NCBI RefSeq assembly: GCF_006349365.1
Contig: NZ_CP040899.1
Location: forward strand, 496,001 to 560,000
DNA: 64,000 nucleotides
Source: Georgenia wutianyii
Lineage (GTDB): Bacteria; Actinomycetota; Actinomycetes; Actinomycetales; Actinomycetaceae
Direction of reading: 5' to 3'
Part shown: positions 1 to 64,000 of the stretch, piece after piece
Numbering within the stretch: the stretch's first letter is position 1
Layout of the letters: each line of letters opens with the position of its first letter
Program-made: the position numbers and the translations under genes
Notes under the pieces: model-generated
Database searches by the model: none
Seen by the model: the letters and a program-made list of their open reading frames with translations, nothing else
What the model was told of the DNA's origin: nothing

Positions 1-1
1 C

Positions 2-94
2 GCGTGGTCGGCCGCCTTCGGCCTCCTCGTCACCCTCGTGTGGCTCTACCTCGAGTTCCTCCGCCTCCTGGCGATCCTGCGCGGCGGCGACTGA
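2..94 (+). CDS. C-terminal end of a Bax inhibitor-1/YccA family membrane protein (partial)
   Basis: Only the last 30 codons are in the window. They read as a hydrophobic helix ending in LEFLRLLAILRGGD followed by TGA. The pattern of a last transmembrane helix, then LEFLRLL and a short GGD tail, is what I know from actinobacterial Bax1-I (YccA/TMBIM) proteins, which are seven-helix inner-membrane proteins of uncertain function. The family call rests on this tail alone and the rest of the gene lies to the left of the window. Confidence 0.6.
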   Translation, partial: AWSAAFGLLVTLVWLYLEFLRLLAILRGGD

Positions 95-110
95 CCGCAG
101 CCCCTGCTCC

Positions 111-147
111 GAGAGCCGGATCGTGCCCCGTGCACGATCCGGCTCTC
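111..147. terminator. Perfect 16-bp stem hairpin, GAGAGCCGGATC type
   Basis: GAGAGCCGGATCGTGC is followed by a five-base loop (CCCGT) and its exact reverse complement. It sits 16 bases after the stop codon of the leading partial gene, so it probably terminates that gene, although no T-run follows (usual in GC-rich actinomycetes). The same word family recurs in the hairpin at 1225-1279 and, in part, in the repeat array at 23 kb. Confidence 0.6.
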
Positions 148-216
148 GTCGTCTGCGGGGAGTGTCGGGTCCTCGGGGGCCGTCCGGGGGAGGGGGTGCG
201 GCCGTAAGGTACGGCC

Positions 217-1188
217 ATGCCTCTCTTCGACCTCGATGCAGCACGTCTGCCCGACTACCGCCCCGACGTCGCCGAGCCGGCGGACTTCGACGACTTCTGG
301 GCCCGCACGCTGGCCGAGACGCGCGCGCACGACCTCGCCGTCGAGGCCGTCCCGGTCGACGCGCACCTGCGGCTCGTCGACGCCTTCGACCTCACCTTCT
401 CCGGCTTCGGCGGGCACCGGGTCAAGGCGTGGTACCTGCGTCCGGCGGGCACCGACGAGCCGCTCCCGGCGGTCGTGGAGTACCTCGGCTACGGCGGGGG
501 ACGCGGCCTGCCGCACAGCAGGCTGCTGTGGGCGGCGGCCGGCTACGCCTACGTCGTCATGGACACCCGCGGGCAGGGGACGACGACGACGAACGGGTTC
601 GGGGCCACCCCGGACCCCGTCGGCACCGGCGTCGCCGCCCCCGGCACGCTGACCCGCGGCATCGAGGACCCGCACGAGCACTACTACCGGCGCGTCTACA
701 CCGACGGCGTCCGCGCCGTCGAGGCGGTGCGCACCCTCCCGGGCGTGGACGAAGGCCGCGTCGCGGTCACCGGGGTGAGCCAGGGCGGGGCGATCACCAC
801 CGCCGTCGCCGGCCTCGTCGACGTCGCCGCTGCCATGCCCGACGTCCCGTGGCTGGCGCACATCCGGCGCGGCGTCGAGATGGCGCCGGAGGGCCCGTTC
901 GAGGAGGTGCGCACCTACCTCGCCGCGCACCGGGACCGGGTCGAGCCGGCGTTCCGCACGCTGTCCTACATCGACGGCGTCAACCACGCGAAGCGGGCGA
1001 CGGCGCCGGCGCTGTACTCGGTCGCGCTCATGGACACCGTCTGCCCGCCGTCGACCGTGTACGCCTCGGCCAACCACTACGGCGGCGACGTCGACGTCGA
1101 GGTCTACCCCTTCAACGAGCACGAGGGCGGCACCGAGTTCCAGCGCGAGCGTCAGCTCACCTGGCTCGCGGAGCGCCTCGCCCGCTGA
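217..1188 (+). CDS. Acetyl xylan esterase / cephalosporin-C deacetylase family (CE7)
   Basis: A 323-residue alpha/beta hydrolase of normal CE7 length. It carries all three family signatures: RGQG at about residues 119-122, GVSQGG with the nucleophile Ser188, and HEGG with His302; Asp273 in LMDTVCPP completes the triad. CE7 enzymes remove acetyl groups from xylo-oligosaccharides and related small acetylated compounds, and no signal peptide is seen, so it is probably cytoplasmic. It stands alone between two hairpins, so its substrate cannot be read from neighbours. The ATG start fits the family N-terminus, which begins with a short PLFDL segment. Confidence 0.9.
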   Translation: MPLFDLDAARLPDYRPDVAEPADFDDFWARTLAETRAHDLAVEAVPVDAHLRLVDAFDLTFSGFGGHRVKAWYLRPAGTDEPLPAVVEYLGYGGGRGLPHSRLLWAAAGYAYVVMDTRGQGTTTTNGFGATPDPVGTGVAAPGTLTRGIEDPHEHYYRRVYTDGVRAVEAVRTLPGVDEGRVAVTGVSQGGAITTAVAGLVDVAAAMPDVPWLAHIRRGVEMAPEGPFEEVRTYLAAHRDRVEPAFRTLSYIDGVNHAKRATAPALYSVALMDTVCPPSTVYASANHYGGDVDVEVYPFNEHEGGTEFQRERQLTWLAERLAR

Positions 1189-1224
1189 CCGTCCTCCGCG
1201 GACGAGTCGCCCCCACCACGCCAG

Positions 1225-1279
1225 CACCCCGCCGAGAGCTGGATCCTGCACCGTGCAGGATCCAGCTCTCGGCGGGGTG
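1225..1279. terminator. Perfect 26-bp stem, 3-nt loop; bidirectional terminator
   Basis: The left arm runs 1225-1250 and the right arm 1254-1279, with loop CCG. The core GAGAGCTGGATCCTGCA and its complement resemble the hairpin at 111-147. It separates the convergent esterase and RND genes and can serve both strands. Confidence 0.8.
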
Positions 1280-1301
1280 GGGTGCGTGAGAGCGGGGAGG
1301 G

Positions 1302-4300
1302 CTACTGCTGCTCGACGAGGTCGGGCTGCTTCTCGGCGCGGCGGGCCCGGACCTTCTCCAGCCGGCGCTCGACGAGCAGGTAGAGCACCGGGACGAAGAG
1401 CAGGGTGAGGAACGTCGAGGTGACGAGCCCGCCGATGACGACGAGCGCGAGCGGCTGGGAGATGAACGCGCTGCCGCCGGTGATGCCGGTCGCCATGGGG
1501 ACCAGCGCCGCGATGGTCGCGGCGGCCGTCATGAGGATCGGGGCCAGGCGGTGCCGGCCACCCTCGATGATCCCCTCGACCAGCCCCATGCCCTCCTTGC
1601 GGTACTGGTTGATGAGGTCGATGAGGACGATCGCGTTCGTCACGACGATGCCGACGAGCATGAGCGCGCCGATGAGGCCGGGCACGTCGAGCTGGCTGCC
1701 GGTGAGGACGAGCATGAGCACCGCACCGGTCGCCGCGAACGGCACCGAGATCATGAGCACGAGGGGCTGGATGAGGGAGTTGAACGTCGCCACCATGACG
1801 AGGTAGACGATCGCCAGCGACAGGAGCAGCGCGAGGCCGAGGTTGGCGAAGGCCTCCTCCTGGTCGGCGCTGACCCCGGCGACCTCTGCCGAGACGCCGT
1901 CGGGCAGGTCGAGGGAGTCCAGCGCGCCCTGGAGGGCGGCGGTGACCTGGCCGAGGTCCGAGGCGGTGGACGTCGCGGTGATCGACGCGCTGCGCAGCCC
2001 GTCGGCCCGGGTGATGGTCACCGGCTGGGCGACCTCCTCGACCTGGGCCACCTGGGACAGCGGGACCGGGCCGGCCGGGGTCGCCAGCGGCAGCGCGGCG
2101 AGCTCCTCACGGGTCGCCGGCGCCTCGCCGACCTCCATGACGATCTCGTTGCGCCCGTTCTCGGTGTTGACGACGCCGAGCGTCGTGCCCTGCAGCGCCG
2201 TGGAGACGGTCTGTCCGACCTGCGCCTCGGTGAGCCCGAGGGCCGCGGCGGCCTCCCGGTCCACCCGGACCTGGAGGGTGGGCAGCTCGGCGGCGAGGTT
2301 GGAGGTGACGTCGGTGGTGCCCTCGATGCCGGCGACGGCGTCGAGCACCTGCTGCGCCGCTGTCTCGACGTCCTCCCCGTCGACGCCGCTGACGACGACC
2401 TCGAGGCTCCCCCCGAACCCGGCCATGCCGGTGGCCACGGTGAGCTCGCCCGCGTCCTCGACGTCGGCGAGCAGGGCGCGCAGCTCCTCCTCGGCGGCGA
2501 CGGCGTCGGCGTCGAGGTCGAGGGTGATGGAGAACATCGTGTCGTTGGACGAGCCGAAGAACGCCATGGCGGCGTCGCCGGAGCCGCCGGTCACCTGGTA
2601 GGTCTCCACGTCGTCGAGCTCGGCGATGGCCTCCTCGACCCGCTGGGCGGCGGCGTCGGCGGCGGCCAGGGACGTGCCCGCGGGCAGCGTCTGGGTGACC
2701 GACAGGGTGTTCTGGCCGGTGTCCCCGATGAACTGGGTCTGCAGCTGGGTGGCCGCGCCGGCCGTCCCGGCGAGGACGACGACGGCGGCGAGCACGGCGA
2801 GCCACGGGCGGCGCAGCGCGGCGCGCAGGGTGCCGACGTAGCTGCGCTGGAGGAAGGAGCGGCGCTCCTTCTCCTCGGCCGCCGCGCGCACGACCGCGGG
2901 GTCCTCACCCGGTCGCGGACCGCGGACGAACCAGTAGGCGAGCACCGGGACGATGGTGAGCGCGACGAACAGGGAGGCGAGCAGGGCGAGCGCGGCGGTG
3001 AACGCGAAGGGCCGGAAGAGCTCACCGACCATCCCGCCGACGAGACCGATCGGCACGAACACGGCGGCGGTGGCGATCGTCGCGGAGGTGATGGCGCCGG
3101 CGACCTCGCGCACGGCGTCGAGGATCGCCTGGCGGCGCGGCTTGCCGTAGGACAGGTGCCGGTTGATGTTCTCGATGACGACGATCGAGTCGTCGACGAC
3201 GCGGCCGACGGACACGGTGAGCGCGGCGAGGGTGAAGAGGTTGAGCGTGTAGCCCACGGTGCGCAGGCCGATGAGCGCGACGATGAGCGACAGCGGGATC
3301 GACAGCGCGGTCACCGCCGTCGGGCGCCACTTGCGCAGGAACAGCAGGATGACGACGACGGCGAAGACGAGGCCGAGCAGGCCCTCGACGGTGAGGTCCT
3401 CGATCGACTGCTCGATGAACGGCGCCTGGTCGAAGACGACGGTGATCTCCGCGCCCTCACCGAGCGCGGTCGCGAACTCGGGGATGAGCTCCTGGACCTC
3501 GTGGGAGACCTCGACGGTGTTGCCGTCGGGCGTCTTGGTGATGGCCAGCCCGAAGCTCGGCGTGCCGTCGGTGCGGCTGAAGGAGGTGGCGGTGGCGGGC
3601 TCGGAGGTGACCTCGGCGATCGTGTCGAGGCGCACCGGGCCGGCCGCGGTGGGGATGGGCAGGGCGGCGACGTCCTCGGCGGAGGTGAGCCGCTCGCCGG
3701 TCTGGACCGACAGGGTGCGGTCGTCCTCGGTGATCGTCCCGCCGGGCACGACGGCGCCGTTGGCGGTGAGCGCCTGGCCGATGGCGGTGGGGTCGAGGCC
3801 GGCCTGGGCGAGGGCGGGCAGGTCGACGTCGATACGGACCTGGTCGTCCTGCACGCCGCTGAGCTGGACGTCACGGACCCCGTCGAGGCGCTCGAGCTCG
3901 GGCACGACGACGGTGCGGAGCACCTCGGCGGCGGCGTCCTGGTCCCCGCTCGTCGCGGCGGAGAGCTGGACGACGGGCAGGTCGTCGATGCCGCCGGAGA
4001 TGACCTGCCAGTCGGCGGCCTCGGGCAGCACGGGGCCCAGGCGGGTGAGCGCGGCCTGCAGCTCCTGCTGGGCGTTGGTGACGTTCGTGCCGTACTCGAG
4101 CTCGAGGAGGACGACGGAGGAGCCGGCGCTCGACGTCGACGTCGTGCCCTCGAGGCCCGCGACGACGCCCGCCGCCTGCTCGACGACGTCGCTCACCTGC
4201 TGCTCGACGACCTCGGGGGAGGCGCCGGGGTAGGAGGTGACGACGCCGACGATGGGCAGGTCGAGCGGCGGGATGAGCTCCTGCTTGAGCGTCGACGTCG

Positions 4301-4385
4301 CCCACAGGCCGCCGAGGACGGCGAGGACCGTGGCCAGGGCGACCAGCGCGCGGTTGGAGAGGCTGAACCGGGCAAGAGAGGACAC
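1302..4385 (-). CDS. RND-family efflux transporter permease (AcrB/HAE1-like)
   Basis: This 1027-residue protein has the RND architecture: an N-terminal helix, a first porter region (about 40-330), a block of helices including the segment with VGRVVDDSIVVIENINRH near residue 400, a second porter region (about 560-830) and a final helix block. The sequence ELIPPLDLPIVGVVTSYPGASPEVVE near the N-terminus is typical of the HAE1 type. RND pumps export drugs, metals or lipids using proton flux. No membrane-fusion partner or outer-membrane channel is adjacent, as expected in a Gram-positive. The start is a GTG. It is divergent from a MarR gene over 78 bp containing a 25-bp palindrome, so MarR repression is likely. 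Confidence 0.9.
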   Translation of the reverse strand: MSSLARFSLSNRALVALATVLAVLGGLWATSTLKQELIPPLDLPIVGVVTSYPGASPEVVEQQVSDVVEQAAGVVAGLEGTTSTSSAGSSVVLLELEYGTNVTNAQQELQAALTRLGPVLPEAADWQVISGGIDDLPVVQLSAATSGDQDAAAEVLRTVVVPELERLDGVRDVQLSGVQDDQVRIDVDLPALAQAGLDPTAIGQALTANGAVVPGGTITEDDRTLSVQTGERLTSAEDVAALPIPTAAGPVRLDTIAEVTSEPATATSFSRTDGTPSFGLAITKTPDGNTVEVSHEVQELIPEFATALGEGAEITVVFDQAPFIEQSIEDLTVEGLLGLVFAVVVILLFLRKWRPTAVTALSIPLSLIVALIGLRTVGYTLNLFTLAALTVSVGRVVDDSIVVIENINRHLSYGKPRRQAILDAVREVAGAITSATIATAAVFVPIGLVGGMVGELFRPFAFTAALALLASLFVALTIVPVLAYWFVRGPRPGEDPAVVRAAAEEKERRSFLQRSYVGTLRAALRRPWLAVLAAVVVLAGTAGAATQLQTQFIGDTGQNTLSVTQTLPAGTSLAAADAAAQRVEEAIAELDDVETYQVTGGSGDAAMAFFGSSNDTMFSITLDLDADAVAAEEELRALLADVEDAGELTVATGMAGFGGSLEVVVSGVDGEDVETAAQQVLDAVAGIEGTTDVTSNLAAELPTLQVRVDREAAAALGLTEAQVGQTVSTALQGTTLGVVNTENGRNEIVMEVGEAPATREELAALPLATPAGPVPLSQVAQVEEVAQPVTITRADGLRSASITATSTASDLGQVTAALQGALDSLDLPDGVSAEVAGVSADQEEAFANLGLALLLSLAIVYLVMVATFNSLIQPLVLMISVPFAATGAVLMLVLTGSQLDVPGLIGALMLVGIVVTNAIVLIDLINQYRKEGMGLVEGIIEGGRHRLAPILMTAAATIAALVPMATGITGGSAFISQPLALVVIGGLVTSTFLTLLFVPVLYLLVERRLEKVRARRAEKQPDLVEQQ

Positions 4386-4422
4386 GCGCGCTCCGTGTGG
4401 GAGAGTGGGCCGGGAAAGATCG

Positions 4423-4447
4423 GCTCTGACTAATACTTAGGCAGAGC
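4423..4447. promoter_or_regulatory. 25-bp palindromic operator between RND pump and MarR genes
   Basis: The sequence reads GCTCTG-A-CTAA-TAC-TTAG-G-CAGAGC, so ten of eleven arm positions are complementary about base 4435. The AT-rich centre stands out from its surroundings and would overlap the promoters of both divergent genes. Its position and symmetry fit a site for the MarR dimer encoded next to it. Confidence 0.65.
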
Positions 4448-4463
4448 GAAAGAAAGGTAACAC

Positions 4464-4946
4464 GTGGACCAGCAGCCGGCTGAGCTCGTCGCCGAGGTGG
4501 ACGCCGCCCGCCGGGCGATCGTCGCACAGCTGCACGCCCATCCCCGGTGCGCTCCGCTGCCCGAGGCGCCGGTGACCATGCAGCAGCTGCGCCTCCTCAT
4601 GCTGCTGCGCGTCCACGGCCCGGTCGGGGGGCACCAGCTCGCCCGGCACCTCGACGTCTCGATGCCCACGGTGTCCGGTCTCGTGGACCGCCTCGTCGAG
4701 CGTGGCCTCGTCGAGCGCCGGCCCGACCCTGGCGACCGGCGGGTGCGGCTCGTCGGCCTGAGCGACCAGGGCCACGCCGTCGTCGCGGAGTACGAGGCGG
4801 CAGGCTGGGGCGCGGGGGAGGAGATCCTCCAGCACCTCGCCACCCAGGACCTGCGGGCGCTCGCCCAGGGGCTGACCGCGCTGGCGCAGGCGCTGAGCGC
4901 GCACGCCACGGACGCCGAGTACGCACCGCCGCCCCCGGCACCGTAG
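4464..4946 (+). CDS. MarR-family transcriptional regulator
   Basis: A 160-residue winged-helix protein. The recognition-helix region reads HLDVSMPTVSGLVDRL (about residues 68-83) and is followed by the MarR wing sequence RRPDPGDRRVRLVGLS. It probably represses the divergent RND exporter and itself through the palindrome in the shared promoter, with release by a pump substrate. The GTG start follows the AGAAAGG ribosome-binding site by six bases. The next gene (FKBP) begins nine bases after its stop codon, so they are probably co-transcribed. Confidence 0.88.
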   Translation: MDQQPAELVAEVDAARRAIVAQLHAHPRCAPLPEAPVTMQQLRLLMLLRVHGPVGGHQLARHLDVSMPTVSGLVDRLVERGLVERRPDPGDRRVRLVGLSDQGHAVVAEYEAAGWGAGEEILQHLATQDLRALAQGLTALAQALSAHATDAEYAPPPPAP

Positions 4947-4955
4947 GGTCTTTCC

Positions 4956-5360
4956 ATGAGCGCAGACCTCCCCACCGCCTCCGGCGGCTTCGGCGACGAG
5001 CCCACCCTGACCTTCCCCGACACCCCCGCCCCCGAGGGCCTGCAGGTGCAGGTGCTCGAGGCCGGTGACGGCCCGGCCGTCGAGGCAGGCAACACGATCG
5101 TGGTCAACTACCACGGCCAGATCTGGGACGGGCCCGTCTTCGACAGCTCCTACACCCGCGGTCAGACCATCTCCTTCCCGATCGGCGTCGGGATGGTCAT
5201 CGGCGGCTGGGACGACGGCCTCGTCGGCAAGGCGATCGGCTCGCGCGTCCTCCTGTCCATCCCGCCGGAGCACGGCTACGGCCCGCGCGGCGTGCCGCAG
5301 GCCGGCATCGGCGGCGAGGACACCCTCGTCTTCGTCGTCGACATCGTCGGCGTCGAGTAG
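4956..5360 (+). CDS. FKBP-type peptidyl-prolyl cis-trans isomerase
   Basis: The 134 residues form one FKBP domain. Recognisable parts are VVNYHGQIWDGPVFDSSY, the FPIGVGMVIGGWDDGLVGK stretch lining the active site, and IPPEHGYGPRG near the end. Family members catalyse proline isomerisation during protein folding. There is no export signal, so it should be cytoplasmic. It follows the MarR gene closely; the pairing has no obvious functional meaning. Confidence 0.93.
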   Translation: MSADLPTASGGFGDEPTLTFPDTPAPEGLQVQVLEAGDGPAVEAGNTIVVNYHGQIWDGPVFDSSYTRGQTISFPIGVGMVIGGWDDGLVGKAIGSRVLLSIPPEHGYGPRGVPQAGIGGEDTLVFVVDIVGVE

Positions 5361-5435
5361 TCCTTCCATCAGCTCCTGCGCGGGCGTCGTCGGTGCCGCC
5401 GACGGCGCCCGCGCCTGTGCAGAGAGGTGCCCGCC

Positions 5436-6308
5436 GTGCGCATCGGCATCGAGATCCTTCCCCAGCAGCGGTGGCGTGAGGGGGCCGAGCTGTGGCGCCG
5501 CGCCGAGGGGATGGGCTTCGACCACGCCTGGACCTTCGACCACCTCGCGTGGCGCAGCCTCGTCGACGAGCCGTGGTTCGCCACCGTCCCGACCCTGACG
5601 GCGGCCGCGACGGTGACGTCGACCATCCGCCTCGGCACGTGGGTCGCCTCGCCGAACTACCGCCACCCGGTGACGTTCGCCAAGGAGCTCATGTCGCTCG
5701 ACGACGTCTCCGGCGGGCGCGTGCTCCTGGGCGTGGGCTCGGGCGGCACTGGCGTGGACGCCGACGTCCTCGGCCTGCCGCGCCTCACCGGCCCGCAGCG
5801 CCAGCGCCGCTTCGAGGAGTTCGTCGAGCTGCTCGACCTCCTGCTCACCCAGGACCGCACGACGTGGTCCGGGGAGTACTTCACCGCCGTCGACGCCAGG
5901 ATGATCCCCGGCAGCACCCAGCGGCCGCGGATGCCGTTCGTCGTCGCCGCCAACGGTCCGCGCGGGATGGCGCTCGCGGCCCGGAGCGGTGAGGGCTGGG
6001 CGACCGTCGGGGACGGCGCCGCCGCGGACGAGTCGCAGTGGTGGCAGGGCGTGGCCCGCCTCGCCTCCCGGTTCGCCGAGATCGAGGCCGAGCACGGCCG
6101 CTCCGGCATGCCCCGCTACCTCGACGTCGACACCGCCGCCTACACCCTCGACTCCGTCGACCACGTGGAGGACAGCGTCGGGCGGGCCCGGGAGCTGGGC
6201 TTCACCGACGTCCTGGTCCACTGGCCCCGCGAGTCCGGCGTCTTCGCCGGCAGTGAGGCCGTGCTCGACGCCCTCGCCGAGCGGCTGCCCGACCTGCGGG
6301 CGGTCTGA
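5436..6308 (+). CDS. LLM-class F420/FMN-dependent oxidoreductase
   Basis: This 290-residue TIM-barrel protein of the luciferase-like monooxygenase superfamily begins RIGIEILPQQRW and contains the family-typical segments WTFDHLAW, RLGTWVASPNYRHPVTFAKELMSLD (about 60-90) and GRVLLGVGSGG. Members use reduced F420 or FMN; the substrate cannot be told. I chose the GTG at 5436 because AGAGAGG lies eight bases before it; an in-frame GTG nine bases upstream has no spacing for that site. Confidence 0.82.
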   Translation: MRIGIEILPQQRWREGAELWRRAEGMGFDHAWTFDHLAWRSLVDEPWFATVPTLTAAATVTSTIRLGTWVASPNYRHPVTFAKELMSLDDVSGGRVLLGVGSGGTGVDADVLGLPRLTGPQRQRRFEEFVELLDLLLTQDRTTWSGEYFTAVDARMIPGSTQRPRMPFVVAANGPRGMALAARSGEGWATVGDGAAADESQWWQGVARLASRFAEIEAEHGRSGMPRYLDVDTAAYTLDSVDHVEDSVGRARELGFTDVLVHWPRESGVFAGSEAVLDALAERLPDLRAV

Positions 6309-6361
6309 CCGTCGCTGAGCCAGCCCGGTTCTGACCCGGCTGCCGGGTCATTGACCGATTG

Positions 6362-6390
6362 TTGACGTGCAACCGCTTGCATGCCATGCT
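6362..6390 (+). promoter_or_regulatory. Promoter of the amino-sugar TRAP locus with embedded LacI-type operator
   Basis: A -35-like TTGACG is followed after 17 bases by CATGCT, a weak -10. The spacer holds TGCAACCGCTTGCA (6368-6381), a near-perfect match to the LacI-family operator pattern TGCAA-N4-TTGCA. A repressor bound here would block the promoter. The LacI gene at the end of the cluster is the natural candidate. Confidence 0.7.
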
Positions 6391-6417
6391 CGCGCCACCT
6401 AACGAGGAGGTAGGCAT

Positions 6418-7467
6418 ATGCGTAATGTCAAGGTGGTTGCGGCTGCCGCGCTGGGAGCGACGGTGCTCACCGGATGCGGGTTTCTCACGGGCGCGGGCGG
6501 CGGTGACTCGAGCAGTGCCGACGCGGGACAGTGCCAGGACCAGGCCATCCGCGTCGCGATGATCCGCACGGCCAACGACCCCGGCACGATCGCCGCCGAG
6601 GCGATGGCGGAGCGGGTCGCGGAGCGCACCGACGGTGCCATCGACATGCAGGTGTTCCCCGACAGTCAGCTCGGCGACATGAACGACGCCTACGCAGGCG
6701 TCGCGAGCGGTGAGATCGACGTCTACTACGAGACGATCTCGACGTACTCGGCGCTGGCCGGCGCGGAGGAGTTCACGGCCCTGACCGTGCCCTTCCTCTG
6801 GGACAGCTACGAGCAGTTCAAGGCGGTGCTGGACTCCGAGGAGTTCGCCGAGATCTTCGACCGGGCGGCCGAGGCCACCGGTGTCCGGGTCGTCGAGGCC
6901 TCCGGGGACAACGAGCCGCGGGCGCTCACCGCCAACCGCCCGGTCGTGACGCCGGCCGACATGGAAGGCCTGCGCATCCGCATCGCGGACGCCCCGATCC
7001 CGCAGGCGTTCGCTGTCGCGCTCGGTGCACAGCCCCAGGTCATCGCCCTGTCCGACCTGTACTTCTCCCTCCGACAGGGAGTGGTCGACGCGCAGGAGAC
7101 CGGTTCCGTCGCGGTGGTGAACAACAGCATCTACGAGGTGCAGGACTACTACATGCCGACGGACTACATCCGCGACGTGCGTGCCTGGTACTTCAACGAC
7201 GACCTGTGGCAGGGCCTGTGCGAGGAGCACCGCTCGATCCTCGAGGAGGAGATGGAGCGCGTCGGCGAGGAGGTCACCGAGGCGACGCGGGCCACGATCG
7301 AGGAGGCCATGGCCGTCATCGAGGAGAACATGACCGTCGTGGACGTCGACATGGACGCCTTCCGTGAGGCGCTGGACGGGCAGTTCGACCAGTTCGACGG
7401 CGACATGTGGCCCGAGGGCACGCTCGACCTCGTCAAGCAGCTCGCCGCGGAGCACGCGGACGGCTGA
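6418..7467 (+). CDS. TRAP transporter substrate-binding lipoprotein (DctP family)
   Basis: A 349-residue extracytoplasmic binding protein. It opens with a lipoprotein signal ending in VLTGC, so it should be lipid-anchored to the outer face of the membrane. The body has DctP-family features: IRTANDPGTIAAEAM, FPDSQLGDMNDAYAGVASGEIDV, then LRIRIADAPIPQAFAVALGAQP with the conserved arginine that usually grips a carboxylate, and LYFSLRQGVVDAQE. An AGGAGG site precedes the ATG. A hairpin just after the stop would raise the level of this protein relative to the membrane subunits. The neighbouring nagB and nagA suggest an amino-sugar-derived acid as substrate. Confidence 0.9.
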   Translation: MRNVKVVAAAALGATVLTGCGFLTGAGGGDSSSADAGQCQDQAIRVAMIRTANDPGTIAAEAMAERVAERTDGAIDMQVFPDSQLGDMNDAYAGVASGEIDVYYETISTYSALAGAEEFTALTVPFLWDSYEQFKAVLDSEEFAEIFDRAAEATGVRVVEASGDNEPRALTANRPVVTPADMEGLRIRIADAPIPQAFAVALGAQPQVIALSDLYFSLRQGVVDAQETGSVAVVNNSIYEVQDYYMPTDYIRDVRAWYFNDDLWQGLCEEHRSILEEEMERVGEEVTEATRATIEEAMAVIEENMTVVDVDMDAFREALDGQFDQFDGDMWPEGTLDLVKQLAAEHADG

Positions 7468-7474
7468 CCAGACC

Positions 7475-7516
7475 CCGGGCGAGCGGGCGCACCCCCACCC
7501 GCGCCCGCTCGCCCGG
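7475..7516 (+). terminator. 16-bp perfect hairpin between dctP and dctQ genes
   Basis: CCGGGCGAGCGGGCGC, a ten-base C-rich loop, and the exact complement. Placed eight bases after the binding-protein stop codon, it can act as a partial terminator or an mRNA 3'-end stabiliser, a common way to make more binding protein than permease. Confidence 0.75.
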
Positions 7517-7533
7517 TTCCCGCCCCGGCGGAT

Positions 7534-7547
7534 TGCAAGCGCTTGCA
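7534..7547. promoter_or_regulatory. Second LacI-type operator, upstream of the TRAP permease genes
   Basis: TGCAAGCGCTTGCA is a perfect 14-bp palindrome of the LacI-family type, 24 bases before the dctQ start. Together with the hairpin just before it, it suggests a second, separately repressed transcription start for the permease and catabolic genes. Confidence 0.75.
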
Positions 7548-7571
7548 CAATCACTAGCCAAGGGAGACATA

Positions 7572-8090
7572 GTGGACTCCGCACCGCCCCAGGCGCCGAG
7601 GAGGGACATGCTCGTCACGGGCATCTCCACCCGACTGGCCGCCATCGCCGGTGCCGTGCTGCTGGCGTTGTTCCTCGTCAACGTCGCCCAGATCGCCACC
7701 AGGCCGATCACGGGCGGCTGGATCTGGGTCAACGACCTCAGCCGGCTCCTCGTCACGTGGGTCATCATGATCGGCGCCTCCGCCGCCATCGGCCTTCGCG
7801 AGCACCTGCTCGTCGACTTCGTCGTCCAGCGTGCGCCAGCTGCGTTCCGGACGGTGAGCGCACTCGTCGTGCGCGCCCTGGAAGTGGGGATCGGGTTCAT
7901 CCTCCTCGTCTCCGGCGCCGCGGTGGCCATGAACCGCATGGACATCCAGTACATCCAGCTCGGCATCCCGACGGGGTACGCCTACCTCGCCGTGCCCGTC
8001 CTCGGGTTCTTCATGGTCCTCTTCGGGGTCCTCATGAGCCTGCAGGGCCAGCAGCCGACCGACGTCGCCGAGGGCGGTGAGGCCAAGTGA
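7572..8090 (+). CDS. TRAP transporter small membrane subunit (DctQ family)
   Basis: A 172-residue protein with four predicted membrane helices, the usual DctQ layout. The segment GGWIWVNDLSRLLVTWVIMIGASAAIGLREHLLVDF matches the family core (W-x-N-D-L-R and R-x-x-x-H motifs). DctQ pairs with DctM to form the membrane part of the sodium-driven TRAP transporter. I chose the GTG start after AGGGAGA because upstream in-frame codons would read through the operator and hairpin. The stop overlaps the next start by one base. Confidence 0.88.
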   Translation: MDSAPPQAPRRDMLVTGISTRLAAIAGAVLLALFLVNVAQIATRPITGGWIWVNDLSRLLVTWVIMIGASAAIGLREHLLVDFVVQRAPAAFRTVSALVVRALEVGIGFILLVSGAAVAMNRMDIQYIQLGIPTGYAYLAVPVLGFFMVLFGVLMSLQGQQPTDVAEGGEAK

Positions 8091-9376
8091 TGGAGATCGG
8101 TGTCCTCTTCGTCGTGATGTTCGGGCTGATGGCGCTCGGTGCGCCCATCTTCCTCGCGATGCTCATCGCGGTGCTCGTCACCCTCGTCATCGGTGACTAC
8201 GGGTCGGCCACGGCGCTGCCCACCCAGATGGCGGCCGGCGTCGACTCCTACGAGCTGCTCGCCATCCCGTTCTTCATCCTCATGGGCTCGCTCATGTCGA
8301 AGGCGGGACTGACCGAGCGCATCGTCGCGTTCCTCATGTACTTCATCGGTGGGATCAAGGGCGGGCTGGCTTACACCGTCATCGGGGCGAGCGCGTTCGC
8401 CTCGACCGTGAGCGGGTCGGCGCCCGCGGCGGCCTCCATGATCGGTTCCTCGATGCTCCCGATGATGAAGCGTTCGGGCTACCGCCAGGAGTTCTCGGCG
8501 GCAGTGGTCGCCTCCTCCGCGGTGCTCGGGCCGGTCATCCCGCCGAGCGTGCCGATGGTGTTCGTCGCTCTCGTGACCTCGCTGTCCGTGGGCCAGCTGT
8601 TCATGGCGGGCATCGTGCCCGGCGTGCTGCTCATCGCCGGGCTCTTCCTCGTCGTGGTCCTGCGCAGCCGGGGGACGGCGCGCATCCCGGACACGGCGGC
8701 CGTGAACCCGTACCGCGAGGCGGGACTGCGCGCGGTGACCGTCCGTGCGGTGCCCGCGCTGCTCACCCCGATCCTCATCATCGCCGGGGTCATCGGCGGC
8801 TTCGCCACCGTCACCGAGATCTCGATCCTGTCCTCGGCGTACGTGCTGGTCCTCGGACTGGTCTACAAGTCCCTCGACCTGCGTTCGGTCTTCCAGGTGT
8901 TCTCCCAGACCGCCCTGTTCTCCGCGACGATCATGATGATCTTCGCCGCGGTCGGTGGGTTCACCTACATCGTCGCGCTCACCCGGCTCGGGACCCGCGT
9001 CGACGAGTTCGTGCAGGACGCCGGGTTCGGACCGGTGACGTTCCTGCTCCTCACCATGCTCCTGTTCCTGCTGCTCGGCACGATCATGGACGCCATCCCG
9101 GCGATCCTCATCTTCGTGCCGGTCCTCCTGCCCAGCGCGATCGCGCTCGGCATCGACCCGATCCACTACTCGGCGATGATCGTCGTCAACCTCATGGTCG
9201 GCCTGATCACGCCACCGGTGGGTGCCCTGCTGTTCGTCACCACCAAGCTGGCACGGGTCCAGTTCTCCCCCCTCGTGCGGGAGGCGGTCCCGTTCATCCT
9301 CGTCTACTTCGTGGTGGTCGTCCTGACCACCTTCATCCCGGCGCTCACCGCAGGCCTCCCCGGCCTGCTCTTCTGA
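8090..9376 (+). CDS. TRAP transporter large permease subunit (DctM family)
   Basis: About 428 residues with a dozen hydrophobic segments. Conserved DctM features include IPFFILMGSLMSKAGLTERIV, a GSAPAAASMIGSSMLPMM stretch and the repeat-like LLLGTIMDAIPAILIFVPVLLP. It forms the sodium-coupled translocation path. Translation is probably coupled to DctQ, since the stop and start share one base (TGATG); a GTG one codon upstream is possible. Confidence 0.92.
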   Translation: MEIGVLFVVMFGLMALGAPIFLAMLIAVLVTLVIGDYGSATALPTQMAAGVDSYELLAIPFFILMGSLMSKAGLTERIVAFLMYFIGGIKGGLAYTVIGASAFASTVSGSAPAAASMIGSSMLPMMKRSGYRQEFSAAVVASSAVLGPVIPPSVPMVFVALVTSLSVGQLFMAGIVPGVLLIAGLFLVVVLRSRGTARIPDTAAVNPYREAGLRAVTVRAVPALLTPILIIAGVIGGFATVTEISILSSAYVLVLGLVYKSLDLRSVFQVFSQTALFSATIMMIFAAVGGFTYIVALTRLGTRVDEFVQDAGFGPVTFLLLTMLLFLLLGTIMDAIPAILIFVPVLLPSAIALGIDPIHYSAMIVVNLMVGLITPPVGALLFVTTKLARVQFSPLVREAVPFILVYFVVVVLTTFIPALTAGLPGLLF

Positions 9377-9403
9377 GTGCGGTCGCCCTCGAAAGGAACG
9401 ACG

Positions 9404-10150
9404 ATGCTCCACACCTACCACGCCTACATCTCCGGCATGCTCAGCCGCGTCATCGAGGTCAACGAGAAGGTCCTCCCGCTCGTCATCGACGAGACCGCGC
9501 GCCGCGTGCGCGAGGACCGCCTCATCTACGTGTACGGGCCGGGCGGCCACGCCAACATCGCCAGCCAGGAGGCCTTCTTCCGGGCCGGTGGCCTCATGAA
9601 CATCGCCGCGATCCTCGACGAGGGCACGATGCTCTCCAGCGGGGCGCTGCGCTCGATGGCCATGGAGCGCACCCCGGGCTACGGCCGCGTCGTCATCGAC
9701 AACTCCGGCCTGGGCGAGGGCGACCTCATCCTCGTCGTCAACTCCTACGGGATGAACTCCGCCGTCATCGACTCGACGATGCGCGCCAAGGAGCTCGGTG
9801 CGACCGTGGTCGGCGTCAGCTCCCGGCAGCACGCCGAGACGATCGGCCCGGACCACCCGGCCCGCCACCCGTCGAAGCAGAACCTCCACGACCTCGCGGA
9901 CCTCTTCCTCGACTCGCTGGTGCCCGTCGGTGACGCCGTCATGTCCTTCGAGGGCGACGTGCCGCCGGCCGGTGCGGTCTCGACCTTCGCCAACGCCTTC
10001 CTCATGAACGCCATCCAGATGCTCACCATCGAGCGGGTGCTCAAGGAGGGCGGCCGGCCCGCCGTGTGGACGAGCGGCAACGCGCCGGGCGGCGACGAGG
10101 CCAACGCGAAGCTCGTCGACCGCTTCAAGGGTCGCATCCGCTACCTCTGA
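9404..10150 (+). CDS. SIS-domain (UPF0309-like) sugar-phosphate isomerase/binding protein
   Basis: A 248-residue protein with a single SIS fold. It shows YVYGPGGHANIASQEAFFRAGG near residues 35-55 and LILVVNSYGMNSAVIDSTMRAKELGATVVGVSS (about 105-140), the phosphosugar-binding pattern. SIS domains isomerise or sense sugar phosphates. Between the TRAP transporter and nagB it may process the imported sugar, possibly as an aldose-ketose isomerase or etherase-like enzyme, but the reaction cannot be fixed from sequence. The ATG at 9404 follows GAAAGGA; an upstream GTG lacks such a site. Confidence 0.75.
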   Translation: MLHTYHAYISGMLSRVIEVNEKVLPLVIDETARRVREDRLIYVYGPGGHANIASQEAFFRAGGLMNIAAILDEGTMLSSGALRSMAMERTPGYGRVVIDNSGLGEGDLILVVNSYGMNSAVIDSTMRAKELGATVVGVSSRQHAETIGPDHPARHPSKQNLHDLADLFLDSLVPVGDAVMSFEGDVPPAGAVSTFANAFLMNAIQMLTIERVLKEGGRPAVWTSGNAPGGDEANAKLVDRFKGRIRYL

Positions 10151-10165
10151 CACTGGAGAACCCTG

Positions 10166-10906
10166 ATGCTTGAACTCATCCGGAACCGCACCCACGACGA
10201 GCTCGGTGCGGCCGGCGCCCGGCTGGCGGTCGCGGCCATCAGCCGGGCACACGCCGAGGGGAGAGCGGCCACAGTGCTGCTCGCCGCGGCGCCCAGCCAG
10301 ATCCCCGTCCTGCGGGCGCTCGCTGCCGCCGACATCCACGACAAGCCGGTGCGCTACTTCCACATGGACGAGTACGTCGGCCTCCCCGAGGACGCGCCGC
10401 AGGCCTTCGGTGCGTGGCTGGGCCGCACGTACTTCGACCAGCTGCCCGCCGGTCACCAGGCGACCTTCGAGCGCATCGACGCCGGGGGAGACCCGGAGTC
10501 CGCCGCGGCGGCCTACGCGGCGCTGCTGCCCGCCGGGGACTTCGACCTCGTCCTGTGCGGGATCGGGATCAACGGGCACCTCGCCTTCAACGACCCGGGT
10601 TGCGACCTGCAGGACCCGCTGCCCGTGCGGCACATCCGCCTCGCTCGCGCGTCACGGGTGCAGCAGGTCGACGAAGGGCTGTTCCCCGCGCTCGGTGCCG
10701 TGCCGGAGCACGCCGTCACCGTGACCGTCCCCCGGATGCTCGCCTCCCGTGCCATCGTGTGCTCAGTGCTGGGAGAGGCCAAGGCGGAGGCGGTGAGGGC
10801 GATGCTCGAGGAGCCCGTGGGCAACGCCGTGCCGGCGACCGCCCTGCGGGAGCACCCGGTCACGACCGTCCTCGTCGACGAGGAGGCGATGTCCCGTGTC
10901 GGCTGA
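10166..10906 (+). CDS. nagB: Glucosamine-6-phosphate deaminase
   Basis: The 246 residues match the NagB family. Key parts are FHMDEYVGLP, with the catalytic Asp, and the GIGINGHLAFNDPG motif around residues 132-145 whose His and Asp open the sugar ring. It converts glucosamine-6-phosphate to fructose-6-phosphate and ammonia. Its 3' end overlaps the start of nagA by 11 bases, indicating translational coupling and a deacetylation-deamination pair in amino-sugar use. Confidence 0.88.
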   Translation: MLELIRNRTHDELGAAGARLAVAAISRAHAEGRAATVLLAAAPSQIPVLRALAAADIHDKPVRYFHMDEYVGLPEDAPQAFGAWLGRTYFDQLPAGHQATFERIDAGGDPESAAAAYAALLPAGDFDLVLCGIGINGHLAFNDPGCDLQDPLPVRHIRLARASRVQQVDEGLFPALGAVPEHAVTVTVPRMLASRAIVCSVLGEAKAEAVRAMLEEPVGNAVPATALREHPVTTVLVDEEAMSRVG

Positions 10907-12044
10907 GGCCTATGAGGGGCGCGACGTCCTCACGGGACGCCCGGTTCGCGTCTCGGTCCGTGCCGGGACGGTCGAGGACGTCGAGCTGCTCGACACAGCG
11001 GCCGACCTGCCGTGGTTGAGCCACGCCCTCGTGGACCTGCAGGTCAACGGCTTCGGTGGGATCGACGTCAACTCCGTCGACCTCACGGTGGACGACGTGT
11101 CGGCCATGGTGCGCGAGCTCGCCCGGCACGGGACGGGTGCCTGGGTCCCCACCGTCATCACGCAGGACCACGAACACATCGCACGGATCCTGCGGGTCCT
11201 GGCCGACGCCGTCGCCCAGGACCCGGTCGTGGCCGGCGCGATCCGGGCCGCCCACATCGAGGGCCCGTTCATCTCGCCGCACGACGGCCCGCGGGGAGCG
11301 CACGCCGTCGAGCACGTGCGGGACATCGCCGTCGACGAGGTCCGTCGCTGGCACGAGATCTTCCCGATCGGCTACGTCACCGTGTCGCCCCACTGGGACG
11401 ACGCGCCGCGGAAGGTCGCGGCCCTCCGCAGGCTCGGGGTGCACGTGGCGATCGGCCACACGCACGCCACGGCCGAGCAGGTCGCCGGTGCCTCGGTGGC
11501 CGGCGCCACGCTCTCCACGCATCTGGGCAACGGGGTGCGCTCGGAGATCGCCCGGCACCCCAACCTCCTGTGGGAGCAGATCGCCGACCCCACGCTGGAC
11601 GCGGGGCTGATCGCCGACGGCCACCACCTGCCGGCCACCGTCGTCGAGACCGTCGTCCGGGCCAAGGGGGTGGACCACTGCTTCCTCGTCTCGGACTCCG
11701 TCGCGCTCGCGGGCTCGCCGCCGGGGCGGTACACCACGCCGGTGGGCGGTGAGGTCGTCCTCTCGGCCGACCGACGCCTCGCCCTCGCGAGCGACCAGCG
11801 ACTGCTCGCCGGCTCCGCGGTCTCGCTGGCCGACTGCGTCCGGTTCGCGCTGGCCGGGACCCGGCTGTCCCGCTCGGAGGTCTTCGCGATGGCCACGCGC
11901 GTACCGGGGCGCCTGTTCGCCGAGCTCGGCGGCGGCGACGTCATCGGGACGATCACGCCCGGGTCGATGGCATCCCTCGTCCTGTGGGACCGCGACTTCC
12001 AGGCTCTGCAGGTGGTCACCGGAAGCGGGGCGCGAACCCGGTGA
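10896..12044 (+). CDS. nagA: N-acetylglucosamine-6-phosphate deacetylase
   Basis: A 382-residue amidohydrolase-fold enzyme. It shows AAHIEGPFISPHDGPRGAH with the metal-site Glu, AIGHTHATAEQ, THLGNGV and the catalytic LVSDSVALAG segment. It removes acetate from GlcNAc-6-phosphate to feed NagB. The THLGNGV segment departs from the common HLFNAM of NagA, so a related N-acyl-hexosamine phosphate may be the true substrate. The GTG start lies inside nagB. Confidence 0.85.
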   Translation: MSAEAYEGRDVLTGRPVRVSVRAGTVEDVELLDTAADLPWLSHALVDLQVNGFGGIDVNSVDLTVDDVSAMVRELARHGTGAWVPTVITQDHEHIARILRVLADAVAQDPVVAGAIRAAHIEGPFISPHDGPRGAHAVEHVRDIAVDEVRRWHEIFPIGYVTVSPHWDDAPRKVAALRRLGVHVAIGHTHATAEQVAGASVAGATLSTHLGNGVRSEIARHPNLLWEQIADPTLDAGLIADGHHLPATVVETVVRAKGVDHCFLVSDSVALAGSPPGRYTTPVGGEVVLSADRRLALASDQRLLAGSAVSLADCVRFALAGTRLSRSEVFAMATRVPGRLFAELGGGDVIGTITPGSMASLVLWDRDFQALQVVTGSGARTR

Positions 12045-12067
12045 CGAACGCCAAGGGGGGACGGGCC

Positions 12068-13024
12068 GTGGCCGTGACCATCGCCGACGTCGCGCGGACG
12101 GCGGGCGTCTCGGCCTCGACCGCGTCGCGAGCCTTCAACCACCCTCACCGGCTGCGCGCCGAGACCGTCGCGCGGGTCAAGGCCGCGGCCGAGGAGCTGG
12201 GCTTCCGGCACAACAGGCACGCCAAGGCGCTGAGCACAGGGCGGTCCTCCGCCCTCGGGCTCATCGTGCCCGACCTGTCCAACCCGTTCTTCCCGCCGCT
12301 CGTGCACGCCACGCAGCTCAACGCCGAGGAGCAGGGGTACTCCCTCTACATCCTCAGCAGCGAGCACAACGCCAACCGGGAGCAGCAGCTCGCGCGCCTC
12401 GTCAGCCACGACGTCGCCGGGCTCATCCTCGCCTCACCGCGCATGTCCGCGGCCCAGGTGCGCGTCATCGCCCGGGAGGTCCCGACCATCCTGATCAACG
12501 CGCAGGTCAAGGGCATCCCCACGGTCCTCGTCTCCGCGGCCGGGGCCATCGCGGACGCGGTCGAGGACGGCGCGGAGAAGGGCATCTCGGGGGTCAGCTA
12601 CATCGGCAGTGACGAGCGGTGGTGGCCCAACACCGAGCGTGAGGAGAGCGCGAGGGCGGCCGCCGAGCGACACGGGGTGCCCTACCGGCGGCTGAGCCTG
12701 TCGGAGCCGACGTACGAGGCGGCGCGCGAGGTCGTGAGAAGCGTGGAGATACGCAGCCACGAGCTCGTCGTCGCCTTCGATGACATCGTCGCCCACGGTG
12801 TGCTCGACGGTATGGGGGCCCGTGGCTACCGCCCGCCGCGAGACTTCCGCATCCTCGGCTGCGACGACGCGCTGCCGATCAGCACTAGTCCGGCGCTGTC
12901 CACGGTCCACCTCGACACCCGGATGGCGGCACGGATCGCGGTCGACCTGCTCCTCGGCGAGGGTGCGGGCGAGCCGCAGACCGTCGTCGTCAGCGGCTCC
13001 TACCGGCCCGGCGCGACCATCTGA
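12068..13024 (+). CDS. LacI-family transcriptional regulator of the amino-sugar locus
   Basis: About 318 residues: an N-terminal LacI helix-turn-helix (TIADVARTAGVSASTASRAF), the hinge region containing RHNRHAKALSTGRSSALGLIVPDLSNPFF, and a periplasmic-binding-protein-like effector domain. It probably binds the two TGCAA-N4-TTGCA sites at the start of the cluster and responds to an amino-sugar phosphate. I chose the GTG preceded by AAGGGGGG; an in-frame GTG at 12041, one base before the nagA stop, is an alternative. Confidence 0.85.
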   Translation: MAVTIADVARTAGVSASTASRAFNHPHRLRAETVARVKAAAEELGFRHNRHAKALSTGRSSALGLIVPDLSNPFFPPLVHATQLNAEEQGYSLYILSSEHNANREQQLARLVSHDVAGLILASPRMSAAQVRVIAREVPTILINAQVKGIPTVLVSAAGAIADAVEDGAEKGISGVSYIGSDERWWPNTEREESARAAAERHGVPYRRLSLSEPTYEAAREVVRSVEIRSHELVVAFDDIVAHGVLDGMGARGYRPPRDFRILGCDDALPISTSPALSTVHLDTRMAARIAVDLLLGEGAGEPQTVVVSGSYRPGATI

Positions 13025-13050
13025 ACCGGAGGGCGGGGGGACCGGCTGCC

Positions 13051-13140
13051 TCAGCGCAGCCACGGCACGACGACGAACGTCCCGATGCCGTAGACGAGGA
13101 CGCCGACCATGCTCGTGACCGCGATGCCGATCGCCGGCCT
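13051..13140 (-). pseudogene. 3' remnant of a membrane protein gene
   Basis: Reading leftwards, a frame ending in TGA at 13051 gives a hydrophobic helix (PAIGIAVTSMVGVLVYGIG) and the tail TFVVVPWLR, as at the end of a transporter or small membrane protein. No start codon or ribosome-binding site precedes it, and upstream the frame runs into a repeat structure. I take it as the end of a lost gene. The 334-bp gap between the LacI and lipoprotein genes holds only this and the repeat at 13150-13220. Confidence 0.35.
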
Positions 13141-13149
13141 CCTTGCCCC

Positions 13150-13220
13150 TCTGGGACACCCCTTGCAGCCCTGCGACACCCTTTGCAGCGTGACATAAGC
13201 ACGCGAAGGGGTGTCCCAGA
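13150..13220. repeat. Combined tandem and inverted repeat (GGGACACCCCTTGCAG units)
   Basis: Two 20-bp units stand in tandem (13151-13170 and 13171-13190) with four differences. A perfect 15-bp inverted repeat joins the first unit (13150-13164) to 13206-13220 (TCTGGGACACCCCTT and complement) across a 41-base loop. It could form a hairpin or bind a regulator at two spaced sites. Confidence 0.6.
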
Positions 13221-13358
13221 CGGGGCGGACGGCACCGCGAGCGCGCGTCGCCGCGCCCCGGCGACGGCAGGTCGCGAGGCCGTTCTGGCCTCATGGGCGC
13301 GTCGCGGCACCTATCGTCGGCGGCAGACCGGCCAGCCGTCCTCCACAGGAGCCGCACC

Positions 13359-13808
13359 ATGGACCGTCGACTCGCCTCACTCGTCTCCGGTGCCGCCCTG
13401 GTCGGCGTGCTCCTCGGCTGCTCGCAGCCGCCGACCGTCCAGGCGGGAACCTCCGGAGCCTGCGAGGCGCCGCACGTCCGGGCCGAACGTCTCGAGGTAC
13501 GCCCGGATGAGTCGCTCAGGGTGACCGGGACGGCCTTCCTCGACAGCTGCGACGACACCGTCTCGCCGGGCGAGCCCTCGCCGCAGGACGCGCCCCTCGA
13601 GGACATCGAGGTGCTGTGGCGTCAGGGCGGGGAGGACGTCGTGCTCGGGACCGTCGACGCGGGCGACGACGGGACGTTCGAGCTGGCGGTCACCGTGCCG
13701 GTGGCTGCCGTTCCCGGCGAGGCCGACCTCGGGGCGCGGTTCGTCGGCACGATGTACGCCGACGGGTACGTCGCGGAGGGCGACACGGTCGAGGTCCTGG
13801 GGGAGTGA
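13359..13808 (+). CDS. Small secreted lipoprotein of unknown function
   Basis: A 149-residue protein with a lipoprotein signal (SLVSGAALVGVLLGC, cleavage before Cys at about residue 22). The mature part is acidic and looks like a single beta-sandwich with a cysteine pair (CEAPHVRAERL and LDSCDDT). I do not recognise the family. The start follows CAGGAG by eight bases. It is convergent with msrA. Confidence 0.65.
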   Translation: MDRRLASLVSGAALVGVLLGCSQPPTVQAGTSGACEAPHVRAERLEVRPDESLRVTGTAFLDSCDDTVSPGEPSPQDAPLEDIEVLWRQGGEDVVLGTVDAGDDGTFELAVTVPVAAVPGEADLGARFVGTMYADGYVAEGDTVEVLGE

Positions 13809-13813
13809 CCTCG

Positions 13814-13838
13814 ACCGGGCCCGTGCGGCGGGGCCGGT
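13814..13838. terminator. Imperfect hairpin between convergent genes
   Basis: ACCGGGCCC pairs with GGGGCCGGT across a short loop, with one mismatch. Its position between the lipoprotein and msrA stop codons suits a bidirectional terminator, but the stem is short. Confidence 0.35.
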
Positions 13839-13842
13839 GCCG

Positions 13843-14535
13843 TCAGTCGGTCGGCGGGGCGACGTCGACCTGCGCCGGGACCTGGTCCTGACGCAGCAGA
13901 CCGACGGGGCAGGTGTAGCCGTTCGGGCCGTGGTTGCAGTACCCGCCGGGGTTCTTGTGCAGGTACTGCTGGTGGTAGTCCTCGGCGTAGTAGAACGTGC
14001 CCGCGGGGGCCAGCTCGGTGGTGATGGGCCCGTGCCCGGCGTCGGCCAGCACCCGGCCGAAGGCCTCCTGGGTGGCCTCGGCGGCGCGCTGCTGCCCGGG
14101 GGTGGTCCAGTAGATCGCCGAGCGGTACTGGGTGCCGACGTCGTTGCCCTGGCGGTTGGGCGTCGTCGGGTCGTGGTTCTCCCAGAACGCCTTGAGCAGC
14201 CGCTCGGGGTCGGTGCGGGCGGGGTCGTAGGCGACGAGCACGGCCTCGGTGTGCCCGGTGCGCCCGGTGCACACCTCCTCGTACGTCGGGTTCGGGGTGA
14301 ACCCGCCGAGGTAGCCGGCAGCCGTGCTCACGACGCCGTCGAGCCGCCAGAAGATGCGCTCGGCGCCCCAGAAGCAGCCCATCGCGACGTAGAGGACCTC
14401 GGTGCCCTCCGGCCACGGGCCGCGCAGCGGCGTGCCGAGCACCTCGTGCCGATCGGGCACGGTGAAGGGGGTCGGGCGGCCGGGCAGGGCCTCGGCGGCG
14501 GTGACCATGCGCGGGGTCGGTCGGGAGAAGAACAC
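13843..14535 (-). CDS. msrA: Peptide-methionine (S)-S-oxide reductase MsrA
   Basis: A 230-residue enzyme carrying the catalytic [11 protein letters not shown] motif. Other MsrA landmarks are [32 protein letters not shown] and [12 protein letters not shown]. It repairs oxidised methionine in proteins. The start at 14535 (GTG, giving [12 protein letters not shown]) is preferred because GGAGGTGG lies at good distance; a GTG nine bases upstream sits right on that site, and an ATG lies at 14508. The C-terminal part [16 protein letters not shown] keeps cysteines that can serve as resolving residues. Confidence 0.92.
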
Positions 14536-14726
14536 GGACGCCACCTCCGGTGAGAAGTAAGGCGCCGACTGCCGCGGGGGGACGGCAGCCGGCGCTGCCC
14601 ATTAGAACACCACAGCAACCTGAGTGTTTCCTGAGTCGCGCCGGCCAGGTCCCTGGGGTGCCGGTGGTGTCCGAGCGTTCCCCTAGGCTGTGGTTCGGCT
14701 CTCACACCACACCGATTGCGGGGACC

Positions 14727-16103
14727 ATGACCGAGAACAGGCCCGGGTGGCTCGCCCGGCTGACGCCGGAGCGACGCGCGGAGCCCTTGGACCTCCCGCA
14801 GGCACCGACGGCGCCCGTCCGTCCGGCCCGCGCGACCGAGGAACCCGCCCAGTACGCGGTGCCCTACCCGGTCCGCGCCGCCGCCGCGTGGGCGTGGCGG
14901 TTCCTCGCTATCGCCGCGGCAGTCGCGCTCGTCGGCTACGTCGTCGTCGTGTTCAAGACCGTCGTCGTCGCCTTCGTCATCGCGATCCTCCTCGCCGTCC
15001 TCCTCGACCCGGTCTCGGCCTGGCTCCGCAAGCGCCTCCGCTTCCCGCGCACGCTCGCCGCGATCGTGACCCTCCTCGGCGTCGTCGCGGTCGTCTCCGG
15101 CCTGCTCACCCTCGCCGGCCGCTCCATCATCAACGGCTTCACCGACCTCGCCGACCAGGCGGTCCGCGGCTTCGACGAGCTCCTCGCCTGGGTGTCCGAC
15201 GGACCGCTCGGCATCGACCAGGACCAGCTCCAGGCCTACATCGATGAGGCGCTCGCGCAGGTCGAGACGAACGCGGGGGCGCTCGCGTCCGGCGCGCTCG
15301 CGGCGACGACCACCCTCACCGAGATCGTCGCCGGGGTGCTCATCTCGATCTTCTGCCTGTTCTTCTTCCTCAAGGAGGGGCGCCGGATCTGGCAGTGGTT
15401 CGTGCGCCTCATGCCGGTCCGCGCCCGCAGCCGGGCCAACGAGGCCGGCATCCGCGGCTGGATCACGCTCGGCGGCTACGCCCGCACCCAGATCCTCGTC
15501 GCCTTCGTCGACTCCCTCGGCATCGGCCTGGGCGCCTGGATCCTCGGCCTGCCGCTCGTCCTGCCGCTGACGATCCTCGTGTTCCTGGGCGCGTTCATCC
15601 CCATCGTCGGTGCGCTGATCAGCGGCTCGGTCGCGGTCCTCGTCGCGCTCGTCGACCAGGACGTCCGGACCGCGGTCATCATGTTCGTCATCGTCCTCGC
15701 CGTGCAGCAGTTCGAGGGCAACGTCCTGCAGCCGTGGCTCATGGGCAACGCCGTGTCCCTCCACCCGGTCGCGGTGCTGCTCGCCGTGACCGCCGGGACC
15801 GGTGTGGCCGGCGTCCTCGGCGCGCTCCTCGCGGTGCCGGTCGCCGCCGTGGTCAACACCGTGGTCCTCTACCTCGCCGGCCACGACAAGCACCCGAGAG
15901 CCGCGACGGACTGGCACCGGCCCGGCGGGCCACCGGGCACCCTGTTCCGCTCCATCAAGGACTCCTTCGAGTCGAGCACCACCGAGGAGGAGGAGGACGA
16001 GGAGGACAAGGCGATGCAGACCGCCTCGGTCACCTCCGACGAGGACGCCCCCGCGGACCTGCCCGGCACCCCGGACACACCCGACCGCCCCGCCCAGCCG
16101 TGA
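14727..16103 (+). CDS. AI-2E family (UPF0118) transporter-like membrane protein
   Basis: This 458-residue membrane protein has about eight helices in the family pattern: paired helices near 60-110, a long extracytoplasmic region, then the helix block with FCLFFFLKEGRRIW and ILVFLGAFIPIVGALISGS (about 280-300). Family members export small molecules or ions; E. coli TqsA affects autoinducer-2, but substrate is unknown here. The C-terminal tail is a charged, flexible segment with an EEEEDEEDK run. The stop overlaps the ilvA start by four bases (GTGA). Confidence 0.82.
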   Translation: MTENRPGWLARLTPERRAEPLDLPQAPTAPVRPARATEEPAQYAVPYPVRAAAAWAWRFLAIAAAVALVGYVVVVFKTVVVAFVIAILLAVLLDPVSAWLRKRLRFPRTLAAIVTLLGVVAVVSGLLTLAGRSIINGFTDLADQAVRGFDELLAWVSDGPLGIDQDQLQAYIDEALAQVETNAGALASGALAATTTLTEIVAGVLISIFCLFFFLKEGRRIWQWFVRLMPVRARSRANEAGIRGWITLGGYARTQILVAFVDSLGIGLGAWILGLPLVLPLTILVFLGAFIPIVGALISGSVAVLVALVDQDVRTAVIMFVIVLAVQQFEGNVLQPWLMGNAVSLHPVAVLLAVTAGTGVAGVLGALLAVPVAAVVNTVVLYLAGHDKHPRAATDWHRPGGPPGTLFRSIKDSFESSTTEEEEDEEDKAMQTASVTSDEDAPADLPGTPDTPDRPAQP

Positions 16104-17320
16104 TCCCACCGCTCGACCTCACCGACCTCCAGGACGCCGCCCGGCTCCTGCAGGGCGTCACGACCCGCACGCCCGTCGAGGAGAGCACCTCGCTCAGCGC
16201 CGTCGCCGGCGTCCCCGTCCACCTCAAGTGCGAGAACCTCCAACGCACCGGCTCCTTCAAGCTCCGCGGCGCCTACGTGCGGCTCTCGCGCCTGAGCCCG
16301 GGGGAGAAGGCCCGCGGCGTCGTCGCCGCCAGCGCCGGCAACCACGCCCAGGGTGTCGCGCTCGCGGCACGGGAGCTCGGCGTCTCGGCGCTCGTCTACA
16401 TGCCGCGGAACGCCGCGCTGCCCAAGCTCGCCGCCACCCGCGGTTACGGCGCGCAGGTCCGCCAGGAGGGCGCGACGCTCGCCGAGACACTCGTCGCCGC
16501 GCAGCGGGAGGCCGCCGCCACCGGACGCGTTCTCATCCCGCCCTTCGACCACGCCGACGTCGTCGCCGGCCAGGCCACGCTCGGCCTGGAGATCCTCGAG
16601 CAGGTCCCTGACGTCCGCACCATCCTCGTCCCGACGGGCGGCGGCGGTCTGCTCGCCGGCGTCGCGGCCGCCGTGCACGCCACGGGCGCCGACGTCCGCG
16701 TCGTCGGTGTCCAGGCCGAGGGCGCGGCCGCGTTCCCCGCGTCGCTCGCTGCGGGCCACCCGGTCGCACTCACCCGGATGCGGACGATCGCCGACGGCAT
16801 CGCCGTCCCTGCCCCCGGGGAGCTCACCCTGGGGATCGTGCGCGCCCACGTCGACGCCGTCCTCACGGTGAGCGAGGAGCAGATCGCCCGGGCGATGCTC
16901 CTGCTCGCCGAGCGGGCCAAGCTCGTCGTCGAGCCCTCCGGCGCCGCCGGGGTGGCCACCCTGCTCGACGGCGCGGGCGGCCTCGAGGGGCCGGTCGTCG
17001 TCGTCCTGTCGGGCGGCAACGTCGACCCGCTCGTCCTCCAGCGCATCCTGCGCCACGGCCTCGTCGCCGCCGGCCGCTACCTCCGGATGAAGGTCCGGGT
17101 CCCGGACGAGCCCGGTTCGCTGGCCGGCCTGCTCGCCGTGCTCGCGACGACCGGGGCGAACGTCGTCAGCGTCCAGCACGACCGCACGGGCACGGGCCTC
17201 GGCCTCGCCGAGGTGCTCATCGGCGTCGAGCTCGAGACGAAGGGGACCGACCACTGCGACGAGGTCGTCGCCCGGCTCCACGCCGAGGGCTACGGGGTGG
17301 TCTTCCGCTCGGTCGGGTAG
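16100..17320 (+). CDS. ilvA: Threonine ammonia-lyase (threonine deaminase)
   Basis: 406 residues: a fold-type II PLP domain with the cofactor lysine in TGSFKLRGA (Lys54), a glycine-rich phosphate loop (PTGGGGLLAG), and a C-terminal ACT domain starting MKVRVPDEPGSLAGLLAVL. It turns threonine into 2-oxobutyrate and ammonia. The single short ACT domain resembles the catabolic/biodegradative-type arrangement found in many actinomycetes rather than the long double-ACT form. The GTG start overlaps the upstream stop. Confidence 0.9.
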   Translation: MIPPLDLTDLQDAARLLQGVTTRTPVEESTSLSAVAGVPVHLKCENLQRTGSFKLRGAYVRLSRLSPGEKARGVVAASAGNHAQGVALAARELGVSALVYMPRNAALPKLAATRGYGAQVRQEGATLAETLVAAQREAAATGRVLIPPFDHADVVAGQATLGLEILEQVPDVRTILVPTGGGGLLAGVAAAVHATGADVRVVGVQAEGAAAFPASLAAGHPVALTRMRTIADGIAVPAPGELTLGIVRAHVDAVLTVSEEQIARAMLLLAERAKLVVEPSGAAGVATLLDGAGGLEGPVVVVLSGGNVDPLVLQRILRHGLVAAGRYLRMKVRVPDEPGSLAGLLAVLATTGANVVSVQHDRTGTGLGLAEVLIGVELETKGTDHCDEVVARLHAEGYGVVFRSVG

Positions 17321-17327
17321 ACGCGAA

Positions 17328-17361
17328 CGGGGTGCCGGTGGCCGCAGCCACCGACACCCCG
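17328..17361. terminator. 15-bp hairpin between convergent ilvA and greA
   Basis: CGGGGTGCCGGTGGC pairs with GCCACCGACACCCCG with a single mismatch and a four-base loop. It lies between two stop codons, so it can end both transcripts. Confidence 0.75.
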
Positions 17362-17374
17362 CTCGCGGCAGGAC

Positions 17375-17860
17375 TCAGCCCGTGAAGGGCTTGACCTCGA
17401 GGATCTCCACGGAGATCGACTTGCCGTTGGGTGCCTCGTAGGAGACCTTGTCGCCGGCCTTGTGGCCCACGACGGCCGCCCCGAGCGGCGAGCGCTCGGA
17501 GAACACCTCGACGTCGACGTCGCGAGCGCCCTCTCGCGAGCCCAGGAGGAAGACCTCCTTCTCACCGGCGATGGTCGCGGTGACGACCATGCCGGCCTCG
17601 ACGATGCCGTCGTCCGCCGGCGCCTCGCCGACGTGCGCGTTGCGCAGCAGCTCGGTCAGCTGGACGATCCGTCCCTCCAGCTTGCCCTGCTCCTCGCGGG
17701 CAGCGTGGTAGCCGCCGTTCTCCTTGAGGTCACCCTCGGCACGGGCAGCCTCGATGCGCTCGGTGATCTCCGCGCGCCCGGGCCCCGTGAGGTGCTCCAG
17801 CTCTGCCTTGAGGCGGTTGTACGCCTCCTCGGTCAGCCAGGTGGTCGCTGTCTCGGCCAC
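17375..17860 (-). CDS. greA: Transcription elongation factor GreA
   Basis: 161 residues, the normal GreA size: an N-terminal coiled coil (LTEEAYNRLKAELEHL onwards, to about residue 75) that enters the polymerase secondary channel, and a C-terminal FKBP-like domain with FSERSPLGAAVVGHKAGDKV. It rescues backtracked RNA polymerase by stimulating transcript cleavage. I chose the GTG that follows GGAGGAGGGAAC. The gene lies next to DUF4307 and mca, as in mycobacteria. Confidence 0.93.
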   Translation of the reverse strand: MAETATTWLTEEAYNRLKAELEHLTGPGRAEITERIEAARAEGDLKENGGYHAAREEQGKLEGRIVQLTELLRNAHVGEAPADDGIVEAGMVVTATIAGEKEVFLLGSREGARDVDVEVFSERSPLGAAVVGHKAGDKVSYEAPNGKSISVEILEVKPFTG

Positions 17861-18032
17861 GTTCCCTCCTCCAACAAAAATCATGAGCCCCGGCCGCTGA
17901 GCGGGCCGAGGCTTCCTCGTATGTGTGTCTGCGTGTCAGGCGTGTCGCCGCGACGGGCGAGGCGACGTTGCTCGCCGCGCGGGCGATGGCCGCCAGGATA
18001 GCAAACCCGGGTCGAACAGCCGTTCCGTTTGC

Positions 18033-18446
18033 CTACCGTGTCGCGTGGCACTCCTGGACACGGGCGCCGACCGCGGGCTCGGTGGTCGCCACCCGGGTGG
18101 TGACGAGGGTGCTGCGCTCGTCCGAGGCGGGGACCGGCACCCGGGCGACGCCGACCTGCGCGAACCGCGAGTTGAGGGCGAGGACGGTGCACTCCGCCTC
18201 GGTCCCGGGCTCCCGGTGGACGAGGAGACTCACCTCGACGGCGGAGTCGTCGACGACGGTGAGCGCCGCCTCGTCGGCCCGCACCGGCTCGTCGGTGGAG
18301 ACGACGGCGAGGACGACGAACGCCGCGACGGCGAGGAGTGCGAGCGCGGCGAGCAGGACGCGTCGGCGGCGTCGGGTCGCGGCGTCCGGGGGCAGGCCGT
18401 ACCGCGCGGCCAGGGCGGCGCGGGTCTCGTCGTCGTTCGTGCTCAC
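18033..18446 (-). CDS. DUF4307 membrane protein
   Basis: A 137-residue protein with a cytoplasmic N-terminus (LAARYGLPPDAATRRRRR), one membrane helix (about residues 35-57) and an extracytoplasmic domain with the DUF4307-like segment TVLALNSRFAQVGVARVPVPAS. Function is unknown, but the gene is regularly next to mca, which may mean a link to mycothiol-dependent detoxification. An ATG three codons upstream is an alternative start. Confidence 0.78.
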   Translation of the reverse strand: MSTNDDETRAALAARYGLPPDAATRRRRRVLLAALALLAVAAFVVLAVVSTDEPVRADEAALTVVDDSAVEVSLLVHREPGTEAECTVLALNSRFAQVGVARVPVPASDERSTLVTTRVATTEPAVGARVQECHATR

Positions 18447-18542
18447 GGCGCCCATTGTCCCCGACCCGCGAGCACCGACATTGCCCGCGAGGACCGCGGC
18501 GGGCGAGAATCGAGGCCGGTCGAGAGCAGGAGGAGACTGACA

Positions 18543-19415
18543 GTGAGCGAGCCGATGCGCCTCATGGCGGTGCACGCGCACCCCGACGACGAGTCGAGCA
18601 AGGGTGCCGCGACGATGGCTCGGTACACCGCCGAGGGTGAACGCGTGCGGGTGGTGACCTGCACCGGGGGCGAGCGCGGCTCCATCCTCAACCCCAAGCT
18701 CGCCCACGACGAGACGATCCTCGCGGACATGCCCGCCTACCGGCGTCGGGAGATGGCGGCGGCGGCCGAGGCGCTGGGGATCGAGCACGTGTGGCTCGGC
18801 TTCGTGGACTCCGGGCTGCCCGAGGGTGACCCGCTGCCGCCGCTGCCGGAGGGCTGCTTCGCGCTCGTGCCTCTCGAGGAGTCCGTCGGTGCGCTGGTCC
18901 GGGAGATCCGCACCTTCCGCCCCCACGTCATGACGACGTACAACGAGCTCGGCGGTTACCCCCACCCCGACCACGTCCGCTGCCACGAGATCTCGGTGGC
19001 CGCGTTCCACGCGGCCGCCGACCCCGAGCAGTACCCGCAGGCAGGTCCGGCGTGGGAGGTCTCCAAGCTGTACTACGACGTCGGCTTCTCCTACGCGCGC
19101 ATCGAGGCGATCTCCACCGCCATGCACGAGCGCGGGCTCGTCTCGCCCTTCGACGAGTGGCTCGAGCGGGCCTCCCGGCGCCCGGAGCGCACGGTGACGA
19201 CCCGCATCCGCTGCGAGGACTACTTCGACCGGCGCGACGAGGCGCTGCGCGCCCACGCCACGCAGATCGACCCGGACGGCTTCTTCTTCGAGGTGCCACG
19301 CGACGTCGAGCGTGAGGTGTGGCCCTTCGAGGACTTCGAGCTGGCCGAGTCGCGTGTGCCCGTCGAGCTGCCCGAGGACGACCTGTTCGCCGGGCTGCGT
19401 AGGCTGGTGGCGTGA
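18543..19415 (+). CDS. mca: Mycothiol S-conjugate amidase
   Basis: A 290-residue LmbE/MshB-type zinc hydrolase. The N-terminal AVHAHPDDESSKGAAT (His13, Asp16) and GGYPHPDHVRCHE form the metal site, and the DDESSKGAAT wording distinguishes Mca from MshB. It cleaves mycothiol-toxin conjugates so that mercapturic acids can be exported. This implies that the organism makes mycothiol. The GTG start follows AGGAGGAG. It is divergent from DUF4307 and overlaps the next gene by four bases. Confidence 0.92.
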   Translation: MSEPMRLMAVHAHPDDESSKGAATMARYTAEGERVRVVTCTGGERGSILNPKLAHDETILADMPAYRRREMAAAAEALGIEHVWLGFVDSGLPEGDPLPPLPEGCFALVPLEESVGALVREIRTFRPHVMTTYNELGGYPHPDHVRCHEISVAAFHAAADPEQYPQAGPAWEVSKLYYDVGFSYARIEAISTAMHERGLVSPFDEWLERASRRPERTVTTRIRCEDYFDRRDEALRAHATQIDPDGFFFEVPRDVEREVWPFEDFELAESRVPVELPEDDLFAGLRRLVA

Positions 19416-19684
19416 CCACCCTCCTCGGGCCGGCGCTGCTCGCCGTCGCCGCCCAGACGCCCGACCCCACTCCGTCCGAGATGACGATCTACACGGTGTC
19501 GCCCGGGATCGCGGGCTTCGTCATGTTCTTCGCCCTCGCCGTGGCCGGCTGGCTGCTGTTCCGCTCGCTCGTCAAGCACGTGCGCCGGATCGACCACGAC
19601 AAGCTGCGCCAGGAGCGCACGGCCGAGGAGGCCGGAGCGCAGGACGCGGCCGCCGCGCCGGGGGACCGGCCCGGCGACCGCTGA
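19412..19684 (+). CDS. Small single-pass membrane protein downstream of mca
   Basis: 90 residues: a short N-terminal hydrophobic stretch that may be a signal, one helix (IAGFVMFFALAVAGWLLFRSL, about 32-52), and a charged cytoplasmic tail with HVRRIDHDKLRQE. A similar short gene follows mca in other actinomycetes, for example Rv1083 beside Rv1082. Function is unknown. The GTGA overlap shows coupling with mca. Confidence 0.75.
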   Translation: MTTLLGPALLAVAAQTPDPTPSEMTIYTVSPGIAGFVMFFALAVAGWLLFRSLVKHVRRIDHDKLRQERTAEEAGAQDAAAAPGDRPGDR

Positions 19685-19687
19685 GGC

Positions 19688-20401
19688 TCAGCGCGCGGCG
19701 TGCAGGGCGAGGAGCACCGCCGCCGCGTGGCACAGGTACCCGCCCACGGTGCCGACGTGGAAGATCTCGTGGAAGCCGAACCACCGCGGGCTCGGGTTGG
19801 GCCGCTTGAGCCCGTAGACGACCGCGCCCGCCGTGTAGGACACGCCGCCGGCGATGACCAGCCACATGATCGACGGGCTGCCGTTGCGGAAGAAGTCGGG
19901 CAGGAACCACACGGCCACCCAGCCCAGCGCGATGTAGATCGGCACGTAGAGCCAGCGCGGGGCGTCCAGCCAGAACACGCGCATGAGGATGCCCGCCGCG
20001 GCCCCGACCCACACGACGGTGAGAAGCACCGTGGCCGTGTCCGGCGGCAGCAGCAGCACGGCCAGCGGCGTGTAGGTGCCGGCGATGAGCAGGAAGATGT
20101 TCGCGTGGTCGAGCCGACGCAGCGCCGCCCCGACCGGCGCGGACCAGGTGCCGCGGTGGTAGACCGCGCTCGTGCCGAAGAGCAGCACCGCTGTCACGGC
20201 GAAGACGGCCGTGGAGGTGCGCGCGGCACCGGCGGGCGCCAGGACGACCAGCACGATGCCCAGGACGAGGGCGATCGGAGCGGTCCCGGCGTGGATCGCG
20301 CCGCGCAGGCGCGGCTTGACGGCGTCGATGATCGCCTCGGCCTGCTCCCCGACAGCGTCGGCGGCGTGGCGGACAGTGTCGTGGGCGTCTGGTCGGCCCA
20401 T
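19688..20401 (-). CDS. Hemolysin III / PAQR family membrane protein (TrhA-like)
   Basis: 237 residues with seven predicted helices. The family residues are visible: FGTSAVYHRGTW with the first metal-site His, LDHANIFLLIAGTYTPLAV, and GFHEIFHVGTVGGYLCHAAAV near the end with the paired histidines. PAQR-type bacterial proteins influence membrane lipid and energy balance; haemolysis is not established for this group. Its promoter carries the same tandem TACG-N4-CGTA element as the acyl-CoA ligase gene, supporting a membrane-lipid role. Confidence 0.9.
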   Translation of the reverse strand: MGRPDAHDTVRHAADAVGEQAEAIIDAVKPRLRGAIHAGTAPIALVLGIVLVVLAPAGAARTSTAVFAVTAVLLFGTSAVYHRGTWSAPVGAALRRLDHANIFLLIAGTYTPLAVLLLPPDTATVLLTVVWVGAAAGILMRVFWLDAPRWLYVPIYIALGWVAVWFLPDFFRNGSPSIMWLVIAGGVSYTAGAVVYGLKRPNPSPRWFGFHEIFHVGTVGGYLCHAAAVLLALHAAR

Positions 20402-20427
20402 CCCTCACCCCTCGGAAGATCGAAACC

Positions 20428-20454
20428 TACGGTTGCGTAACCTCCGACAGCGTA
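20428..20454. promoter_or_regulatory. Tandem TACG-N4-CGTA operator upstream of hemolysin III
   Basis: TACGGTTGCGTA (20428-20439) is followed 15 bases start-to-start by TCCGACAGCGTA (20443-20454), a copy with one mismatch in the left arm. It lies 27 bases before the hemolysin-III ATG, in the gap shared with uppS. The same two-copy layout appears at 30103-30129 before the acyl-CoA ligase gene. Two closely spaced palindromes fit a TetR-type regulator that binds as a dimer pair. Confidence 0.65.
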
Positions 20455-20546
20455 GACCAGGTCGGCGGCGGCGAGGTGTCGCGCGCGGAGTAGCCTGATA
20501 TCCGACCAGCCAGCCCCGACGTCGTCGACAGGAGTGCGCCAGAATC

Positions 20547-21308
20547 ATGCGGCCCCCTCGCCTGCTGTACGGGCTGTACGAGCGCCGGCTCGCCCGCGCC
20601 CTCGACAAGAGCGCGGTCCCGCGCCACGTCGGCGTCATCCTCGACGGCAACCGGCGCTGGGCCCGCGCGCTCGGCAACCCCGCCTCGCACGGGCACCGCA
20701 AGGGCGCGGACAAGATCACCGAGGTGCTCGGCTGGGCCGAGGACGCCGGGGTGCAGATCGTCACCCTGTGGATGCTGTCCACCGACAACCTCCAGCGCGA
20801 CGCCGAGGAGGTCGCCGAGCTCCTCGAGATCATCTGCTCCGCCGTGGAGTCCCTCGCCGAGACCGGGCGGTGGCGGCTGCGCGTCGTCGGCGCGCTCGAG
20901 CTCCTGCCGAAGGAGGTCGCCGAGCGCCTCGCCCGCGCCGAGGAACGGACCGCCGACGTCACCGGGATGGGCGTCAACGTCGCCATCGGCTACGGCGGGC
21001 GCTACGAGATCACCGCCGCCGTGCGGTCCCTGCTGCGGTCCTACGCCGACCGTGGCCTCCACCTCGAGGAGGCGGCCGAGGCCATCGGCATCGAGGACAT
21101 CGCCGACCACCTCTACACCAAGGGCCAGCCGGACCCCGACCTCGTCATCCGCACCTCCGGCGAGCAGCGACTGGGCGGCTTCCTCCTGTGGCAGAGCGTC
21201 CACAGCGAGTACTACTTCTGCGAGGTCTACTGGCCCGACTTCCGGCGCGTGGACTTCCTGCGCGCCCTGCGCGACTACGCTCAGCGCGAGCGCCGTCTCG
21301 GCCGCTGA
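20547..21308 (+). CDS. uppS: cis-Prenyl (isoprenyl) transferase, UppS/Rv1086-like
   Basis: 253 residues of the cis-prenyltransferase family. The catalytic Asp lies in LDGNRRWAR (near residue 33) and the diphosphate-binding end reads RTSGEQRLGGFLLWQSVHSE. It condenses isopentenyl diphosphate with an allylic primer. The position beside hemolysin III and mca matches Rv1086, which makes short Z,E-farnesyl diphosphate, so it may supply that primer rather than the C50/C55 carrier itself. Product length cannot be decided from sequence alone. Confidence 0.88.
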   Translation: MRPPRLLYGLYERRLARALDKSAVPRHVGVILDGNRRWARALGNPASHGHRKGADKITEVLGWAEDAGVQIVTLWMLSTDNLQRDAEEVAELLEIICSAVESLAETGRWRLRVVGALELLPKEVAERLARAEERTADVTGMGVNVAIGYGGRYEITAAVRSLLRSYADRGLHLEEAAEAIGIEDIADHLYTKGQPDPDLVIRTSGEQRLGGFLLWQSVHSEYYFCEVYWPDFRRVDFLRALRDYAQRERRLGR

Positions 21309-21432
21309 GCGGGGTGACCTGCGGGACCCGCGCTCCCGCGCCCGGGTGTGTCCTCCCGCGCTCCCGGGCGAGGAGGTCGTAGCGTCAGATGTGACGGGCA
21401 GCACACCCGCTGCCCTTCGGGGAGGCCCGCCG

Positions 21433-21546
21433 ATGGATGCAGCACCACGCGTGGGGGCCGCCGGCCCACCGCCGGCCGGCCACCTGCCACTCACCGAGCC
21501 GGCGCCGTCCCGCTGCGCCGACGCGCCGGAGGGAGCTCCTACATGA
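21433..21546 (+). CDS. Possible 37-residue leader peptide overlapping the phoH start
   Basis: ATG follows GGGGAGG by seven bases, and the frame runs 37 codons to a TGA that overlaps the phoH ATG (ATGA). The peptide ([13 protein letters not shown]...) is Pro/Ala-rich and resembles nothing I know. A 7-bp hairpin (GGGCAGC/GCTGCCC, 21396-21415) stands just before the ribosome-binding site. It could couple translation into phoH, or be chance; in this GC-rich DNA short open frames are common. Confidence 0.35.
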
Positions 21547-22937
21547 CCACGCTGATCCAGCAGCCGGACCTGTCCGCCGATCTCGGGCAGGCACCTGTGC
21601 CCGGCACCGAGGACGCCGTGCCCCAGCGACTCACCTACGTGCTCGACACCTCTGTGCTGCTCTCCGACCCCTACGCGATCGGGCGGTTCGCCGAGCACGA
21701 CGTCGTCCTGCCCGTCGTCGTCATCACCGAGCTCGAGGGCAAGCGCCACCACCCCGAGCTCGGCTACTTCGCGCGCGCCGCGCTGCGCCTGCTCGACGAC
21801 CTGCGCGTCCACCACGGCCGGCTCGACACCCCGATCCCGATCGGCACCGCCGGCGGCACCCTGCGCGTGGAGCTCAACCACTCCGACCCCACCGTCCTGC
21901 CCTCGGGCCTGCGCCTCGGGGACAACGACAGCCGCATCCTCGCCGTCGCCGCGAGCCTCGCCGCCGAGGGGTGCGAGGTCACCGTCGTCTCCAAGGACCT
22001 GCCGATGCGGGTCAAGGCCTCGGCCGTCGGGCTCAGCGCCGAGGAGTACCGCGCCCAGCAGGTCGTGGAGTCCGGCTGGACCGGGATGACGACGGCCAAC
22101 CTCACTGACGAGGAGATGGCCACCCTCTTCGGGGAGGAGCGGATCGCCCTCGACGGTCTGTCGATGGCCGAGGACCTCGCCGGCGAGCTGTGCCACACCG
22201 GCGTCGTGCTCCACTCGGGGCGCGGCTCGGCCCTGGGCCGGGTGCGCCCGGACCGCACCCTCAGCCTCGTGCGTGGGGACCGCGAGGTCTTCGGGGTGCG
22301 CGGCCGCAGCGCCGAGCAGCGCATCGCCATCGACGTGCTCACCGACCCGGAGGTCGGCATCGTCTCCCTCGGCGGACGGGCCGGCACCGGCAAGTCCGCA
22401 CTCGCCCTGTGCGCCGGGCTCGAGGCCGTGCTCGAGCGCCGCGAGCACAAGAAGGTCGTCGTCTTCCGACCGCTGTACGCCGTCGGCGGCCAGGACCTCG
22501 GCTACCTGCCGGGCACCGAGGCGGAGAAGATGAACCCGTGGGCCGAGGCCGTGTTCGACACCCTCGGGGCGCTGGTGGACCGCAACGTGGTCGACGAGGT
22601 GATGGGGCGCGGGATGCTCGAGGTCCTGCCGCTCACCCACATCCGCGGCCGGTCGCTGCACGACACCTTCGTCATCGTCGACGAGGCGCAGTCCCTCGAA
22701 CGCAACGTGCTCCTCACCGTGCTCTCACGGATCGGTCAGAACTCCCGGGTGGTCCTCACCCACGACGTCGCCCAGCGCGACAACCTGCGGGTGGGCCGGC
22801 ACGACGGTGTGGCCGCCGTCGTCGAGATGCTCAAGGGCAACCCGCTGTTCGCCCACGTGACCCTCACCCGGTCCGAGCGCTCGGCCATCGCCGCCCTCGT
22901 CACCGAGGTCCTCGAGGACACCGCCCCCATCCTCTGA
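21543..22937 (+). CDS. PIN-domain/PhoH-family ATPase (PhoH2-type)
   Basis: 464 residues in two parts. The N-terminal PIN RNase domain (about 25-160) begins [18 protein letters not shown] and holds acidic residues in [17 protein letters not shown] and [11 protein letters not shown]. The C-terminal PhoH ATPase has Walker [14 protein letters not shown] (Lys284) and Walker [11 protein letters not shown]. PhoH2 proteins couple RNA unwinding with PIN-type cleavage. The ATG follows GGAGGGAGC. It may be translated together with the short frame upstream. Confidence 0.92.
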
Positions 22938-23017
22938 CGCCCCCTGCCCCCGCCCGCCTGCCCACCACCGTCCCGCCCGCCCGCCGGTCCGCCGGTCCGA
23001 GGCCCCCAGGCCCCCCA

Positions 23018-23165
23018 CTCCCCGCGACAGCCGACTTGTGCGCGAGAGCCGACTTGTGCGCGAGAGCCGACTTGTGCGCGAGAGCCGACTTGTGCGCGAG
23101 AGCCGACTTGTGCGCGAGAGCCGACTTGTGCGCGAGAGCCGACTTGTGCGCGAGAGCCGACTTCT
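23018..23165. repeat. 18-bp tandem repeat array A (AGCCGACTTGTGCGCGAG)
   Basis: Seven identical 18-bp units run from 23029 to 23154, and an eighth begins AGCCGACTT before diverging. The left flank CTCCCCGCGAC plus the first AGCCGACTT (23018-23037) is a perfect 20-bp inverted repeat of the right end of array B (24637-24656). The array fills most of the 318-bp gap between phoH and xseB; the rest is C-rich with no gene. Identical units point to recent expansion. Confidence 0.9.
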
Positions 23166-23255
23166 GAACGTCGCGGACGCGTCTGCTGTCGCAGGGGCGG
23201 GTGACGGCACGGAGAGCCCGGGGGTCCACTCCTGACGCTCTGCCAGACTTGGCGC

Positions 23256-23489
23256 ATGACCAACCCGGACGTGGCGAAGCTGAGCTACGAGCAGGCGCGT
23301 GAGGAGCTGCAGGACGTCGTCCGGCGGCTCGAGACCGGCGCCGCGACGCTCGAGGAGTCGATGGAGCTGTGGGAGCGCGGTGAGGCGCTGGCCACCCGCT
23401 GCCAGGAGTGGCTCGACGGTGCGCGGGAGCGGCTCGCCGCCGCCCAGCAGGGACGCGCCGCCGGCACGGACGGGCAGGAGGAGGCATGA
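23256..23489 (+). CDS. xseB: Exodeoxyribonuclease VII small subunit
   Basis: 77 residues, the usual length. The helical hairpin reads [20 protein letters not shown] then [15 protein letters not shown], typical of XseB. With XseA it forms the enzyme that degrades single-stranded DNA. XseA is encoded about 4 kb away on the other strand, whereas the two genes are often adjacent. The stop overlaps the following kinase gene by four bases (ATGA). Confidence 0.93.
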
Positions 23490-24409
23490 GCGCACCCTCG
23501 GTGCTCGTCCTCGGCGAGAGCCTCATCGACATCGTCGAGCGGACCGGCCAGGACGCCGTGGAGCACGTCGGCGGCAGCCCGGCCAACGTCGCCGTCGGGC
23601 TGGCGCGACTGGGCCACGCGGTCGAGCTCGCCACCTGGTTCGGCGACGACGAGCGGGGACAGCGGATCCGGGCCCACCTGGAGCGCGACGGCGTGCGCGT
23701 GGCCGCCGGCTCCGACGCCGCCGCCCGCACCTCCACGGCTCTTGCCCGGCTCGACGCCGACGGCGCCGCCGACTACGTCTTCGACATCACCTGCGACCTG
23801 CCCGACGTCGCCGAGGTGCCGTCCGTCGTCCACACCGGGTCGATCAGCGCCGTCCTCGAGCCGGCTGCCAGGAAGACCGCGCGCCTGCTCGACGCGGCCG
23901 CGCGCACCGCGACGATCACCTACGACCCCAACGCCCGGCCCGCGATCATGGGTTCGGCGGCCGAGGCCCGGAGCCTGGTCGAAGGCCTCGTCGCCCGTGC
24001 CGACGTCGTCAAGGTGTCCGACGAGGACGTCGCCTGGCTCGCCCCCGGTGAGGAGCTCACCGACGTGCTGCGCGGTTGGCTCGCGCTCGGCCCCGCGCTC
24101 GTCGTCGTCACGCGGGGTGGGTCGGGGGCGCTCGCGCTGACGGCCGGTGGCGCCGAGGTGAGCGTGGTGGCGCCCAAGGTCGCCGTCGTCGACACCGTGG
24201 GTGCCGGTGACTCGTTCATGGCCGGGATCATCGACGGGCTCGCGCGGGCGGATCTGCTCGGCGCGGACCGGCGCGAGCGGTTGCGGGAGATCGACGAGGC
24301 GACGGTGCGCACGGTGCTCGAGCGGGCGGCACGGATCGCCGCGATCACGGTGTCGCGTGCCGGCGCGAACCCGCCGACGAGCGCGGAGCTGGACGCCCCG
24401 AGCGTCTGA
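23486..24409 (+). CDS. PfkB-family carbohydrate kinase (fructokinase-like)
   Basis: 307 residues with ribokinase-fold signatures: [13 protein letters not shown] at the N-terminus, [16 protein letters not shown] (PfkB signature 1) and [17 protein letters not shown] (signature 2, catalytic Asp242). Members phosphorylate fructose, ribose or related sugars. The exact sugar is not determined by these motifs. It is co-translated with xseB, an odd partnership, and the pair is enclosed by inverted 18-bp repeat arrays. It is the only sugar kinase seen in the window. Confidence 0.87.
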
Positions 24410-24420
24410 CGATCGCGCAG

Positions 24421-24656
24421 AAGTCGGCTGTCGCGCGAAAGTCGGCTGTCGCGCAGAAGTCGGCTGTCGCGCGAAAGTCCGCTGTCGCGCGAAAGTCGAC
24501 TCTCGGGCGAAAGCCGGCTCTCGGGCGAAAGTCGGCTGTCGGGCAAAAGTCCGCTGTCGGGCGAAAGTCCGCTGTCGGGCGAAAGTCGGCTCTCGGGCAA
24601 AAGTCCGCTGTCGGGCAAAAGTCGGCTGTCGGGCAAAAGTCGGCTGTCGCGGGGAG
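24421..24656. repeat. 18-bp tandem repeat array B, inverted relative to array A
   Basis: Thirteen copies of AAGTCGGCT (some AAGTCCGCT, AAGTCGACT or AAGCCGGCT) occur exactly every 18 bases from 24421 to 24645, separated by nine-base linkers such as GTCGCGCGA, CTCGGGCGA or GTCGGGCAA. AAGTCGGCT is the reverse complement of the AGCCGACTT core of array A. Units vary far more than in array A. It occupies the first part of the 374-bp gap before adhE. Confidence 0.9.
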
Positions 24657-24728
24657 AGGGGGCGGGCGCGGGATTTGCAGGCGGGGACCTTTGCCTCAGG
24701 CGCGCCGGGAAGGGCGTCCGTAGCGTGG

Positions 24729-24770
24729 GTCTTGGGTCAACGAGGATCCGCCAAAGGAACGTCCCAAGAC
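24729..24770 (+). promoter_or_regulatory. Inverted repeat in the adhE leader region
   Basis: GTCTTGGG (24729-24736) and CCCAAGAC (24763-24770) are exact complements 26 bases apart, ending 13 bases before the adhE GTG. They could form a leader stem controlling access to the start codon or mark an operator. It does not match the Rex operator pattern known for fermentative adhE genes. Confidence 0.4.
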
Positions 24771-24783
24771 AACGGAGACCCCG

Positions 24784-27489
24784 GTGAACACCGACACGAG
24801 TACCCCGGTAGAACGGCCGGCGGTCGACGAGACCCGCCGCTCGGAGATCGACGCGCTCGTCGCCCGCGCGCAGCAGGCGGCGGCGGAGTACGACTCCTTC
24901 ACCCAGGAGGACGTCGACCGCATCGTCAAGAAGGCGTCCGTCGCGGCGTTGAACCAGCACGGCGTGCTGGCCCAGCTGGCGGTCACCGAGACCGGCCGCG
25001 GCGTCTTCGAGGACAAGGCGGTGAAGAACATCTTCTCCTGCGAGCACGTGACGAACTCGATGGCGGACATGCGCACCGTCGGCATCGTGGCTCGCGACGA
25101 GATCAACGGCATCGTCGAGATCGCCGAGCCCGTGGGCATCGTCGCCGGCATCACGCCGGTGACCAACCCGACCTCGACGGCGATCTTCAAGGCCCTCATC
25201 ACGCTCAAGACCCGCAACCCGATCATCTTCGCCTTCCACCCCTCGGCGCAGGAGTCCTCCGTCGCGGCCGCCCGGGTGGTGCGGGACGCCGCCGTCGCGG
25301 CCGGCGCGCCCGAGCACTGCATCCAGTGGATCAGCGCGCCGTCGATCGACGCGACGAGCGAGCTCATGCACCACCCGGACGTCGCGATGATCCTCGCGAC
25401 AGGAGGCAACGCGATGGTCAAGGCCGCCTACTCCTGCGGGAAGCCCGCCCTCGGCGTCGGTGCCGGCAACGTGCCGGCCTGGATCGAGGCGACGGCGAAC
25501 CTGCCCCGCGCGATCAACGACGTCGTGCTGTCCAAGGCGTTCGACAACGGCATGGTCTGCGCCTCCGAGCAGGCCGTCATCATCGACACCACCCGCTACG
25601 ACGAGGCCATGGCCGAGTTCGCGCGCCTGCATGCCTACCGGGTGAACGCCGCCGAGAAGGCGATGCTCGAGCGGTTCATCTTCGGCGTCGAGGCCGGGGA
25701 GGAAGCCCGTGAGGGAGCCCGCCTCAACGCAGCCGTCGTCGGACGCAGCCCGCAGTGGATCGCGGAGCAGGCGGGCTTCTCCGTCCCGGCGGACACCTCG
25801 ATCATCCTCGTCGAGGTCGACGCCGTGGGCCCCGCCCAGCCGCTCACCCGCGAGAAGCTGTGCCCGGTGCTGGCAGTCCTGCGCGCCGACGGGCGCGAGG
25901 AGGGCATGCGGATGGCCGAGCAGATGGTCGAGCTCGACGGACTGGGCCACAGCGCCGCCATCCACACGCAGGACGAGGCGGTGGTCGAGGAGTACGGCTC
26001 GCGGGTCAAGGCCGTGCGCGTCATCTGGAACTCCCCGGCGTCCCTCGGCGGGATCGGCAACATCTACAACTCCTTCATGCCCTCCCTCACCCTGGGCTGC
26101 GGCAGCTACGGCGCGAACTCCGTCGCCGGGAACGTCTCGGCGGCCAACCTCATCAACATCAAGCGGATCGGCCGGCGCAACAACAACCTCCAGTGGTTCA
26201 AGGTGCCGGCGAAGACCTACTTCGAGCCCAACGCCATCCGCTACCTGGAGGACATGGTCGGGGTCAACCGCGTCACCATCGTCACCGACGCGACGATGAC
26301 CCGCCTCGGCTTCGTCGACCGCGTGCTCGACGTCCTGGGCCGCCGACCCGGCAAGGTCGCCCTGCAGATCATCGACAACGTCGAGCCCGAGCCGTCGATC
26401 ACGACGGTCGAGCGCGGCGCGCAGGCGATGCGCGAGTTCGGCCCGGACACGATCATCGCTCTCGGCGGTGGCTCGCCGATGGACGCGGCCAAGGTCATGT
26501 GGCTGCAGTACGAGCACCCCGACGTCGTCTTCACCGACATCCGCGAGAAGTTCTTCGACGTGCGCAAGCGGGCGTTCAAGTTCCCCGCCCTCGGGGAGAA
26601 GGCCAAGCTCGTGTGCATCCCGACGACGTCGGGCACGGGTGCGGAGGTCACCCCGTTCGCGGTCATCACCGACCCGGTGACCGGCGTGAAGTACCCGCTG
26701 GCGGACTACGCGCTCACCCCGACGGTCGCGATCGTCGACCCGGTGCTCACCGGTGGGATGCCGGCGTCGCTCGCCGCGGACTCCGGCTTCGACGCCCTCA
26801 CCCACGCCACCGAGGCGTACGTGTCGGTCTACGCCAACGACTTCACCGACGGCATGGCGCTGCACGCGATCCGGCTGATCTTCGAGAACCTCGAGGCGTC
26901 GGTGAAGGGTGGCCCCGACGCGGACAGGGCGCGGGAGAAGATGCACAACGCCGGGACGATCGCCGGCATGGCGTTCGGCAACGCGTTCCTCGGCATCGTC
27001 CACGCGATGGCGCACACCATCGGCTCGACGTTCGGCCTGGTCCACGGGCGGACGAACGCCACGCTGCTGCCGCACGTCATCCGCTACAACGGCACCGTGC
27101 CGACCAAGCTCACGAGCTGGCCGAAGTACGAGTCCTACGTGGCTCCCGAGCGGTTCCAGCAGATCGCCGAGGCCCTCGGGCTCCCGGCGAGCACCCCGGA
27201 GGAGGGCGTGGAGTCCTACGCCCGGGCGGTCGAGCAGCTGCGCACGGCTGTGGGCATCCCGCCGTCGTTCGCGGCGCAGGGGGTGGACGAGCAGGAGTTC
27301 ATCGGGGGCCTGGACGACCTCGCGATGCGCTCCTACGAGGACCAGTGCGCACCGGCCAACCCGCGCATGCCGATGCTCGAGGACATGAAGGACCTCATGG
27401 CCGCGGCCTACTACGGCGTCTCGTTCACCGAGGTGCGTGAGCGCCGCGCCGCCGAGGTGGCAGCCGCCGCGGAGCCGGTCGAGGCGTGA
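24784..27489 (+). CDS. adhE: Bifunctional acetaldehyde-CoA/alcohol dehydrogenase
   Basis: A 901-residue two-domain enzyme. The N-terminal aldehyde dehydrogenase half (about 20-440) has the catalytic cysteine in NGMVCASEQ (Cys259). The C-terminal iron-dependent alcohol dehydrogenase half (about 465-880) has GGGSPMDAAKVMW and metal-site histidines in HAMAHTIGS (His740, His744) and LVHGRTNA (His754). It reduces acetyl-CoA to ethanol with NADH, regenerating NAD+ without oxygen, so the organism is likely a facultative fermenter. AdhE normally assembles into spirosomes. The start is GTG after ACGGAG. Confidence 0.96.
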   Translation: MNTDTSTPVERPAVDETRRSEIDALVARAQQAAAEYDSFTQEDVDRIVKKASVAALNQHGVLAQLAVTETGRGVFEDKAVKNIFSCEHVTNSMADMRTVGIVARDEINGIVEIAEPVGIVAGITPVTNPTSTAIFKALITLKTRNPIIFAFHPSAQESSVAAARVVRDAAVAAGAPEHCIQWISAPSIDATSELMHHPDVAMILATGGNAMVKAAYSCGKPALGVGAGNVPAWIEATANLPRAINDVVLSKAFDNGMVCASEQAVIIDTTRYDEAMAEFARLHAYRVNAAEKAMLERFIFGVEAGEEAREGARLNAAVVGRSPQWIAEQAGFSVPADTSIILVEVDAVGPAQPLTREKLCPVLAVLRADGREEGMRMAEQMVELDGLGHSAAIHTQDEAVVEEYGSRVKAVRVIWNSPASLGGIGNIYNSFMPSLTLGCGSYGANSVAGNVSAANLINIKRIGRRNNNLQWFKVPAKTYFEPNAIRYLEDMVGVNRVTIVTDATMTRLGFVDRVLDVLGRRPGKVALQIIDNVEPEPSITTVERGAQAMREFGPDTIIALGGGSPMDAAKVMWLQYEHPDVVFTDIREKFFDVRKRAFKFPALGEKAKLVCIPTTSGTGAEVTPFAVITDPVTGVKYPLADYALTPTVAIVDPVLTGGMPASLAADSGFDALTHATEAYVSVYANDFTDGMALHAIRLIFENLEASVKGGPDADRAREKMHNAGTIAGMAFGNAFLGIVHAMAHTIGSTFGLVHGRTNATLLPHVIRYNGTVPTKLTSWPKYESYVAPERFQQIAEALGLPASTPEEGVESYARAVEQLRTAVGIPPSFAAQGVDEQEFIGGLDDLAMRSYEDQCAPANPRMPMLEDMKDLMAAAYYGVSFTEVRERRAAEVAAAAEPVEA

Positions 27490-27494
27490 CCCTG

Positions 27495-27526
27495 CGCGAG
27501 CCGCGGCCTCAGGGCCGCGGCTCGCG
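27495..27526. terminator. 14-bp perfect hairpin between convergent adhE and xseA
   Basis: The arms 27495-27508 and 27513-27526 are complementary over 14 bases around GAGCCGCGGCC, with a TCAG loop. The right arm covers the last codons of xseA, and the loop contains part of its stop codon. It serves as terminator for both genes. Confidence 0.8.
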
Positions 27527-28738
27527 GACCTCGACGGTCACGTGGCCGCCGGCGACCCGTGCGTCGAGCACGTCGCCGGCGGTCACGTCGTCGGGGTCGC
27601 GCACGACGGCGCCGGACCCGGTGCGCAGCACCGCGTAGCCGCGCTCGAGGGTGGCCAGCGGCGAGAGCGCCCGCAGGTGCCCGCGCTGTGACTCCAGGGC
27701 CGCGGTGCTGCGCTCGAGGCGCGTCGTCGTCGCGTGGCGCAGGGCGGTGAGGAGGCGGGCGACGTCGGTGGCGCGGCTGGTGACCATCGTCGTCGGGTCG
27801 GCGAGCACGGGCCGGGAGCGGAACGCCGCGAGCACGGCCTGCTCGGACTGCAGCCGGCCGACGACGCTCGCGCGCAGCCGCTGCCGGGCGAGGAGGACGC
27901 CGCGGCGCTCCTCGGCGACGTCCGGGACCACCCGCCGGGCGGCGTCTGTGGGGGTCGAGGCGCGGTAGTCGGCGACGAGGTCGAGCAGGGGCGTGTCGGT
28001 CTCGTGCCCGATGGCGGAGACGAGGGGGGTGCGGCACGCCGCCGCGGCCCGCACGAGCTGCTCGTTGGAGAACGGCAGGAGGTCCTCGACCGACCCGCCG
28101 CCGCGGGCGACGACGATGACCTCGACCTCGGGGTCGGCGTCGAGCTCGGCGATCGCCTGGCTCACCTGGGCGACCGTGCCGACGCCCTGGACGGCGACCT
28201 CGCGGATCGCGAAGCGCACCCCAGGCCAGCGCTCGCGGGCGTTGACGACGACGTCGTGCTCGGCCTTGGACTCCCGGCCGCAGACGAGGCCGACGCACGC
28301 CGGGAGGAAGGGCAGGGGCACCTTGCGCTCGGGGGAGAAGAGGCCCTCGGCGGCGAGCACCCGCTTGAGGTGCTCGATCCGGGCGAGCAGCTCACCGAGC
28401 CCGACGGCGCGCACCTCCCGGGCGTGCAGGGACAGGGCGCCGTTCTTGAGGTAGAAGTCCGGCTTCGCGTGGACGACGACGCGCGTTCCCTCGCTGACGT
28501 CGGGCAGGTCCCGGGCGGCGATCTTCACCGGCAGCGACATGTCGACGTCGGCGTCGCGCAGCGTGAGGAACGCCGTGCCGGCGCCGGGGCGGCGGCTGAG
28601 CTGGACGATCTGCCCCTCGACCCACACGGGGGACATGCGCGCGACGTACGCGGCGATCTTGCGCGAGAGGAGCCGCACGGGCCACGGCTGCTCCGCGGTC
28701 GTCTCGCCCGCGCGCTCGGGCAGCGGCTCGCCGGTCAC
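27509..28738 (-). CDS. xseA: Exodeoxyribonuclease VII large subunit
   Basis: 409 residues: an OB-fold DNA-binding domain (about 25-120, WPVRLLSRKIAAYVARMSPVWVEGQIVQL), the catalytic domain with GLVCGRESKAEHDVV and VVARGGGSVEDLLPFSNEQLVRA, and a C-terminal coiled coil of arginine-rich repeats. It forms the nuclease core with XseB. I start at the GTG giving VTGEPLPERAGETTAEQPWP, in line with relatives; an in-frame GTG 32 codons upstream would add an unlikely Arg/Pro-rich stretch. It is divergent from ispH. Confidence 0.93.
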   Translation of the reverse strand: MTGEPLPERAGETTAEQPWPVRLLSRKIAAYVARMSPVWVEGQIVQLSRRPGAGTAFLTLRDADVDMSLPVKIAARDLPDVSEGTRVVVHAKPDFYLKNGALSLHAREVRAVGLGELLARIEHLKRVLAAEGLFSPERKVPLPFLPACVGLVCGRESKAEHDVVVNARERWPGVRFAIREVAVQGVGTVAQVSQAIAELDADPEVEVIVVARGGGSVEDLLPFSNEQLVRAAAACRTPLVSAIGHETDTPLLDLVADYRASTPTDAARRVVPDVAEERRGVLLARQRLRASVVGRLQSEQAVLAAFRSRPVLADPTTMVTSRATDVARLLTALRHATTTRLERSTAALESQRGHLRALSPLATLERGYAVLRTGSGAVVRDPDDVTAGDVLDARVAGGHVTVEVREPRP

Positions 28739-28885
28739 GGGCGCGCTCCGTCGCCGAGCGGGTGGCCGCCGGCGCGCGCGGGGCCGGCGCGGAGGGCGGT
28801 GTGGGGGGTGTCCACGTGGGGTCGCATCGCTCACAGCATGCCACCGAGGGACGACGTTCCTTGCTCCGCACCGTAGCCTGGTGAG

Positions 28886-30022
28886 GTGACCACCCCGCCT
28901 TTCGATGCTGCCCAGGGCGACCGAACGCCCGACCGTCCCAAGGTCCAGTCGCTCGCCGGGGCCTCCGCCTTCCCCGACGCCGTGCCGGCCCGCACCCCGG
29001 GCGTCACTGCCGTCCCCGGCCGCCGGATCCTCCTCGCCGCGCCGCGCGGGTACTGCGCGGGCGTCGACCGTGCCGTCGACGCGGTGGAGAAGGCGCTGGA
29101 GCACTACGGCGCACCGATCTACGTCCGCAAGGAGATCGTCCACAACAAGTACGTCGTCGAGACGCTCACCGAGCGCGGGGCGATCTTCGTCGACGAGACC
29201 GACGAGGTGCCCGAGGGTGCACGCGTCGTCTTCTCCGCCCACGGTGTCTCCCCGGCGGTCCACGCCGCGGCCGCCTCCCGCAACCTCGCGACGATCGACG
29301 CGACCTGCCCCCTGGTGACGAAGGTGCACAAGGAGGCCGTGCGCTTCGCCGGCGACGACATGGACATCCTCCTCATCGGCCACGACGGCCACGAGGAGGT
29401 CGAGGGCACCCAGGGCGAGGCGCCGGACCACATCCAGGTCGTCAACTCCCCGGACGAGGTCGACCAGGTCGTCGTGCGCGACCCCTCGCGCGTCGTGTGG
29501 CTGTCGCAGACGACGCTGTCCGTCGACGAGACGATGGAGACCGTCCGGCGACTGCGTGAGCGCTTCCCCGCGCTGCAGGACCCGCCGAGCGACGACATCT
29601 GCTACGCCACGCAGAACCGCCAGGTCGCGGTCAAGCGGATGGCCCCGGAGTGCGACGTCGTCATCGTCGTCGGCTCGTCGAACTCCTCGAACTCGGTGCG
29701 GCTCGTCGAGGTCGCCCTCGAGGCCGGTGCCCGCGCCTCCTACCGCGTGGACAGGGCCGACGAGATGGACCTCGCGTGGTTCGACGGCGCGACGACGGTC
29801 GGACTCACGTCCGGCGCGTCGGTGCCCGAGATCCTCGTGCGCGACGTCGTCACCCGGCTCGGCGAGCTCGGCTTCGGGGAGGTCGAGGAGGTCCGTACGG
29901 CGACGGAGGACATCACGTTCTCGCTGCCGAAGAACCTGCGCGCCGACCTCAAGGCCGCCGGCGGCCCCGCCGACCGGCCACGTCGCGGGGGACGTCGCGC
30001 GTTGCGCGTCGAGGCCCGCTGA
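28886..30022 (+). CDS. ispH: 4-Hydroxy-3-methylbut-2-enyl diphosphate reductase
   Basis: 378 residues. The three iron-sulfur cysteines are Cys57 in APRGYCAGV, Cys141 in [10 protein letters not shown] and Cys239 in [11 protein letters not shown]. The enzyme makes isopentenyl and dimethylallyl diphosphates in the last step of the MEP pathway, which feeds prenyl transferases such as the one at 20.5 kb. The N-terminal 45 residues before [12 protein letters not shown] are a variable extension. The C-terminus is a basic tail. Confidence 0.96.
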
Positions 30023-30064
30023 CCTCCTTCTTCTTCCGGGCGCGGCCTCGCGTCCGGGATCTGG

Positions 30065-30094
30065 TCCATCAGCGTCCATCAGCGTCCAGCAGCA
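30065..30094 (+). repeat. Three 10-bp direct repeats before the acyl-CoA ligase promoter
   Basis: TCCATCAGCG occurs twice in succession, followed by TCCAGCAGCA. The 10-bp period equals about one helical turn, so a protein could contact each unit on the same DNA face. It lies just upstream of the tandem palindrome. Confidence 0.45.
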
Positions 30095-30102
30095 TGCGAC
30101 CT

Positions 30103-30129
30103 TACGGCCCCGTAGGTTACGGTGGCGTA
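30103..30129. promoter_or_regulatory. Tandem TACG-N4-CGTA operator upstream of the acyl-CoA ligase
   Basis: TACGGCCCCGTA (30103-30114) and TACGGTGGCGTA (30118-30129) are two palindromic sites with a 15-base start-to-start spacing, 43 bases before the ATG. The layout is the same as that before the hemolysin-III gene at 20428-20454. TetR-type lipid regulators commonly use such sites; none with this assignment is encoded next to either copy. Confidence 0.68.
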
Positions 30130-30172
30130 GGCGCCAGCTGGTGGCGCCGTCGAACCGTAGAGCAGAGCACCA

Positions 30173-31828
30173 ATGGCACCTGACGCCTTCACCGTCCCCG
30201 CCCTCACCGTTCCCGACCTCCTCGCCGACGCCGCCGGGTCGGTGCCGGACAACGTCGCGCTGGACTTCCTCGGGGCGAGCACCACCTATCGCGAGCTCGC
30301 GGACCAGGCCGACCGGGCCGCCGCGGTGCTCGCCGCCGCCGGTGTGCGGGCCGGGGACCGGGTGGCCCTCGTGCTGCCCAACTGCCCCCAGCACGTCGTC
30401 GCCTTCTACGGCGCGCTCCGCCTCGGTGCCGTCGTCGCCGAGCACAACCCGCTCGCCTCCCCGACCGAGCTGCAGGCGCAGCTCGCCGCCCACGGGGCCG
30501 ACGTCGTCGTCGCCTGGGAGAAGTCCCTGGACAAGGTCTGCCCCGGCGGTGACCTCCAGGGCCGCACGGTGCTGGCGGTCGACCTCACCGCTGCGCTCCC
30601 GCGTCGCTCCCGCTTCCTCCTGCGGCTGCCGGTGCCCGCCGCCCGCGCGCAGCGCGAGGCCATGCGCGGACCGGTCCCCAGCGGTGTCGCGAGCTGGGAC
30701 CGTCTGGTGCGCCGCACCGCGCCGCTGCCCGCCGACCACCCGGGCCCGGCGCAGGAGGACACCGCCGTGCTCCTCCACACCGGCGGCACCACCGGCACCC
30801 CCAAGGCCGTGGCCCTCACCCACCGCAACCTCGTGGCCAACGTCGCCCAGAGCGCGACCTGGATCTCCGGGCTGCGCTACGGCGAGGAGGTCTTCACCGC
30901 GGTGCTGCCCTTCTTCCACGCCTTCGGCCTCACGCTGTGCCTCACCACCGCCGTGCGGCTCGGGGCCACCCAGCTCGTCTTCCCCAAGTTCGACGTCGAC
31001 ATGGTCCTCGCCGGCACCCGCCGCCGGCCGGTGACGTTCTTCGGTGGCGTGCCCCCGATGTTCGCTCGCCTCGCCGCGGCCGCCGAGGAGCGGGACGTGG
31101 ACCTCACCTCGGTGCGCTTCGCGATCTCCGGTGCCATGTCCCTGGACCGCGAGGTCGCCGCGACGTGGGAGCGGGTCACCGGAGGCCTCATCATCGAGGG
31201 CTACGGCATGACCGAGACCTCCCCCGTCGCCCTGGGCAACCCGCTCAGCCCGGAGCGCCGCCCCGGTGCCCTCGGCCTGCCGTTCCCCGGCACCGAGATC
31301 CGCATCGTCGACCCGGAGAACCCCGCCGTCGACATGCCCGAGGGGGAGACCGGGGAGCTGCTCATCCGGGGCCCGCAGGTGTTCGCCGGCTACTGGCAGA
31401 ACCCCGAGGCGACGGCGGAGGTCATGCTCGAGGGCGGCTGGCTGCGCACCGGGGACCTCGTGCACCGGGACGCCGACGGCTTCGTCACCCTCGCCGACCG
31501 CCGCAAGGAGCTCATCATCAGCGGCGGGTTCAACGTCTACCCCTCGCAGGTGGAGGACGCGGTCCGGGCGATGCCGGGCGTGCGCGACGTCGCCGTCGTC
31601 GGGCTTCCCGACGGGCACCGCGGGGAGAGCGTCGTCGCCGCGCTCGTGCTCGAGCCGGGCGCGCACGTCGACCTCGGCGCGGTGCGCCGCTGGGCCGAGG
31701 ACAAGCTCTCGCACTACGCGATGCCGCGCTCGGTCGCCGTGCTCGAGGACCTGCCGCGCTCCCAGCTCGGCAAGGTGCTGCGGCGCGTCGTGCGCGAGCA
31801 GCTCATGGCCAAGAACCGGCACCGCTGA
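30173..31828 (+). CDS. Long-chain fatty-acid-CoA ligase / AMP-binding enzyme
   Basis: 551 residues of the adenylate-forming superfamily. The P-loop reads LLHTGGTTGTPKAVALTHRN (about 198-217), the A5 motif is EGYGMTETSPV and the A8-A10 region contains LRTGDLVHRDADGF and the lysine in PRSQLGKVLRR. Such enzymes activate fatty acids to acyl-CoA for degradation or lipid synthesis. The shared operator with hemolysin III supports a role in membrane-lipid metabolism. Chain length preference cannot be told. Confidence 0.9.
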   Translation: MAPDAFTVPALTVPDLLADAAGSVPDNVALDFLGASTTYRELADQADRAAAVLAAAGVRAGDRVALVLPNCPQHVVAFYGALRLGAVVAEHNPLASPTELQAQLAAHGADVVVAWEKSLDKVCPGGDLQGRTVLAVDLTAALPRRSRFLLRLPVPAARAQREAMRGPVPSGVASWDRLVRRTAPLPADHPGPAQEDTAVLLHTGGTTGTPKAVALTHRNLVANVAQSATWISGLRYGEEVFTAVLPFFHAFGLTLCLTTAVRLGATQLVFPKFDVDMVLAGTRRRPVTFFGGVPPMFARLAAAAEERDVDLTSVRFAISGAMSLDREVAATWERVTGGLIIEGYGMTETSPVALGNPLSPERRPGALGLPFPGTEIRIVDPENPAVDMPEGETGELLIRGPQVFAGYWQNPEATAEVMLEGGWLRTGDLVHRDADGFVTLADRRKELIISGGFNVYPSQVEDAVRAMPGVRDVAVVGLPDGHRGESVVAALVLEPGAHVDLGAVRRWAEDKLSHYAMPRSVAVLEDLPRSQLGKVLRRVVREQLMAKNRHR

Positions 31829-31924
31829 TCCCTGCTGGGCGGGTCCGTCCGCCCGTGCCGGGCGAAAGTCCGGTGGCCTCGACCTCTTTCCATATCGCTG
31901 CCGCACCCCTATCGTGCACTCCAG

Positions 31925-31938
31925 GTGACATGCGTCAC
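31925..31938. promoter_or_regulatory. GTGA-N6-TCAC (Crp/GlxR-like) site upstream of oppA
   Basis: GTGACATGCGTCAC keeps both half-sites of the Crp-family pattern TGTGA-N6-TCACA, lacking only the outermost bases. It is centred about 38 bases before the oppA start codon. Actinomycete GlxR/Crp proteins commonly control uptake genes through such sites. Confidence 0.55.
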
Positions 31939-31969
31939 GCCTGTCACTCGGGCCTCGGGGGGAGCAACG

Positions 31970-33592
31970 ATGAAGAAGCACGCACGAGTGATGGTGGCGG
32001 CGTTGGCCGTCACGTCCTTCGGCCTCGCGGCCTGCAGCGGGGACGGCGACGACGGCGGCGACGGGGGCGAGACGACGACCGGTACGAGCACGGGCGTCGT
32101 CTCCATCAACGGCACCGAGCCGCAGAACCCGCTCATCCCCACCGACACCAACGAGGTCGGGGGCGGTGACATCGTCGACCTCCTCTTCGCCGGTCTCGTG
32201 CGCTACGAGAGCGACGGCACGGTGGTCAACGAGGTCGCGGAGTCCATCGAGACCGAGGACAACCAGAACTTCACCATCACCATCGAGGACGGCTGGACGT
32301 TCTCCGACGGCACCCCGGTGACGGCGCAGAGCTTCGTCGACGCGTGGAACTACGGCGCGCTGCTGAGCAACCAGCAGAACTCCAGCTACTTCTTCGAAAG
32401 CATCGAGGGGTTCTCCCTCGAGGAGGACTCCGAGCTCACCGGCCTGGAGGTCGTCGACGACCTGACGTTCACCGTGGCGCTCACGCAGCCCGAGTTCGAC
32501 TTCCCGCTGCGGCTCGGGTACGCGGCGTACTACCCGCTGCCCGAGTCGGCGTTCGAAGACATGGAGGCCTTCGGGGAGAGCCCGGTGGGCAACGGCCCGT
32601 ACATGCTCGCCGGGCCGGACGCCTGGGAGCACAACGTCCAGATCGAGCTCGTCCCCAACGAGGAGTACGCCGGGGACGTCCCCGCCCAGAACGGCGGGGC
32701 GCGAGTGGTCTTCTACGACAACCTCGACACCGCCTACAACGACCTCATCGCCGGCAACCTCGACGTCATGGACGAGATGCCCTCGGCGGCCCTCGCGACG
32801 TTCGAGGAGGAGCTCGGCGACCGGGCCGTCAACCAGCCCGCCGCGCTCAACCAGACGCTCGGCGTGCCGTCCTACCTGCCCCAGTTCGCCGGCGAGGCGG
32901 GCCTGCTGCGCCGCCAGGCGATCTCCCTGGCCATCGACCGCGAGCAGATCGCCGAGACGATCTTCGCCGGCACCGTCACCCCGGCCGTCGACTACACCGT
33001 GCCGTCCATCGAGGGCTTCACCCCCGACGTGCCCGGCAACGCCGTCACCCAGTACGACCCGGAGCTCGCCGCCGAGCTGTGGGCCCAGGCCGAGGCGATC
33101 GAGCCGTGGGAGGGGACGCTGACGATCAGCTCCAACGCCGACGGTGACCACCAGGCCTGGATCGACGCCGTCAACAACTCCATCCGCAACACCCTGGGCA
33201 TCGACGCCGAGTTCGAGGCCTACCCGCAGTTCTCCGAGTTCCTCGACGCGCGGGACAACCAGGAGATCAGCGGGCTGTTCCGGGCCGGGTGGCAGGCCGA
33301 CTGGCCGTCGCTGGTCAACTTCCTCGCGCCGATCTACGTCACCGGTGCTGGATCGAACGACGCGTTCTACTCCAACCCCGACTTCGACGAGATCATTCGG
33401 GAGATCAACGCCTCGGAGACGCTCGAGCAGGCCAACGCCCTCGTCGTCGACGCCCAGGCGATCCTCTTCGAGGGCCTGCCCGGCATCCCGCTGTGGGTGG
33501 AGAACGCGGTGGGCGGGTACAGCGAGGACGTCGACAACGTCGAGTTCGCCTGGAACCGCCAGGTCGACGTCCCGTCGATCACGAAGAACTGA
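31970..33592 (+). CDS. Peptide ABC transporter substrate-binding lipoprotein (OppA/DppA-like)
   Basis: 540 residues. A lipoprotein signal (VTSFGLAAC, Cys about 24) is followed by an acidic Asp/Gly/Thr-rich linker and the SBP family 5 fold with SINGTEPQNPLIPTDTNE and DGWTFSDGTPVTAQSFVDAWNYG. It captures oligopeptides outside the cell for the permeases and ATPases that follow. A GGGGGGAG site lies five bases before the ATG. The four-gene unit appears to be a complete operon. Confidence 0.9.
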   Translation: MKKHARVMVAALAVTSFGLAACSGDGDDGGDGGETTTGTSTGVVSINGTEPQNPLIPTDTNEVGGGDIVDLLFAGLVRYESDGTVVNEVAESIETEDNQNFTITIEDGWTFSDGTPVTAQSFVDAWNYGALLSNQQNSSYFFESIEGFSLEEDSELTGLEVVDDLTFTVALTQPEFDFPLRLGYAAYYPLPESAFEDMEAFGESPVGNGPYMLAGPDAWEHNVQIELVPNEEYAGDVPAQNGGARVVFYDNLDTAYNDLIAGNLDVMDEMPSAALATFEEELGDRAVNQPAALNQTLGVPSYLPQFAGEAGLLRRQAISLAIDREQIAETIFAGTVTPAVDYTVPSIEGFTPDVPGNAVTQYDPELAAELWAQAEAIEPWEGTLTISSNADGDHQAWIDAVNNSIRNTLGIDAEFEAYPQFSEFLDARDNQEISGLFRAGWQADWPSLVNFLAPIYVTGAGSNDAFYSNPDFDEIIREINASETLEQANALVVDAQAILFEGLPGIPLWVENAVGGYSEDVDNVEFAWNRQVDVPSITKN

Positions 33593-33616
33593 CCCGGGCC
33601 GCCCCGAGGACCCGCG

Positions 33617-34543
33617 ATGGCCAGGTACATCGGGCGGCGCCTGCTGCAGATGGTCCCGGTGTTCCTCGGGGCGACCCTGCTCATCTACGCCATGGTCTTC
33701 GCCCTGCCCGGGGACCCCGTGGCGGCGCTGGGCGGGGAGCGGGGCCTGCCGGCGGCGGTGCAGGAGCAGATCCGCCAGGAGTACAACCTCGACAAGCCGT
33801 TCCTCGTCCAGTACCTGCTGTTCCTGCGCGGGATCTTCACCCTCGACCTCGGTGTGACGTTCTCCGGGCGCGACGTCCTGGACGTCGTCGCGGAGGCGCT
33901 GCCGGTCACCGCCCGGCTCGCCGTCATGGCGCTCGTCTTCGAGGCGGTCCTGGGAATCGGGATCGGTCTGGTCGCCGGGATGCGACGAGGTGGGCTGTTC
34001 GACTCCACGGTGCTCGTCATCAGCGTCCTCGTCATCGCCGTCCCGACCTTCGTCATCGGCTTCGTCCTCCAGTTCGTCGTCGGCGTACGCCTGGGCTGGC
34101 TGCCCGTGACGGTCGGCAACGACCCCACCTTCGTGTCCCTGCTCATGCCCGCCGTCGTCCTCGGCGCGGTCTCCCTCGCCTACGTGCTCCGCCTGACCCG
34201 CACGTCGGTGTCCGAGACGCTCACCGCCGACTTCGTGCGGACGGCACGGGCCAAGGGCCTGCGCCGCGGCAGGGTGGTCAACGTCCACGTCCTGCGCAAC
34301 TCCCTCATCCCCGTCATCACCTTCCTCGGCGCCGACCTCGGCTCGTTCATGGGCGGGGCGATCGTCACCGAGGGGATCTTCAACATCAACGGGGTCGGCG
34401 GCACCCTCTTCCGCGCGATCATCCAGGGGGAGAACGTCACCGTCGTGTCCCTGACGACGGTGCTCGTCATCGTCTACATCCTCGCCAACCTGCTCGTCGA
34501 CCTGCTCTACGCCGCGCTCGACCCGAGGATCCGCTATGGCTGA
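33617..34543 (+). CDS. Peptide ABC transporter permease (OppB-like)
   Basis: 308 residues with six membrane helices. It starts with the typical MARYIGRRLLQMVPVFLGATL and carries the ATPase-contact loop TARAKGLRRGRVVNVHVLRNSLIPVIT. It is one half of the translocation channel. The frame overlaps the next permease by eight bases. Confidence 0.93.
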   Translation: MARYIGRRLLQMVPVFLGATLLIYAMVFALPGDPVAALGGERGLPAAVQEQIRQEYNLDKPFLVQYLLFLRGIFTLDLGVTFSGRDVLDVVAEALPVTARLAVMALVFEAVLGIGIGLVAGMRRGGLFDSTVLVISVLVIAVPTFVIGFVLQFVVGVRLGWLPVTVGNDPTFVSLLMPAVVLGAVSLAYVLRLTRTSVSETLTADFVRTARAKGLRRGRVVNVHVLRNSLIPVITFLGADLGSFMGGAIVTEGIFNINGVGGTLFRAIIQGENVTVVSLTTVLVIVYILANLLVDLLYAALDPRIRYG

Positions 34544-35510
34544 CCTGACACCGGGGGTCCTGCCCGACCCGACCGCGCGACGTCGCGGTCAGGAGCACTT
34601 CTTCGCCGAGCTCGACGAGGAGGGGCTGGGCGCCGTCGACGCCGTCGCCGACAGCGGGGCGCCGTCGACCATGTGGGGCGAGGCGTGGCACAAGCTGCGG
34701 CGTCGTCCGCTGTTCTGGGTGGCGGCGGTGATCATCGTCCTCGTGTGCACGGTGGCGCTGTTCCCCTCGCTGTTCACCTCCCAGGACCCGCGGTACTGCG
34801 TGCTGGCGAACTCCCTCGAGCGGCCCCGGCCGGGCCACCCGTTCGGCTTCGACCGGCAGGGGTGCGACCTGTACTCCCGGGTGATCTACGGGGCACGCTC
34901 CTCGGTGAGCGTCGGGGTGCTGACGACGGCGCTCGCCATGGTCCTGGGGACGACGGTGGGGGCGCTCGCGGGCTTCTTCCGCGGCTGGCTGGACAGCGTG
35001 CTGTCCCGCATCACCGACATCTTCTTCGCCGTGCCGCTCGTCCTCGGGGCGATCGTCTTCATGCAGGTGACCGAGAGCCGCACGATCCTCACCGTCGTCC
35101 TCGTGCTCGCCGTCTTCGGCTGGCCGGCGATCGCCCGCATCGCGCGCGGGTCGGTGATGAACGTCGCCACCAACGACTACGTGACGGCCTCGCGGGCGCT
35201 GGGTACCGGGCCGTTCGGGGTGCTCTCCCGGCACGTCCTGCCCAATGCCGCCCCGCCGATCATCGTCTACGTCACGGTCGCGCTCGGGGTCTTCATCGTC
35301 ACGGAGGCGACCTTGAGCTTCCTCGGGGTGGGCCTGCCGCCTTCGGTCATCTCGTGGGGCGGGGACATCTCCCAGGCACGCGCCTCCCTGCGCACCCGGC
35401 CCGGCGTGCTCTTCTATCCCGCCGGGGCGCTGGCCCTCACCGTGCTCGGCTTCATCATGATGGGCGACGCCGTGCGCGACGCCCTCGACCCGAGGGTGCG
35501 GGACCGATGA
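34536..35510 (+). CDS. Peptide ABC transporter permease (OppC-like)
   Basis: 324 residues. The N-terminal OppC segment (SGAPSTMWGEAWHKLRRRPLF) precedes the first helix, and the ATPase-contact loop reads TASRALGTGPFGVLSRHVLPNA. The periplasmic part includes HPFGFDRQGCDLYSRVIYGARSS, common to OppC/DppC. It pairs with the OppB-like protein. The stop overlaps the ATPase gene start by four bases (ATGA). Confidence 0.93.
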   Translation: MADLTPGVLPDPTARRRGQEHFFAELDEEGLGAVDAVADSGAPSTMWGEAWHKLRRRPLFWVAAVIIVLVCTVALFPSLFTSQDPRYCVLANSLERPRPGHPFGFDRQGCDLYSRVIYGARSSVSVGVLTTALAMVLGTTVGALAGFFRGWLDSVLSRITDIFFAVPLVLGAIVFMQVTESRTILTVVLVLAVFGWPAIARIARGSVMNVATNDYVTASRALGTGPFGVLSRHVLPNAAPPIIVYVTVALGVFIVTEATLSFLGVGLPPSVISWGGDISQARASLRTRPGVLFYPAGALALTVLGFIMMGDAVRDALDPRVRDR

Positions 35511-37189
35511 GCGCGTCGAGGGGTCGCGAGGAGCCGCTGCTCGAGATCCGTGCCCTCGAGGTGGCCTTCCGCTCGACCACCGGCGTGATCCCCGCGGTGC
35601 GCGGCGCGAGCCTCACCGTCTACCCGGGGCAGAGCGTGGCGATCGTCGGGGAGTCCGGCTCCGGCAAGTCCACCCTGGCCAACGCGATCATCGACCTGCT
35701 GCCCGGAACGGGCCAGGTCACCGGGGGCAGCATCACGTTCGCCGGGGAGGACATCACCCACCCGAGCCGGCGGCAGATGGAGCGGCTGCGCGGCGCGCAC
35801 ATCGGGCTGGTCCCGCAGGACCCGATGACCAACCTCAACCCGGTGTGGCGGATCGGCTTCCAGGTGCGCGAGACACTGGCGGCGAACGGCGTCGCGACGG
35901 GGGCCGCCGCGCGTCGCCGGGCGAGCGAGGTGCTCGCCGAGGCGGGCCTGGACGACGCCGAGCGGCGCTCGCGGCAGTACCCGCACGAGTTCTCCGGGGG
36001 GATGCGCCAGCGGGCACTGATCGGCATCGCCCTGGCCGGCGAGCCGGAGCTCCTCATCGCCGACGAGCTCACCTCGGCCCTCGACGTCACCGTCCAGCGG
36101 CGCATCCTCGACCACCTCGACACGCTCACCGCCGAGCGGGACGTCGCCGTCCTGTTCATCACCCACGACCTCGGCCTGGCGGGGGAGCGGGCCGAGCACC
36201 TCGTCGTCATGCGCCGGGGCCTGGTGGTGGAGTCGGGGCCCTCGGAGCAGATCCTCACCGACCCCCGCCACCCGTACACGCGACGCCTCGTGGACTCCGC
36301 GCCGTCGCTGACCTCCCGGCGGATCCAGGTGGCCAAGGAGCACGGCAGGGAGTCGGAGGAGCAGCTGGCCGACACCGAGGTGGCCCGCCGGCCGGACATC
36401 CTCTCCGTGGAGCACCTGACGATGGAGTTCTCCATCCGCGGGGGGCTGCCCGGCACGGGGACGACCTTCAAGGCGGTCGACGACGTCTCCTTCGCCCTGC
36501 CGCGCGGGGCGACGACGGCGCTCGTGGGGGAGTCGGGCTCGGGAAAGTCCACGGTGGCGAACATCGTCCTCAACCTCCTGGAGCCGACCGAGGGGCGGGT
36601 GGTGTTCGAGGGGACGGACATGGGCTCGCTGAACAGGCGTGAGCTGTTCGACTTCCGCCGCAAGGTGCAGCCGGTCTTCCAGAACCCCTACGGCTCCCTC
36701 GACCCCATGTACTCGATCTTCCGCGCCATCGACGAGCCGCTGCGGCTGCACGGGATCGGCAACCGCAGATCGAGGGCGGACCGCGTCGCGGAGATGCTCG
36801 ACCTCGTGGCACTGCCGCGCTCGACGATGCGCCGCTACCCCGGTGAGCTGTCCGGCGGGCAGCGTCAGCGGGTGGCGATCGCCCGCGCGCTGGCCCTGCA
36901 GCCCGAGCTCGTCGTGTGCGACGAGGCGGTCTCCGCGCTCGACGTCCTCGTCCAGGCGCAGATCCTCACCCTGCTGCACGACCTGCAGCGCGAGCTGGGC
37001 CTCACCTACCTGTTCATCACCCACGACCTCGCGGTCGTGCGGCAGATCGCGGACACGGTCGCGGTGATGGAGAAGGGTCGCATCGTGGAGATGGCGACGA
37101 CCGACGAGGTGTTCGAGTCCCCGCAGCAGCCCTACACGCAGGAGCTGCTCGCGGCGATCCCCGGCGCCACCCTCGACATCGGCGGGTGA
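35507..37189 (+). CDS. Fused dual ATP-binding protein of the peptide ABC transporter (OppD-OppF)
   Basis: 560 residues that join two complete ABC ATPase domains. Each has Walker A GESGSGKST, a signature loop (FSGGMRQRALIG in the first, LSGGQRQRVAIA in the second) and Walker B (LLIADELTSALD and LVVCDEAVSALD). The first half matches OppD and the second OppF. A natural fusion of this kind is common in actinomycetes. The second Walker B has Ala-Val in place of the usual PTS after the catalytic Glu, which is tolerated in this family. Confidence 0.94.
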   Translation: MSASRGREEPLLEIRALEVAFRSTTGVIPAVRGASLTVYPGQSVAIVGESGSGKSTLANAIIDLLPGTGQVTGGSITFAGEDITHPSRRQMERLRGAHIGLVPQDPMTNLNPVWRIGFQVRETLAANGVATGAAARRRASEVLAEAGLDDAERRSRQYPHEFSGGMRQRALIGIALAGEPELLIADELTSALDVTVQRRILDHLDTLTAERDVAVLFITHDLGLAGERAEHLVVMRRGLVVESGPSEQILTDPRHPYTRRLVDSAPSLTSRRIQVAKEHGRESEEQLADTEVARRPDILSVEHLTMEFSIRGGLPGTGTTFKAVDDVSFALPRGATTALVGESGSGKSTVANIVLNLLEPTEGRVVFEGTDMGSLNRRELFDFRRKVQPVFQNPYGSLDPMYSIFRAIDEPLRLHGIGNRRSRADRVAEMLDLVALPRSTMRRYPGELSGGQRQRVAIARALALQPELVVCDEAVSALDVLVQAQILTLLHDLQRELGLTYLFITHDLAVVRQIADTVAVMEKGRIVEMATTDEVFESPQQPYTQELLAAIPGATLDIGG

Positions 37190-37195
37190 GGGAGG

Positions 37196-38386
37196 TCAGC
37201 GCTGGAGCGGCAGCTCCAGGGCGTCGGTGAGCTCGGGGGCGGTGAAGCGGCGGACCTGGCCGCGCTCGCCGTCGATCTCGCGCAGGTCGAGGGAGCCGGG
37301 GTCGAGCCCGTCGAACCCGCGGGCGGTGACGAGCAGGCGTGACTCCACCGAGCCGACCAGCCGGTTGTAGTGCGCCACCGCGCTCTCCAGCGTGCGGCCG
37401 AGCTGGCTCGCGTGCCCGGCCACGGTGCCAAGCCGCTCGTAGAGCGTGCGGCCGAGCTCGAGCAGCCGGCGCGCGTCCTCGGTGACCGAGGCGGAGGCCC
37501 ACACGCTCGCCGTCGTGCGCAGGAGGGCGAACAGGGACGCCGGGCCGGCCGGGGCGACCCCCTGCTTGAAGGCGTGCTCGAGGAGGCCCGGGTCCTCCTC
37601 GAGGGCGGCGGAGAGCAGGCCCTCGGCGGGGACGAACATGACGACGAGCTCCGGGCTGCCGCTCAGCTGCTCGGCGTAGCGCCGCGCGCCGAGCGCGTCG
37701 ACGTGGGAGCGCAGCGCACGGGCGTGGGCCGCGAGCAGACGCGCCCGCCGGTCCGCGGTCGCGGGGTCGTTGACCGCGGTGACGGCGCTCGCCTCGAGGT
37801 AGGAGTCGAAGGGGACCTTCGCGTCGATGACGAGCGTCTTGCCCTCCGGCAGCCGGACGACGAGGTCCGGGCGACCTGTGGCGTCCGGCGTCGCGCCCGG
37901 CAGCGAGGCGAGCGAGGGCTGCTCGAGGAAGTCGACGTGCCGCAGCATCCCGGCCGCCTCGACGATCCGGCGCAGCTGGACCTCGCCCCACTGCCCGCGG
38001 GCCGTGCCCGAGCGCAGCGCCCCGGCGAGCGTGGCGGTCGTGGCGCGCAGCTCCTCCTCCGAGCGCTGGGCGGCGTGCAGCCGCTCGGCGAGGACGGTGA
38101 ACTGCTCGGTGCGCTCCCGCTCGAGCTCGGCGACGTGCTCACCCACCTGCGCGAGCGTGGCGCGCACCGGCGCGAGGGCGCGCAGCACGTCGTGGTCACG
38201 CGAGGCGCGGTCCTTGAGGTCGGCGCACTCCGCGGCCAGCGCCTCCGCCCGGGCGCGGGCGGCCGCAGCCTCCTGCCGGGCCCCGGAGAGCGCGCCCTCG
38301 CCCCGGGTGCGGGCAGCCAGCCACCCGACCGTCAGCCCGAGGGCCAGGGCCGCGACGGCGAGGACGATCACCACTGTCGTGTCCAT
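37196..38386 (-). CDS. rmuC: DNA recombination protein RmuC
   Basis: 396 residues: an N-terminal membrane helix (TVVIVLAVAALALGLTVGWLAA), a long coiled coil (about 30-125) and the RmuC nuclease-like core starting RGQWGEVQLRRIVEAAGM with PDLVVRLPEGKTLVIDAKVPFDSYLEA. RmuC limits inversions between short repeats in E. coli. The ATG start gives the membrane helix directly. It converges on the peptide transporter operon with only six bases between stops. Confidence 0.92.
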   Translation of the reverse strand: MDTTVVIVLAVAALALGLTVGWLAARTRGEGALSGARQEAAAARARAEALAAECADLKDRASRDHDVLRALAPVRATLAQVGEHVAELERERTEQFTVLAERLHAAQRSEEELRATTATLAGALRSGTARGQWGEVQLRRIVEAAGMLRHVDFLEQPSLASLPGATPDATGRPDLVVRLPEGKTLVIDAKVPFDSYLEASAVTAVNDPATADRRARLLAAHARALRSHVDALGARRYAEQLSGSPELVVMFVPAEGLLSAALEEDPGLLEHAFKQGVAPAGPASLFALLRTTASVWASASVTEDARRLLELGRTLYERLGTVAGHASQLGRTLESAVAHYNRLVGSVESRLLVTARGFDGLDPGSLDLREIDGERGQVRRFTAPELTDALELPLQR

Positions 38387-38450
38387 GTGCCCCAGCCTCG
38401 CAGCCCCCACCGACATCCCCGCGCAGGCGGGGGTGCGGGGGTGCCGGACG

Positions 38451-39026
38451 TCAGAGGAGGACGGTGACGATCGCCAGGCCGGTGGTGGCGAGGAGCAGGG
38501 CGGCGGGCGCGGCGTCGAGGCGGCGCTGCGGACGCGGCAAGCCGGCCGCTCCCGGGCGGCCGGTCCGGTGCTGATCGATGAGCCGGGCCACCACGGCGGG
38601 GTCGCCCCCGCCCGCGACGTCGGCGGTGAGCCGGTCCAGCCGGGGCAGCGCGGGCTCCTCCCGGCGCCTGCCGAGCCAGCGGCCGAGGGCACTGCGGGCG
38701 GGCAGGCCCCACGCCCCGACCTTCCCGCCGTCGACGAGGAGCTCCAGGCCCCAGCGGGTGCGCGTGCCGGTGACCGCCGACCACGGCAGCCACGTCGTGC
38801 TCAGGACGTTGACCACGCGCACCCCGCCGCGCTCCACCCGCACGAGCGGACGCCAGAAGGCGGCCCAGCCCATGGCGGCGAGGACGGCGGGCAGCGCGCC
38901 GTAGGCGAGGAGCGCGCTGGACCCGCCCTCCAGCGCGAGGGCGAGGAGGACGACGACGGCGATCACCCAGGTGACGACGGCGTAGACCCGGCTCGTGGGG
39001 GCGCGGAAGACGACGGCGGGCTGCAC
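38451..39026 (-). CDS. PH-domain-like membrane protein of unknown function
   Basis: 191 residues: two helices at about 16-55, then a bacterial PH-like domain with RVERGGVRVVNVLSTTWLPWSAVTGTRTRWGLELLVDGGKVGAWGLP, and a hydrophobic C-terminal end. Such proteins are usual in actinomycetes; function unknown. The start is a GTG with a weak ribosome-binding site, so it is uncertain by a few codons. Confidence 0.7.
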   Translation of the reverse strand: MQPAVVFRAPTSRVYAVVTWVIAVVVLLALALEGGSSALLAYGALPAVLAAMGWAAFWRPLVRVERGGVRVVNVLSTTWLPWSAVTGTRTRWGLELLVDGGKVGAWGLPARSALGRWLGRRREEPALPRLDRLTADVAGGGDPAVVARLIDQHRTGRPGAAGLPRPQRRLDAAPAALLLATTGLAIVTVLL

Positions 39027-39055
39027 CCGGTCATCATCCCAGCCCGCGTCGGCCC

Positions 39056-39415
39056 TCAGCCGTGCTCGGGGCGCTCCCCACCCTGGGGCGGCTCGCCCGG
39101 CTGGCTGGTCACCGTGGTGAGGAGGAAGACCGAGTCCTCCAGCGCGGCGACGGCGTGGCGCTGGTGGGTGAGGGTGTGCAGCTCGCCGGAGGACAGGACC
39201 GGCTCGCCCTCCCCGGTCACCCGCACGCGCCCGACGAGCACCTGGATGCTCGCGGCGTGCGGTGCGTTGTGCTCGGCGAGCTCGGCGCCCTCGCGCAGCG
39301 CGATGATGGTCTGGCGCAGGACGCCGTCGCGGACGAGCAGCTCGGCACTGCGGCCGTACTCGTCGGCGCGCGCGGCCTCCAGGTGGGAGGTGGTGAGGGC
39401 GGTGAGGTCGGGCAT
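39056..39415 (-). CDS. Small cupin-fold protein
   Basis: 119 residues forming one cupin domain. ALREGAELAEHNAPHAASIQVLVGRVRVTGEG is motif 1 in outline and LTHQRHAVAALEDSVFLLTTV motif 2. The histidines His48, His52 and His85 could bind a metal. Function is unknown; relatives are described only as cupins. It is divergent from ychF across a 249-bp region that holds a long imperfect palindrome. Confidence 0.78.
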   Translation of the reverse strand: MPDLTALTTSHLEAARADEYGRSAELLVRDGVLRQTIIALREGAELAEHNAPHAASIQVLVGRVRVTGEGEPVLSSGELHTLTHQRHAVAALEDSVFLLTTVTSQPGEPPQGGERPEHG

Positions 39416-39497
39416 CGGTCCTCCTCGGGGCGTCGGATGGACTCACCGTGGCACAGCACCCGGCGCTCCGCACGGGGCATGGACCCTCGATCGTGCG

Positions 39498-39573
39498 CCC
39501 GTTCCTGCCACCGTGCGGGCGCTGCGGCAGGCGCACCGTGACAGGAAGGGGCGCACGGTGGCAGGGGAACGGG
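39498..39573. repeat. Imperfect long palindrome in the cupin-ychF divergent region
   Basis: CCCGTTCCTGCCACCGTGCG (39498-39517) faces its complement at 39552-39573, which has two extra bases. The loop contains two further copies of the CACCGTG/CGGTG word. The 249-bp gap between the genes contains no reading frame I would defend. Confidence 0.55.
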
Positions 39574-39664
39574 CCTGCGCGGGGGGTGCAGCGGGGCCCG
39601 CGATGGCAGCACCGGGCGCAAGGTCGGTGGGCCGCCCGCCGTGGGCCACGTAGAATCCAGCCCC

Positions 39665-40750
39665 GTGGCCCTCACCATCGGAATCGCGGGACTGCCCAAC
39701 GTCGGCAAGTCGACCCTGTTCAACGCGCTCACCCGCGCGACCGTGCTCGCCGCGAACTACCCGTTCGCGACGATCGAGCCGAACATCGGCGTCGTGCCGC
39801 TGCCGGACCCGCGGCTGGAGAAGCTCGCCGAGATCTTCGGCTCGCAGAAGATCCTCCCCGCGACGGTCTCGTTCGTCGACATCGCCGGCATCGTCCGCGG
39901 TGCCTCGGAGGGGGAGGGGCTGGGCAACCAGTTCCTCGCCAACATCCGCGAGGCGGACGCGATCTGCCTGGTGACCCGCGCGTTCAGCGACCCCGACGTG
40001 GTCCACGTCGAGGGCCGGGTCGCCCCGGCCGAGGACATCGAGACGATCATCACCGAGCTGGTCCTCGCCGACCTGCAGACGATGGAGAAGGCGATCCCGC
40101 GGCTGGAGAAGGAGGTGCGCGGCAAGAAGACCGACGCCGCCGTCCTCGACACCGCCCGCGGCGCCCTCGCGCTGCTGGAGGAGGGCACGGCGATCTCCGC
40201 CGGTGCCGCGAAGGCCGGGCTGGACCCCGAGCACCTCGCCACCTTCCAGCTGCTGTCCGCCAAGCCGTTCATCTACGTCTTCAACACCGACGACGAGGGC
40301 CTGGCCGACACCGCGATGCAGGCCGAGCTCCGTGAGCTCGTCGCCCCGGCGGACGCGATCTTCCTCGACGCGAAGTTCGAGTCCGAGCTCGTCGAGCTGG
40401 AGCCGGAGGAGGCCGCCGAGATGCTCGCCGACGCCGGCCAGGAGGAGGCGGGCCTCGACCAGCTCGCCCGGGTCGGCTTCGACACCCTGGGCCTGCAGAC
40501 CTACCTCACCGCCGGGCCGAAGGAGGCCCGCGCGTGGACGATCCACAAGGGCGCCACGGCCCCCGAGGCGGCGGGCGTCATCCACACCGACTTCCAGCGC
40601 GGCTTCATCAAGGCCGAGATCGTCTCCTTCGACGACCTCGTCGCCGCCGGCTCCATGGCCGAGGCCAAGGCCCGCGGCCAGGTGCGCATGGAGGGCAAGG
40701 ACTACGTCATGCAGGACGGCGACGTCGTGGAGTTCCGCTTCAACGTGTGA
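39665..40750 (+). CDS. ychF: Redox-regulated ATPase/GTPase YchF
   Basis: 361 residues of the Obg-related YchF family. The G1 loop is GLPNVGKSTLFNAL and G3 lies in DIAGIVRGASEGEGLGNQFL; the C-terminal TGS-like domain ends VMQDGDVVEFRFNV. YchF hydrolyses ATP more readily than GTP and binds ribosomes. The GTG start gives VALTIGIAGLPN. The last 45 bases are duplicated 8 kb downstream, so the 3' end of the gene appears to be an integration site whose coding sense is preserved. Confidence 0.95.
   Translation: MALTIGIAGLPNVGKSTLFNALTRATVLAANYPFATIEPNIGVVPLPDPRLEKLAEIFGSQKILPATVSFVDIAGIVRGASEGEGLGNQFLANIREADAICLVTRAFSDPDVVHVEGRVAPAEDIETIITELVLADLQTMEKAIPRLEKEVRGKKTDAAVLDTARGALALLEEGTAISAGAAKAGLDPEHLATFQLLSAKPFIYVFNTDDEGLADTAMQAELRELVAPADAIFLDAKFESELVELEPEEAAEMLADAGQEEAGLDQLARVGFDTLGLQTYLTAGPKEARAWTIHKGATAPEAAGVIHTDFQRGFIKAEIVSFDDLVAAGSMAEAKARGQVRMEGKDYVMQDGDVVEFRFNV
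40706..40750 (+). other. Left attachment-like sequence (ychF 3' end)
   Basis: The final 45 bases of ychF match 48643-48687 at 41 positions, and the last 19 match 47814-47832 with one mismatch. The direct orientation and the stop codon at the junction are what site-specific integration at a gene 3' end leaves behind. Confidence 0.6.
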
Positions 40751-40824
40751 AACCGGGCGTTTGTGCAGGTCAGAGCGGTATCGGGTGCTTCCAGTCCGCA
40801 CACGGTCCGCAAGAAGTTTCGCCT

Positions 40825-41148
40825 GATGGCTGGCTCGCCGAAGCGGAGGCCGTCGCCTCGGTCGGCAGCCGCGGGGACTCCTACGACAACGCGATGGCCG
40901 AGGCCATGAACTCCCTGTTCAGGGCCGAGTGCGTCCGCAACCCGGTCATGCGCCCGAAGGGCGGCTGGAAGAACGTGACCGACGTCGAGATCGCCGTCGC
41001 CGAGTACGTCGACTGGTTCAACCACCGACGCCTGCACGGCGAGATCGGCCTCGTTCCGCCCGCGGAGTTCGAGGCCAACCACTGGGCCAGCGTCACCCCC
41101 GAGCGCTACCCTGAAACACCCGTCCGCACCGGGGCTAATTCCAAGTAA
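40825..41148 (+). pseudogene. C-terminal fragment of an IS3-family transposase (OrfB)
   Basis: 108 codons read ASVGSRGDSYDNAMAEAMNS and VAEYVDWFNHRRLHGEIGLVPPAEFE, the end of an IS3-type DDE integrase core including its catalytic Glu region. The N-terminal two thirds and the first reading frame are absent, with nothing like them before ychF. It is a dead remnant marking recombination at the island's left end. Confidence 0.85.
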
Positions 41149-41150
41149 CC

Positions 41151-41178
41151 GAGCCTCCACGAAACCCGGGGCGATTCA
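41151..41178. repeat. Right terminal inverted repeat of the IS3 remnant
   Basis: GAGCCTCCACGAAACCCGGG and the following GCGATTCA, directly after the transposase stop codon, resemble the terminal repeats I know from actinobacterial IS3 elements. The matching left end is missing. The rest of the gap to ltrA (to 41287) holds no gene I can support. Confidence 0.55.
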
Positions 41179-41287
41179 CTCGCCACGGAGCGTCGATAGA
41201 CCGCCACACAACGGCGAAAGCCACATGCTCGGCTCCCGGCTGGGTTCCGGCGCGGGTGGCAGCCATGCTTACTGGGTGGGAGCTGGC

Positions 41288-42469
41288 TCAGTCGTCGGCG
41301 GGTAGTTGGCCGCGTCGTTGCTCGCGCAGTCCGGCCAGGATGGTGATGATCAGGGCGATGCCGATGGCGCTGACTGAGACCGCGGGCAGGAGTTGGTCGA
41401 GGTAGCCGACGGCCAGGATGGCCGGGATCGCGGCGAGGGGCCACGGCCAGGTCGCGCGCCACCCGTTGTTGCCGGAGATGATGACTGCGGTGCCGGTGAG
41501 GAACAATGCCGCGCCCGCGCACAGGGCCCACCGACCTCCGGTGGTGAGCTCACCGACCGGGTGGACGATGTATTGCTCGATACCGACCCCGACAGCCGCG
41601 AGGCCGAGGGTCAGCGGCAGGTGGCCGTAGACGTACCGGTCGGGCTTGGCGGTGTGTTGAGGCCGCTGCTCGGAGGTGAGCTGTTCCTTGCCCGCGACCG
41701 CACCGAGATCGAAGTAGTTCCACCACAGGGCGGAGGCGATGAGGAACCCGACTGCTGCGACGAGTACTGATGTGGGGTTCCAGTCGGTGTCGTGCATGCC
41801 GGTCACGACCGAGGCAACGGATTCACCGAGGACAAGGATGACGAACAGGGCGAAGCGTTCGGGCAGGTGCTCGATGTGCAGCGGGGCGTTGTCGCCCTTA
41901 CGGGTGGCGATCAGGGGTGCCGTGGCTTCCAGCGCGACGGCGAGGGCCCACAGCGCGTACGTGGCGGGCGCGGGCACAATCAGGGATACGGCCCACAGCA
42001 TCGCCCCGGCGGTGGTTCCGATCAGGTAGATCTCGATAGTGGTGCGTGCCTCGCGCACGTGGCGCCAGGCGCGGATGTACAGCGCCAGCAGCAGGAGCCG
42101 GGTGATGAGACATCCGACGGTGAACGCGGTGCTCTGGGCACCGGTTGGGTCGCTGGCTGCGGCGGCCATGACCGCCACACCGAATGCTCCGGCGAGTTTC
42201 GCCAGCCTGTACAGGACGTCATCGGTGTCGAACCGGTTGGCGTACAAGGTGATGGTCACCCACGACCACCATGTGACAGCGAACATCGACGTGAAGACCG
42301 CGGCCCCGTGCCAGGTCAGGTCCGCCGCGAAGGCTTTGGCGAGCTCGGCGACCACCAGCACGTAGGCGAGGTCCAGGAAGAGCTCGAGGCGGGAGGCGGA
42401 ACGGTCCTCGCCGGTGCGCAGCTCAGGCGGGCGTATCAGCCGCTGCGTCGGCTCCCTGTCAGTCGACAT
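41288..42469 (-). CDS. Low-temperature-requirement A (LtrA) family membrane protein
   Basis: 393 residues with about twelve helices. The N-terminal signature SASRLELFLDLAYVLVVAELAKAF and the central HIEHLPERFALFVILVLGESV are the LtrA hallmarks. The family was named for cold-sensitive Listeria mutants; its biochemical role is not known. It is island cargo and its codon use is visibly less GC-rich than that of ychF. The ATG start directly precedes STDREPTQ. Confidence 0.9.
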   Translation of the reverse strand: MSTDREPTQRLIRPPELRTGEDRSASRLELFLDLAYVLVVAELAKAFAADLTWHGAAVFTSMFAVTWWSWVTITLYANRFDTDDVLYRLAKLAGAFGVAVMAAAASDPTGAQSTAFTVGCLITRLLLLALYIRAWRHVREARTTIEIYLIGTTAGAMLWAVSLIVPAPATYALWALAVALEATAPLIATRKGDNAPLHIEHLPERFALFVILVLGESVASVVTGMHDTDWNPTSVLVAAVGFLIASALWWNYFDLGAVAGKEQLTSEQRPQHTAKPDRYVYGHLPLTLGLAAVGVGIEQYIVHPVGELTTGGRWALCAGAALFLTGTAVIISGNNGWRATWPWPLAAIPAILAVGYLDQLLPAVSVSAIGIALIITILAGLREQRRGQLPADD

Positions 42470-42595
42470 CGGATGGCTCCTGAGAATCGCGGGTGTCGGT
42501 CATGACGGGGCCAATGCCGTCAGGACGGGGCCACCGGTGGCCGGCTACCTGGTGTGGGGATGTTGACGGCGTAGCCGCGGGGCTGGCACGGAGCC

Positions 42596-42635
42596 CAGAT
42601 GGGCAGAGTGGATCGAATCCCACTCTGCCCATCTG
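42596..42635. terminator. Perfect 16-bp hairpin with an 8-base loop
   Basis: CAGATGGGCAGAGTGG, loop ATCGAATC, then the exact complement. It lies 30 bases beyond the stop of the leftward membrane-protein gene, so it probably ends that transcript. The inner part resembles a tRNA acceptor stem stacked on a T-arm, but there is no D or anticodon arm. Confidence 0.65.
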
Positions 42636-42665
42636 TGTGCGTCGGCCGCCGCGCCCTCCTTGTGG

Positions 42666-43310
42666 TCAGCGGCCGAGGCCGGCCTCGTCGACCTTGCGGT
42701 GATAATGCATGCCGGCGCGCCCACCGAGGATCGCACCAAGCAGGCTCACCAGGGCCGCGGCGACCACCGTGATGACTGCGGTGGTGGTGAGGTCGTCCGT
42801 GTCGATCGGGATGGGAATATTCGCCAGCTGACCCTGCCCGATCACGTTCTGACCGGCGATGACGCCCAGGACCGCGAGGACGATCACGATCACCACCGCC
42901 CAGACCCACACCGCCACGCCCTGCTTGACGCCGTCGAACCGGGCCATCCGTCCGGCGACGTAACCGCCGCAGAAGTAGGCGATGAAGAGGATCACCGCCG
43001 CGACGATCGCGCCCACGATCCCGATTGTCTGCGCGTTGTCGTCGGCAGCATCGGCTGCCTGGGTTAGGCCCAGGTCGCTGGCGAGACCGATCGCAGTGGC
43101 GATTCCGGTGATGAGAGCGGTCAGCAGGGCTGCGGCGCCGGTGGCGGTGAGCCACCCGAAGAACGCGGAGCCGATCTTGACACCGCCGTACTCCTCCTTC
43201 TCCCTCTTCACGACGCTCTGCCGGTCACGGCCTGGGCTCTCGGACGAGCGCGCGTCCGAACCGGCCCGGGGTTCCTTCTCTTGCGGTGTCGATCCGTAGC
43301 TGGTGCTCAT
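42666..43310 (-). CDS. Multi-pass membrane protein of unknown function
   Basis: 214 residues. A charged N-terminus (about 45 residues, ending KREKEEYGGVKIGSAFFGW) precedes four to five helices (about 52-75, 95-120, 127-150, 175-200). The glycine-rich end LLGAILGGRAGMHYHRKVDEAGLG resembles stress-type membrane proteins found with LtrA, AmaP and PRC-barrel genes. I do not recognise a precise family. The ATG follows AAAGGA on its strand. Confidence 0.7.
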   Translation of the reverse strand: MSTSYGSTPQEKEPRAGSDARSSESPGRDRQSVVKREKEEYGGVKIGSAFFGWLTATGAAALLTALITGIATAIGLASDLGLTQAADAADDNAQTIGIVGAIVAAVILFIAYFCGGYVAGRMARFDGVKQGVAVWVWAVVIVIVLAVLGVIAGQNVIGQGQLANIPIPIDTDDLTTTAVITVVAAALVSLLGAILGGRAGMHYHRKVDEAGLGR

Positions 43311-43407
43311 GGGTGTGTCCTTTCCGGGTGACGAGTCGAGATGCTTCCAGGCGGTCTCCGGTGGTGGCGGACGGCAGTCGACGCCGCCGGCCACCACGCG
43401 GTATCCG

Positions 43408-43670
43408 CTAGCTGTGTCCGACCGGGGTGCCGAACATCAGGGTGCGTCGGCGGACGTCGACGGTCCCAGCGCCGACGAGCAGGTCCTGGAGGTTGTCGGC
43501 GTCGTCGGGATCGAGGGTCAGCACCTCTTCCAGGCGCCCTGGTCCAACACCAGCTGCAGGGTGTAAGTCCCTGGTGCCCGGGCGTCACCGGCGACCCAGC
43601 TGAACTGGTCGTGGCCGACCTGACGGACGGCGATGCTGTCATCGGTGACGGGCTGGGTGACGTCGCTCGT
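43408..43670 (-). pseudogene. Decayed small stress-type gene (start codon lost, one frameshift)
   Basis: A good ribosome-binding site (GGAGGAG) is followed after six bases by ACG rather than ATG, then the frame TSDVTQPVTDDSIAVRQVGH and on to YTLQLVLDQGA. It stops shortly after, but the neighbouring frame carries on as LEEVLTLDPDDADNLQDLLV and RRRTLMFGTPVGHS. Together they make a plausible protein of about 85 residues. One base lost or gained near 43525, plus the ACG start, marks it as broken, unless ACG is used and the shift is a sequencing error. Confidence 0.5.
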
Positions 43671-43803
43671 GGGGTTCTCCTCCGGGTGCAGATGTGGTCG
43701 TGGATCTTGCCAAGGGCGGTGGCACCGCCTGGGGTGCCAGGAGACCTCTTCTGGGCTGGGAACCGAGGTCCGGTCCTGTTCCCTCGGTTCCCGGGGCCGG
43801 TTG

Positions 43804-43980
43804 CTAGCGGCCGAGCCCGCCCAGCCCACCGGGGAGCTTGCCGAGCAGGTCTTGGGGGTCGATCCCGAGCTTGCTGAGCAGACCGGAGTCCTTGTCGGTG
43901 TCGACCTTGTGGGGCAGCTCGGACTCGGCCTGGGTGGCCTTGTCCGTCTCGCCGCCGGCCGTGAGCTTGTCGATGTGCAC
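43804..43980 (-). CDS. 58-residue hypothetical protein
   Basis: GTG start with CGGAG eight bases upstream; the frame runs VHIDKLTAGGETDKATQAES, then a charged middle with HKVDTDKDSGLLSKLGIDPQ, and ends in a glycine-rich DLLGKLPGGLGGLGR. It has no membrane helix. It lies in line with the leftward stress genes of the island. I do not know its family; the good ribosome-binding site and codon pattern make it likely real. Confidence 0.55.
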   Translation of the reverse strand: MHIDKLTAGGETDKATQAESELPHKVDTDKDSGLLSKLGIDPQDLLGKLPGGLGGLGR

Positions 43981-44099
43981 GGTGGTTCTCCGTTCGTTGT
44001 TCTCGGTCGCTTCCCCACTAGGGACGCGCGGTCGGGGGCCTTGGGGGCCGTGGCCCGGCGATCCCCGGGCGGGGCCGGGCCACGGACCGGTGGCCCGGG

Positions 44100-44921
44100 T
44101 TAGTGCTTCGTGCCGCGCTCGGGGGCCTCGCCGGTGTCGGTCTCGATCTGCTCCTTGCGGACCTCCTCGGTGACCTCCCGGTCCTCGGTGACGGTCTCGG
44201 TGTCCAGGCGCACCCGCTCGACCGGGACGGTCTCCTTGGTGACCACGGGCTCCTCGGCGTGCAGGATGACCTCGTGCTCCTCGGAGGTGAGGTCCCCACC
44301 GGCCATGGCCGCGTCGCGGTTGGCCTCGGTGATCGGCTCACGCTCGATGCGGACCTCTTCGTGGGAGACCGGGACGGTCGTGGTGACGTTCTCGGTGACG
44401 ATGTACTTGCGCAGCCGGGCCTTGCCGGCCTGGACCTCCTCGGTGCCGACGTGCAGCTGCTCCTCCGAGCGGGTCATCGCGTTGTCGGTGGTCCTGCCGG
44501 AGGTGTCGCGTCCCACCACGCCCGGCTCACCGGTACGGTCGTCCCGGGGTGCGGGGGCGCCGACCCCGGGCAGGCCGGAGTCGGAGGCGGCCTCGGAATA
44601 GTCCAGGCCGTAGTAGCGGTACAGCTCGGCCTCCTGGCCCTGGGACAGGTGACCATCGCCGGACTCCTCCACCCGGGGGGCGTCCTTGACCTGGTCCTTG
44701 CCGTAGGGCACCTGGATCTCGCTGCCGGACACGGTGCCCTGGGCCAGCGGGACGAAGGACTCGGCGCTGCCGAACATGCCGGTCCTGACGGTGACCCACT
44801 CGGGGTCACCGGTCTGGTCGTCGAGGTAGACCTGGCCGACGTTGCCGATCTTCTCGCCGGCCTCGGTGACGACGGTGCCGCCGGTGGAAAGCAGGTTCTG
44901 GATCTGGTCCGTGCTGATCAT
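44100..44921 (-). CDS. PRC-barrel and DUF2382 (YsnF/AvaK-like) stress protein
   Basis: 273 residues. The PRC-barrel (about 5-90) has TVVTEAGEKIGNVGQVYLDDQTGDPEWVTVRTG. A linker rich in Gly and Asp follows, then a DUF2382 domain (about 150-260) with VGTEEVQAGKARLRKYIVTENV and VRIEREPITEANRD. Such proteins are linked to general or osmotic stress in actinomycetes and bacilli, without a known reaction. It fits the stress character of the island cargo. Confidence 0.87.
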   Translation of the reverse strand: MISTDQIQNLLSTGGTVVTEAGEKIGNVGQVYLDDQTGDPEWVTVRTGMFGSAESFVPLAQGTVSGSEIQVPYGKDQVKDAPRVEESGDGHLSQGQEAELYRYYGLDYSEAASDSGLPGVGAPAPRDDRTGEPGVVGRDTSGRTTDNAMTRSEEQLHVGTEEVQAGKARLRKYIVTENVTTTVPVSHEEVRIEREPITEANRDAAMAGGDLTSEEHEVILHAEEPVVTKETVPVERVRLDTETVTEDREVTEEVRKEQIETDTGEAPERGTKH

Positions 44922-45006
44922 GACTGACTCCTTCTGGTGGGTGCTGCGGGATTGTGGGTGATGACTCCGGCGGCCAGTCGGGCGGGCCGCGGGGTCGGCG
45001 GTGCCC

Positions 45007-45585
45007 TCAAGTGAGGTCCCGCCTGGTGCTGCGGCCCTTGCCGGGGCGCAGCACGATGTCGACGGCGAGGTCGGGGGCGTCGGCTGCCTGGCGCAGGTGG
45101 GGTATGACCAGCTCTTCGAGCTGGGCACGGATCTCGGCGACGTCGGCGCGGTCGGAGAGGTCCACGGTCAGGTCCAGGCGGGGGTGGTCCTCCCCGCGCA
45201 GGTGCGCCGATGCCCCGGTGACGCCGCGCAGCGCGCCGGCCTCGTCCTCGACGGCGTCGATGAGCGCACCGGCGTGCAGGGTGGTGAGCCCGTCGCGGGG
45301 GTCTTGGGTCAGGTCCAGGCGGGTGACCCGGTCGGTGCGCAGCTGCGCCAGGAGCCAGCGCAGCCCCAGCAGGGCGATCACCAGGCAGGCGGCGGCCACC
45401 ACGGGCCAGAACCACGAGGTGTCCGCGGCGAGGCGGCTGAGCTGGTCGGGCAGGACGGGTGAGGCTGCGAGGTCCGTTCCGAAGCCGCCGAGGCTGAGCA
45501 CGAGGCCCAGCACGCCGGCCGCGAGGAGGGCCAGGCCGAGGAGGGTGAGCACGGCGCGGTTGGCGCCGTCGACGCGGGTGCTCAC
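45007..45585 (-). CDS. amaP: Alkaline shock response membrane anchor protein AmaP
   Basis: 192 residues: two membrane helices (about 10-32 and 58-80) followed by a soluble Asp23-like domain (VTRLDLTQDPRDGLTTLHAGALIDAVEDEAGAL). In Firmicutes AmaP tethers Asp23 to the membrane. Its GTG start overlaps the stop of the DUF6286 gene by four bases, so they are coupled. The Asp23 gene it would anchor is decayed just upstream. Confidence 0.75.
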   Translation of the reverse strand: MSTRVDGANRAVLTLLGLALLAAGVLGLVLSLGGFGTDLAASPVLPDQLSRLAADTSWFWPVVAAACLVIALLGLRWLLAQLRTDRVTRLDLTQDPRDGLTTLHAGALIDAVEDEAGALRGVTGASAHLRGEDHPRLDLTVDLSDRADVAEIRAQLEELVIPHLRQAADAPDLAVDIVLRPGKGRSTRRDLT

Positions 45586-46133
45586 CGGGCCGCCTTGGTG
45601 GAGATGGTCACCCGTGGGCGCAGCACCTCGGCGAGCCCGAGGTCGGTGAGTGTCTCGGTGACGGCGCTGCTCACCTCTGCGTGGAGGGTGCCCGGGGAGC
45701 GGGTGGCGGTGCGGGCCCGGACGGTCGCGCGGCGCCGGCTCACCTGCGCGCGGGCCGCGCTGACGCCGCTGGTGCGCCGCGCGGCCGTGGCCAGGGATGT
45801 CTCGATGCCTCGGCGGGAGGCGCTCACGCTCACCCCGGCCGGGGTGCCTTGGGATCGGGGGGGCAGGCTCAGGGCGGAGGGTTTGCCTCGCCGGAGCGCG
45901 GGCCACAGCAGCAGCAGCCCGAGGAGCGCCAGCGCGACCAGCCCTGCGCGGACCGGGTCGGTGTCCCAGGTCTGTTCCCCGAGCCAGGTGCTCCACTGCT
46001 CGTGCGGGAGGACCCAGGAGGGCCGGCCGAGGAGGGCCAGGACGATCTCCACGGCGGCGAGCAGCCCACCAAGCAGCAGCGCCAGGGCCAGCAGCACGGA
46101 CAGGATCCGGTTCAGCAAAGCCATCGCGGTCAC
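45582..46133 (-). CDS. DUF6286-type membrane protein
   Basis: 183 residues with two helices (about 10-32 and 62-80) separated by the loop with PSWVLPHEQWSTWLGEQTW, then an Arg/Ser-rich soluble domain ending LAEVLRPRVTISTKAAR. This gene type regularly stands between Asp23 and AmaP in actinomycetes. I use the GTG at 46133 because it overlaps the stop of the Asp23 remnant (GTGA); an ATG three codons on is the alternative. Confidence 0.7.
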   Translation of the reverse strand: MTAMALLNRILSVLLALALLLGGLLAAVEIVLALLGRPSWVLPHEQWSTWLGEQTWDTDPVRAGLVALALLGLLLLWPALRRGKPSALSLPPRSQGTPAGVSVSASRRGIETSLATAARRTSGVSAARAQVSRRRATVRARTATRSPGTLHAEVSSAVTETLTDLGLAEVLRPRVTISTKAAR

Positions 46134-46368
46134 TTCACTCTCTTCCGGCTCGCGGTGGGCACCTTGAGGCTGACGACGTCTATGTCGACGTGGTCGACCC
46201 GCACGTCGGTGATCCGGCGATCTTCTGCACGACGCCGTCGGCGATGGTGGTGTTGCCCTGCGGGCTCTGCAGGGCGCTTGGCGCTGCCTTGGCGAGCTGA
46301 CTGCTGCTCGCACCCGGCGTCGCGGCAGGGCTGCTGGACAGGGCCGATGCGGTGGTGGGGTCGCTCAC
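46130..46368 (-). pseudogene. Asp23/Gls24 gene with an internal deletion
   Basis: The GTG start gives a low-complexity leader and then GNTTIADGVVQKIAG, the beginning of an Asp23 domain. The frame then ends at TAG after a short foreign tail. In another frame the same DNA continues as ITDVRVDHVDIDVVSLKVP and ends at a TGA overlapping the next gene, as the end of an Asp23 protein would. About 70 residues of the domain are missing between them. I read it as an internal deletion that also shifted the frame. Confidence 0.6.
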
Positions 46369-46383
46369 GGTCTCTCGTCTCCC

Positions 46384-46479
46384 TCGCGGATCAGTTCTTG
46401 GTCCGGAGCACCACGCCAGGCGCCGGCGCGGCGCCGTGACTACGGTGACCCTCATCTCCTTAGACACCAAGATCCGCGA
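46384..46479. promoter_or_regulatory. Symmetric GATCCGCGA elements in the divergent stress/sigma promoter region
   Basis: TCGCGGATC (46384-46392) and GATCCGCGA (46471-46479) face away from each other, each followed on its own strand by a purine-rich stretch with GGG. One leads to the Asp23 remnant and the other to the sigma-factor gene. It may be a sigma or regulator site used in both directions. Confidence 0.45.
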
Positions 46480-46527
46480 AGGGTTACACCCCGATGCCAT
46501 GGACTGAGGAACCTCGGGTGACCCCCG

Positions 46528-47076
46528 ATGCCGGCCCCCCCCAGCGCCGACGGCTGGGAGGCGGCCCTGGTCGCCCAGGCCCGCGACGGGAACGAGAGCG
46601 CGTTCGAAACTCTCGTCCGTCGCCACCAGGACCGCGCGTACCTGGTCGCGCTGCGAATCACCGGCCACCCGCAGAACGCCCAGGACGCCGTCCAGGACGC
46701 CCTCCTGAACGCCTGGAAAGGTCTGCCACGTCATCGCAGCGAGTCGAGCTTCGGTACCTGGCTGATCCGCATCGTCATCAACCGCTGCCACAACCAGCGC
46801 CGGGCCGCCCGACCCATCACCGCTCTGCCCGACGATGAGCCGATGTCCGGACCCGGACCCGAGAGCGAGGTGGTGGCCGCCCACCGCCAAGATGCCACTA
46901 TGAGGGCGATGGCCGCTCTGCCCTTCGACCAGCGCACCGCCCTGGTACTGCACACCTTCAATGGTTGTACGCACGCCGAGGCAGGGCGGATCCTGGGTAT
47001 CAGCGAGAATGCTGCCAAGGTCCGCGTGCATCGAGCCCGGCGCACGCTGACCGCCCGCCTGCAGGGATGGAGGTGA
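46528..47076 (+). CDS. ECF-type RNA polymerase sigma factor
   Basis: 182 residues with region 2 (ESAFETLVRRHQDRAYLVALRITGHPQNAQDAVQDALLNAW, about 22-65) and region 4 (LPFDQRTALVLHTFNGCTHAEAGRILGISENAAKVRVHRARRTL, about 130-172). It should direct polymerase to a small set of stress promoters, probably in this island. The following gene begins five bases after its stop and carries an anti-sigma zinc motif, so the pair likely forms a sigma/anti-sigma switch. No ribosome-binding site is obvious. Confidence 0.9.
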   Translation: MPAPPSADGWEAALVAQARDGNESAFETLVRRHQDRAYLVALRITGHPQNAQDAVQDALLNAWKGLPRHRSESSFGTWLIRIVINRCHNQRRAARPITALPDDEPMSGPGPESEVVAAHRQDATMRAMAALPFDQRTALVLHTFNGCTHAEAGRILGISENAAKVRVHRARRTLTARLQGWR

Positions 47077-47081
47077 CCGAT

Positions 47082-47708
47082 ATGGCCGAGTCTCGCCTCG
47101 CGTGCGGCGCCTCCTACGACGCACTGCTGAACCAGGTCGCCGAACGCACCGAGCCCGTCGACCCCGACCACCAGCGGGCCTGCCCTCACTGCCGAGCCGC
47201 CCTCGCCGAGTTGAGCGCCTTGTGGGCCCCGGTCCATGAGCTCGTGGACACCGATGTCCGGGCACCCTCCGACCTGCTGACCGCGGTGATGGCTCAGGTC
47301 CGACAGCTCGCCCGGCACAGCTGGTATGCCGTCATCCCCACCGGGCGGGGCGAGACACGGATCGCGGCGCGGATCATCGCCGCCGTCGCCCGCCTGGCGG
47401 CGCAAGAGGTCCCCTCCGTGACCCTGGCCCTGGGGGGCGGGCGCACCACACTGGACGCCACCAGCAGCCGGGTCGCCAGCCCCGCCGGCGAGCCGGCGAC
47501 CGACGTCGGCGTCGCCGGGACCCACGTGATCATCGATATCCAGATCGCCGTCGAGATGGGCACCGACATCCCTACCGTCGTCGAGACGCTCCGTGCCCAC
47601 GTCGCGCGCACGATCACCAACCAGCTCGCCCTCACCGCCGCAGAAGTCAACGTCACTGTCGCCGACGTACAACCCGCCGAAGCTCGCCCCTCGCCACGGT
47701 CCTCCTGA
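47082..47708 (+). CDS. Putative zinc anti-sigma factor fused to an Asp23-like domain
   Basis: 208 residues. The N-terminal part has HQRACPHC (His30, Cys34, Cys37), matching the H-x3-C-x2-C zinc motif of ZAS anti-sigma factors, in a helical segment of about 65 residues. The rest (about 80-195) reads as an Asp23/Gls24 domain with AVARLAAQEVPSVTLAL and VIIDIQIAVEMGTDIPTVVETLRAHVARTI. No membrane helix is seen, so it should be cytoplasmic. It sits directly behind the ECF sigma gene. I infer that the Asp23 domain senses or docks to the AmaP envelope complex. Confidence 0.7.
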   Translation: MAESRLACGASYDALLNQVAERTEPVDPDHQRACPHCRAALAELSALWAPVHELVDTDVRAPSDLLTAVMAQVRQLARHSWYAVIPTGRGETRIAARIIAAVARLAAQEVPSVTLALGGGRTTLDATSSRVASPAGEPATDVGVAGTHVIIDIQIAVEMGTDIPTVVETLRAHVARTITNQLALTAAEVNVTVADVQPAEARPSPRSS

Positions 47709-47813
47709 CTCCGGCCCGCGACGGTACCGAGTGATCGACGCGTTCAGGCGGGTCAGAGCGGGTTTTAGACGTCTACCGGCGACGTCCGTCACCAGCCAGA
47801 ATGGGCCGATTTC

Positions 47814-47832
47814 GTTCCGCTTCAACATGTGA
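47814..47832 (+). other. Internal attachment-like copy of the ychF end
   Basis: GTTCCGCTTCAACATGTGA equals the last 19 bases of ychF except for one G-to-A change. It marks the right end of island unit 1. Nothing coding leads into it, so it is not part of a gene here. The 166-bp gap around it between the Asp23-fusion gene and the dehydrogenase has no other gene. Confidence 0.6.
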
Positions 47833-47874
47833 GTCCCGACGGCGGGCCTCGCGCCGGGAGCCGGAGACCGCGTC

Positions 47875-48549
47875 CTATTCGCGGCCCTCCTCCAGCGGGA
47901 TGAGCATGGTCCGGAACGGGCCCGCGGAGCTGTGCAGCTCCCAGATGCGCTCGGCCACGTCGTCGATCCCGTTCTCGAGGTTGAGCTTCGGGATGGCTCC
48001 CGGGATCACGAGCTGGACGACCCGGACGCCCTCGTCCTGCAGGGCCTCGTGGAGCATCTCGCCGTACGCGCTCTCGGCGGGGAACGCGACCGAGGTCCCG
48101 GCGAAGCCGCTGCGAGCCTTGACCGACGTTCCGCCGTTGACGAGGACGATGCTGCCCTCACCCGCCTCTCGCATCGCCGGCAGGACCGTGCGCACGGCGT
48201 GGATGAGGCCCAGGGCGGAGAACTGCAGGGCCTCCGTTGCCAGCTCGGGCGTCAGCTCGAGCACCGGCTGGAGGTAGGCCCGGGAGGGGAGCGGGCTGTA
48301 CTGCAGCACGCTGATCCGGCCGAGCTCGGTCGTGGCCCGTTCAAGGGCGGTCACGAGGGACTCGGGATCCAGCACGTCTGCCGGGTAACCGCGCGCGACC
48401 ACGCCGCCGGCCTGCAGCTCGGCTGCCAGGTCGTCCAGCGTCGCCTGGTTGCGGGCGATGAGGGCGACAGAGAAGCCCTCGGCGCCGAACTTCCGCGCGA
48501 CTGCGGCCCCGAGGCCTGGTCCGGCACCGATGATTGCGATGGTGGGCAT
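47875..48549 (-). CDS. Short-chain dehydrogenase/reductase (SDR family)
   Basis: 224 residues with the Rossmann start IAIIGAGPGLGAAVARKFGAEGF and NAG-like and active-site regions: GSIVLVNGGTSVKARSGFAG and a Tyr in ESAYGEMLHEALQDEG. In place of the classical YxxxK the sequence is YGEML, so the catalytic lysine is not in its usual place and activity may be altered. The substrate is unknown. It is the only gene of the second unit behind ychF and is more GC-rich than unit 1. Confidence 0.8.
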   Translation of the reverse strand: MPTIAIIGAGPGLGAAVARKFGAEGFSVALIARNQATLDDLAAELQAGGVVARGYPADVLDPESLVTALERATTELGRISVLQYSPLPSRAYLQPVLELTPELATEALQFSALGLIHAVRTVLPAMREAGEGSIVLVNGGTSVKARSGFAGTSVAFPAESAYGEMLHEALQDEGVRVVQLVIPGAIPKLNLENGIDDVAERIWELHSSAGPFRTMLIPLEEGRE

Positions 48550-48642
48550 GGCCCGTCCCTTCCCGGAGAGTGTGGGCCCGACCATAGCCGCGGGCCGCGT
48601 GACGGACCTGTCGTGGGCCGTGGCGAAGGCCGCAAGGAGGGC

Positions 48643-48687
48643 GTCATGCAGGACGGCGACGTCGGGGAGCTCCGCTTCGACGTCTGA
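48643..48687 (+). other. Distal copy of the ychF 3' end
   Basis: The 45 bases match the ychF end at 41 positions and would read VMQDGDVGELRFDV before a TGA. It has no gene in front of it. It may be the ychF end of the original host, displaced when island DNA supplied a new one. Confidence 0.65.
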
Positions 48688-48717
48688 GCGACCGTGCTGG
48701 CACGCTGACGCCCTACC

Positions 48718-49233
48718 TCAGCGGCCGGCGGCGTCGTCCGAGGTCGTCGGCGCGGTGAGGGCCGCGGCGTACGCGCGCATCGAGCGCTGGTAGCGGGGCA
48801 GGGCCTCGATCTGCGCCTCGACCGAGACCTGGAGCGCCTCGTCGGTGCGTCCGGCGCTGTGGAGCGCCAGGGCCAGCACGAGGCGTGGGGCGGACCCGGT
48901 GGACTCGTGCGTCGGGGCGGCTCGCAGGACGGCGATCGCCTCGTCGAGGCGGCCGAGGTTGCGCAGGGTCGAGCCGTACTGGACCGCGAGCTGCGCATGC
49001 CTGGCGGTGTCGAGGCCGAGGTCCAGAGCGCGCTCGTACTGCGCGGCGGCCTCGGCCTCGAACCCCTGGGAGTCGTACATCCCCGCGAGCTCGAACGCCG
49101 CCCTGCCGTCGGTGGCCGGGCACGTCGCCGCCAGGTCGCGCATCGCGGTCACGCCGTCCTCGGGTCCGAGGCAGTCGAGACGCTTCCACAGCTCGGCGAC
49201 CGAGGCTTCCCACTGCTCCAGCGGCGTCGTCAT
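48718..49233 (-). CDS. Tetratricopeptide-repeat protein
   Basis: 171 residues, all helical, with about three TPR units: ALAGMYDSQGFEAEAAAQYERAL-like units from about residue 45 (AGMYDSQGFEAEAAAQYERA), YGSTLRNLGRLDEAIAVLRA, and LALALHSAGRTDEALQVSVEA. Such proteins mediate protein contacts. Partner and role are not visible from the neighbours. Confidence 0.75.
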   Translation of the reverse strand: MTTPLEQWEASVAELWKRLDCLGPEDGVTAMRDLAATCPATDGRAAFELAGMYDSQGFEAEAAAQYERALDLGLDTARHAQLAVQYGSTLRNLGRLDEAIAVLRAAPTHESTGSAPRLVLALALHSAGRTDEALQVSVEAQIEALPRYQRSMRAYAAALTAPTTSDDAAGR

Positions 49234-49379
49234 GGCGGCGATTGTGTCAGGGGGCAGGAGGCGGCTCGTCCGGGCGACACCGTGCCGGAAGGACCCCTGG
49301 TCACTCCACAGCCGCAGGCGTACCATCTGGTACACGGGGAGGTGGGGTGCCTCCGCACAGCACATGGGGGGCAGTGACG

Positions 49380-50722
49380 ATGGGGATCCTCACGTACCGC
49401 GAGCGGCCGGGCCCGGGGCGGCTGCTGCCGCCGCAGGCGCACACAGAGCAGCCCTGGCTCATCCACCGGATCGCGCCGGACTTCCGGCTCGAGGATGTGT
49501 GGTCGATCGACGTGCGCGGGGGTGCCGACGACCTCCCGCGCCTGGTCGCGACGTTCGCCACGGACGACTTCCCCGAGAGCGCGCCGCTCCTCGTCCGCGG
49601 GTTGTGGAAGGCGCGCTGGGCCATCGGTCGCACCTTCGGCTGGGACGGGCCGGACGACGGGCTCGGTGATCGCGTCATCTCGCTGCGCGAACGCCTTCCC
49701 GACGACGTCGCTCGGGTCGCCCTCGGCCGCGACCTGCCCGGGGTCGCCTTCGTCACCCTGTACGAGACCCGCGAGGAGTGGGCCGCCGAGATCGCCAACG
49801 CGACCGTCCACGCCGTCATGCACCTCGGCTGGGTCCCCGACGGCGAGGGCGCGCACCGGGGCCAGATGGCCGTCCTGGTCCGCCCCAACGGCCGGCTCGG
49901 TCGCCTCTACATGGCGGCCATCAAGCCGCTGCGCTACCGCGTCGTGTACCCCGCGCTCCTGCGGGGCATCGAGCGCCGTTGGGCCGAGGGTGCCGCGCCT
50001 CGGCAGGCGGAGTCCCCGACCGATCTCGTCCCCGCTCCCGAGGGGCGGCGCGCGGCACGCGGTGTGGGCCGGTCGCTGGCGCGGAACTTGCGGGCCCGGT
50101 GGTGGTCGAACCGGTTGCCCGAGACGGAGCACACCGATCGGTCGTGGCGGATCCACGAGATCGCGCCTGACTTCGAGGTGGAGGACGTGTGGGTCTACCG
50201 CACGCCGGGGGCCGGCCCCGACGACTTCCCCGTCATGCTGGCCGCGCTGCGTGCGGCGGGCGGCCTGAACGAGAACCCGCCGCTGGTGCGCCTCCTGTTC
50301 GCGGTGCGCTGGACGCTCGGGGGTTGCTGGGCTGGGACTCGCCTGGTGCCGGTCTCTCCGGACGCGTCGACTCGCTGCTGGATCGACTGCCGGCGGACCT
50401 GCGGCAGGATGCCGCCGGGGAGGCGGTGCCCCACACCCCGTTCACCCTCGTGTACGAGCTCGCCGACGAGTGCGTGATCGAGCTGGCGAACAAGACGGTC
50501 CATGACCTCACGCACCTGGGTTGGGTCCCGTCCGAGCGCGGTGGCTACGAGCTGCGCATGGCCGCGCTGGTCAAGCCCAACGGCCGGTTCGGGCGGATGT
50601 ACATGAAGGCGATCAAGCCGTTCCGGTACCTGATCGTCTACCCGGCTCTCACCCGGAAGTGGGAGCGCGCCTGGCGCGAGCGGCACCGGTACGTCGGGCA
50701 CGCCGGTAGTGCTCGGACCTGA
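49380..50722 (+). pseudogene. Tandem DUF2867 gene with a frameshift in the second copy
   Basis: The first frame encodes a full DUF2867-like domain (HRIAPDFRLEDVWSIDVRGG to AIKPLRYRVVYPALLRGIERRW) and enters a second copy (HEIAPDFEVEDVWVYRTPGA). Near the five-G run at 50319-50323 it goes out of register. The other frame continues GLLGWDSPGAGLSGRVDSLL, then HDLTHLGWVP and KPNGRFGRMYMKAIKPFRYL to the end at 50722. The function of DUF2867 is unknown. A homopolymer read error would restore a two-domain protein of about 445 residues. Confidence 0.7.
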
Positions 50723-50844
50723 GGCGCCGTTCGACAGGTGCAGGCCTCTCCCTCCCTTGCGGGGGCACATCCCGCGGCGCATCCTGGACGCACGTCTCGT
50801 GGTGCCACGGATCGTCTCCACGCGTTCGTGAGTGAGGAGGCCCC

Positions 50845-51237
50845 ATGGTCGTCGTCGGACTCGTCCTCGCGTGCCTCGCCGCGCTGGTGCACGTCTTCAT
50901 CTTCTACCTCGAGTCCTTCGCGTGGACGGGCGAGCGGGCGCGCCGGATCTTCGGCACCGGCTCGGCGCTGAAGGCGGAGGCGACCCGCGAGCTCGCGTTC
51001 AACCAGGGCTTCTACAACCTCTTCCTCGCCCTCGCGGTGTTCCTCGGGACAGGGCTCTACGCCGCCGGGTACGAGGACGTCGGGGCGACACTCGTGTTCA
51101 CCGGCGCCGGGTCGATGGTCGCCGCCGCGCTCGTGCTCCTCCTGTCGAGCCCGGACAAGGCCAGCGCCGCGCTCAAGCAGGGCGTCGTGCCGCTCCTCGG
51201 CGTCATCGCCCTCGCCGTCGGGCTCCTCACCGCCTGA
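50845..51237 (+). CDS. DUF1304 small membrane protein
   Basis: 130 residues with four helices. The family patterns FIFYLESFAWTGERARRIFG and ELAFNQGFYNLFLALAVFLG are clear. Function is unknown. GAGGAGG lies six bases before the ATG. Confidence 0.88.
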   Translation: MVVVGLVLACLAALVHVFIFYLESFAWTGERARRIFGTGSALKAEATRELAFNQGFYNLFLALAVFLGTGLYAAGYEDVGATLVFTGAGSMVAAALVLLLSSPDKASAALKQGVVPLLGVIALAVGLLTA

Positions 51238-51242
51238 GGACG

Positions 51243-51256
51243 ACGGGATATCCCGT
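51243..51256. promoter_or_regulatory. 14-bp perfect palindrome before the VOC gene
   Basis: ACGGGATATCCCGT is fully self-complementary and lies 35 bases before the VOC start codon, just after the DUF1304 stop. It could bind a dimeric repressor. No regulator gene is adjacent. Confidence 0.4.
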
Positions 51257-51291
51257 TGCCCGTCCTGGCGCGCCCTCACTAGCGTCCCGCC

Positions 51292-51729
51292 ATGGCCACG
51301 AGACTGGACAACATCGGGATCGCGGTCCGCGACCTCGACGCCGCGGTCGCGTTCTTCACCGACCTCGGCCTCACCGTGCTGGGCCGGGACACGGTGAGCG
51401 GGCAGTGGGCGGACACGGCCGTGGGCCTCGACGGCAACCACGTGCGCATCGCCATGCTGCAGACGCCCGACGGTCACGGGCGCCTCGAGCTCTTCGAGTA
51501 CCTCCACCCCGAGGCCATCGAGACGGAGCCGACCCGCCCCAACGAGATCGGCATGCACCGGGTGGCCCTCGCCGTCGACGACCTCGACGCCGCCCTCGAG
51601 ATCGCGGCGCGGCACGGCTGCCACCCGCTGCGTGGCGTGGCGAGGTACGAGGACGCCTACCGGCTCACCTACCTGCGGGGCCCGAGCGGCATCATCGTCA
51701 TGCTCGCCGAGGAGCTCGGACGGCCCTGA
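51292..51729 (+). CDS. VOC-family (glyoxalase-like) protein
   Basis: 145 residues with the paired beta-alpha-beta-beta-beta fold of the vicinal oxygen chelate family: LDNIGIAVRDLDAAVAFFTDLGL in the first half and HRVALAVDDLDAALEIAARHG in the second. The metal ligands of glyoxalase I are only partly kept, so the reaction is open. It may be a dioxygenase-like or resistance-type protein. Confidence 0.85.
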   Translation: MATRLDNIGIAVRDLDAAVAFFTDLGLTVLGRDTVSGQWADTAVGLDGNHVRIAMLQTPDGHGRLELFEYLHPEAIETEPTRPNEIGMHRVALAVDDLDAALEIAARHGCHPLRGVARYEDAYRLTYLRGPSGIIVMLAEELGRP

Positions 51730-51851
51730 GGACCCGCCGGACGGCGCCGTCGTGAGCTGCCGGGCACCGCGAGGCCGAGGTCACGGTCCGGGCGGGCATC
51801 GCGGGGAGTCGTGCGGTCTGTCGAGCCCCTCCCCGGTGCGAGGATTGGCTG

Positions 51852-53519
51852 ATGACCGCGACCCTCGTGACCCACGGCCTGGCCGGCGGGTACGGCCATC
51901 GCACCCTGTTCGACTCACTCGACCTCACCATCGCCCCGGGAGACGTCCTCGGGGTGGTCGGCGCCAACGGCGCGGGGAAGTCCACGTTGCTCAGGCTGCT
52001 CGCAGGCAAGGACCAGCCGCAGGCGGGGGCCATCACGCTGTCGCCGCCGGACGCCTTCGTCGGCTGGCTGCCCCAGGAGCACGAGCGCGTCGTCGGGGAG
52101 ACCGTGGCCGAGTACATCGCCCGCCGCACGGGGTGCGCCGAGGCGACCAGGGACCTGGAGGCCGCGGCGGCGGCGCTCGGTGACCCGTCGCTCCTCGAGG
52201 GCAGTGGGGTCGACCCGGCCGATGCGTACTCCTCGGCGCTGGACCGCTGGCTGGCCTGCGGTGCCGCCGACCTCGACGAGCGCATCCCGGACGTGCTCGC
52301 CGACCTGGGCCTGGACCTCGGCGGGGCCCGGCCCGAGCAGGCACTGATGACCTCGCTGTCCGGCGGGCAGGCCGCCCGGGTCGGGCTGGCGGCGCTGCTC
52401 CTGTCCCGGTTCGACATCGTGCTGCTGGACGAGCCGACGAACGACCTCGACCTCGACGGTCTCGAACGGCTCGAGGCCGTCGTCCACGGGCTCCGCGGCG
52501 GGGTGGTGGTCATCAGTCACGACCGTGAGTTCCTCGCGCGCTGCGTGACGCGAGTGCTGGAGCTCGACCTGGCCCAGGGCACGAACCGCGTGTTCGGTGG
52601 CGGCTACGACGCGTACCTGGAGGAGCGGGAGACCGTCCGCCGCCACCAGCGGGAGAAGTACGACGAGTTCGCCGACAAGAAGGCCGACCTCGTCTCGCGG
52701 GCCAGGACCCAGCGGGAGTGGTCGAGCCAGGGCGTGCGCAACGCGATGAGGAAGGCGCCGGACAACGACAAGATCAGGCGCAAGGCCGCGAGCGAGTCGA
52801 GCGAGAAGCAGGCGCAGAAGGTCCGGCAGATGGAGAGCCGCATCGCTCGGCTCGAGGAGGTCGAGGAGCCTCGCAAGGAGTGGCAGCTCCAGTTCACCAT
52901 CGGGTCGGCGCCGCGCTCCGGGTCGGTCGTCTCGACGCTCAGCCAGGCGGTGTTCCGGCAGGGGTCCTTCACGCTCGGCCCGGTGTCGTTGCAGGTGAAC
53001 GCGGGGGAGCGGATCGGCATCACCGGACCGAACGGCGCCGGCAAGTCGACGCTGCTCCGCGGGCTGCTGGGCCACCAGCTGCCGGACGAGGGGACGGCGA
53101 GCCTGGGGGCCGGCGTTCACATCGGTGAGATCGACCAGGCGCGCGCGGTGCTCGCCGGGTCCCAGCTCCTCGCGCCGGCCTTCGAGGCGCTCGTCCCGGA
53201 CATGGCGTCCGGGGAGGTGCGCACGCTCCTGGCGAAGTTCGGGCTCAAGGCCGACCACGTCAACCGCCCCGTCGACGAGCTGTCCGCCGGGGAGCGCACG
53301 CGGGCCGGGCTGGCGCTGCTGCAGGCTCGTGGTGTCAACCTGCTCGTGCTCGACGAGCCGACGAACCACCTCGATCTCGCGGCCATCGAGCAGCTCGAGC
53401 AGGCGCTCGAGTCCTACGACGGAACGCTGCTGCTGGTGACCCACGACCGGCGGATGCTCGCCACCGTACGCACCGACCGGCGGTGGCACGTCGAGGCGGG
53501 CCAGGTCACCGAGCTGTAG
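51852..53519 (+). CDS. ABC-F family ATP-binding protein
   Basis: 555 residues with two ABC ATPase domains and no membrane part. Walker A is GANGAGKST (about 37-45) and GPNGAGKST (about 393-401); signatures are LSGGQAARVGLA and LSAGERTRAGLA; Walker B ends LLDEPTNDLD and VLDEPTNHLD. The linker (about 245-340) is the charged ABC-F hinge. ABC-F proteins act on ribosomes, in translation or antibiotic protection. The subtype cannot be set, and the second signature has A for the usual G. Confidence 0.93.
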   Translation: MTATLVTHGLAGGYGHRTLFDSLDLTIAPGDVLGVVGANGAGKSTLLRLLAGKDQPQAGAITLSPPDAFVGWLPQEHERVVGETVAEYIARRTGCAEATRDLEAAAAALGDPSLLEGSGVDPADAYSSALDRWLACGAADLDERIPDVLADLGLDLGGARPEQALMTSLSGGQAARVGLAALLLSRFDIVLLDEPTNDLDLDGLERLEAVVHGLRGGVVVISHDREFLARCVTRVLELDLAQGTNRVFGGGYDAYLEERETVRRHQREKYDEFADKKADLVSRARTQREWSSQGVRNAMRKAPDNDKIRRKAASESSEKQAQKVRQMESRIARLEEVEEPRKEWQLQFTIGSAPRSGSVVSTLSQAVFRQGSFTLGPVSLQVNAGERIGITGPNGAGKSTLLRGLLGHQLPDEGTASLGAGVHIGEIDQARAVLAGSQLLAPAFEALVPDMASGEVRTLLAKFGLKADHVNRPVDELSAGERTRAGLALLQARGVNLLVLDEPTNHLDLAAIEQLEQALESYDGTLLLVTHDRRMLATVRTDRRWHVEAGQVTEL

Positions 53520-53577
53520 GGCGGGCGCACCTGCCCGTTCCGCTGACGCCGCAGGTCAGCGCGGTTACGCTGCCCGG

Positions 53578-54075
53578 ATGGAGCCGCCCGGAGAGCAGCG
53601 TCCACCGGAGCGGCCCGCCGTCCGCCGGCTGTCCGCGGCAGGGCTGGCGGCGCGCATGGTCGGGACGGTCGCGGCCCTCGGGGTGCTCGCCTACGGGCAG
53701 GTCGCCGACACCAACGACCTCTTCCCGCTCGGCACGCTCTCGCAGTTCGCGACGGCGCGGGACCTGGACGGCACGGTCCGCTCGACCTACCTGCTCGCCG
53801 ACACCGCCGGTGAGCAGGGGCGGCGGATCGCGATGAACGAGCAGACCATCGGGGTGGCGCGGGCGGAGGTCGAGGGCCAGCTCCAGCGGATCATCGACCG
53901 TCCCGAGCTCATGCAGTCCCTCGTCGACGCCTACGCGGCGCTGCAGCCCGGGCGCGAGCCGATCGAGACGCTCTACCTCATGCGCTCGATCCAGCAGCTG
54001 GCCGGCGGGTACGTCGTCGGGGAGCCGGAGCAGGTCGAGCTGCTGCGCTGGGACTCGACCGCGGGGGAGGACTGA
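53578..54075 (+). CDS. Hypothetical protein with one membrane segment
   Basis: 165 residues: a basic N-terminus, one helix (LAARMVGTVAALGVLAYGQV, about 22-41) and an extracytoplasmic part that is mostly helical. I do not recognise the family. It ends one base before the GTG of the HTTM-like gene, so the two are co-transcribed and likely function together. Confidence 0.65.
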   Translation: MEPPGEQRPPERPAVRRLSAAGLAARMVGTVAALGVLAYGQVADTNDLFPLGTLSQFATARDLDGTVRSTYLLADTAGEQGRRIAMNEQTIGVARAEVEGQLQRIIDRPELMQSLVDAYAALQPGREPIETLYLMRSIQQLAGGYVVGEPEQVELLRWDSTAGED

Positions 54076-54076
54076 G

Positions 54077-54925
54077 GTGCGCGCCGTCGCCGGCTGGCTC
54101 ACCCGCCCCGTCCCGCTCGCCCGCGTGGCCGCGTTCCGCGCGCTCGTCTACGCCTTCGTCATCTGGGACGTCCTGTTCACCTTCGACGACGTCATCCCGC
54201 ACTCCTACGTGCCCGAGCTCTACCAGCCCACCCTGCTGGCCCGGCTCGTGCACCTCCCGCCGCTGAGCACCGCCGTGTCCTACGCGCTGCTCGCAGCGAT
54301 CCTCCTCCTGTGCGTGCTCGCGATCGCCGGGCGCGCGCAGCGGGTCGCCGGCTGGGGCGTGGCGCTGACCTTCTGGGTCTGGGCGCTGAACTCCCAGGGC
54401 TTCTCCTACGTCCAGCACGACCACATGGCGCTCATGGTCACCACGCTCGCCCTGCCCACGGTCGGCGTGGCCCACTACCGCGACCAGACCCTGTCCCAGG
54501 CGGCCGGCTGGGCGCTGCGCTGCGTCCAGCTCGCGACCGTGCTCACCTACTTCGGGTCGGTGTTCGCCAAGTGGTCCCGCGCGGGCAGCCTCGTCACCTG
54601 GGCCAACGGGTCGGTGCTGACCTGGGCGATCGTGCGCCGCGGCTCCCACCTGGTCCAGTGGGCGCTGGAGTACCCGATGCTGCTGCGCGCGGCGCAGTGG
54701 GGCTCGCTCGTCCTGGAGATCTGCTCCCCGGTGGTCCTCTTCATGCGCGGGCGCTGGCTCTACCTCGCCATCGGCTGCTTCCTCGCCTTCCACCTCGCCA
54801 CCTTCATCGCGATGGGCATCCACTTCCTGCCCACGGTGGTCTGCTGGTTCGCCTTCCTCCCGCTGGAGCGGGTCACCGAGCGGGTGTCCGCGCGGCTGCG
54901 GCTCCCGAGCCCCGCCCCGGCCTGA
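54077..54925 (+). CDS. HTTM-like multi-pass membrane protein
   Basis: 282 residues with six or seven helices. FRALVYAFVIWDVLF and the inner segment HDHMALMVTTLALP resemble the horizontally transferred transmembrane (HTTM) domain related to vitamin K-dependent carboxylase. SVFAKWSRAGSLVTWANGSVL is a further family-like stretch. Catalytic activity is not implied. It is the second gene of a two-gene unit. Confidence 0.7.
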   Translation: MRAVAGWLTRPVPLARVAAFRALVYAFVIWDVLFTFDDVIPHSYVPELYQPTLLARLVHLPPLSTAVSYALLAAILLLCVLAIAGRAQRVAGWGVALTFWVWALNSQGFSYVQHDHMALMVTTLALPTVGVAHYRDQTLSQAAGWALRCVQLATVLTYFGSVFAKWSRAGSLVTWANGSVLTWAIVRRGSHLVQWALEYPMLLRAAQWGSLVLEICSPVVLFMRGRWLYLAIGCFLAFHLATFIAMGIHFLPTVVCWFAFLPLERVTERVSARLRLPSPAPA

Positions 54926-54932
54926 ATCGCGG

Positions 54933-55640
54933 TCAGGCGGCACGCACCGCCGCTGCGAGCCCGGCCGGCGAGCCGTTCCACGGTGCCCCGTGACCGGGCA
55001 GCACCCACGACGCCGCGAGCCCGGCCAGCCGGTCGAGCGAGGCCAGCGCCTCGTCCGGGTCGTCGGTGAACGGCGCGGGCTGCGGCCCGACGCGTCCGGT
55101 GAGGACGTGGCGGGTGGTGAGCGCGTCACCGACGAAGACGGCGTCCACCGCCGGGACGTGGACGGCGACGCTCCCCGGGGAGTGGCCGGGCATGCCGACG
55201 ACGACGGGGCTGCCGGGCAGGTCGAGGACGTCACCGTCGCTGACCTCGACGACCTCGGCGACGTGACGGGTGCGCAGCGCGCGCTTGCGCAGACCGTAGG
55301 CGAGGAAGCCGAGCATGGGCCCGAGTCGTGCCGGCCCCATCGGGGTCTTCGGCTTCTCACCGGTGCGCGCGCGGTGGGCGTCGGCGGTGTGGACGTACAC
55401 GGGCACGCCGACCTCGGCGCGGAGGCGCTCGGCGAAGCCGATGTGGTCGCTGTCCCCGTGGGTGAGGACGAGCCCGCGCACGTCCGAGATCGGGCGGCCG
55501 ATGGCCTCGAGCTCGCGCAGGAGGTCGTCCCAGTGGCCCGGGAGCCCGGCGTCGAGGAGCGTGATCCCCTCCGGGAGGTCGAGGAGGTAGGAGGCGACGA
55601 CGTCGTTGCCGAGTCGGTGGAGGTGCGGAGCGAGCTTCAC
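54933..55640 (-). CDS. Metallo-beta-lactamase-fold hydrolase
   Basis: 235 residues. The metal motif appears as LTHGDSDHIG (H-x-D-x-D-H pattern with Gly and Ser), with further ligands in GMPGHSPGSVAVH and a Asp in VFVGDALTT, and the final His in VLPGHGAP. It probably hydrolyses a thioester, ester or lactone. It is divergent from a TetR gene over a long palindrome, so it is probably that regulator's target. The start is GTG. Confidence 0.85.
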   Translation of the reverse strand: MKLAPHLHRLGNDVVASYLLDLPEGITLLDAGLPGHWDDLLRELEAIGRPISDVRGLVLTHGDSDHIGFAERLRAEVGVPVYVHTADAHRARTGEKPKTPMGPARLGPMLGFLAYGLRKRALRTRHVAEVVEVSDGDVLDLPGSPVVVGMPGHSPGSVAVHVPAVDAVFVGDALTTRHVLTGRVGPQPAPFTDDPDEALASLDRLAGLAASWVLPGHGAPWNGSPAGLAAAVRAA

Positions 55641-55658
55641 GGCAGGGTCCTTCCCATA

Positions 55659-55691
55659 TGATGGCTACGGTAGTTAGCCATCATGGCTAAC
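55659..55691. promoter_or_regulatory. Overlapping palindromes between MBL and TetR genes
   Basis: GTTAGCCATCATGGCTAAC (55673-55691) is a perfect palindrome (nine-base arms, one-base centre). ATGATGGCTA (55659-55668) adds a further inverted half-site to TAGCCATCAT. Its AT content and its place between the two start codons make it the probable operator of the TetR protein. Confidence 0.75.
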
Positions 55692-55714
55692 GTCAATAGC
55701 CAAGGAGTATTCCG

Positions 55715-56245
55715 ATGCCCTCGCCCAACCGGACCACGAACGAGGAGGTCGTCGCAGCCGCGCGGGAGATCCTCGAGGACGCCGGGCCGGGCGGCCTCAC
55801 CATGCAGGCCGTGGCGGGCCGCGTGGGCGTGCGGGCCCCGTCGCTCTACAAGCGGTTCGCCGACCGGGAGGCGCTGCTCGCCGCCGTCGTCGCCGCGACC
55901 GTCGAGGAGCTGGGACGGCGTCTCGACGGCGCCGAGGACCTCACGGCGATCGCCCGCACCTACCGCGCCTTCGCCCACGAGCGTCCCGAGGCGTTCCGGC
56001 TCGTCTTCACGCCCTACGCCGAGCAGGAGGCGCTGCGGCGCTCGGCCGAGCCGGTGCTGCGCGCGGCGGCGGACCTCGTGGGGGAGGAGGACGCCCTCGT
56101 GGCCGCCCGGCTCTTCACCGCGTGGGCCACCGGCTTCCTCCACATGGAGCTCGCCGGCGCCTTCCGGCTCGGCGGGGACGTCGACGAGGCGTTCGCCTAC
56201 GGGCTCGACCGGCTGCGCGCCGGGCTGCTCGCCGGGCGGCGCTGA
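55715..56245 (+). CDS. TetR/AcrR-family transcriptional regulator
   Basis: 176 residues. The N-terminal helix-turn-helix reads AAREILEDAGPGGLTMQAVAGRVGVRAPSLYKRFADREALL (about 11-51), and the C-terminal part belongs to the TetR_C_33/WHG-like type with RPEAFRLVFTPYA. It likely represses itself and the divergent MBL hydrolase, released by a small ligand. The ATG lies ten bases after CCAAGGAG. Confidence 0.9.
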   Translation: MPSPNRTTNEEVVAAAREILEDAGPGGLTMQAVAGRVGVRAPSLYKRFADREALLAAVVAATVEELGRRLDGAEDLTAIARTYRAFAHERPEAFRLVFTPYAEQEALRRSAEPVLRAAADLVGEEDALVAARLFTAWATGFLHMELAGAFRLGGDVDEAFAYGLDRLRAGLLAGRR

Positions 56246-56251
56246 GGCGGC

Positions 56252-56536
56252 TCAGCGCCGGAAGCGGAACGGGATGGGGATCGGGCCGCAGCAGCACACG
56301 CCCTGGACGTCGGTGGCGGCGAGCATCGTCGCGGCCTGGTAGCAGGCGACGAAGCGGGCCACGGTCGGCACGACGCTGCGGGCCACGCCCCGGCGCACGA
56401 CGACGTCGCGCACCGCGGCCGAGCACGACTGCCCGCCGTGGGCGACGAGGTGCGCGCACGTCCACCCCTTCCGGGGGGAGAGGCGGCGCTGGTAGAGGCG
56501 GATGAGGCCGTCGACGGCGCGGGTGGCTGGGCCCAT
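56252..56536 (-). CDS. YidD-like membrane protein insertion efficiency factor
   Basis: 94 residues. LIRLYQRRLSPRKGWTCAHLVAHGGQSCSAAV follows the YidD pattern (L-I-x-x-Y-Q-x-x-x-S-P then C and S-C-S). An extra cysteine cluster GVCCCGP near the C-terminus is unusual. YidD normally sits by rnpA and yidC; here it is isolated, so this may be a paralog. Confidence 0.7.
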   Translation of the reverse strand: MGPATRAVDGLIRLYQRRLSPRKGWTCAHLVAHGGQSCSAAVRDVVVRRGVARSVVPTVARFVACYQAATMLAATDVQGVCCCGPIPIPFRFRR

Positions 56537-56655
56537 CGCCTCACGCTAGCGACGGGTGCCCACTCCGGCGCGGCGAGTGGCCGAGGACGCGGCCGGGCCG
56601 CGGGCGGGCCGGGGCTGCAGTCCGGACGTGCGCTGGTACGCCGTCTTCCGGTTGT

Positions 56656-56695
56656 GTGTGGACTGTTGGACCCTCTGAGGTCCAGAAGTCCACAC
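56656..56695 (-). terminator. Interrupted hairpin after the S9 peptidase gene
   Basis: GTGTGGACT pairs with AGTCCACAC, and inside it TGGACC pairs with GGTCCA, leaving a six-base loop. It lies 39 bases past the peptidase stop codon on its strand. The 198-bp gap holds no other feature I can support. Confidence 0.6.
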
Positions 56696-56734
56696 CTAAG
56701 CGAGCGGGCCGACTGAGCGAGTGGGCCGGCGTGC

Positions 56735-58558
56735 TCAGCGCGCCAGGTGCCTCCGGAGGAACCCGATCGCCGCCGGGTAGGCGTCCTGCCGGTTCTCCCG
56801 CTTCGCCAGGCCGTGGCCCTCGTCGTGGTAGACCCGCAGCGCGCAGTCGATGCCGCGCCCGGCGAGCGCATCGCGGATCTGCTCGGCCTCGCTCAGCGGC
56901 ACGCGCGGGTCGTTGGCGCCGTGGATGACGAACAGCGGCGCGACGATGTCGTCGAGGTAGGTGATCGGGGAGGCTTCGAGGAGGAAGTCGCGGTCCTCGG
57001 CGAGGCTGCCGTACTCCCGCTCGCGGTAAGCCACCCGGTAGGGCGAGGTGTTCTCCAGGAAGGTGACGAGCGAGCTCATGCCGACGATGTCGACGCCAGC
57101 TGCCCACCGCTCCGGCTGCATCGACACGCCCGCGAGCACCATGTACCCGCCGTAGGAGCCGCCCCACAGCGCGCTGCGTGCCGGGTCCAGGCCCTGGCTC
57201 GGCAGCCAGTCGTGGATGGCGGCGAGGTCGGCCACCGAGTCGAGCCGCAGGCGGACGTCGTCCAGGGAGTACCAGCGCTTGCCGTAGGTGGTCGAGCCGC
57301 GGACGTTCGGCACGAGCACCGTGAGGCCGGTCGCGCACAGCACCTGGACCACCGGGCTGAAGCTCCGCATCGACGCCGACTCCGGCCCGCCGTGGACGAG
57401 CAGCACCGACGCCCCCGCGAGCGCGGGGTCGTCACCAGCGGGGGAGTACCGGAACAGCGGCACCTCCTCGCCGTCGGGCGTGGGCACGCGGTGGACGGTC
57501 GGGGCGGCGAGCGAGGCGCGCACGTCGGCTGGCACCTCGACGGCCGCGAGCGGTGTCGACGCACCCGTCGTCGCGTCGACGAGGTGCAGGCTAGACGGGT
57601 CCGTGGGCGTGGACAGGGTGAGGACGAGCCGCTGCTCGTCGGCCGCCCACACGACGTCGGGCACCCCTTCACCGGGCACCTCGACGGTGCAGCGCAGGGC
57701 GCCGTCGCCCTCGTGAACGGCCAGGGCCACCGCGCCGTCACGCACGGTGCCGACGACCATCGCGCGGCCCGAGGGCGAGGCCCACAGCCGCAGGTCGTGC
57801 GCCTCGTCGGTGACGAGCCAGGTCCACTCGCGCCCGTCGAGGGAGACCCGGGCGATCCCGGTGAACTCGCGCTCGTGGTTGGACTCGACGAGCAGCGCCT
57901 CGTCCCCGGGCGCCCACGCCACCTGGGAGTGACGGGCGTGCTCGTCCGGGTCGGTGACCGTCCCGTCCCCGACGGCGCGCGGGCCGGAGACCCGCACGAG
58001 CGTGGAGGCGGGCCGCAGGCTGAGCCCCGTCACGGCGACCGAGCCGTGGTCGTGGGAGACGGCGGCCGCGGCGACGTAGCCCCCGCCGTCGTGCACCACG
58101 CGCTCGGAGCCGGTGGCGAGGTCGCGGACGACGACGTCCATGTCGACGCCGTTGCGCCGGTTGGTGTGGAAGACGACCGAGTCGGCCGTGACGTCCTGCA
58201 GGACGTGTATGAACCGCTCGTCGCGCACGAGCGGGACGAGGCCCGCGAGCGTCACCGGCTCGGCGGGCGGCACGGTGAGGTCGAGGAGGGACAGCTGCAT
58301 GAGCTCGTCACCGTCGGTGTCGTGCTGGACGACCACCTGCCGGCGGCCCGGCACGTACCGGCCCGAGCAGCGCCCCGCCAGCGCGGTGAGGGGCGTGCGC
58401 GCCCCGTCCGGCTCGATCTCGACGAGCTGGAGCGTGCCGAGCTCGTCGTGCCCGGCGAGGACCCGCCCGGCGTCGTCGACGTCGAAGGCCACCCACGTCC
58501 GCAGGTCGAGGAGGGAACGGACGGTGGTGTCGGTGGAGGTGCTCACGCCATCGAACAT
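56735..58558 (-). CDS. S9-family prolyl oligopeptidase/acylaminoacyl-peptidase-like enzyme
   Basis: 607 residues: an N-terminal beta-propeller (about 20-340) and a C-terminal alpha/beta hydrolase domain. The nucleophile is Ser468 in WGGSYGGYM, the acid lies in HGANDPRVPLSEA and the His in YHDEGHGLAKREN. It cleaves short peptides, probably in the cytoplasm, as no signal peptide is seen. An in-frame GTG four codons in is an alternative start. Confidence 0.9.
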   Translation of the reverse strand: MFDGVSTSTDTTVRSLLDLRTWVAFDVDDAGRVLAGHDELGTLQLVEIEPDGARTPLTALAGRCSGRYVPGRRQVVVQHDTDGDELMQLSLLDLTVPPAEPVTLAGLVPLVRDERFIHVLQDVTADSVVFHTNRRNGVDMDVVVRDLATGSERVVHDGGGYVAAAAVSHDHGSVAVTGLSLRPASTLVRVSGPRAVGDGTVTDPDEHARHSQVAWAPGDEALLVESNHEREFTGIARVSLDGREWTWLVTDEAHDLRLWASPSGRAMVVGTVRDGAVALAVHEGDGALRCTVEVPGEGVPDVVWAADEQRLVLTLSTPTDPSSLHLVDATTGASTPLAAVEVPADVRASLAAPTVHRVPTPDGEEVPLFRYSPAGDDPALAGASVLLVHGGPESASMRSFSPVVQVLCATGLTVLVPNVRGSTTYGKRWYSLDDVRLRLDSVADLAAIHDWLPSQGLDPARSALWGGSYGGYMVLAGVSMQPERWAAGVDIVGMSSLVTFLENTSPYRVAYREREYGSLAEDRDFLLEASPITYLDDIVAPLFVIHGANDPRVPLSEAEQIRDALAGRGIDCALRVYHDEGHGLAKRENRQDAYPAAIGFLRRHLAR

Positions 58559-58646
58559 AACCCCGGTGCGCGGTCTGTCGATTCGGCGGCCCCTCGCGCG
58601 ACATCATGGTGACGGCACCTCCGCCGTCCCGACGAGAGGAACGACG

Positions 58647-59000
58647 ATGAAGTACCTGGTCTTGTTGATCGGCGACGGCGACCTGCCCCCGTGGAGCACG
58701 CTGACCCCGGAGGAGCAGGCCGCGGCGATGCAGCGGTTCGCGGCGTTCGACGACGCCTGCAAGGCGCGGGACGGCGTCGAGATCCTCGCCGGTGAGGCGC
58801 TGGCCGCGGGGCCGGCCAGCACCGTGATGAGGACCCGTTCCGGGAAGGTCACGCTCACCGAGGGGCCCTACGCCGAGGCCGTCGAGGGACTCGGCGGCTT
58901 CTACCTCGTCGAGGTGCCCGATCTCGACGTGCTCGTCGAGCTGCTCACCGAGCTGCCCCCGTACGACATCCAGCTCTCGCCGGTCGTCGACCCGTACTGA
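58647..59000 (+). CDS. DGPF/YCII-related protein paired with an ECF42 sigma factor
   Basis: 117 residues of the ferredoxin-like YCII family: MKYLVLLIGDGDLPPWSTLTP at the start and LTEGPYAEAVEGLGGFYLVEVPD, where EGPY stands for the DGPF motif. DGPF genes are known partners of ECF42 sigma factors, and the sigma gene starts two bases after this stop. Function is unknown. Confidence 0.88.
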   Translation: MKYLVLLIGDGDLPPWSTLTPEEQAAAMQRFAAFDDACKARDGVEILAGEALAAGPASTVMRTRSGKVTLTEGPYAEAVEGLGGFYLVEVPDLDVLVELLTELPPYDIQLSPVVDPY

Positions 59001-59002
59001 CC

Positions 59003-60235
59003 GTGCCGCGCGCCGTCCTCGACGAGGTCTGGCGGACCCACTGGGGCCGCCTCCTCGGGCACCTCGTCCACCGGTTCGGGCGCCCGGACCTCGTCGAGGA
59101 CGCGCTCGCCGACGCCTTCGCCGAGGCGGCCTCCCGCTGGCCCGCCGAGGGCGTCCCGGACAACCCCGTCGGCTGGGTGCGCACCGTCGCCCACCGCCGG
59201 GTGGTCGACGCCCTGCGCCGCGAGGGCACCGCACGCGCGAAGGCCCACCTCCTCGTGGACGACGACGTCGCGTCACCGGCGGAAGGGACGGACCCGCCCG
59301 GCGTGGACACCGACGACCGCCTGGCACTCCTCTTCATGGCGACCCACCCCGCGCTCGCCGAGGAGGTCCGCCCGGCGCTCGCGCTCCGGTTCGTCCTCGG
59401 TGTGCCGACCGCCGACATCGCGCGCCTCTTCCTCGTCCCCCAGGCGACGATGGCGGCCCGGCTCACCCGGGCCAAGCGCCGGCTCACGACGGCGGGCATC
59501 CCATTCGCCGTGCCGGACCCGGCCGAGTGGCCCGACCGGCTCGACGACGTCGCTCGTGCGGTCTACCTCGCCTTCACCGCCGCGTACGCCCCGGCCGGGG
59601 GAGAGGACGTCCTCCGCGTCATCGAGGCAGGGGAGGCGGTGCGCCTTGCCGAGCTGGCCGCCGAGCTGCTTCCCGGGCAGCCCGTGCTCGAGGCGCTCGC
59701 GGCCCTGCTCACGCTCCAGCACGCCCGCCGGGACGCGCGCGTCGCGTCCGACGGCCGCCCGGTGCGCCTCGCCGACCAGGACCGCAGCCGCTGGCGGCGG
59801 GAGGAGATCGCCGCCGGCCTGCGGCGACTCACCGCGCTCACGCCGACTGCCGGGCTGGCGGAGGAGCTACGGCTCCAGGCGCTCGTGGCCGCCTTCCACG
59901 ACACCGCGGCGGGCCACGCGGACACCGACTGGGCAGCGATCGCCCGCACGTACGCTCGGCTGGAGGCGCTCACCGGCTCACCGGTGGTCCGGCTCAACCG
60001 GGCGGTCGCCGTCGGGGAGGTGGCCGGTGCGATGGCCGGGCTCGCCGTGCTGAGAGCCGCCGCCGACCAGCTGCCCGGCCACCACCGGGTCGCCCTCGTG
60101 CGCGCGGAGCTGCTCCGCCGCGACGGGCGGCTCGCGCTCGCGGCGGCCGCGTACGACGACGCCCTCGCAGCCTGCCCCGACGGCGTGGAGCGGGAGCACA
60201 TCGCGCAGCGCCGCGCGAGCCTCGCCGGGTCCTGA
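59003..60235 (+). CDS. ECF42-type RNA polymerase sigma factor with C-terminal TPR-like extension
   Basis: 410 residues. Region 2 lies at about 10-75 (HLVHRFGRPDLVEDALADAF), region 4 at about 115-165 (LRFVLGVPTADIARLFLVPQATMAARLTRAKRRL), and a 230-residue helical DUF6596/TPR-like extension follows with LNRAVAVGEVAGAMAGLAVL. ECF42 factors work without an anti-sigma partner and need this extension. The usual partner, a DGPF gene, is directly upstream. Confidence 0.9.
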   Translation: MPRAVLDEVWRTHWGRLLGHLVHRFGRPDLVEDALADAFAEAASRWPAEGVPDNPVGWVRTVAHRRVVDALRREGTARAKAHLLVDDDVASPAEGTDPPGVDTDDRLALLFMATHPALAEEVRPALALRFVLGVPTADIARLFLVPQATMAARLTRAKRRLTTAGIPFAVPDPAEWPDRLDDVARAVYLAFTAAYAPAGGEDVLRVIEAGEAVRLAELAAELLPGQPVLEALAALLTLQHARRDARVASDGRPVRLADQDRSRWRREEIAAGLRRLTALTPTAGLAEELRLQALVAAFHDTAAGHADTDWAAIARTYARLEALTGSPVVRLNRAVAVGEVAGAMAGLAVLRAAADQLPGHHRVALVRAELLRRDGRLALAAAAYDDALAACPDGVEREHIAQRRASLAGS

Positions 60236-60267
60236 CGCGGGTGACGGCGCTCACTAGGGTGGGCACC

Positions 60268-60876
60268 ATGCGCGGTGACGGCCCGGGGCGGCTGCAGGTG
60301 GTGTGCGGGCCGATGTTCGCCGGGAAGTCGGAGGAGCTGCTGCGCCGGGTGCGCCGCGCGCGGCTCGCGGGCCTCGCCGTCGAGGTCGTCAACCACGCGT
60401 GGGACGAGCGGCACGGTGCCGGGCAGGTGGCCTCCCACGCCGGCCTGAGCATCCCCTCGCACTCGGTGACCGACGTCCACTCCCTCGCCGACCTCGGCCG
60501 CGAGACGGACCTCCTCGCCGTCGACGAGGCGCAGTTCTTCGGACCGGACCTCGTGCCGGTCGTCGAGGAGATCGTGCTCACCGGCACGACCGTCGTCGTC
60601 GCCGGGCTCTGCGTGACGTTCGACGGACGTCCCTTCGAGCCGCTGCCCTCGCTCATGGCCGTCGCCGACGACGTCGTCAAGCTCACCGCCGTGTGCGCGG
60701 TGTGCGGCCGCGACGCGCCCTTCCACGTCCGCACGCTCCTCGGCCAGGTGGCCGACGCCACCGTCCCGGCCACCGAGCACGTAGGGGGCACGGAGAGCTA
60801 CGAGGCCCGCTGCCGCCTGCACCTGCGCAGCGCAGGAGCCGGCGCGGCTTTGGGCCGGGCCCGCCCGACGCCCTAG
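60268..60876 (+). CDS. tdk: Thymidine kinase
   Basis: 202 residues of the type II (TK1-like) family. Walker A is GPMFAGKSEELLRRVRRA, the acidic motif is LLAVDEAQFF, and zinc ligands appear in CAVCGRDAPF and near the C-terminal CRLH. The lasso segment has TESYEARCRLH. It phosphorylates thymidine for salvage. The ATG start gives a short extension before RLQVVCGPMF. Confidence 0.92.
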   Translation: MRGDGPGRLQVVCGPMFAGKSEELLRRVRRARLAGLAVEVVNHAWDERHGAGQVASHAGLSIPSHSVTDVHSLADLGRETDLLAVDEAQFFGPDLVPVVEEIVLTGTTVVVAGLCVTFDGRPFEPLPSLMAVADDVVKLTAVCAVCGRDAPFHVRTLLGQVADATVPATEHVGGTESYEARCRLHLRSAGAGAALGRARPTP

Positions 60877-60922
60877 ATTCGGGCGCGGCGGGTGCCGTCG
60901 GCGCCCCGGAGGAGAGGACGCC

Positions 60923-61657
60923 GTGGCCCACAGGACGCTCGACCTGCCCCGCCGCACACGTTGGCTCGCCGACGACCTCACGCGCGGCTGGCTCGTGGCG
61001 CCGGTCCTCGTCGTCGCCGCCCTGCTCCTCACCCTCCTCCCGGTGCTCGACGTGCCCGAGGGCGACCGGGCCCTCGCGCTCGTGCTCGTCCTGTACTCCC
61101 TGCTGCTCCTCGTCTACCCGGCGCTCACGCTGCTCGCCTTCGGCGGCCTGAGCGGGCCGGCGCTCGTGCACGCGCTGGGTGAGGCCCGCCGGCGCCAGCT
61201 CGCGCGGCCGCGCTGGCAGCGGTGGCTGCTGGGGTGGCGGGACAACGGTGTGGGCGGTGACGGTCCCTCGTGGCCGGTCGGGCTCGCGCTCGGCTCGCTC
61301 GTCGTCGCCGTGTGGCTCATCGTCTCCGACGCGATGCGCGGCTCGGGGATGCTCGTGGTCACGAGCATCGTCATGATCATCCTCGCCTGGGCGGGCAGCC
61401 TCGTCGCCTACGCCGTCCACGTGGCCCGGCTCGACACCGTCGCCGGAGGGCTGAGCTTCCCGGGGGAGGAGGCCGAACGCCACTTCTCCGACTACCTCTA
61501 CCTCGCGCTCGGCGTCCAGGCCGCGTTCGGGCCGGCTGACGTCCAGGCGACGACCGCGCGCATGCGGCGGACCCTCTCGGGCCACATGCTCGTCGGCTGG
61601 ACCTTCAACACCGTCGTCCTCGCCGCGCTCGTCTCCTTCCTCGTCGGCCTGGGCTGA
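60923..61657 (+). CDS. Membrane protein of unknown function
   Basis: 244 residues with about six helices, in three pairs (about 22-60, 110-155 and 220-240). The family cannot be named; it resembles DUF1345-type small membrane proteins in its pattern of SDYLYLALGVQAAFGPADVQ, which is only a loose likeness. GGAGAGG lies eight bases before the start. Confidence 0.6.
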   Translation: MAHRTLDLPRRTRWLADDLTRGWLVAPVLVVAALLLTLLPVLDVPEGDRALALVLVLYSLLLLVYPALTLLAFGGLSGPALVHALGEARRRQLARPRWQRWLLGWRDNGVGGDGPSWPVGLALGSLVVAVWLIVSDAMRGSGMLVVTSIVMIILAWAGSLVAYAVHVARLDTVAGGLSFPGEEAERHFSDYLYLALGVQAAFGPADVQATTARMRRTLSGHMLVGWTFNTVVLAALVSFLVGLG

Positions 61658-61759
61658 GCCGCCCGACGTCGATCGGGCCGTTCCGTCACGCCGGTGTCGG
61701 GGGGCCGTGGCAACCTGGTCGCACCAGCCCCACCACCGGGACACCCCCGAGGAGGCGTC

Positions 61760-64000
61760 ATGGCCACCGTTGCCCACACCGACGGGAGGCACGGCAGCCT
61801 GCCGCACGTAGCCGCGCTCGTCGAGGACGCCGTCGCCCTCGCCGGGGAGTGGCTCGCCGCGACGGAGGCCGGGCAGCGGCGCCGTGAGCGGGCGCGGTCC
61901 GCCCAGCTCGCCGCGCTCGTCAGCGACCCCGCTGGGCTCGACCTCGCCGTGCGCTTCGTCGACCGGGTCGCCCGCCCCGAGGACCGCCGGGCCGCCGCCC
62001 GGGAGCTCGGGCGACTGCCGTCCGGGTCCGCCCGGTTCCTCGGCCCGCTGGACCGGCTGCTCCTCGGTGTCGGGGCGCTCGTCGCCCCGCTCGCCCCGTC
62101 CGTCGTCATCCCGCTCGCGCGCCGCCGGCTGCGCCGGATCATCGGCCACCTCGTCGTCGACGCCCACGACCCCGCGCTGGCCGCCCACCTCGCACGCGCC
62201 CGGGAGGAGGGCTTCCGGCTCAACATCAACCTCCTCGGTGAGGCGGTGCTCGGGGAGGACGAGGCCCGTTCCCGCGCCGAGCGCACCCGGGCCCTGCTCG
62301 AGCGCGAGGACGTCGACTACGTCTCGATCAAGGTCTCCTCCCTCGTCTCGCAGATCTCCACGTGGGACACCCGCGGCACCGTCGAGCGCGTCCTCGCCCG
62401 GCTGCGCCCGATCTACCGCACCGCCGCCGCCCGCACCCCGCACGCCTTCGTCAACCTCGACATGGAGGAGTACCGGGACCTCGACCTCACCCTCGAGGTC
62501 TTCACCACCCTCCTGTCCGAGCCGGGGCTCGCCGACCTCGAGGCAGGGATCGTCCTGCAGGCGTACCTGCCCGACTCCGTCGCCGCGCTCGACCGGCTCC
62601 TCGCCTTCGCCGCAGAGCGGGCCGCCGCCGGTCACGCCGGCATCAAGGTCCGGCTCGTCAAGGGCGCGAACCTCTCGATGGAGAAGGTCGACGCAGAGCT
62701 CCACGGCTGGGCGCAGGCGCCCTACCCGACCAAGGCCGACGTCGACGCCAACTACCTCCGACTCGTCGAGCGGGTGCTGCGCCCCGAGAACACCGGGGCC
62801 GTGCGGCTCGGCGTCGCCTCGCACAACCTCTACGACGTCGCCATCGCGCACCTGCTCGCCGAGCGGCGCGGGGTGGGCGCCATGCTCGACGTCGAGATGC
62901 TCCAGGGCATGGCCCCGGCGCAGGCCCGCGCCGTCCGGGCCACGGTGGGCAGCGTGCTGCTCTACACGCCGGTCGTCGCGCGCGAGGACTTCGACGTCGC
63001 CGTCTCCTACCTCGTGCGCCGCCTGGAGGAGAACGCGCAGCCGCAGAACTTCCTCCGCGCGCTCTTCGCCGCCGAGGAGGACGCGAGCGGTGCCTCGCTG
63101 GGGGACCAGGAGGCGCGCTTCCGCGCCTCGGCCCGTGACCTCACCGCCGTCCCCACGACCCGCCGCCGCACGGCCGACCGCCCGCCCGCCGGGGACCGCT
63201 TCACCAGCACGACCGACTCCGACCCCTCCCTGCCCGAGGTCCGTGCCTGGGCCGCCGAGCGGGTCACCGCCCCCGTCGGCGAGCCCGCCTCACCCGTGCT
63301 CGGCACGCGCGCGGAGGTCGACGCCGTCGTCGCCCGGGGACGGGCGGCGCAGCCCGGGTGGGCGGGCCTGCCGGCCGCCGAGCGCGCTGCCGTCCTGCGC
63401 CGCGCCGCCGACGAGCTCGAGGCCCGGCGCGGTGAGCTCGTCACGCTCATGGCCGTCGAGGGCGGCAAGACGGTCGAGCAGTCCGACCCGGAGGTCTCCG
63501 AGGCCGTCGACTTCGCCCGCTACTACGCCGACCGCGCCATCGAGCTCGCGCCGGGCGCCTCGCTCCACACCGACGGCGCCCGGTTCACGCCCCACGTGCT
63601 CACGCTCGTGACGCCGCCGTGGAACTTCCCGGTGGCGATCCCCGCGGGCGGGGTGCTCGCCGCGCTCGCCGCGGGCGGCGCCGTCGTCGTCAAGCCGGCG
63701 CCCGCGGTGCCCGGGTGCACCGAGGCCGTCGTGCGGGCGCTGCGCGCCGCGGGCGTGCCCGGCGACGTCCTCCAGGTCGTGCGGACGGACGAGGGGGAGA
63801 CGGGCAGGGCACTCGTCGCCCACGACGGCGTCGACGCCGTCGTCCTCACCGGCGCCGCGGAGACCGCCGCCCTGTTCTCCTCCTGGCGCGCCGGCAGGCC
63901 GGGCGGGCCGCGCGTGCTCGCCGAGACGTCGGGCAAGAACACCCTCGTCATCACGCCGGCGGCGGACTACGACCTCGCGGTCGCCGACCTCGTGGTCAGC
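61760..64000 (+). CDS. putA: Bifunctional proline dehydrogenase / pyrroline-5-carboxylate dehydrogenase (partial)
   Basis: 747 codons lie in the window, open to the right edge. The proline dehydrogenase domain (about 75-430) has NLLGEAVLGEDEA, VSIKVSSLVSQIS and GHAGIKVRLVKGAN. The aldehyde dehydrogenase domain begins near residue 510 (SPVLGTRAEVDAVVARG) and reaches VTPPWNFPVAIPAGG and LAETSGKNTLV; its catalytic cysteine is beyond the edge. It turns proline into glutamate using FAD then NAD+. There is no N-terminal DNA-binding domain, so it does not regulate itself as E. coli PutA does. The ATG follows GAGGAGG. Confidence 0.93.
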   Translation, partial: MATVAHTDGRHGSLPHVAALVEDAVALAGEWLAATEAGQRRRERARSAQLAALVSDPAGLDLAVRFVDRVARPEDRRAAARELGRLPSGSARFLGPLDRLLLGVGALVAPLAPSVVIPLARRRLRRIIGHLVVDAHDPALAAHLARAREEGFRLNINLLGEAVLGEDEARSRAERTRALLEREDVDYVSIKVSSLVSQISTWDTRGTVERVLARLRPIYRTAAARTPHAFVNLDMEEYRDLDLTLEVFTTLLSEPGLADLEAGIVLQAYLPDSVAALDRLLAFAAERAAAGHAGIKVRLVKGANLSMEKVDAELHGWAQAPYPTKADVDANYLRLVERVLRPENTGAVRLGVASHNLYDVAIAHLLAERRGVGAMLDVEMLQGMAPAQARAVRATVGSVLLYTPVVAREDFDVAVSYLVRRLEENAQPQNFLRALFAAEEDASGASLGDQEARFRASARDLTAVPTTRRRTADRPPAGDRFTSTTDSDPSLPEVRAWAAERVTAPVGEPASPVLGTRAEVDAVVARGRAAQPGWAGLPAAERAAVLRRAADELEARRGELVTLMAVEGGKTVEQSDPEVSEAVDFARYYADRAIELAPGASLHTDGARFTPHVLTLVTPPWNFPVAIPAGGVLAALAAGGAVVVKPAPAVPGCTEAVVRALRAAGVPGDVLQVVRTDEGETGRALVAHDGVDAVVLTGAAETAALFSSWRAGRPGGPRVLAETSGKNTLVITPAADYDLAVADLVVS

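Follow-up and report, generated by a model that had tools for sequence, protein, structure and literature searches.

The repeated 3' end of ychF

The stretch of Georgenia wutianyii DNA analysed here (64,000 nt, hereafter the window) contains an intact ychF gene of 360 aa at 39668..40750 on the + strand, with 90-94% identity in five congeners. The last 19 nt of this gene (40732-40750, + strand), taken here as the attL core, recur twice further along the + strand, all three copies lying in one common orientation. The second copy, taken as the attR core, is found at 47814-47832 and matches the ychF end at 18/19 nt, exactly as the initial annotation had described. A third copy had been placed at 48643-48687 with 41/45 identical positions, which was confirmed, and its likeness to ychF in fact extends over 48632-48687 (49/56 nt, seven differences), with no recognised arm. 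A search of the 3.45-Mb genome for the 19-nt end, allowing up to 3 mismatches, gave only four places, of which three lie inside the window within 8 kb and the fourth is an unrelated site on the other strand; the reversed pattern, used as a control, gave 0 matches, so the repeat is not a common motif of this genome. With 71 nt around the ychF end as a blastn query, copy 3 is recovered at E 1e-13. Copy 2 taken alone reaches an E of only 0.11 and is weak by itself, but it is secured by its flank, which matches the right end of an island in the congener G002.

It had also been claimed that no gene reads into the copies and that the DNA between them is less GC-rich. The former needs one qualification, in that a mechanically called + strand ORF (47932-48687) crosses copy 3, although it is antisense to the SDR gene described below. 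The latter is true but slight: the cargo has a GC content of 70.1%, compared with 72.8% in the window outside the cargo, and 86 windows of the same size outside the cargo have a mean of 72.4% and a minimum of 70.2%.

Contents of the first unit

The first unit (40751-47832) opens with a putative P' arm (40751..40813, + strand) that contains AGTCCGCA-type direct repeats and is common to four congeners, so that attL spans 40732-40813. It is followed on the + strand by the C-terminal 106 aa of an IS3-family transposase (40828..41148; Pfam rve_3, E 9e-10). The cargo on the - strand comprises an LtrA-family membrane protein (41288..42469; Pfam LtrA, E 2e-84), a membrane-type protein without a Pfam family (42666..43310), a stress-type protein with PRC-barrel and DUF2382 domains in Pfam (44100..44921), and a protein with the Pfam domain DUF6286 (45582-46124), whose gene overlaps a neighbour without a Pfam match (45007-45585). 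On the + strand lie an ECF sigma factor (46528..47076; Pfam Sigma70_r2 and Sigma70_r4_2) and, adjoining it, an Asp23-domain protein (47082..47708; Pfam Asp23, E 4e-14). The Pfam scan thus bears out the earlier description of an IS3 remnant, an ECF sigma factor and stress-type membrane genes between copies 1 and 2. The unit closes with a putative P arm (47739..47813, + strand), which has its counterpart at the right end of the G002 island, and attR spans 47739-47832.

The element is therefore flanked by direct repeats, one of which completes the target gene, and both arms are shared with congeners and carry repeated motifs of a predicted integrase-binding type. No integrase was matched in the window (tblastn, best E 3.1), in agreement with the initial annotation, and neither a Rep initiator nor an FtsK-like TraB was found by Pfam scan among the ten window proteins. 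Since the integrase gene is absent here and present in related elements, the island is read as a remnant and not as a working element, and its mobility cannot be demonstrated from the window.

Comparison with congeners

Over the 63 nt of the P' arm, identity to the window amounts to 54 positions in G002, 51 in G001, 51 in G004 and 47 in G005, whereas in the next 63 nt only 19-28 positions match in these four, which is an abrupt divergence. At the same place G003 and G007 (neighbouring genus, same family) match at 13 and 16 of 63 positions, which is chance level. At the other end, the 94 nt ending in copy 2 align with the right end of the G002 island at 75.5% over 98 columns (E 2e-12), the score being 30, where 1000 shuffles reached 16 at most. 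The G002 island, which measures 24 kb between matching att sites, contains an intact relative of the integrase found at ychF ends together with an HTH (excisionase-like) gene, and it also holds a TrwC relaxase and a HerA-like/SIR2-like pair.

It had been predicted that some related strain would have ychF followed directly by the TPR gene, and this was not found among the congener stretches compared; of the five congeners, G001 (split over two contigs), G002 and G003 allowed the far side of the ychF locus to be read. Ten proteins, from the units and the TPR gene, were queried in verified reading frames and have no match (E up to 1e-6) in the stretches of G001-G005, G007 and G039-G041, and the comparison turned up no congener that has the exact right flank of the window and lacks the island. 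In G003, ychF is followed by 1.4 kb and then by an ABC-F gene, with no arm; this is the nearest thing to an unoccupied site, though the downstream gene set differs.

The SDR unit and the third copy

The second unit (47833-48687) is 855 bp long, has an SDR gene as its sole gene (47875..48549, - strand; Pfam adh_short, E 2e-22) and ends in copy 3, after which comes the TPR gene. The SDR gene looks acquired, because its best match in each of the five congeners reaches only 29-31% identity, none being close. Copy 3 has no arms and extends further into genuine ychF sequence than copy 2, which points to a second unit that is either of another type or much older. The SDR unit is probably an older insertion at the ychF end, with copy 3 as its mark.

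Integrases behind ychF in other genera

Integrases next to duplicated ychF ends are found in three other genera. In Modestobacter (L083) and Myceligenerans (L046), intact tyrosine-integrase frames on the opposite strand start 34 nt and 109 nt past the ychF stop, respectively, the former matching Pfam Phage_integrase. In Blastococcus (L054), a full-length integrase domain lies beside ychF in a frame without its own stop, which continues antisense through ychF without interruption. All three have GTCCGCA-type repeats between ychF and the integrase, and a second core lies 7.1 kb (L054), 10.7 kb (L083) or 25.2 kb (L046) downstream. In an ungapped comparison of the arm with that of the window, L083 matches at 36/63 positions (shuffle maximum 31) and L054 at 34/63 (shuffle maximum 29); L046, at 18/63, is at chance level, although a gapped blastn alignment does run through. 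Outside the genus, the likeness of the arm thus lies mainly in the repeats. The P arm of the window has no significant match in L046, L054 or L083, where 749, 78 and 47 of 1000 shuffles, respectively, score equally well.

Two further observations concern this position. The IS3 remnant of the window occupies the place where L083 and L046 carry the integrase. In Schaalia (L037), an ORF with a Recombinase domain of the serine type starts ~650 nt behind an altered ychF end, and another kind of recombinase may use the ychF site too.

Distribution across the class

Duplicated ychF ends exist in other actinomycete genomes as well. At 19 of 100 ychF loci, a figure that does not come from a random sample since loci L031-L110 were picked by similarity to the ychF of the window, copies of the gene's own last 22 nt are found downstream. 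These amount to 26 copies at up to 4 mismatches (15 at up to 3), all in sense orientation, with 0 antisense copies in 1.00 Mb downstream and 0 on either strand in 0.86 Mb upstream.

Among 394 genomes of the class, 18 contain the ychF end followed by an arm, the genome under study being one of them (reversed control 0), and 13 of these have ychF itself upstream of the pattern. L181, L184, L185 and L187 have core and arm with no upstream ychF match, which fits stacked elements, and at L188 (in genome G322) the arm is preceded by no more than a short ychF tail (28 residues, E 4e-7). Members of the integrase clade (E up to 1e-70) occur in 13 of the 394 genomes, four of which also have the arm pattern (hypergeometric p 0.0017). 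The integrase lies ~55-60 nt from the ychF stop in G099, G090 and G358, and 5-8 kb downstream of ychF in G216 and G314; in G361, ychF is ~17 kb from the integrase with core and arm in between, and in G322 the ychF-tail copy with its arm is ~7 kb from the integrase, with no ychF on the stretch examined. In six of the 13 genomes there is no ychF or core within roughly 10 kb on either side, which indicates that the clade is not confined to ychF.

Cassette arrays in the Demequina family

A different arrangement is seen in the family of Demequina, where 23 of 47 genomes have extra copies of the ychF end. The site pattern itself matches 27 of the 47 (reversed control 0), four of which (G437, G443, G458 and G470) match only at what is apparently ychF itself. 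In 21 of the 23, including those with L047, L049 and L057, ychF lies on the same stretch as the copies; the 13 kb read in G434 contain no ychF, and the copies of G472 begin at a contig end. Where the arrays were read, ychF is followed by rows of 0.3-3.8-kb units, many of which encode toxin-antitoxin pairs or single enzymes and most of which end in a conserved site of ~47 nt. Nine unit ends follow ychF in G453, five in G471 and five in G448, all in one direction.

Units are shared precisely between positions and between genomes, as is characteristic of integrons. A segment of 1866 nt is 96.5% identical between L047 (633-2499) and L057 (0-1866), and the adjoining segment of L047 (2499-3308) recurs in L049 (1307-2116) with 90.6% identity over 809 nt. 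When 68 units of 307-3767 nt were cut from 28 loci, some of them outside the Demequina family, alignment between loci gave 75 pairs that cover more than 80% of the shorter unit, several of them matching end to end. The consensus unit end, ccagAgGTTgtTCGGCTaCGGAAcGcGGTcGAGTTCaGgTTcAAcGTgTAg, is derived from array copies with a motif score of at least 12, a threshold reached by 58 of the 70; the 12 copies left out are mostly from other families. On this scale, with a maximum of 18, array copies average 15.1 and shuffles 7.7, and some unit ends are weak (L246 and L247, for example). For the 130 proteins of the units, whose genes were predicted by a rough script, the 25 of 90 Pfam families listed include aldo/keto reductases, nucleotidyltransferase and HepT pairs, HigB, PIN and glyoxalase, and two predicted proteins match Pycsar cyclase models. 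The strict form of the cassette site is found in 3 of 394 class genomes (reversed control 0), so that arrays in that form belong mainly to the Demequina family; other families show looser relatives of the site at single loci.

Putative crossover point and candidate recombinases

A total of 182 sites (112 ychF ends and 70 array copies) were compared, 16 of which are followed by the start of a HigBA-type unit, as recognised by a motif at the unit start. A T stands ten bases before the unit at 15 of these 16 sites, compared with 21% of the other 166 (p 8.6e-9, ignoring ancestry), and this association is independent of which arginine codon precedes; across the columns beyond it, out to 40 nt upstream, p never falls below 0.0037. 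From the base composition of these sites, strand exchange between the arginine and phenylalanine codons would fit, with the unit bringing the last ychF codons.

No PF00589 protein is near an array in 11 array genomes, and none lies closer than ~180 kb on the same contig; in particular, there is no integron integrase next to the arrays of these 11 genomes. The PF00589 searches (11 array genomes and G428) likewise gave no tyrosine recombinase within the units. G428 has just two PF00589 proteins altogether, whose best scores are those of XerC- and XerD-like proteins, below the NCBI equivalog cut-offs. For PF00239, three of six array genomes are without a match and the remaining three have a single one each. 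On the basis of these PF00589 and PF00239 searches, the idea of a dedicated recombinase in array genomes, tyrosine or serine, was rejected. An attC-like fold of the array site was not supported, with z values of -1.5 and +1.3 for two site forms and -1.4 for the reverse complement of the first, these being the sequences folded. By eye only, no dif-like site was recognised in the arrays. The cassettes may be moved by XerC/XerD or by a transient integrase from another element.

Proposed origin of the locus

The 3' end of ychF very probably serves as attB at this locus, with 40751-47832 as a decayed integrase-type element and the SDR unit as an earlier insertion. In this scheme, the ychF end would be the attB of a clade of tyrosine integrases in actinobacteria, and an integrase-bearing element would enter by recombination in the shared 19-nt end and leave ychF intact. 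Insertion would produce attL (the ychF end and the P' arm) and attR (the P arm and a copy of the core). The integrase region would have been lost later, where the IS3 remnant now lies, leaving 7 kb of stress-type cargo between the att sites, and the SDR unit would have been inserted earlier at the same gene end and pushed outward by the later element. The repeats, their uniqueness, both arms and the integrases at the same spot in relatives are direct observations, from which we infer that integration took place, that the integrase was lost and that the SDR unit had been inserted before. The initial annotation had proposed site-specific insertion at the 3' end of ychF, done twice. For the 7-kb unit this is well supported, as its arms recur in congeners and integrases occupy the same place elsewhere, while a second insertion is likely but less certain, copy 3 being armless.

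Three other readings were weighed against this one. That the copies reflect chance or a common coding motif could appeal only to copy 2, which on its own is 19 nt long with an insignificant blastn match; the genome-wide rarity of the end, the clustering of three of its four occurrences within 8 kb, the conserved arms and the exclusively sense, exclusively downstream copies at the 100 ychF loci led to the rejection of a common motif and leave this reading with almost no probability. It is improbable, though considerably less so, that the two units are integron-like cassettes of the Demequina-family type, which a recombinase with its gene at another locus would have captured at ychF. Arrays of this kind do exist in the Demequina family and are scattered in others, the gene end and the orientation are the same, and a one-gene unit of 855 bp would suit a cassette; the sequence upstream of the copy in G007 also resembles the cassette site by eye, although its motif score of 10 only equals the shuffle maximum. 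Against this, the cassette-site motif is absent from both window copies (scores of 7 and 9 out of 18), and copy 2 bears integrase-type arms.

The remaining reading concerns the second unit only and is compatible with the decayed-element scheme: copy 3 is perhaps the original ychF end, displaced by an element with its own longer ychF tail or by integration, through a single crossover, of a circle with a fragment of ychF on it, and the balance of evidence for and against it is about even. Copy 3 consists of 56 nt of real ychF, and G007 carries a 58-nt ychF tail that begins within 2 nt of the same ychF position, both ending in TGAGCGA. Displaced tails of ~120 residues or more, closely resembling the genome's own ychF, are present in L120 and L074, and in the latter ychF now terminates in EFRHS while the displaced tail terminates in FRFNV; the short ychF tail with an arm in G322 also agrees with displacement. 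Conversely, 56 nt with seven differences are too short to be placed by descent, and nothing was identified as the left partner of the event.

For the hotspot as a whole, it is conceivable, at somewhat below even chances, that the ychF end is an integron-like cassette platform in actinobacteria that keeps no dedicated integrase, its units being moved by XerC/XerD or by the integrase of a passing element. Recombination would then take place at a fixed point in the last ychF codons, between an arginine codon and TTY-AAC-GTN-stop, and every incoming cassette would supply ychF with its last codons and stop. The window would represent the same hotspot, holding an integrase-type element and one SDR unit.

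Relation to known systems

Neither integration at the 3' end of ychF nor cassette arrays at ychF are described in the literature searched, which covered few subscription papers. In the accessible portions of three reports, ychF appears only as a marker gene (PMC4289293, PMC13046425, PMC1796617), and two others are unrelated (PMC2978726, PMC11932112). YchF is listed with RpsF and RpsR among the genes of Staphylococcus aureus prophage regions in a paper that also names a pathogenicity-island integrase (PMC8460829); that listing, in the text available, makes no statement about the ychF end. In Streptococcus pneumoniae, prophages and satellites have a site on the upstream side of ychF, in the interval that separates it from a DUF951 gene, according to the available text of two papers (PMC8637289, PMC10383233). 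This resembles the present case in that mobile elements integrate beside ychF, and differs in that the site here is the 3' end of the gene, in another phylum.

The closest parallels among actinobacteria are the AICE and their relatives in Streptomyces, which accrete and decay at integration hotspots; the accessible text of the survey gives 36 insertions at tRNA genes, 14 at protein-coding genes and one at an intergenic site (PMC9513070). As described there, these elements likewise combine an integrase, direct repeats at a gene, several elements per site and decayed copies lacking an integrase. The target differs, as ychF has 0 occurrences in the main text of that survey. Neither Rep nor TraB was found in the scanned ORFs (the ten window proteins and selected ORFs in relatives), and the G002 island has a TrwC relaxase with the HerA-like/SIR2-like pair. 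The feature in the window is a decayed integrase element at a gene end, which is a known kind, and its ychF-end target was found described nowhere in the literature searched.

The larger interest lies in the hotspot itself, and above all in the cassette arrays. The end of a universal, highly conserved gene serves several kinds of mobile DNA as a landing site, and the hotspot predicts where cargo such as toxin-antitoxin and defence genes sits across actinobacteria. Integrons and integrase-less cassette arrays (CALIN) consist of small units that are lined up in one direction, share a conserved recombination site and are rich in toxin-antitoxin genes. The Demequina-family arrays share all three of these features and differ in that their platform is the ychF end, that no integrase is adjacent and that the sites tested are not attC-folding, so that they would be a cassette-capture platform without an integrase of its own. 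IMEX elements use the host XerCD, and a similar dependence would explain movement without a dedicated recombinase. G428, with its XerC- and XerD-like proteins as the only tyrosine recombinases, makes the mover of such integrase-less cassettes directly testable.

Cassette arrays downstream of ychF

In the family of Demequina, ychF is followed by integron-like arrays of small gene units (loci L230-L249, L047, L049 and L057), in which the boundaries between units are formed by sites resembling the ychF end. Among the genes carried by these arrays are ones of toxin-antitoxin, enzyme and defence type. In the 11 genomes checked, no tyrosine recombinase was found adjoining the arrays.

In several genera, the ychF stop codon is directly abutted by the start of a HigBA-type unit, which reads CGTTATT or similar (L045, L059, L080, L119, L122, L238, L239 and L245). 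At position 6318 of L248, from a genome of the family of Demequina (G434), a HigBA-like start comes after a cassette-type site. The 13-kb stretch of L248 that carries this site has no ychF match, so the unit may be located apart from ychF, or may be the last in a long array.

Islands and altered ychF ends

Genes for an integrase, an HTH protein and a TrwC relaxase lie in the ychF island of the congener G002 (L112, L168), together with a HerA-like/SIR2-like gene pair. Following attR, the far att site of this island, is a 2.9-kb segment with 87% identity to a segment of the neighbouring genus (G007; L117, L174), where the counterpart lies between ychF and the first copy of the ychF end; the segment is probably ancestral to both genera.

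In L074 (Naasia) and L120 (G012), 3' parts of ychF of about 120 residues or more are displaced several kb downstream of the gene, and in L074 the main copy of ychF now terminates in a non-canonical tail. The ychF ends of L037 (Schaalia), L039 and L097 are altered to new tails that resemble one another and finish with KK-stop; that of L037 is followed by a serine-type recombinase, those of L039 and L097 by ORFs that by eye are methyltransferase or restriction-like.

Within the window, the order of the VOC and ABC-F genes (51292-53519) is reversed relative to the congeners G001-G003.
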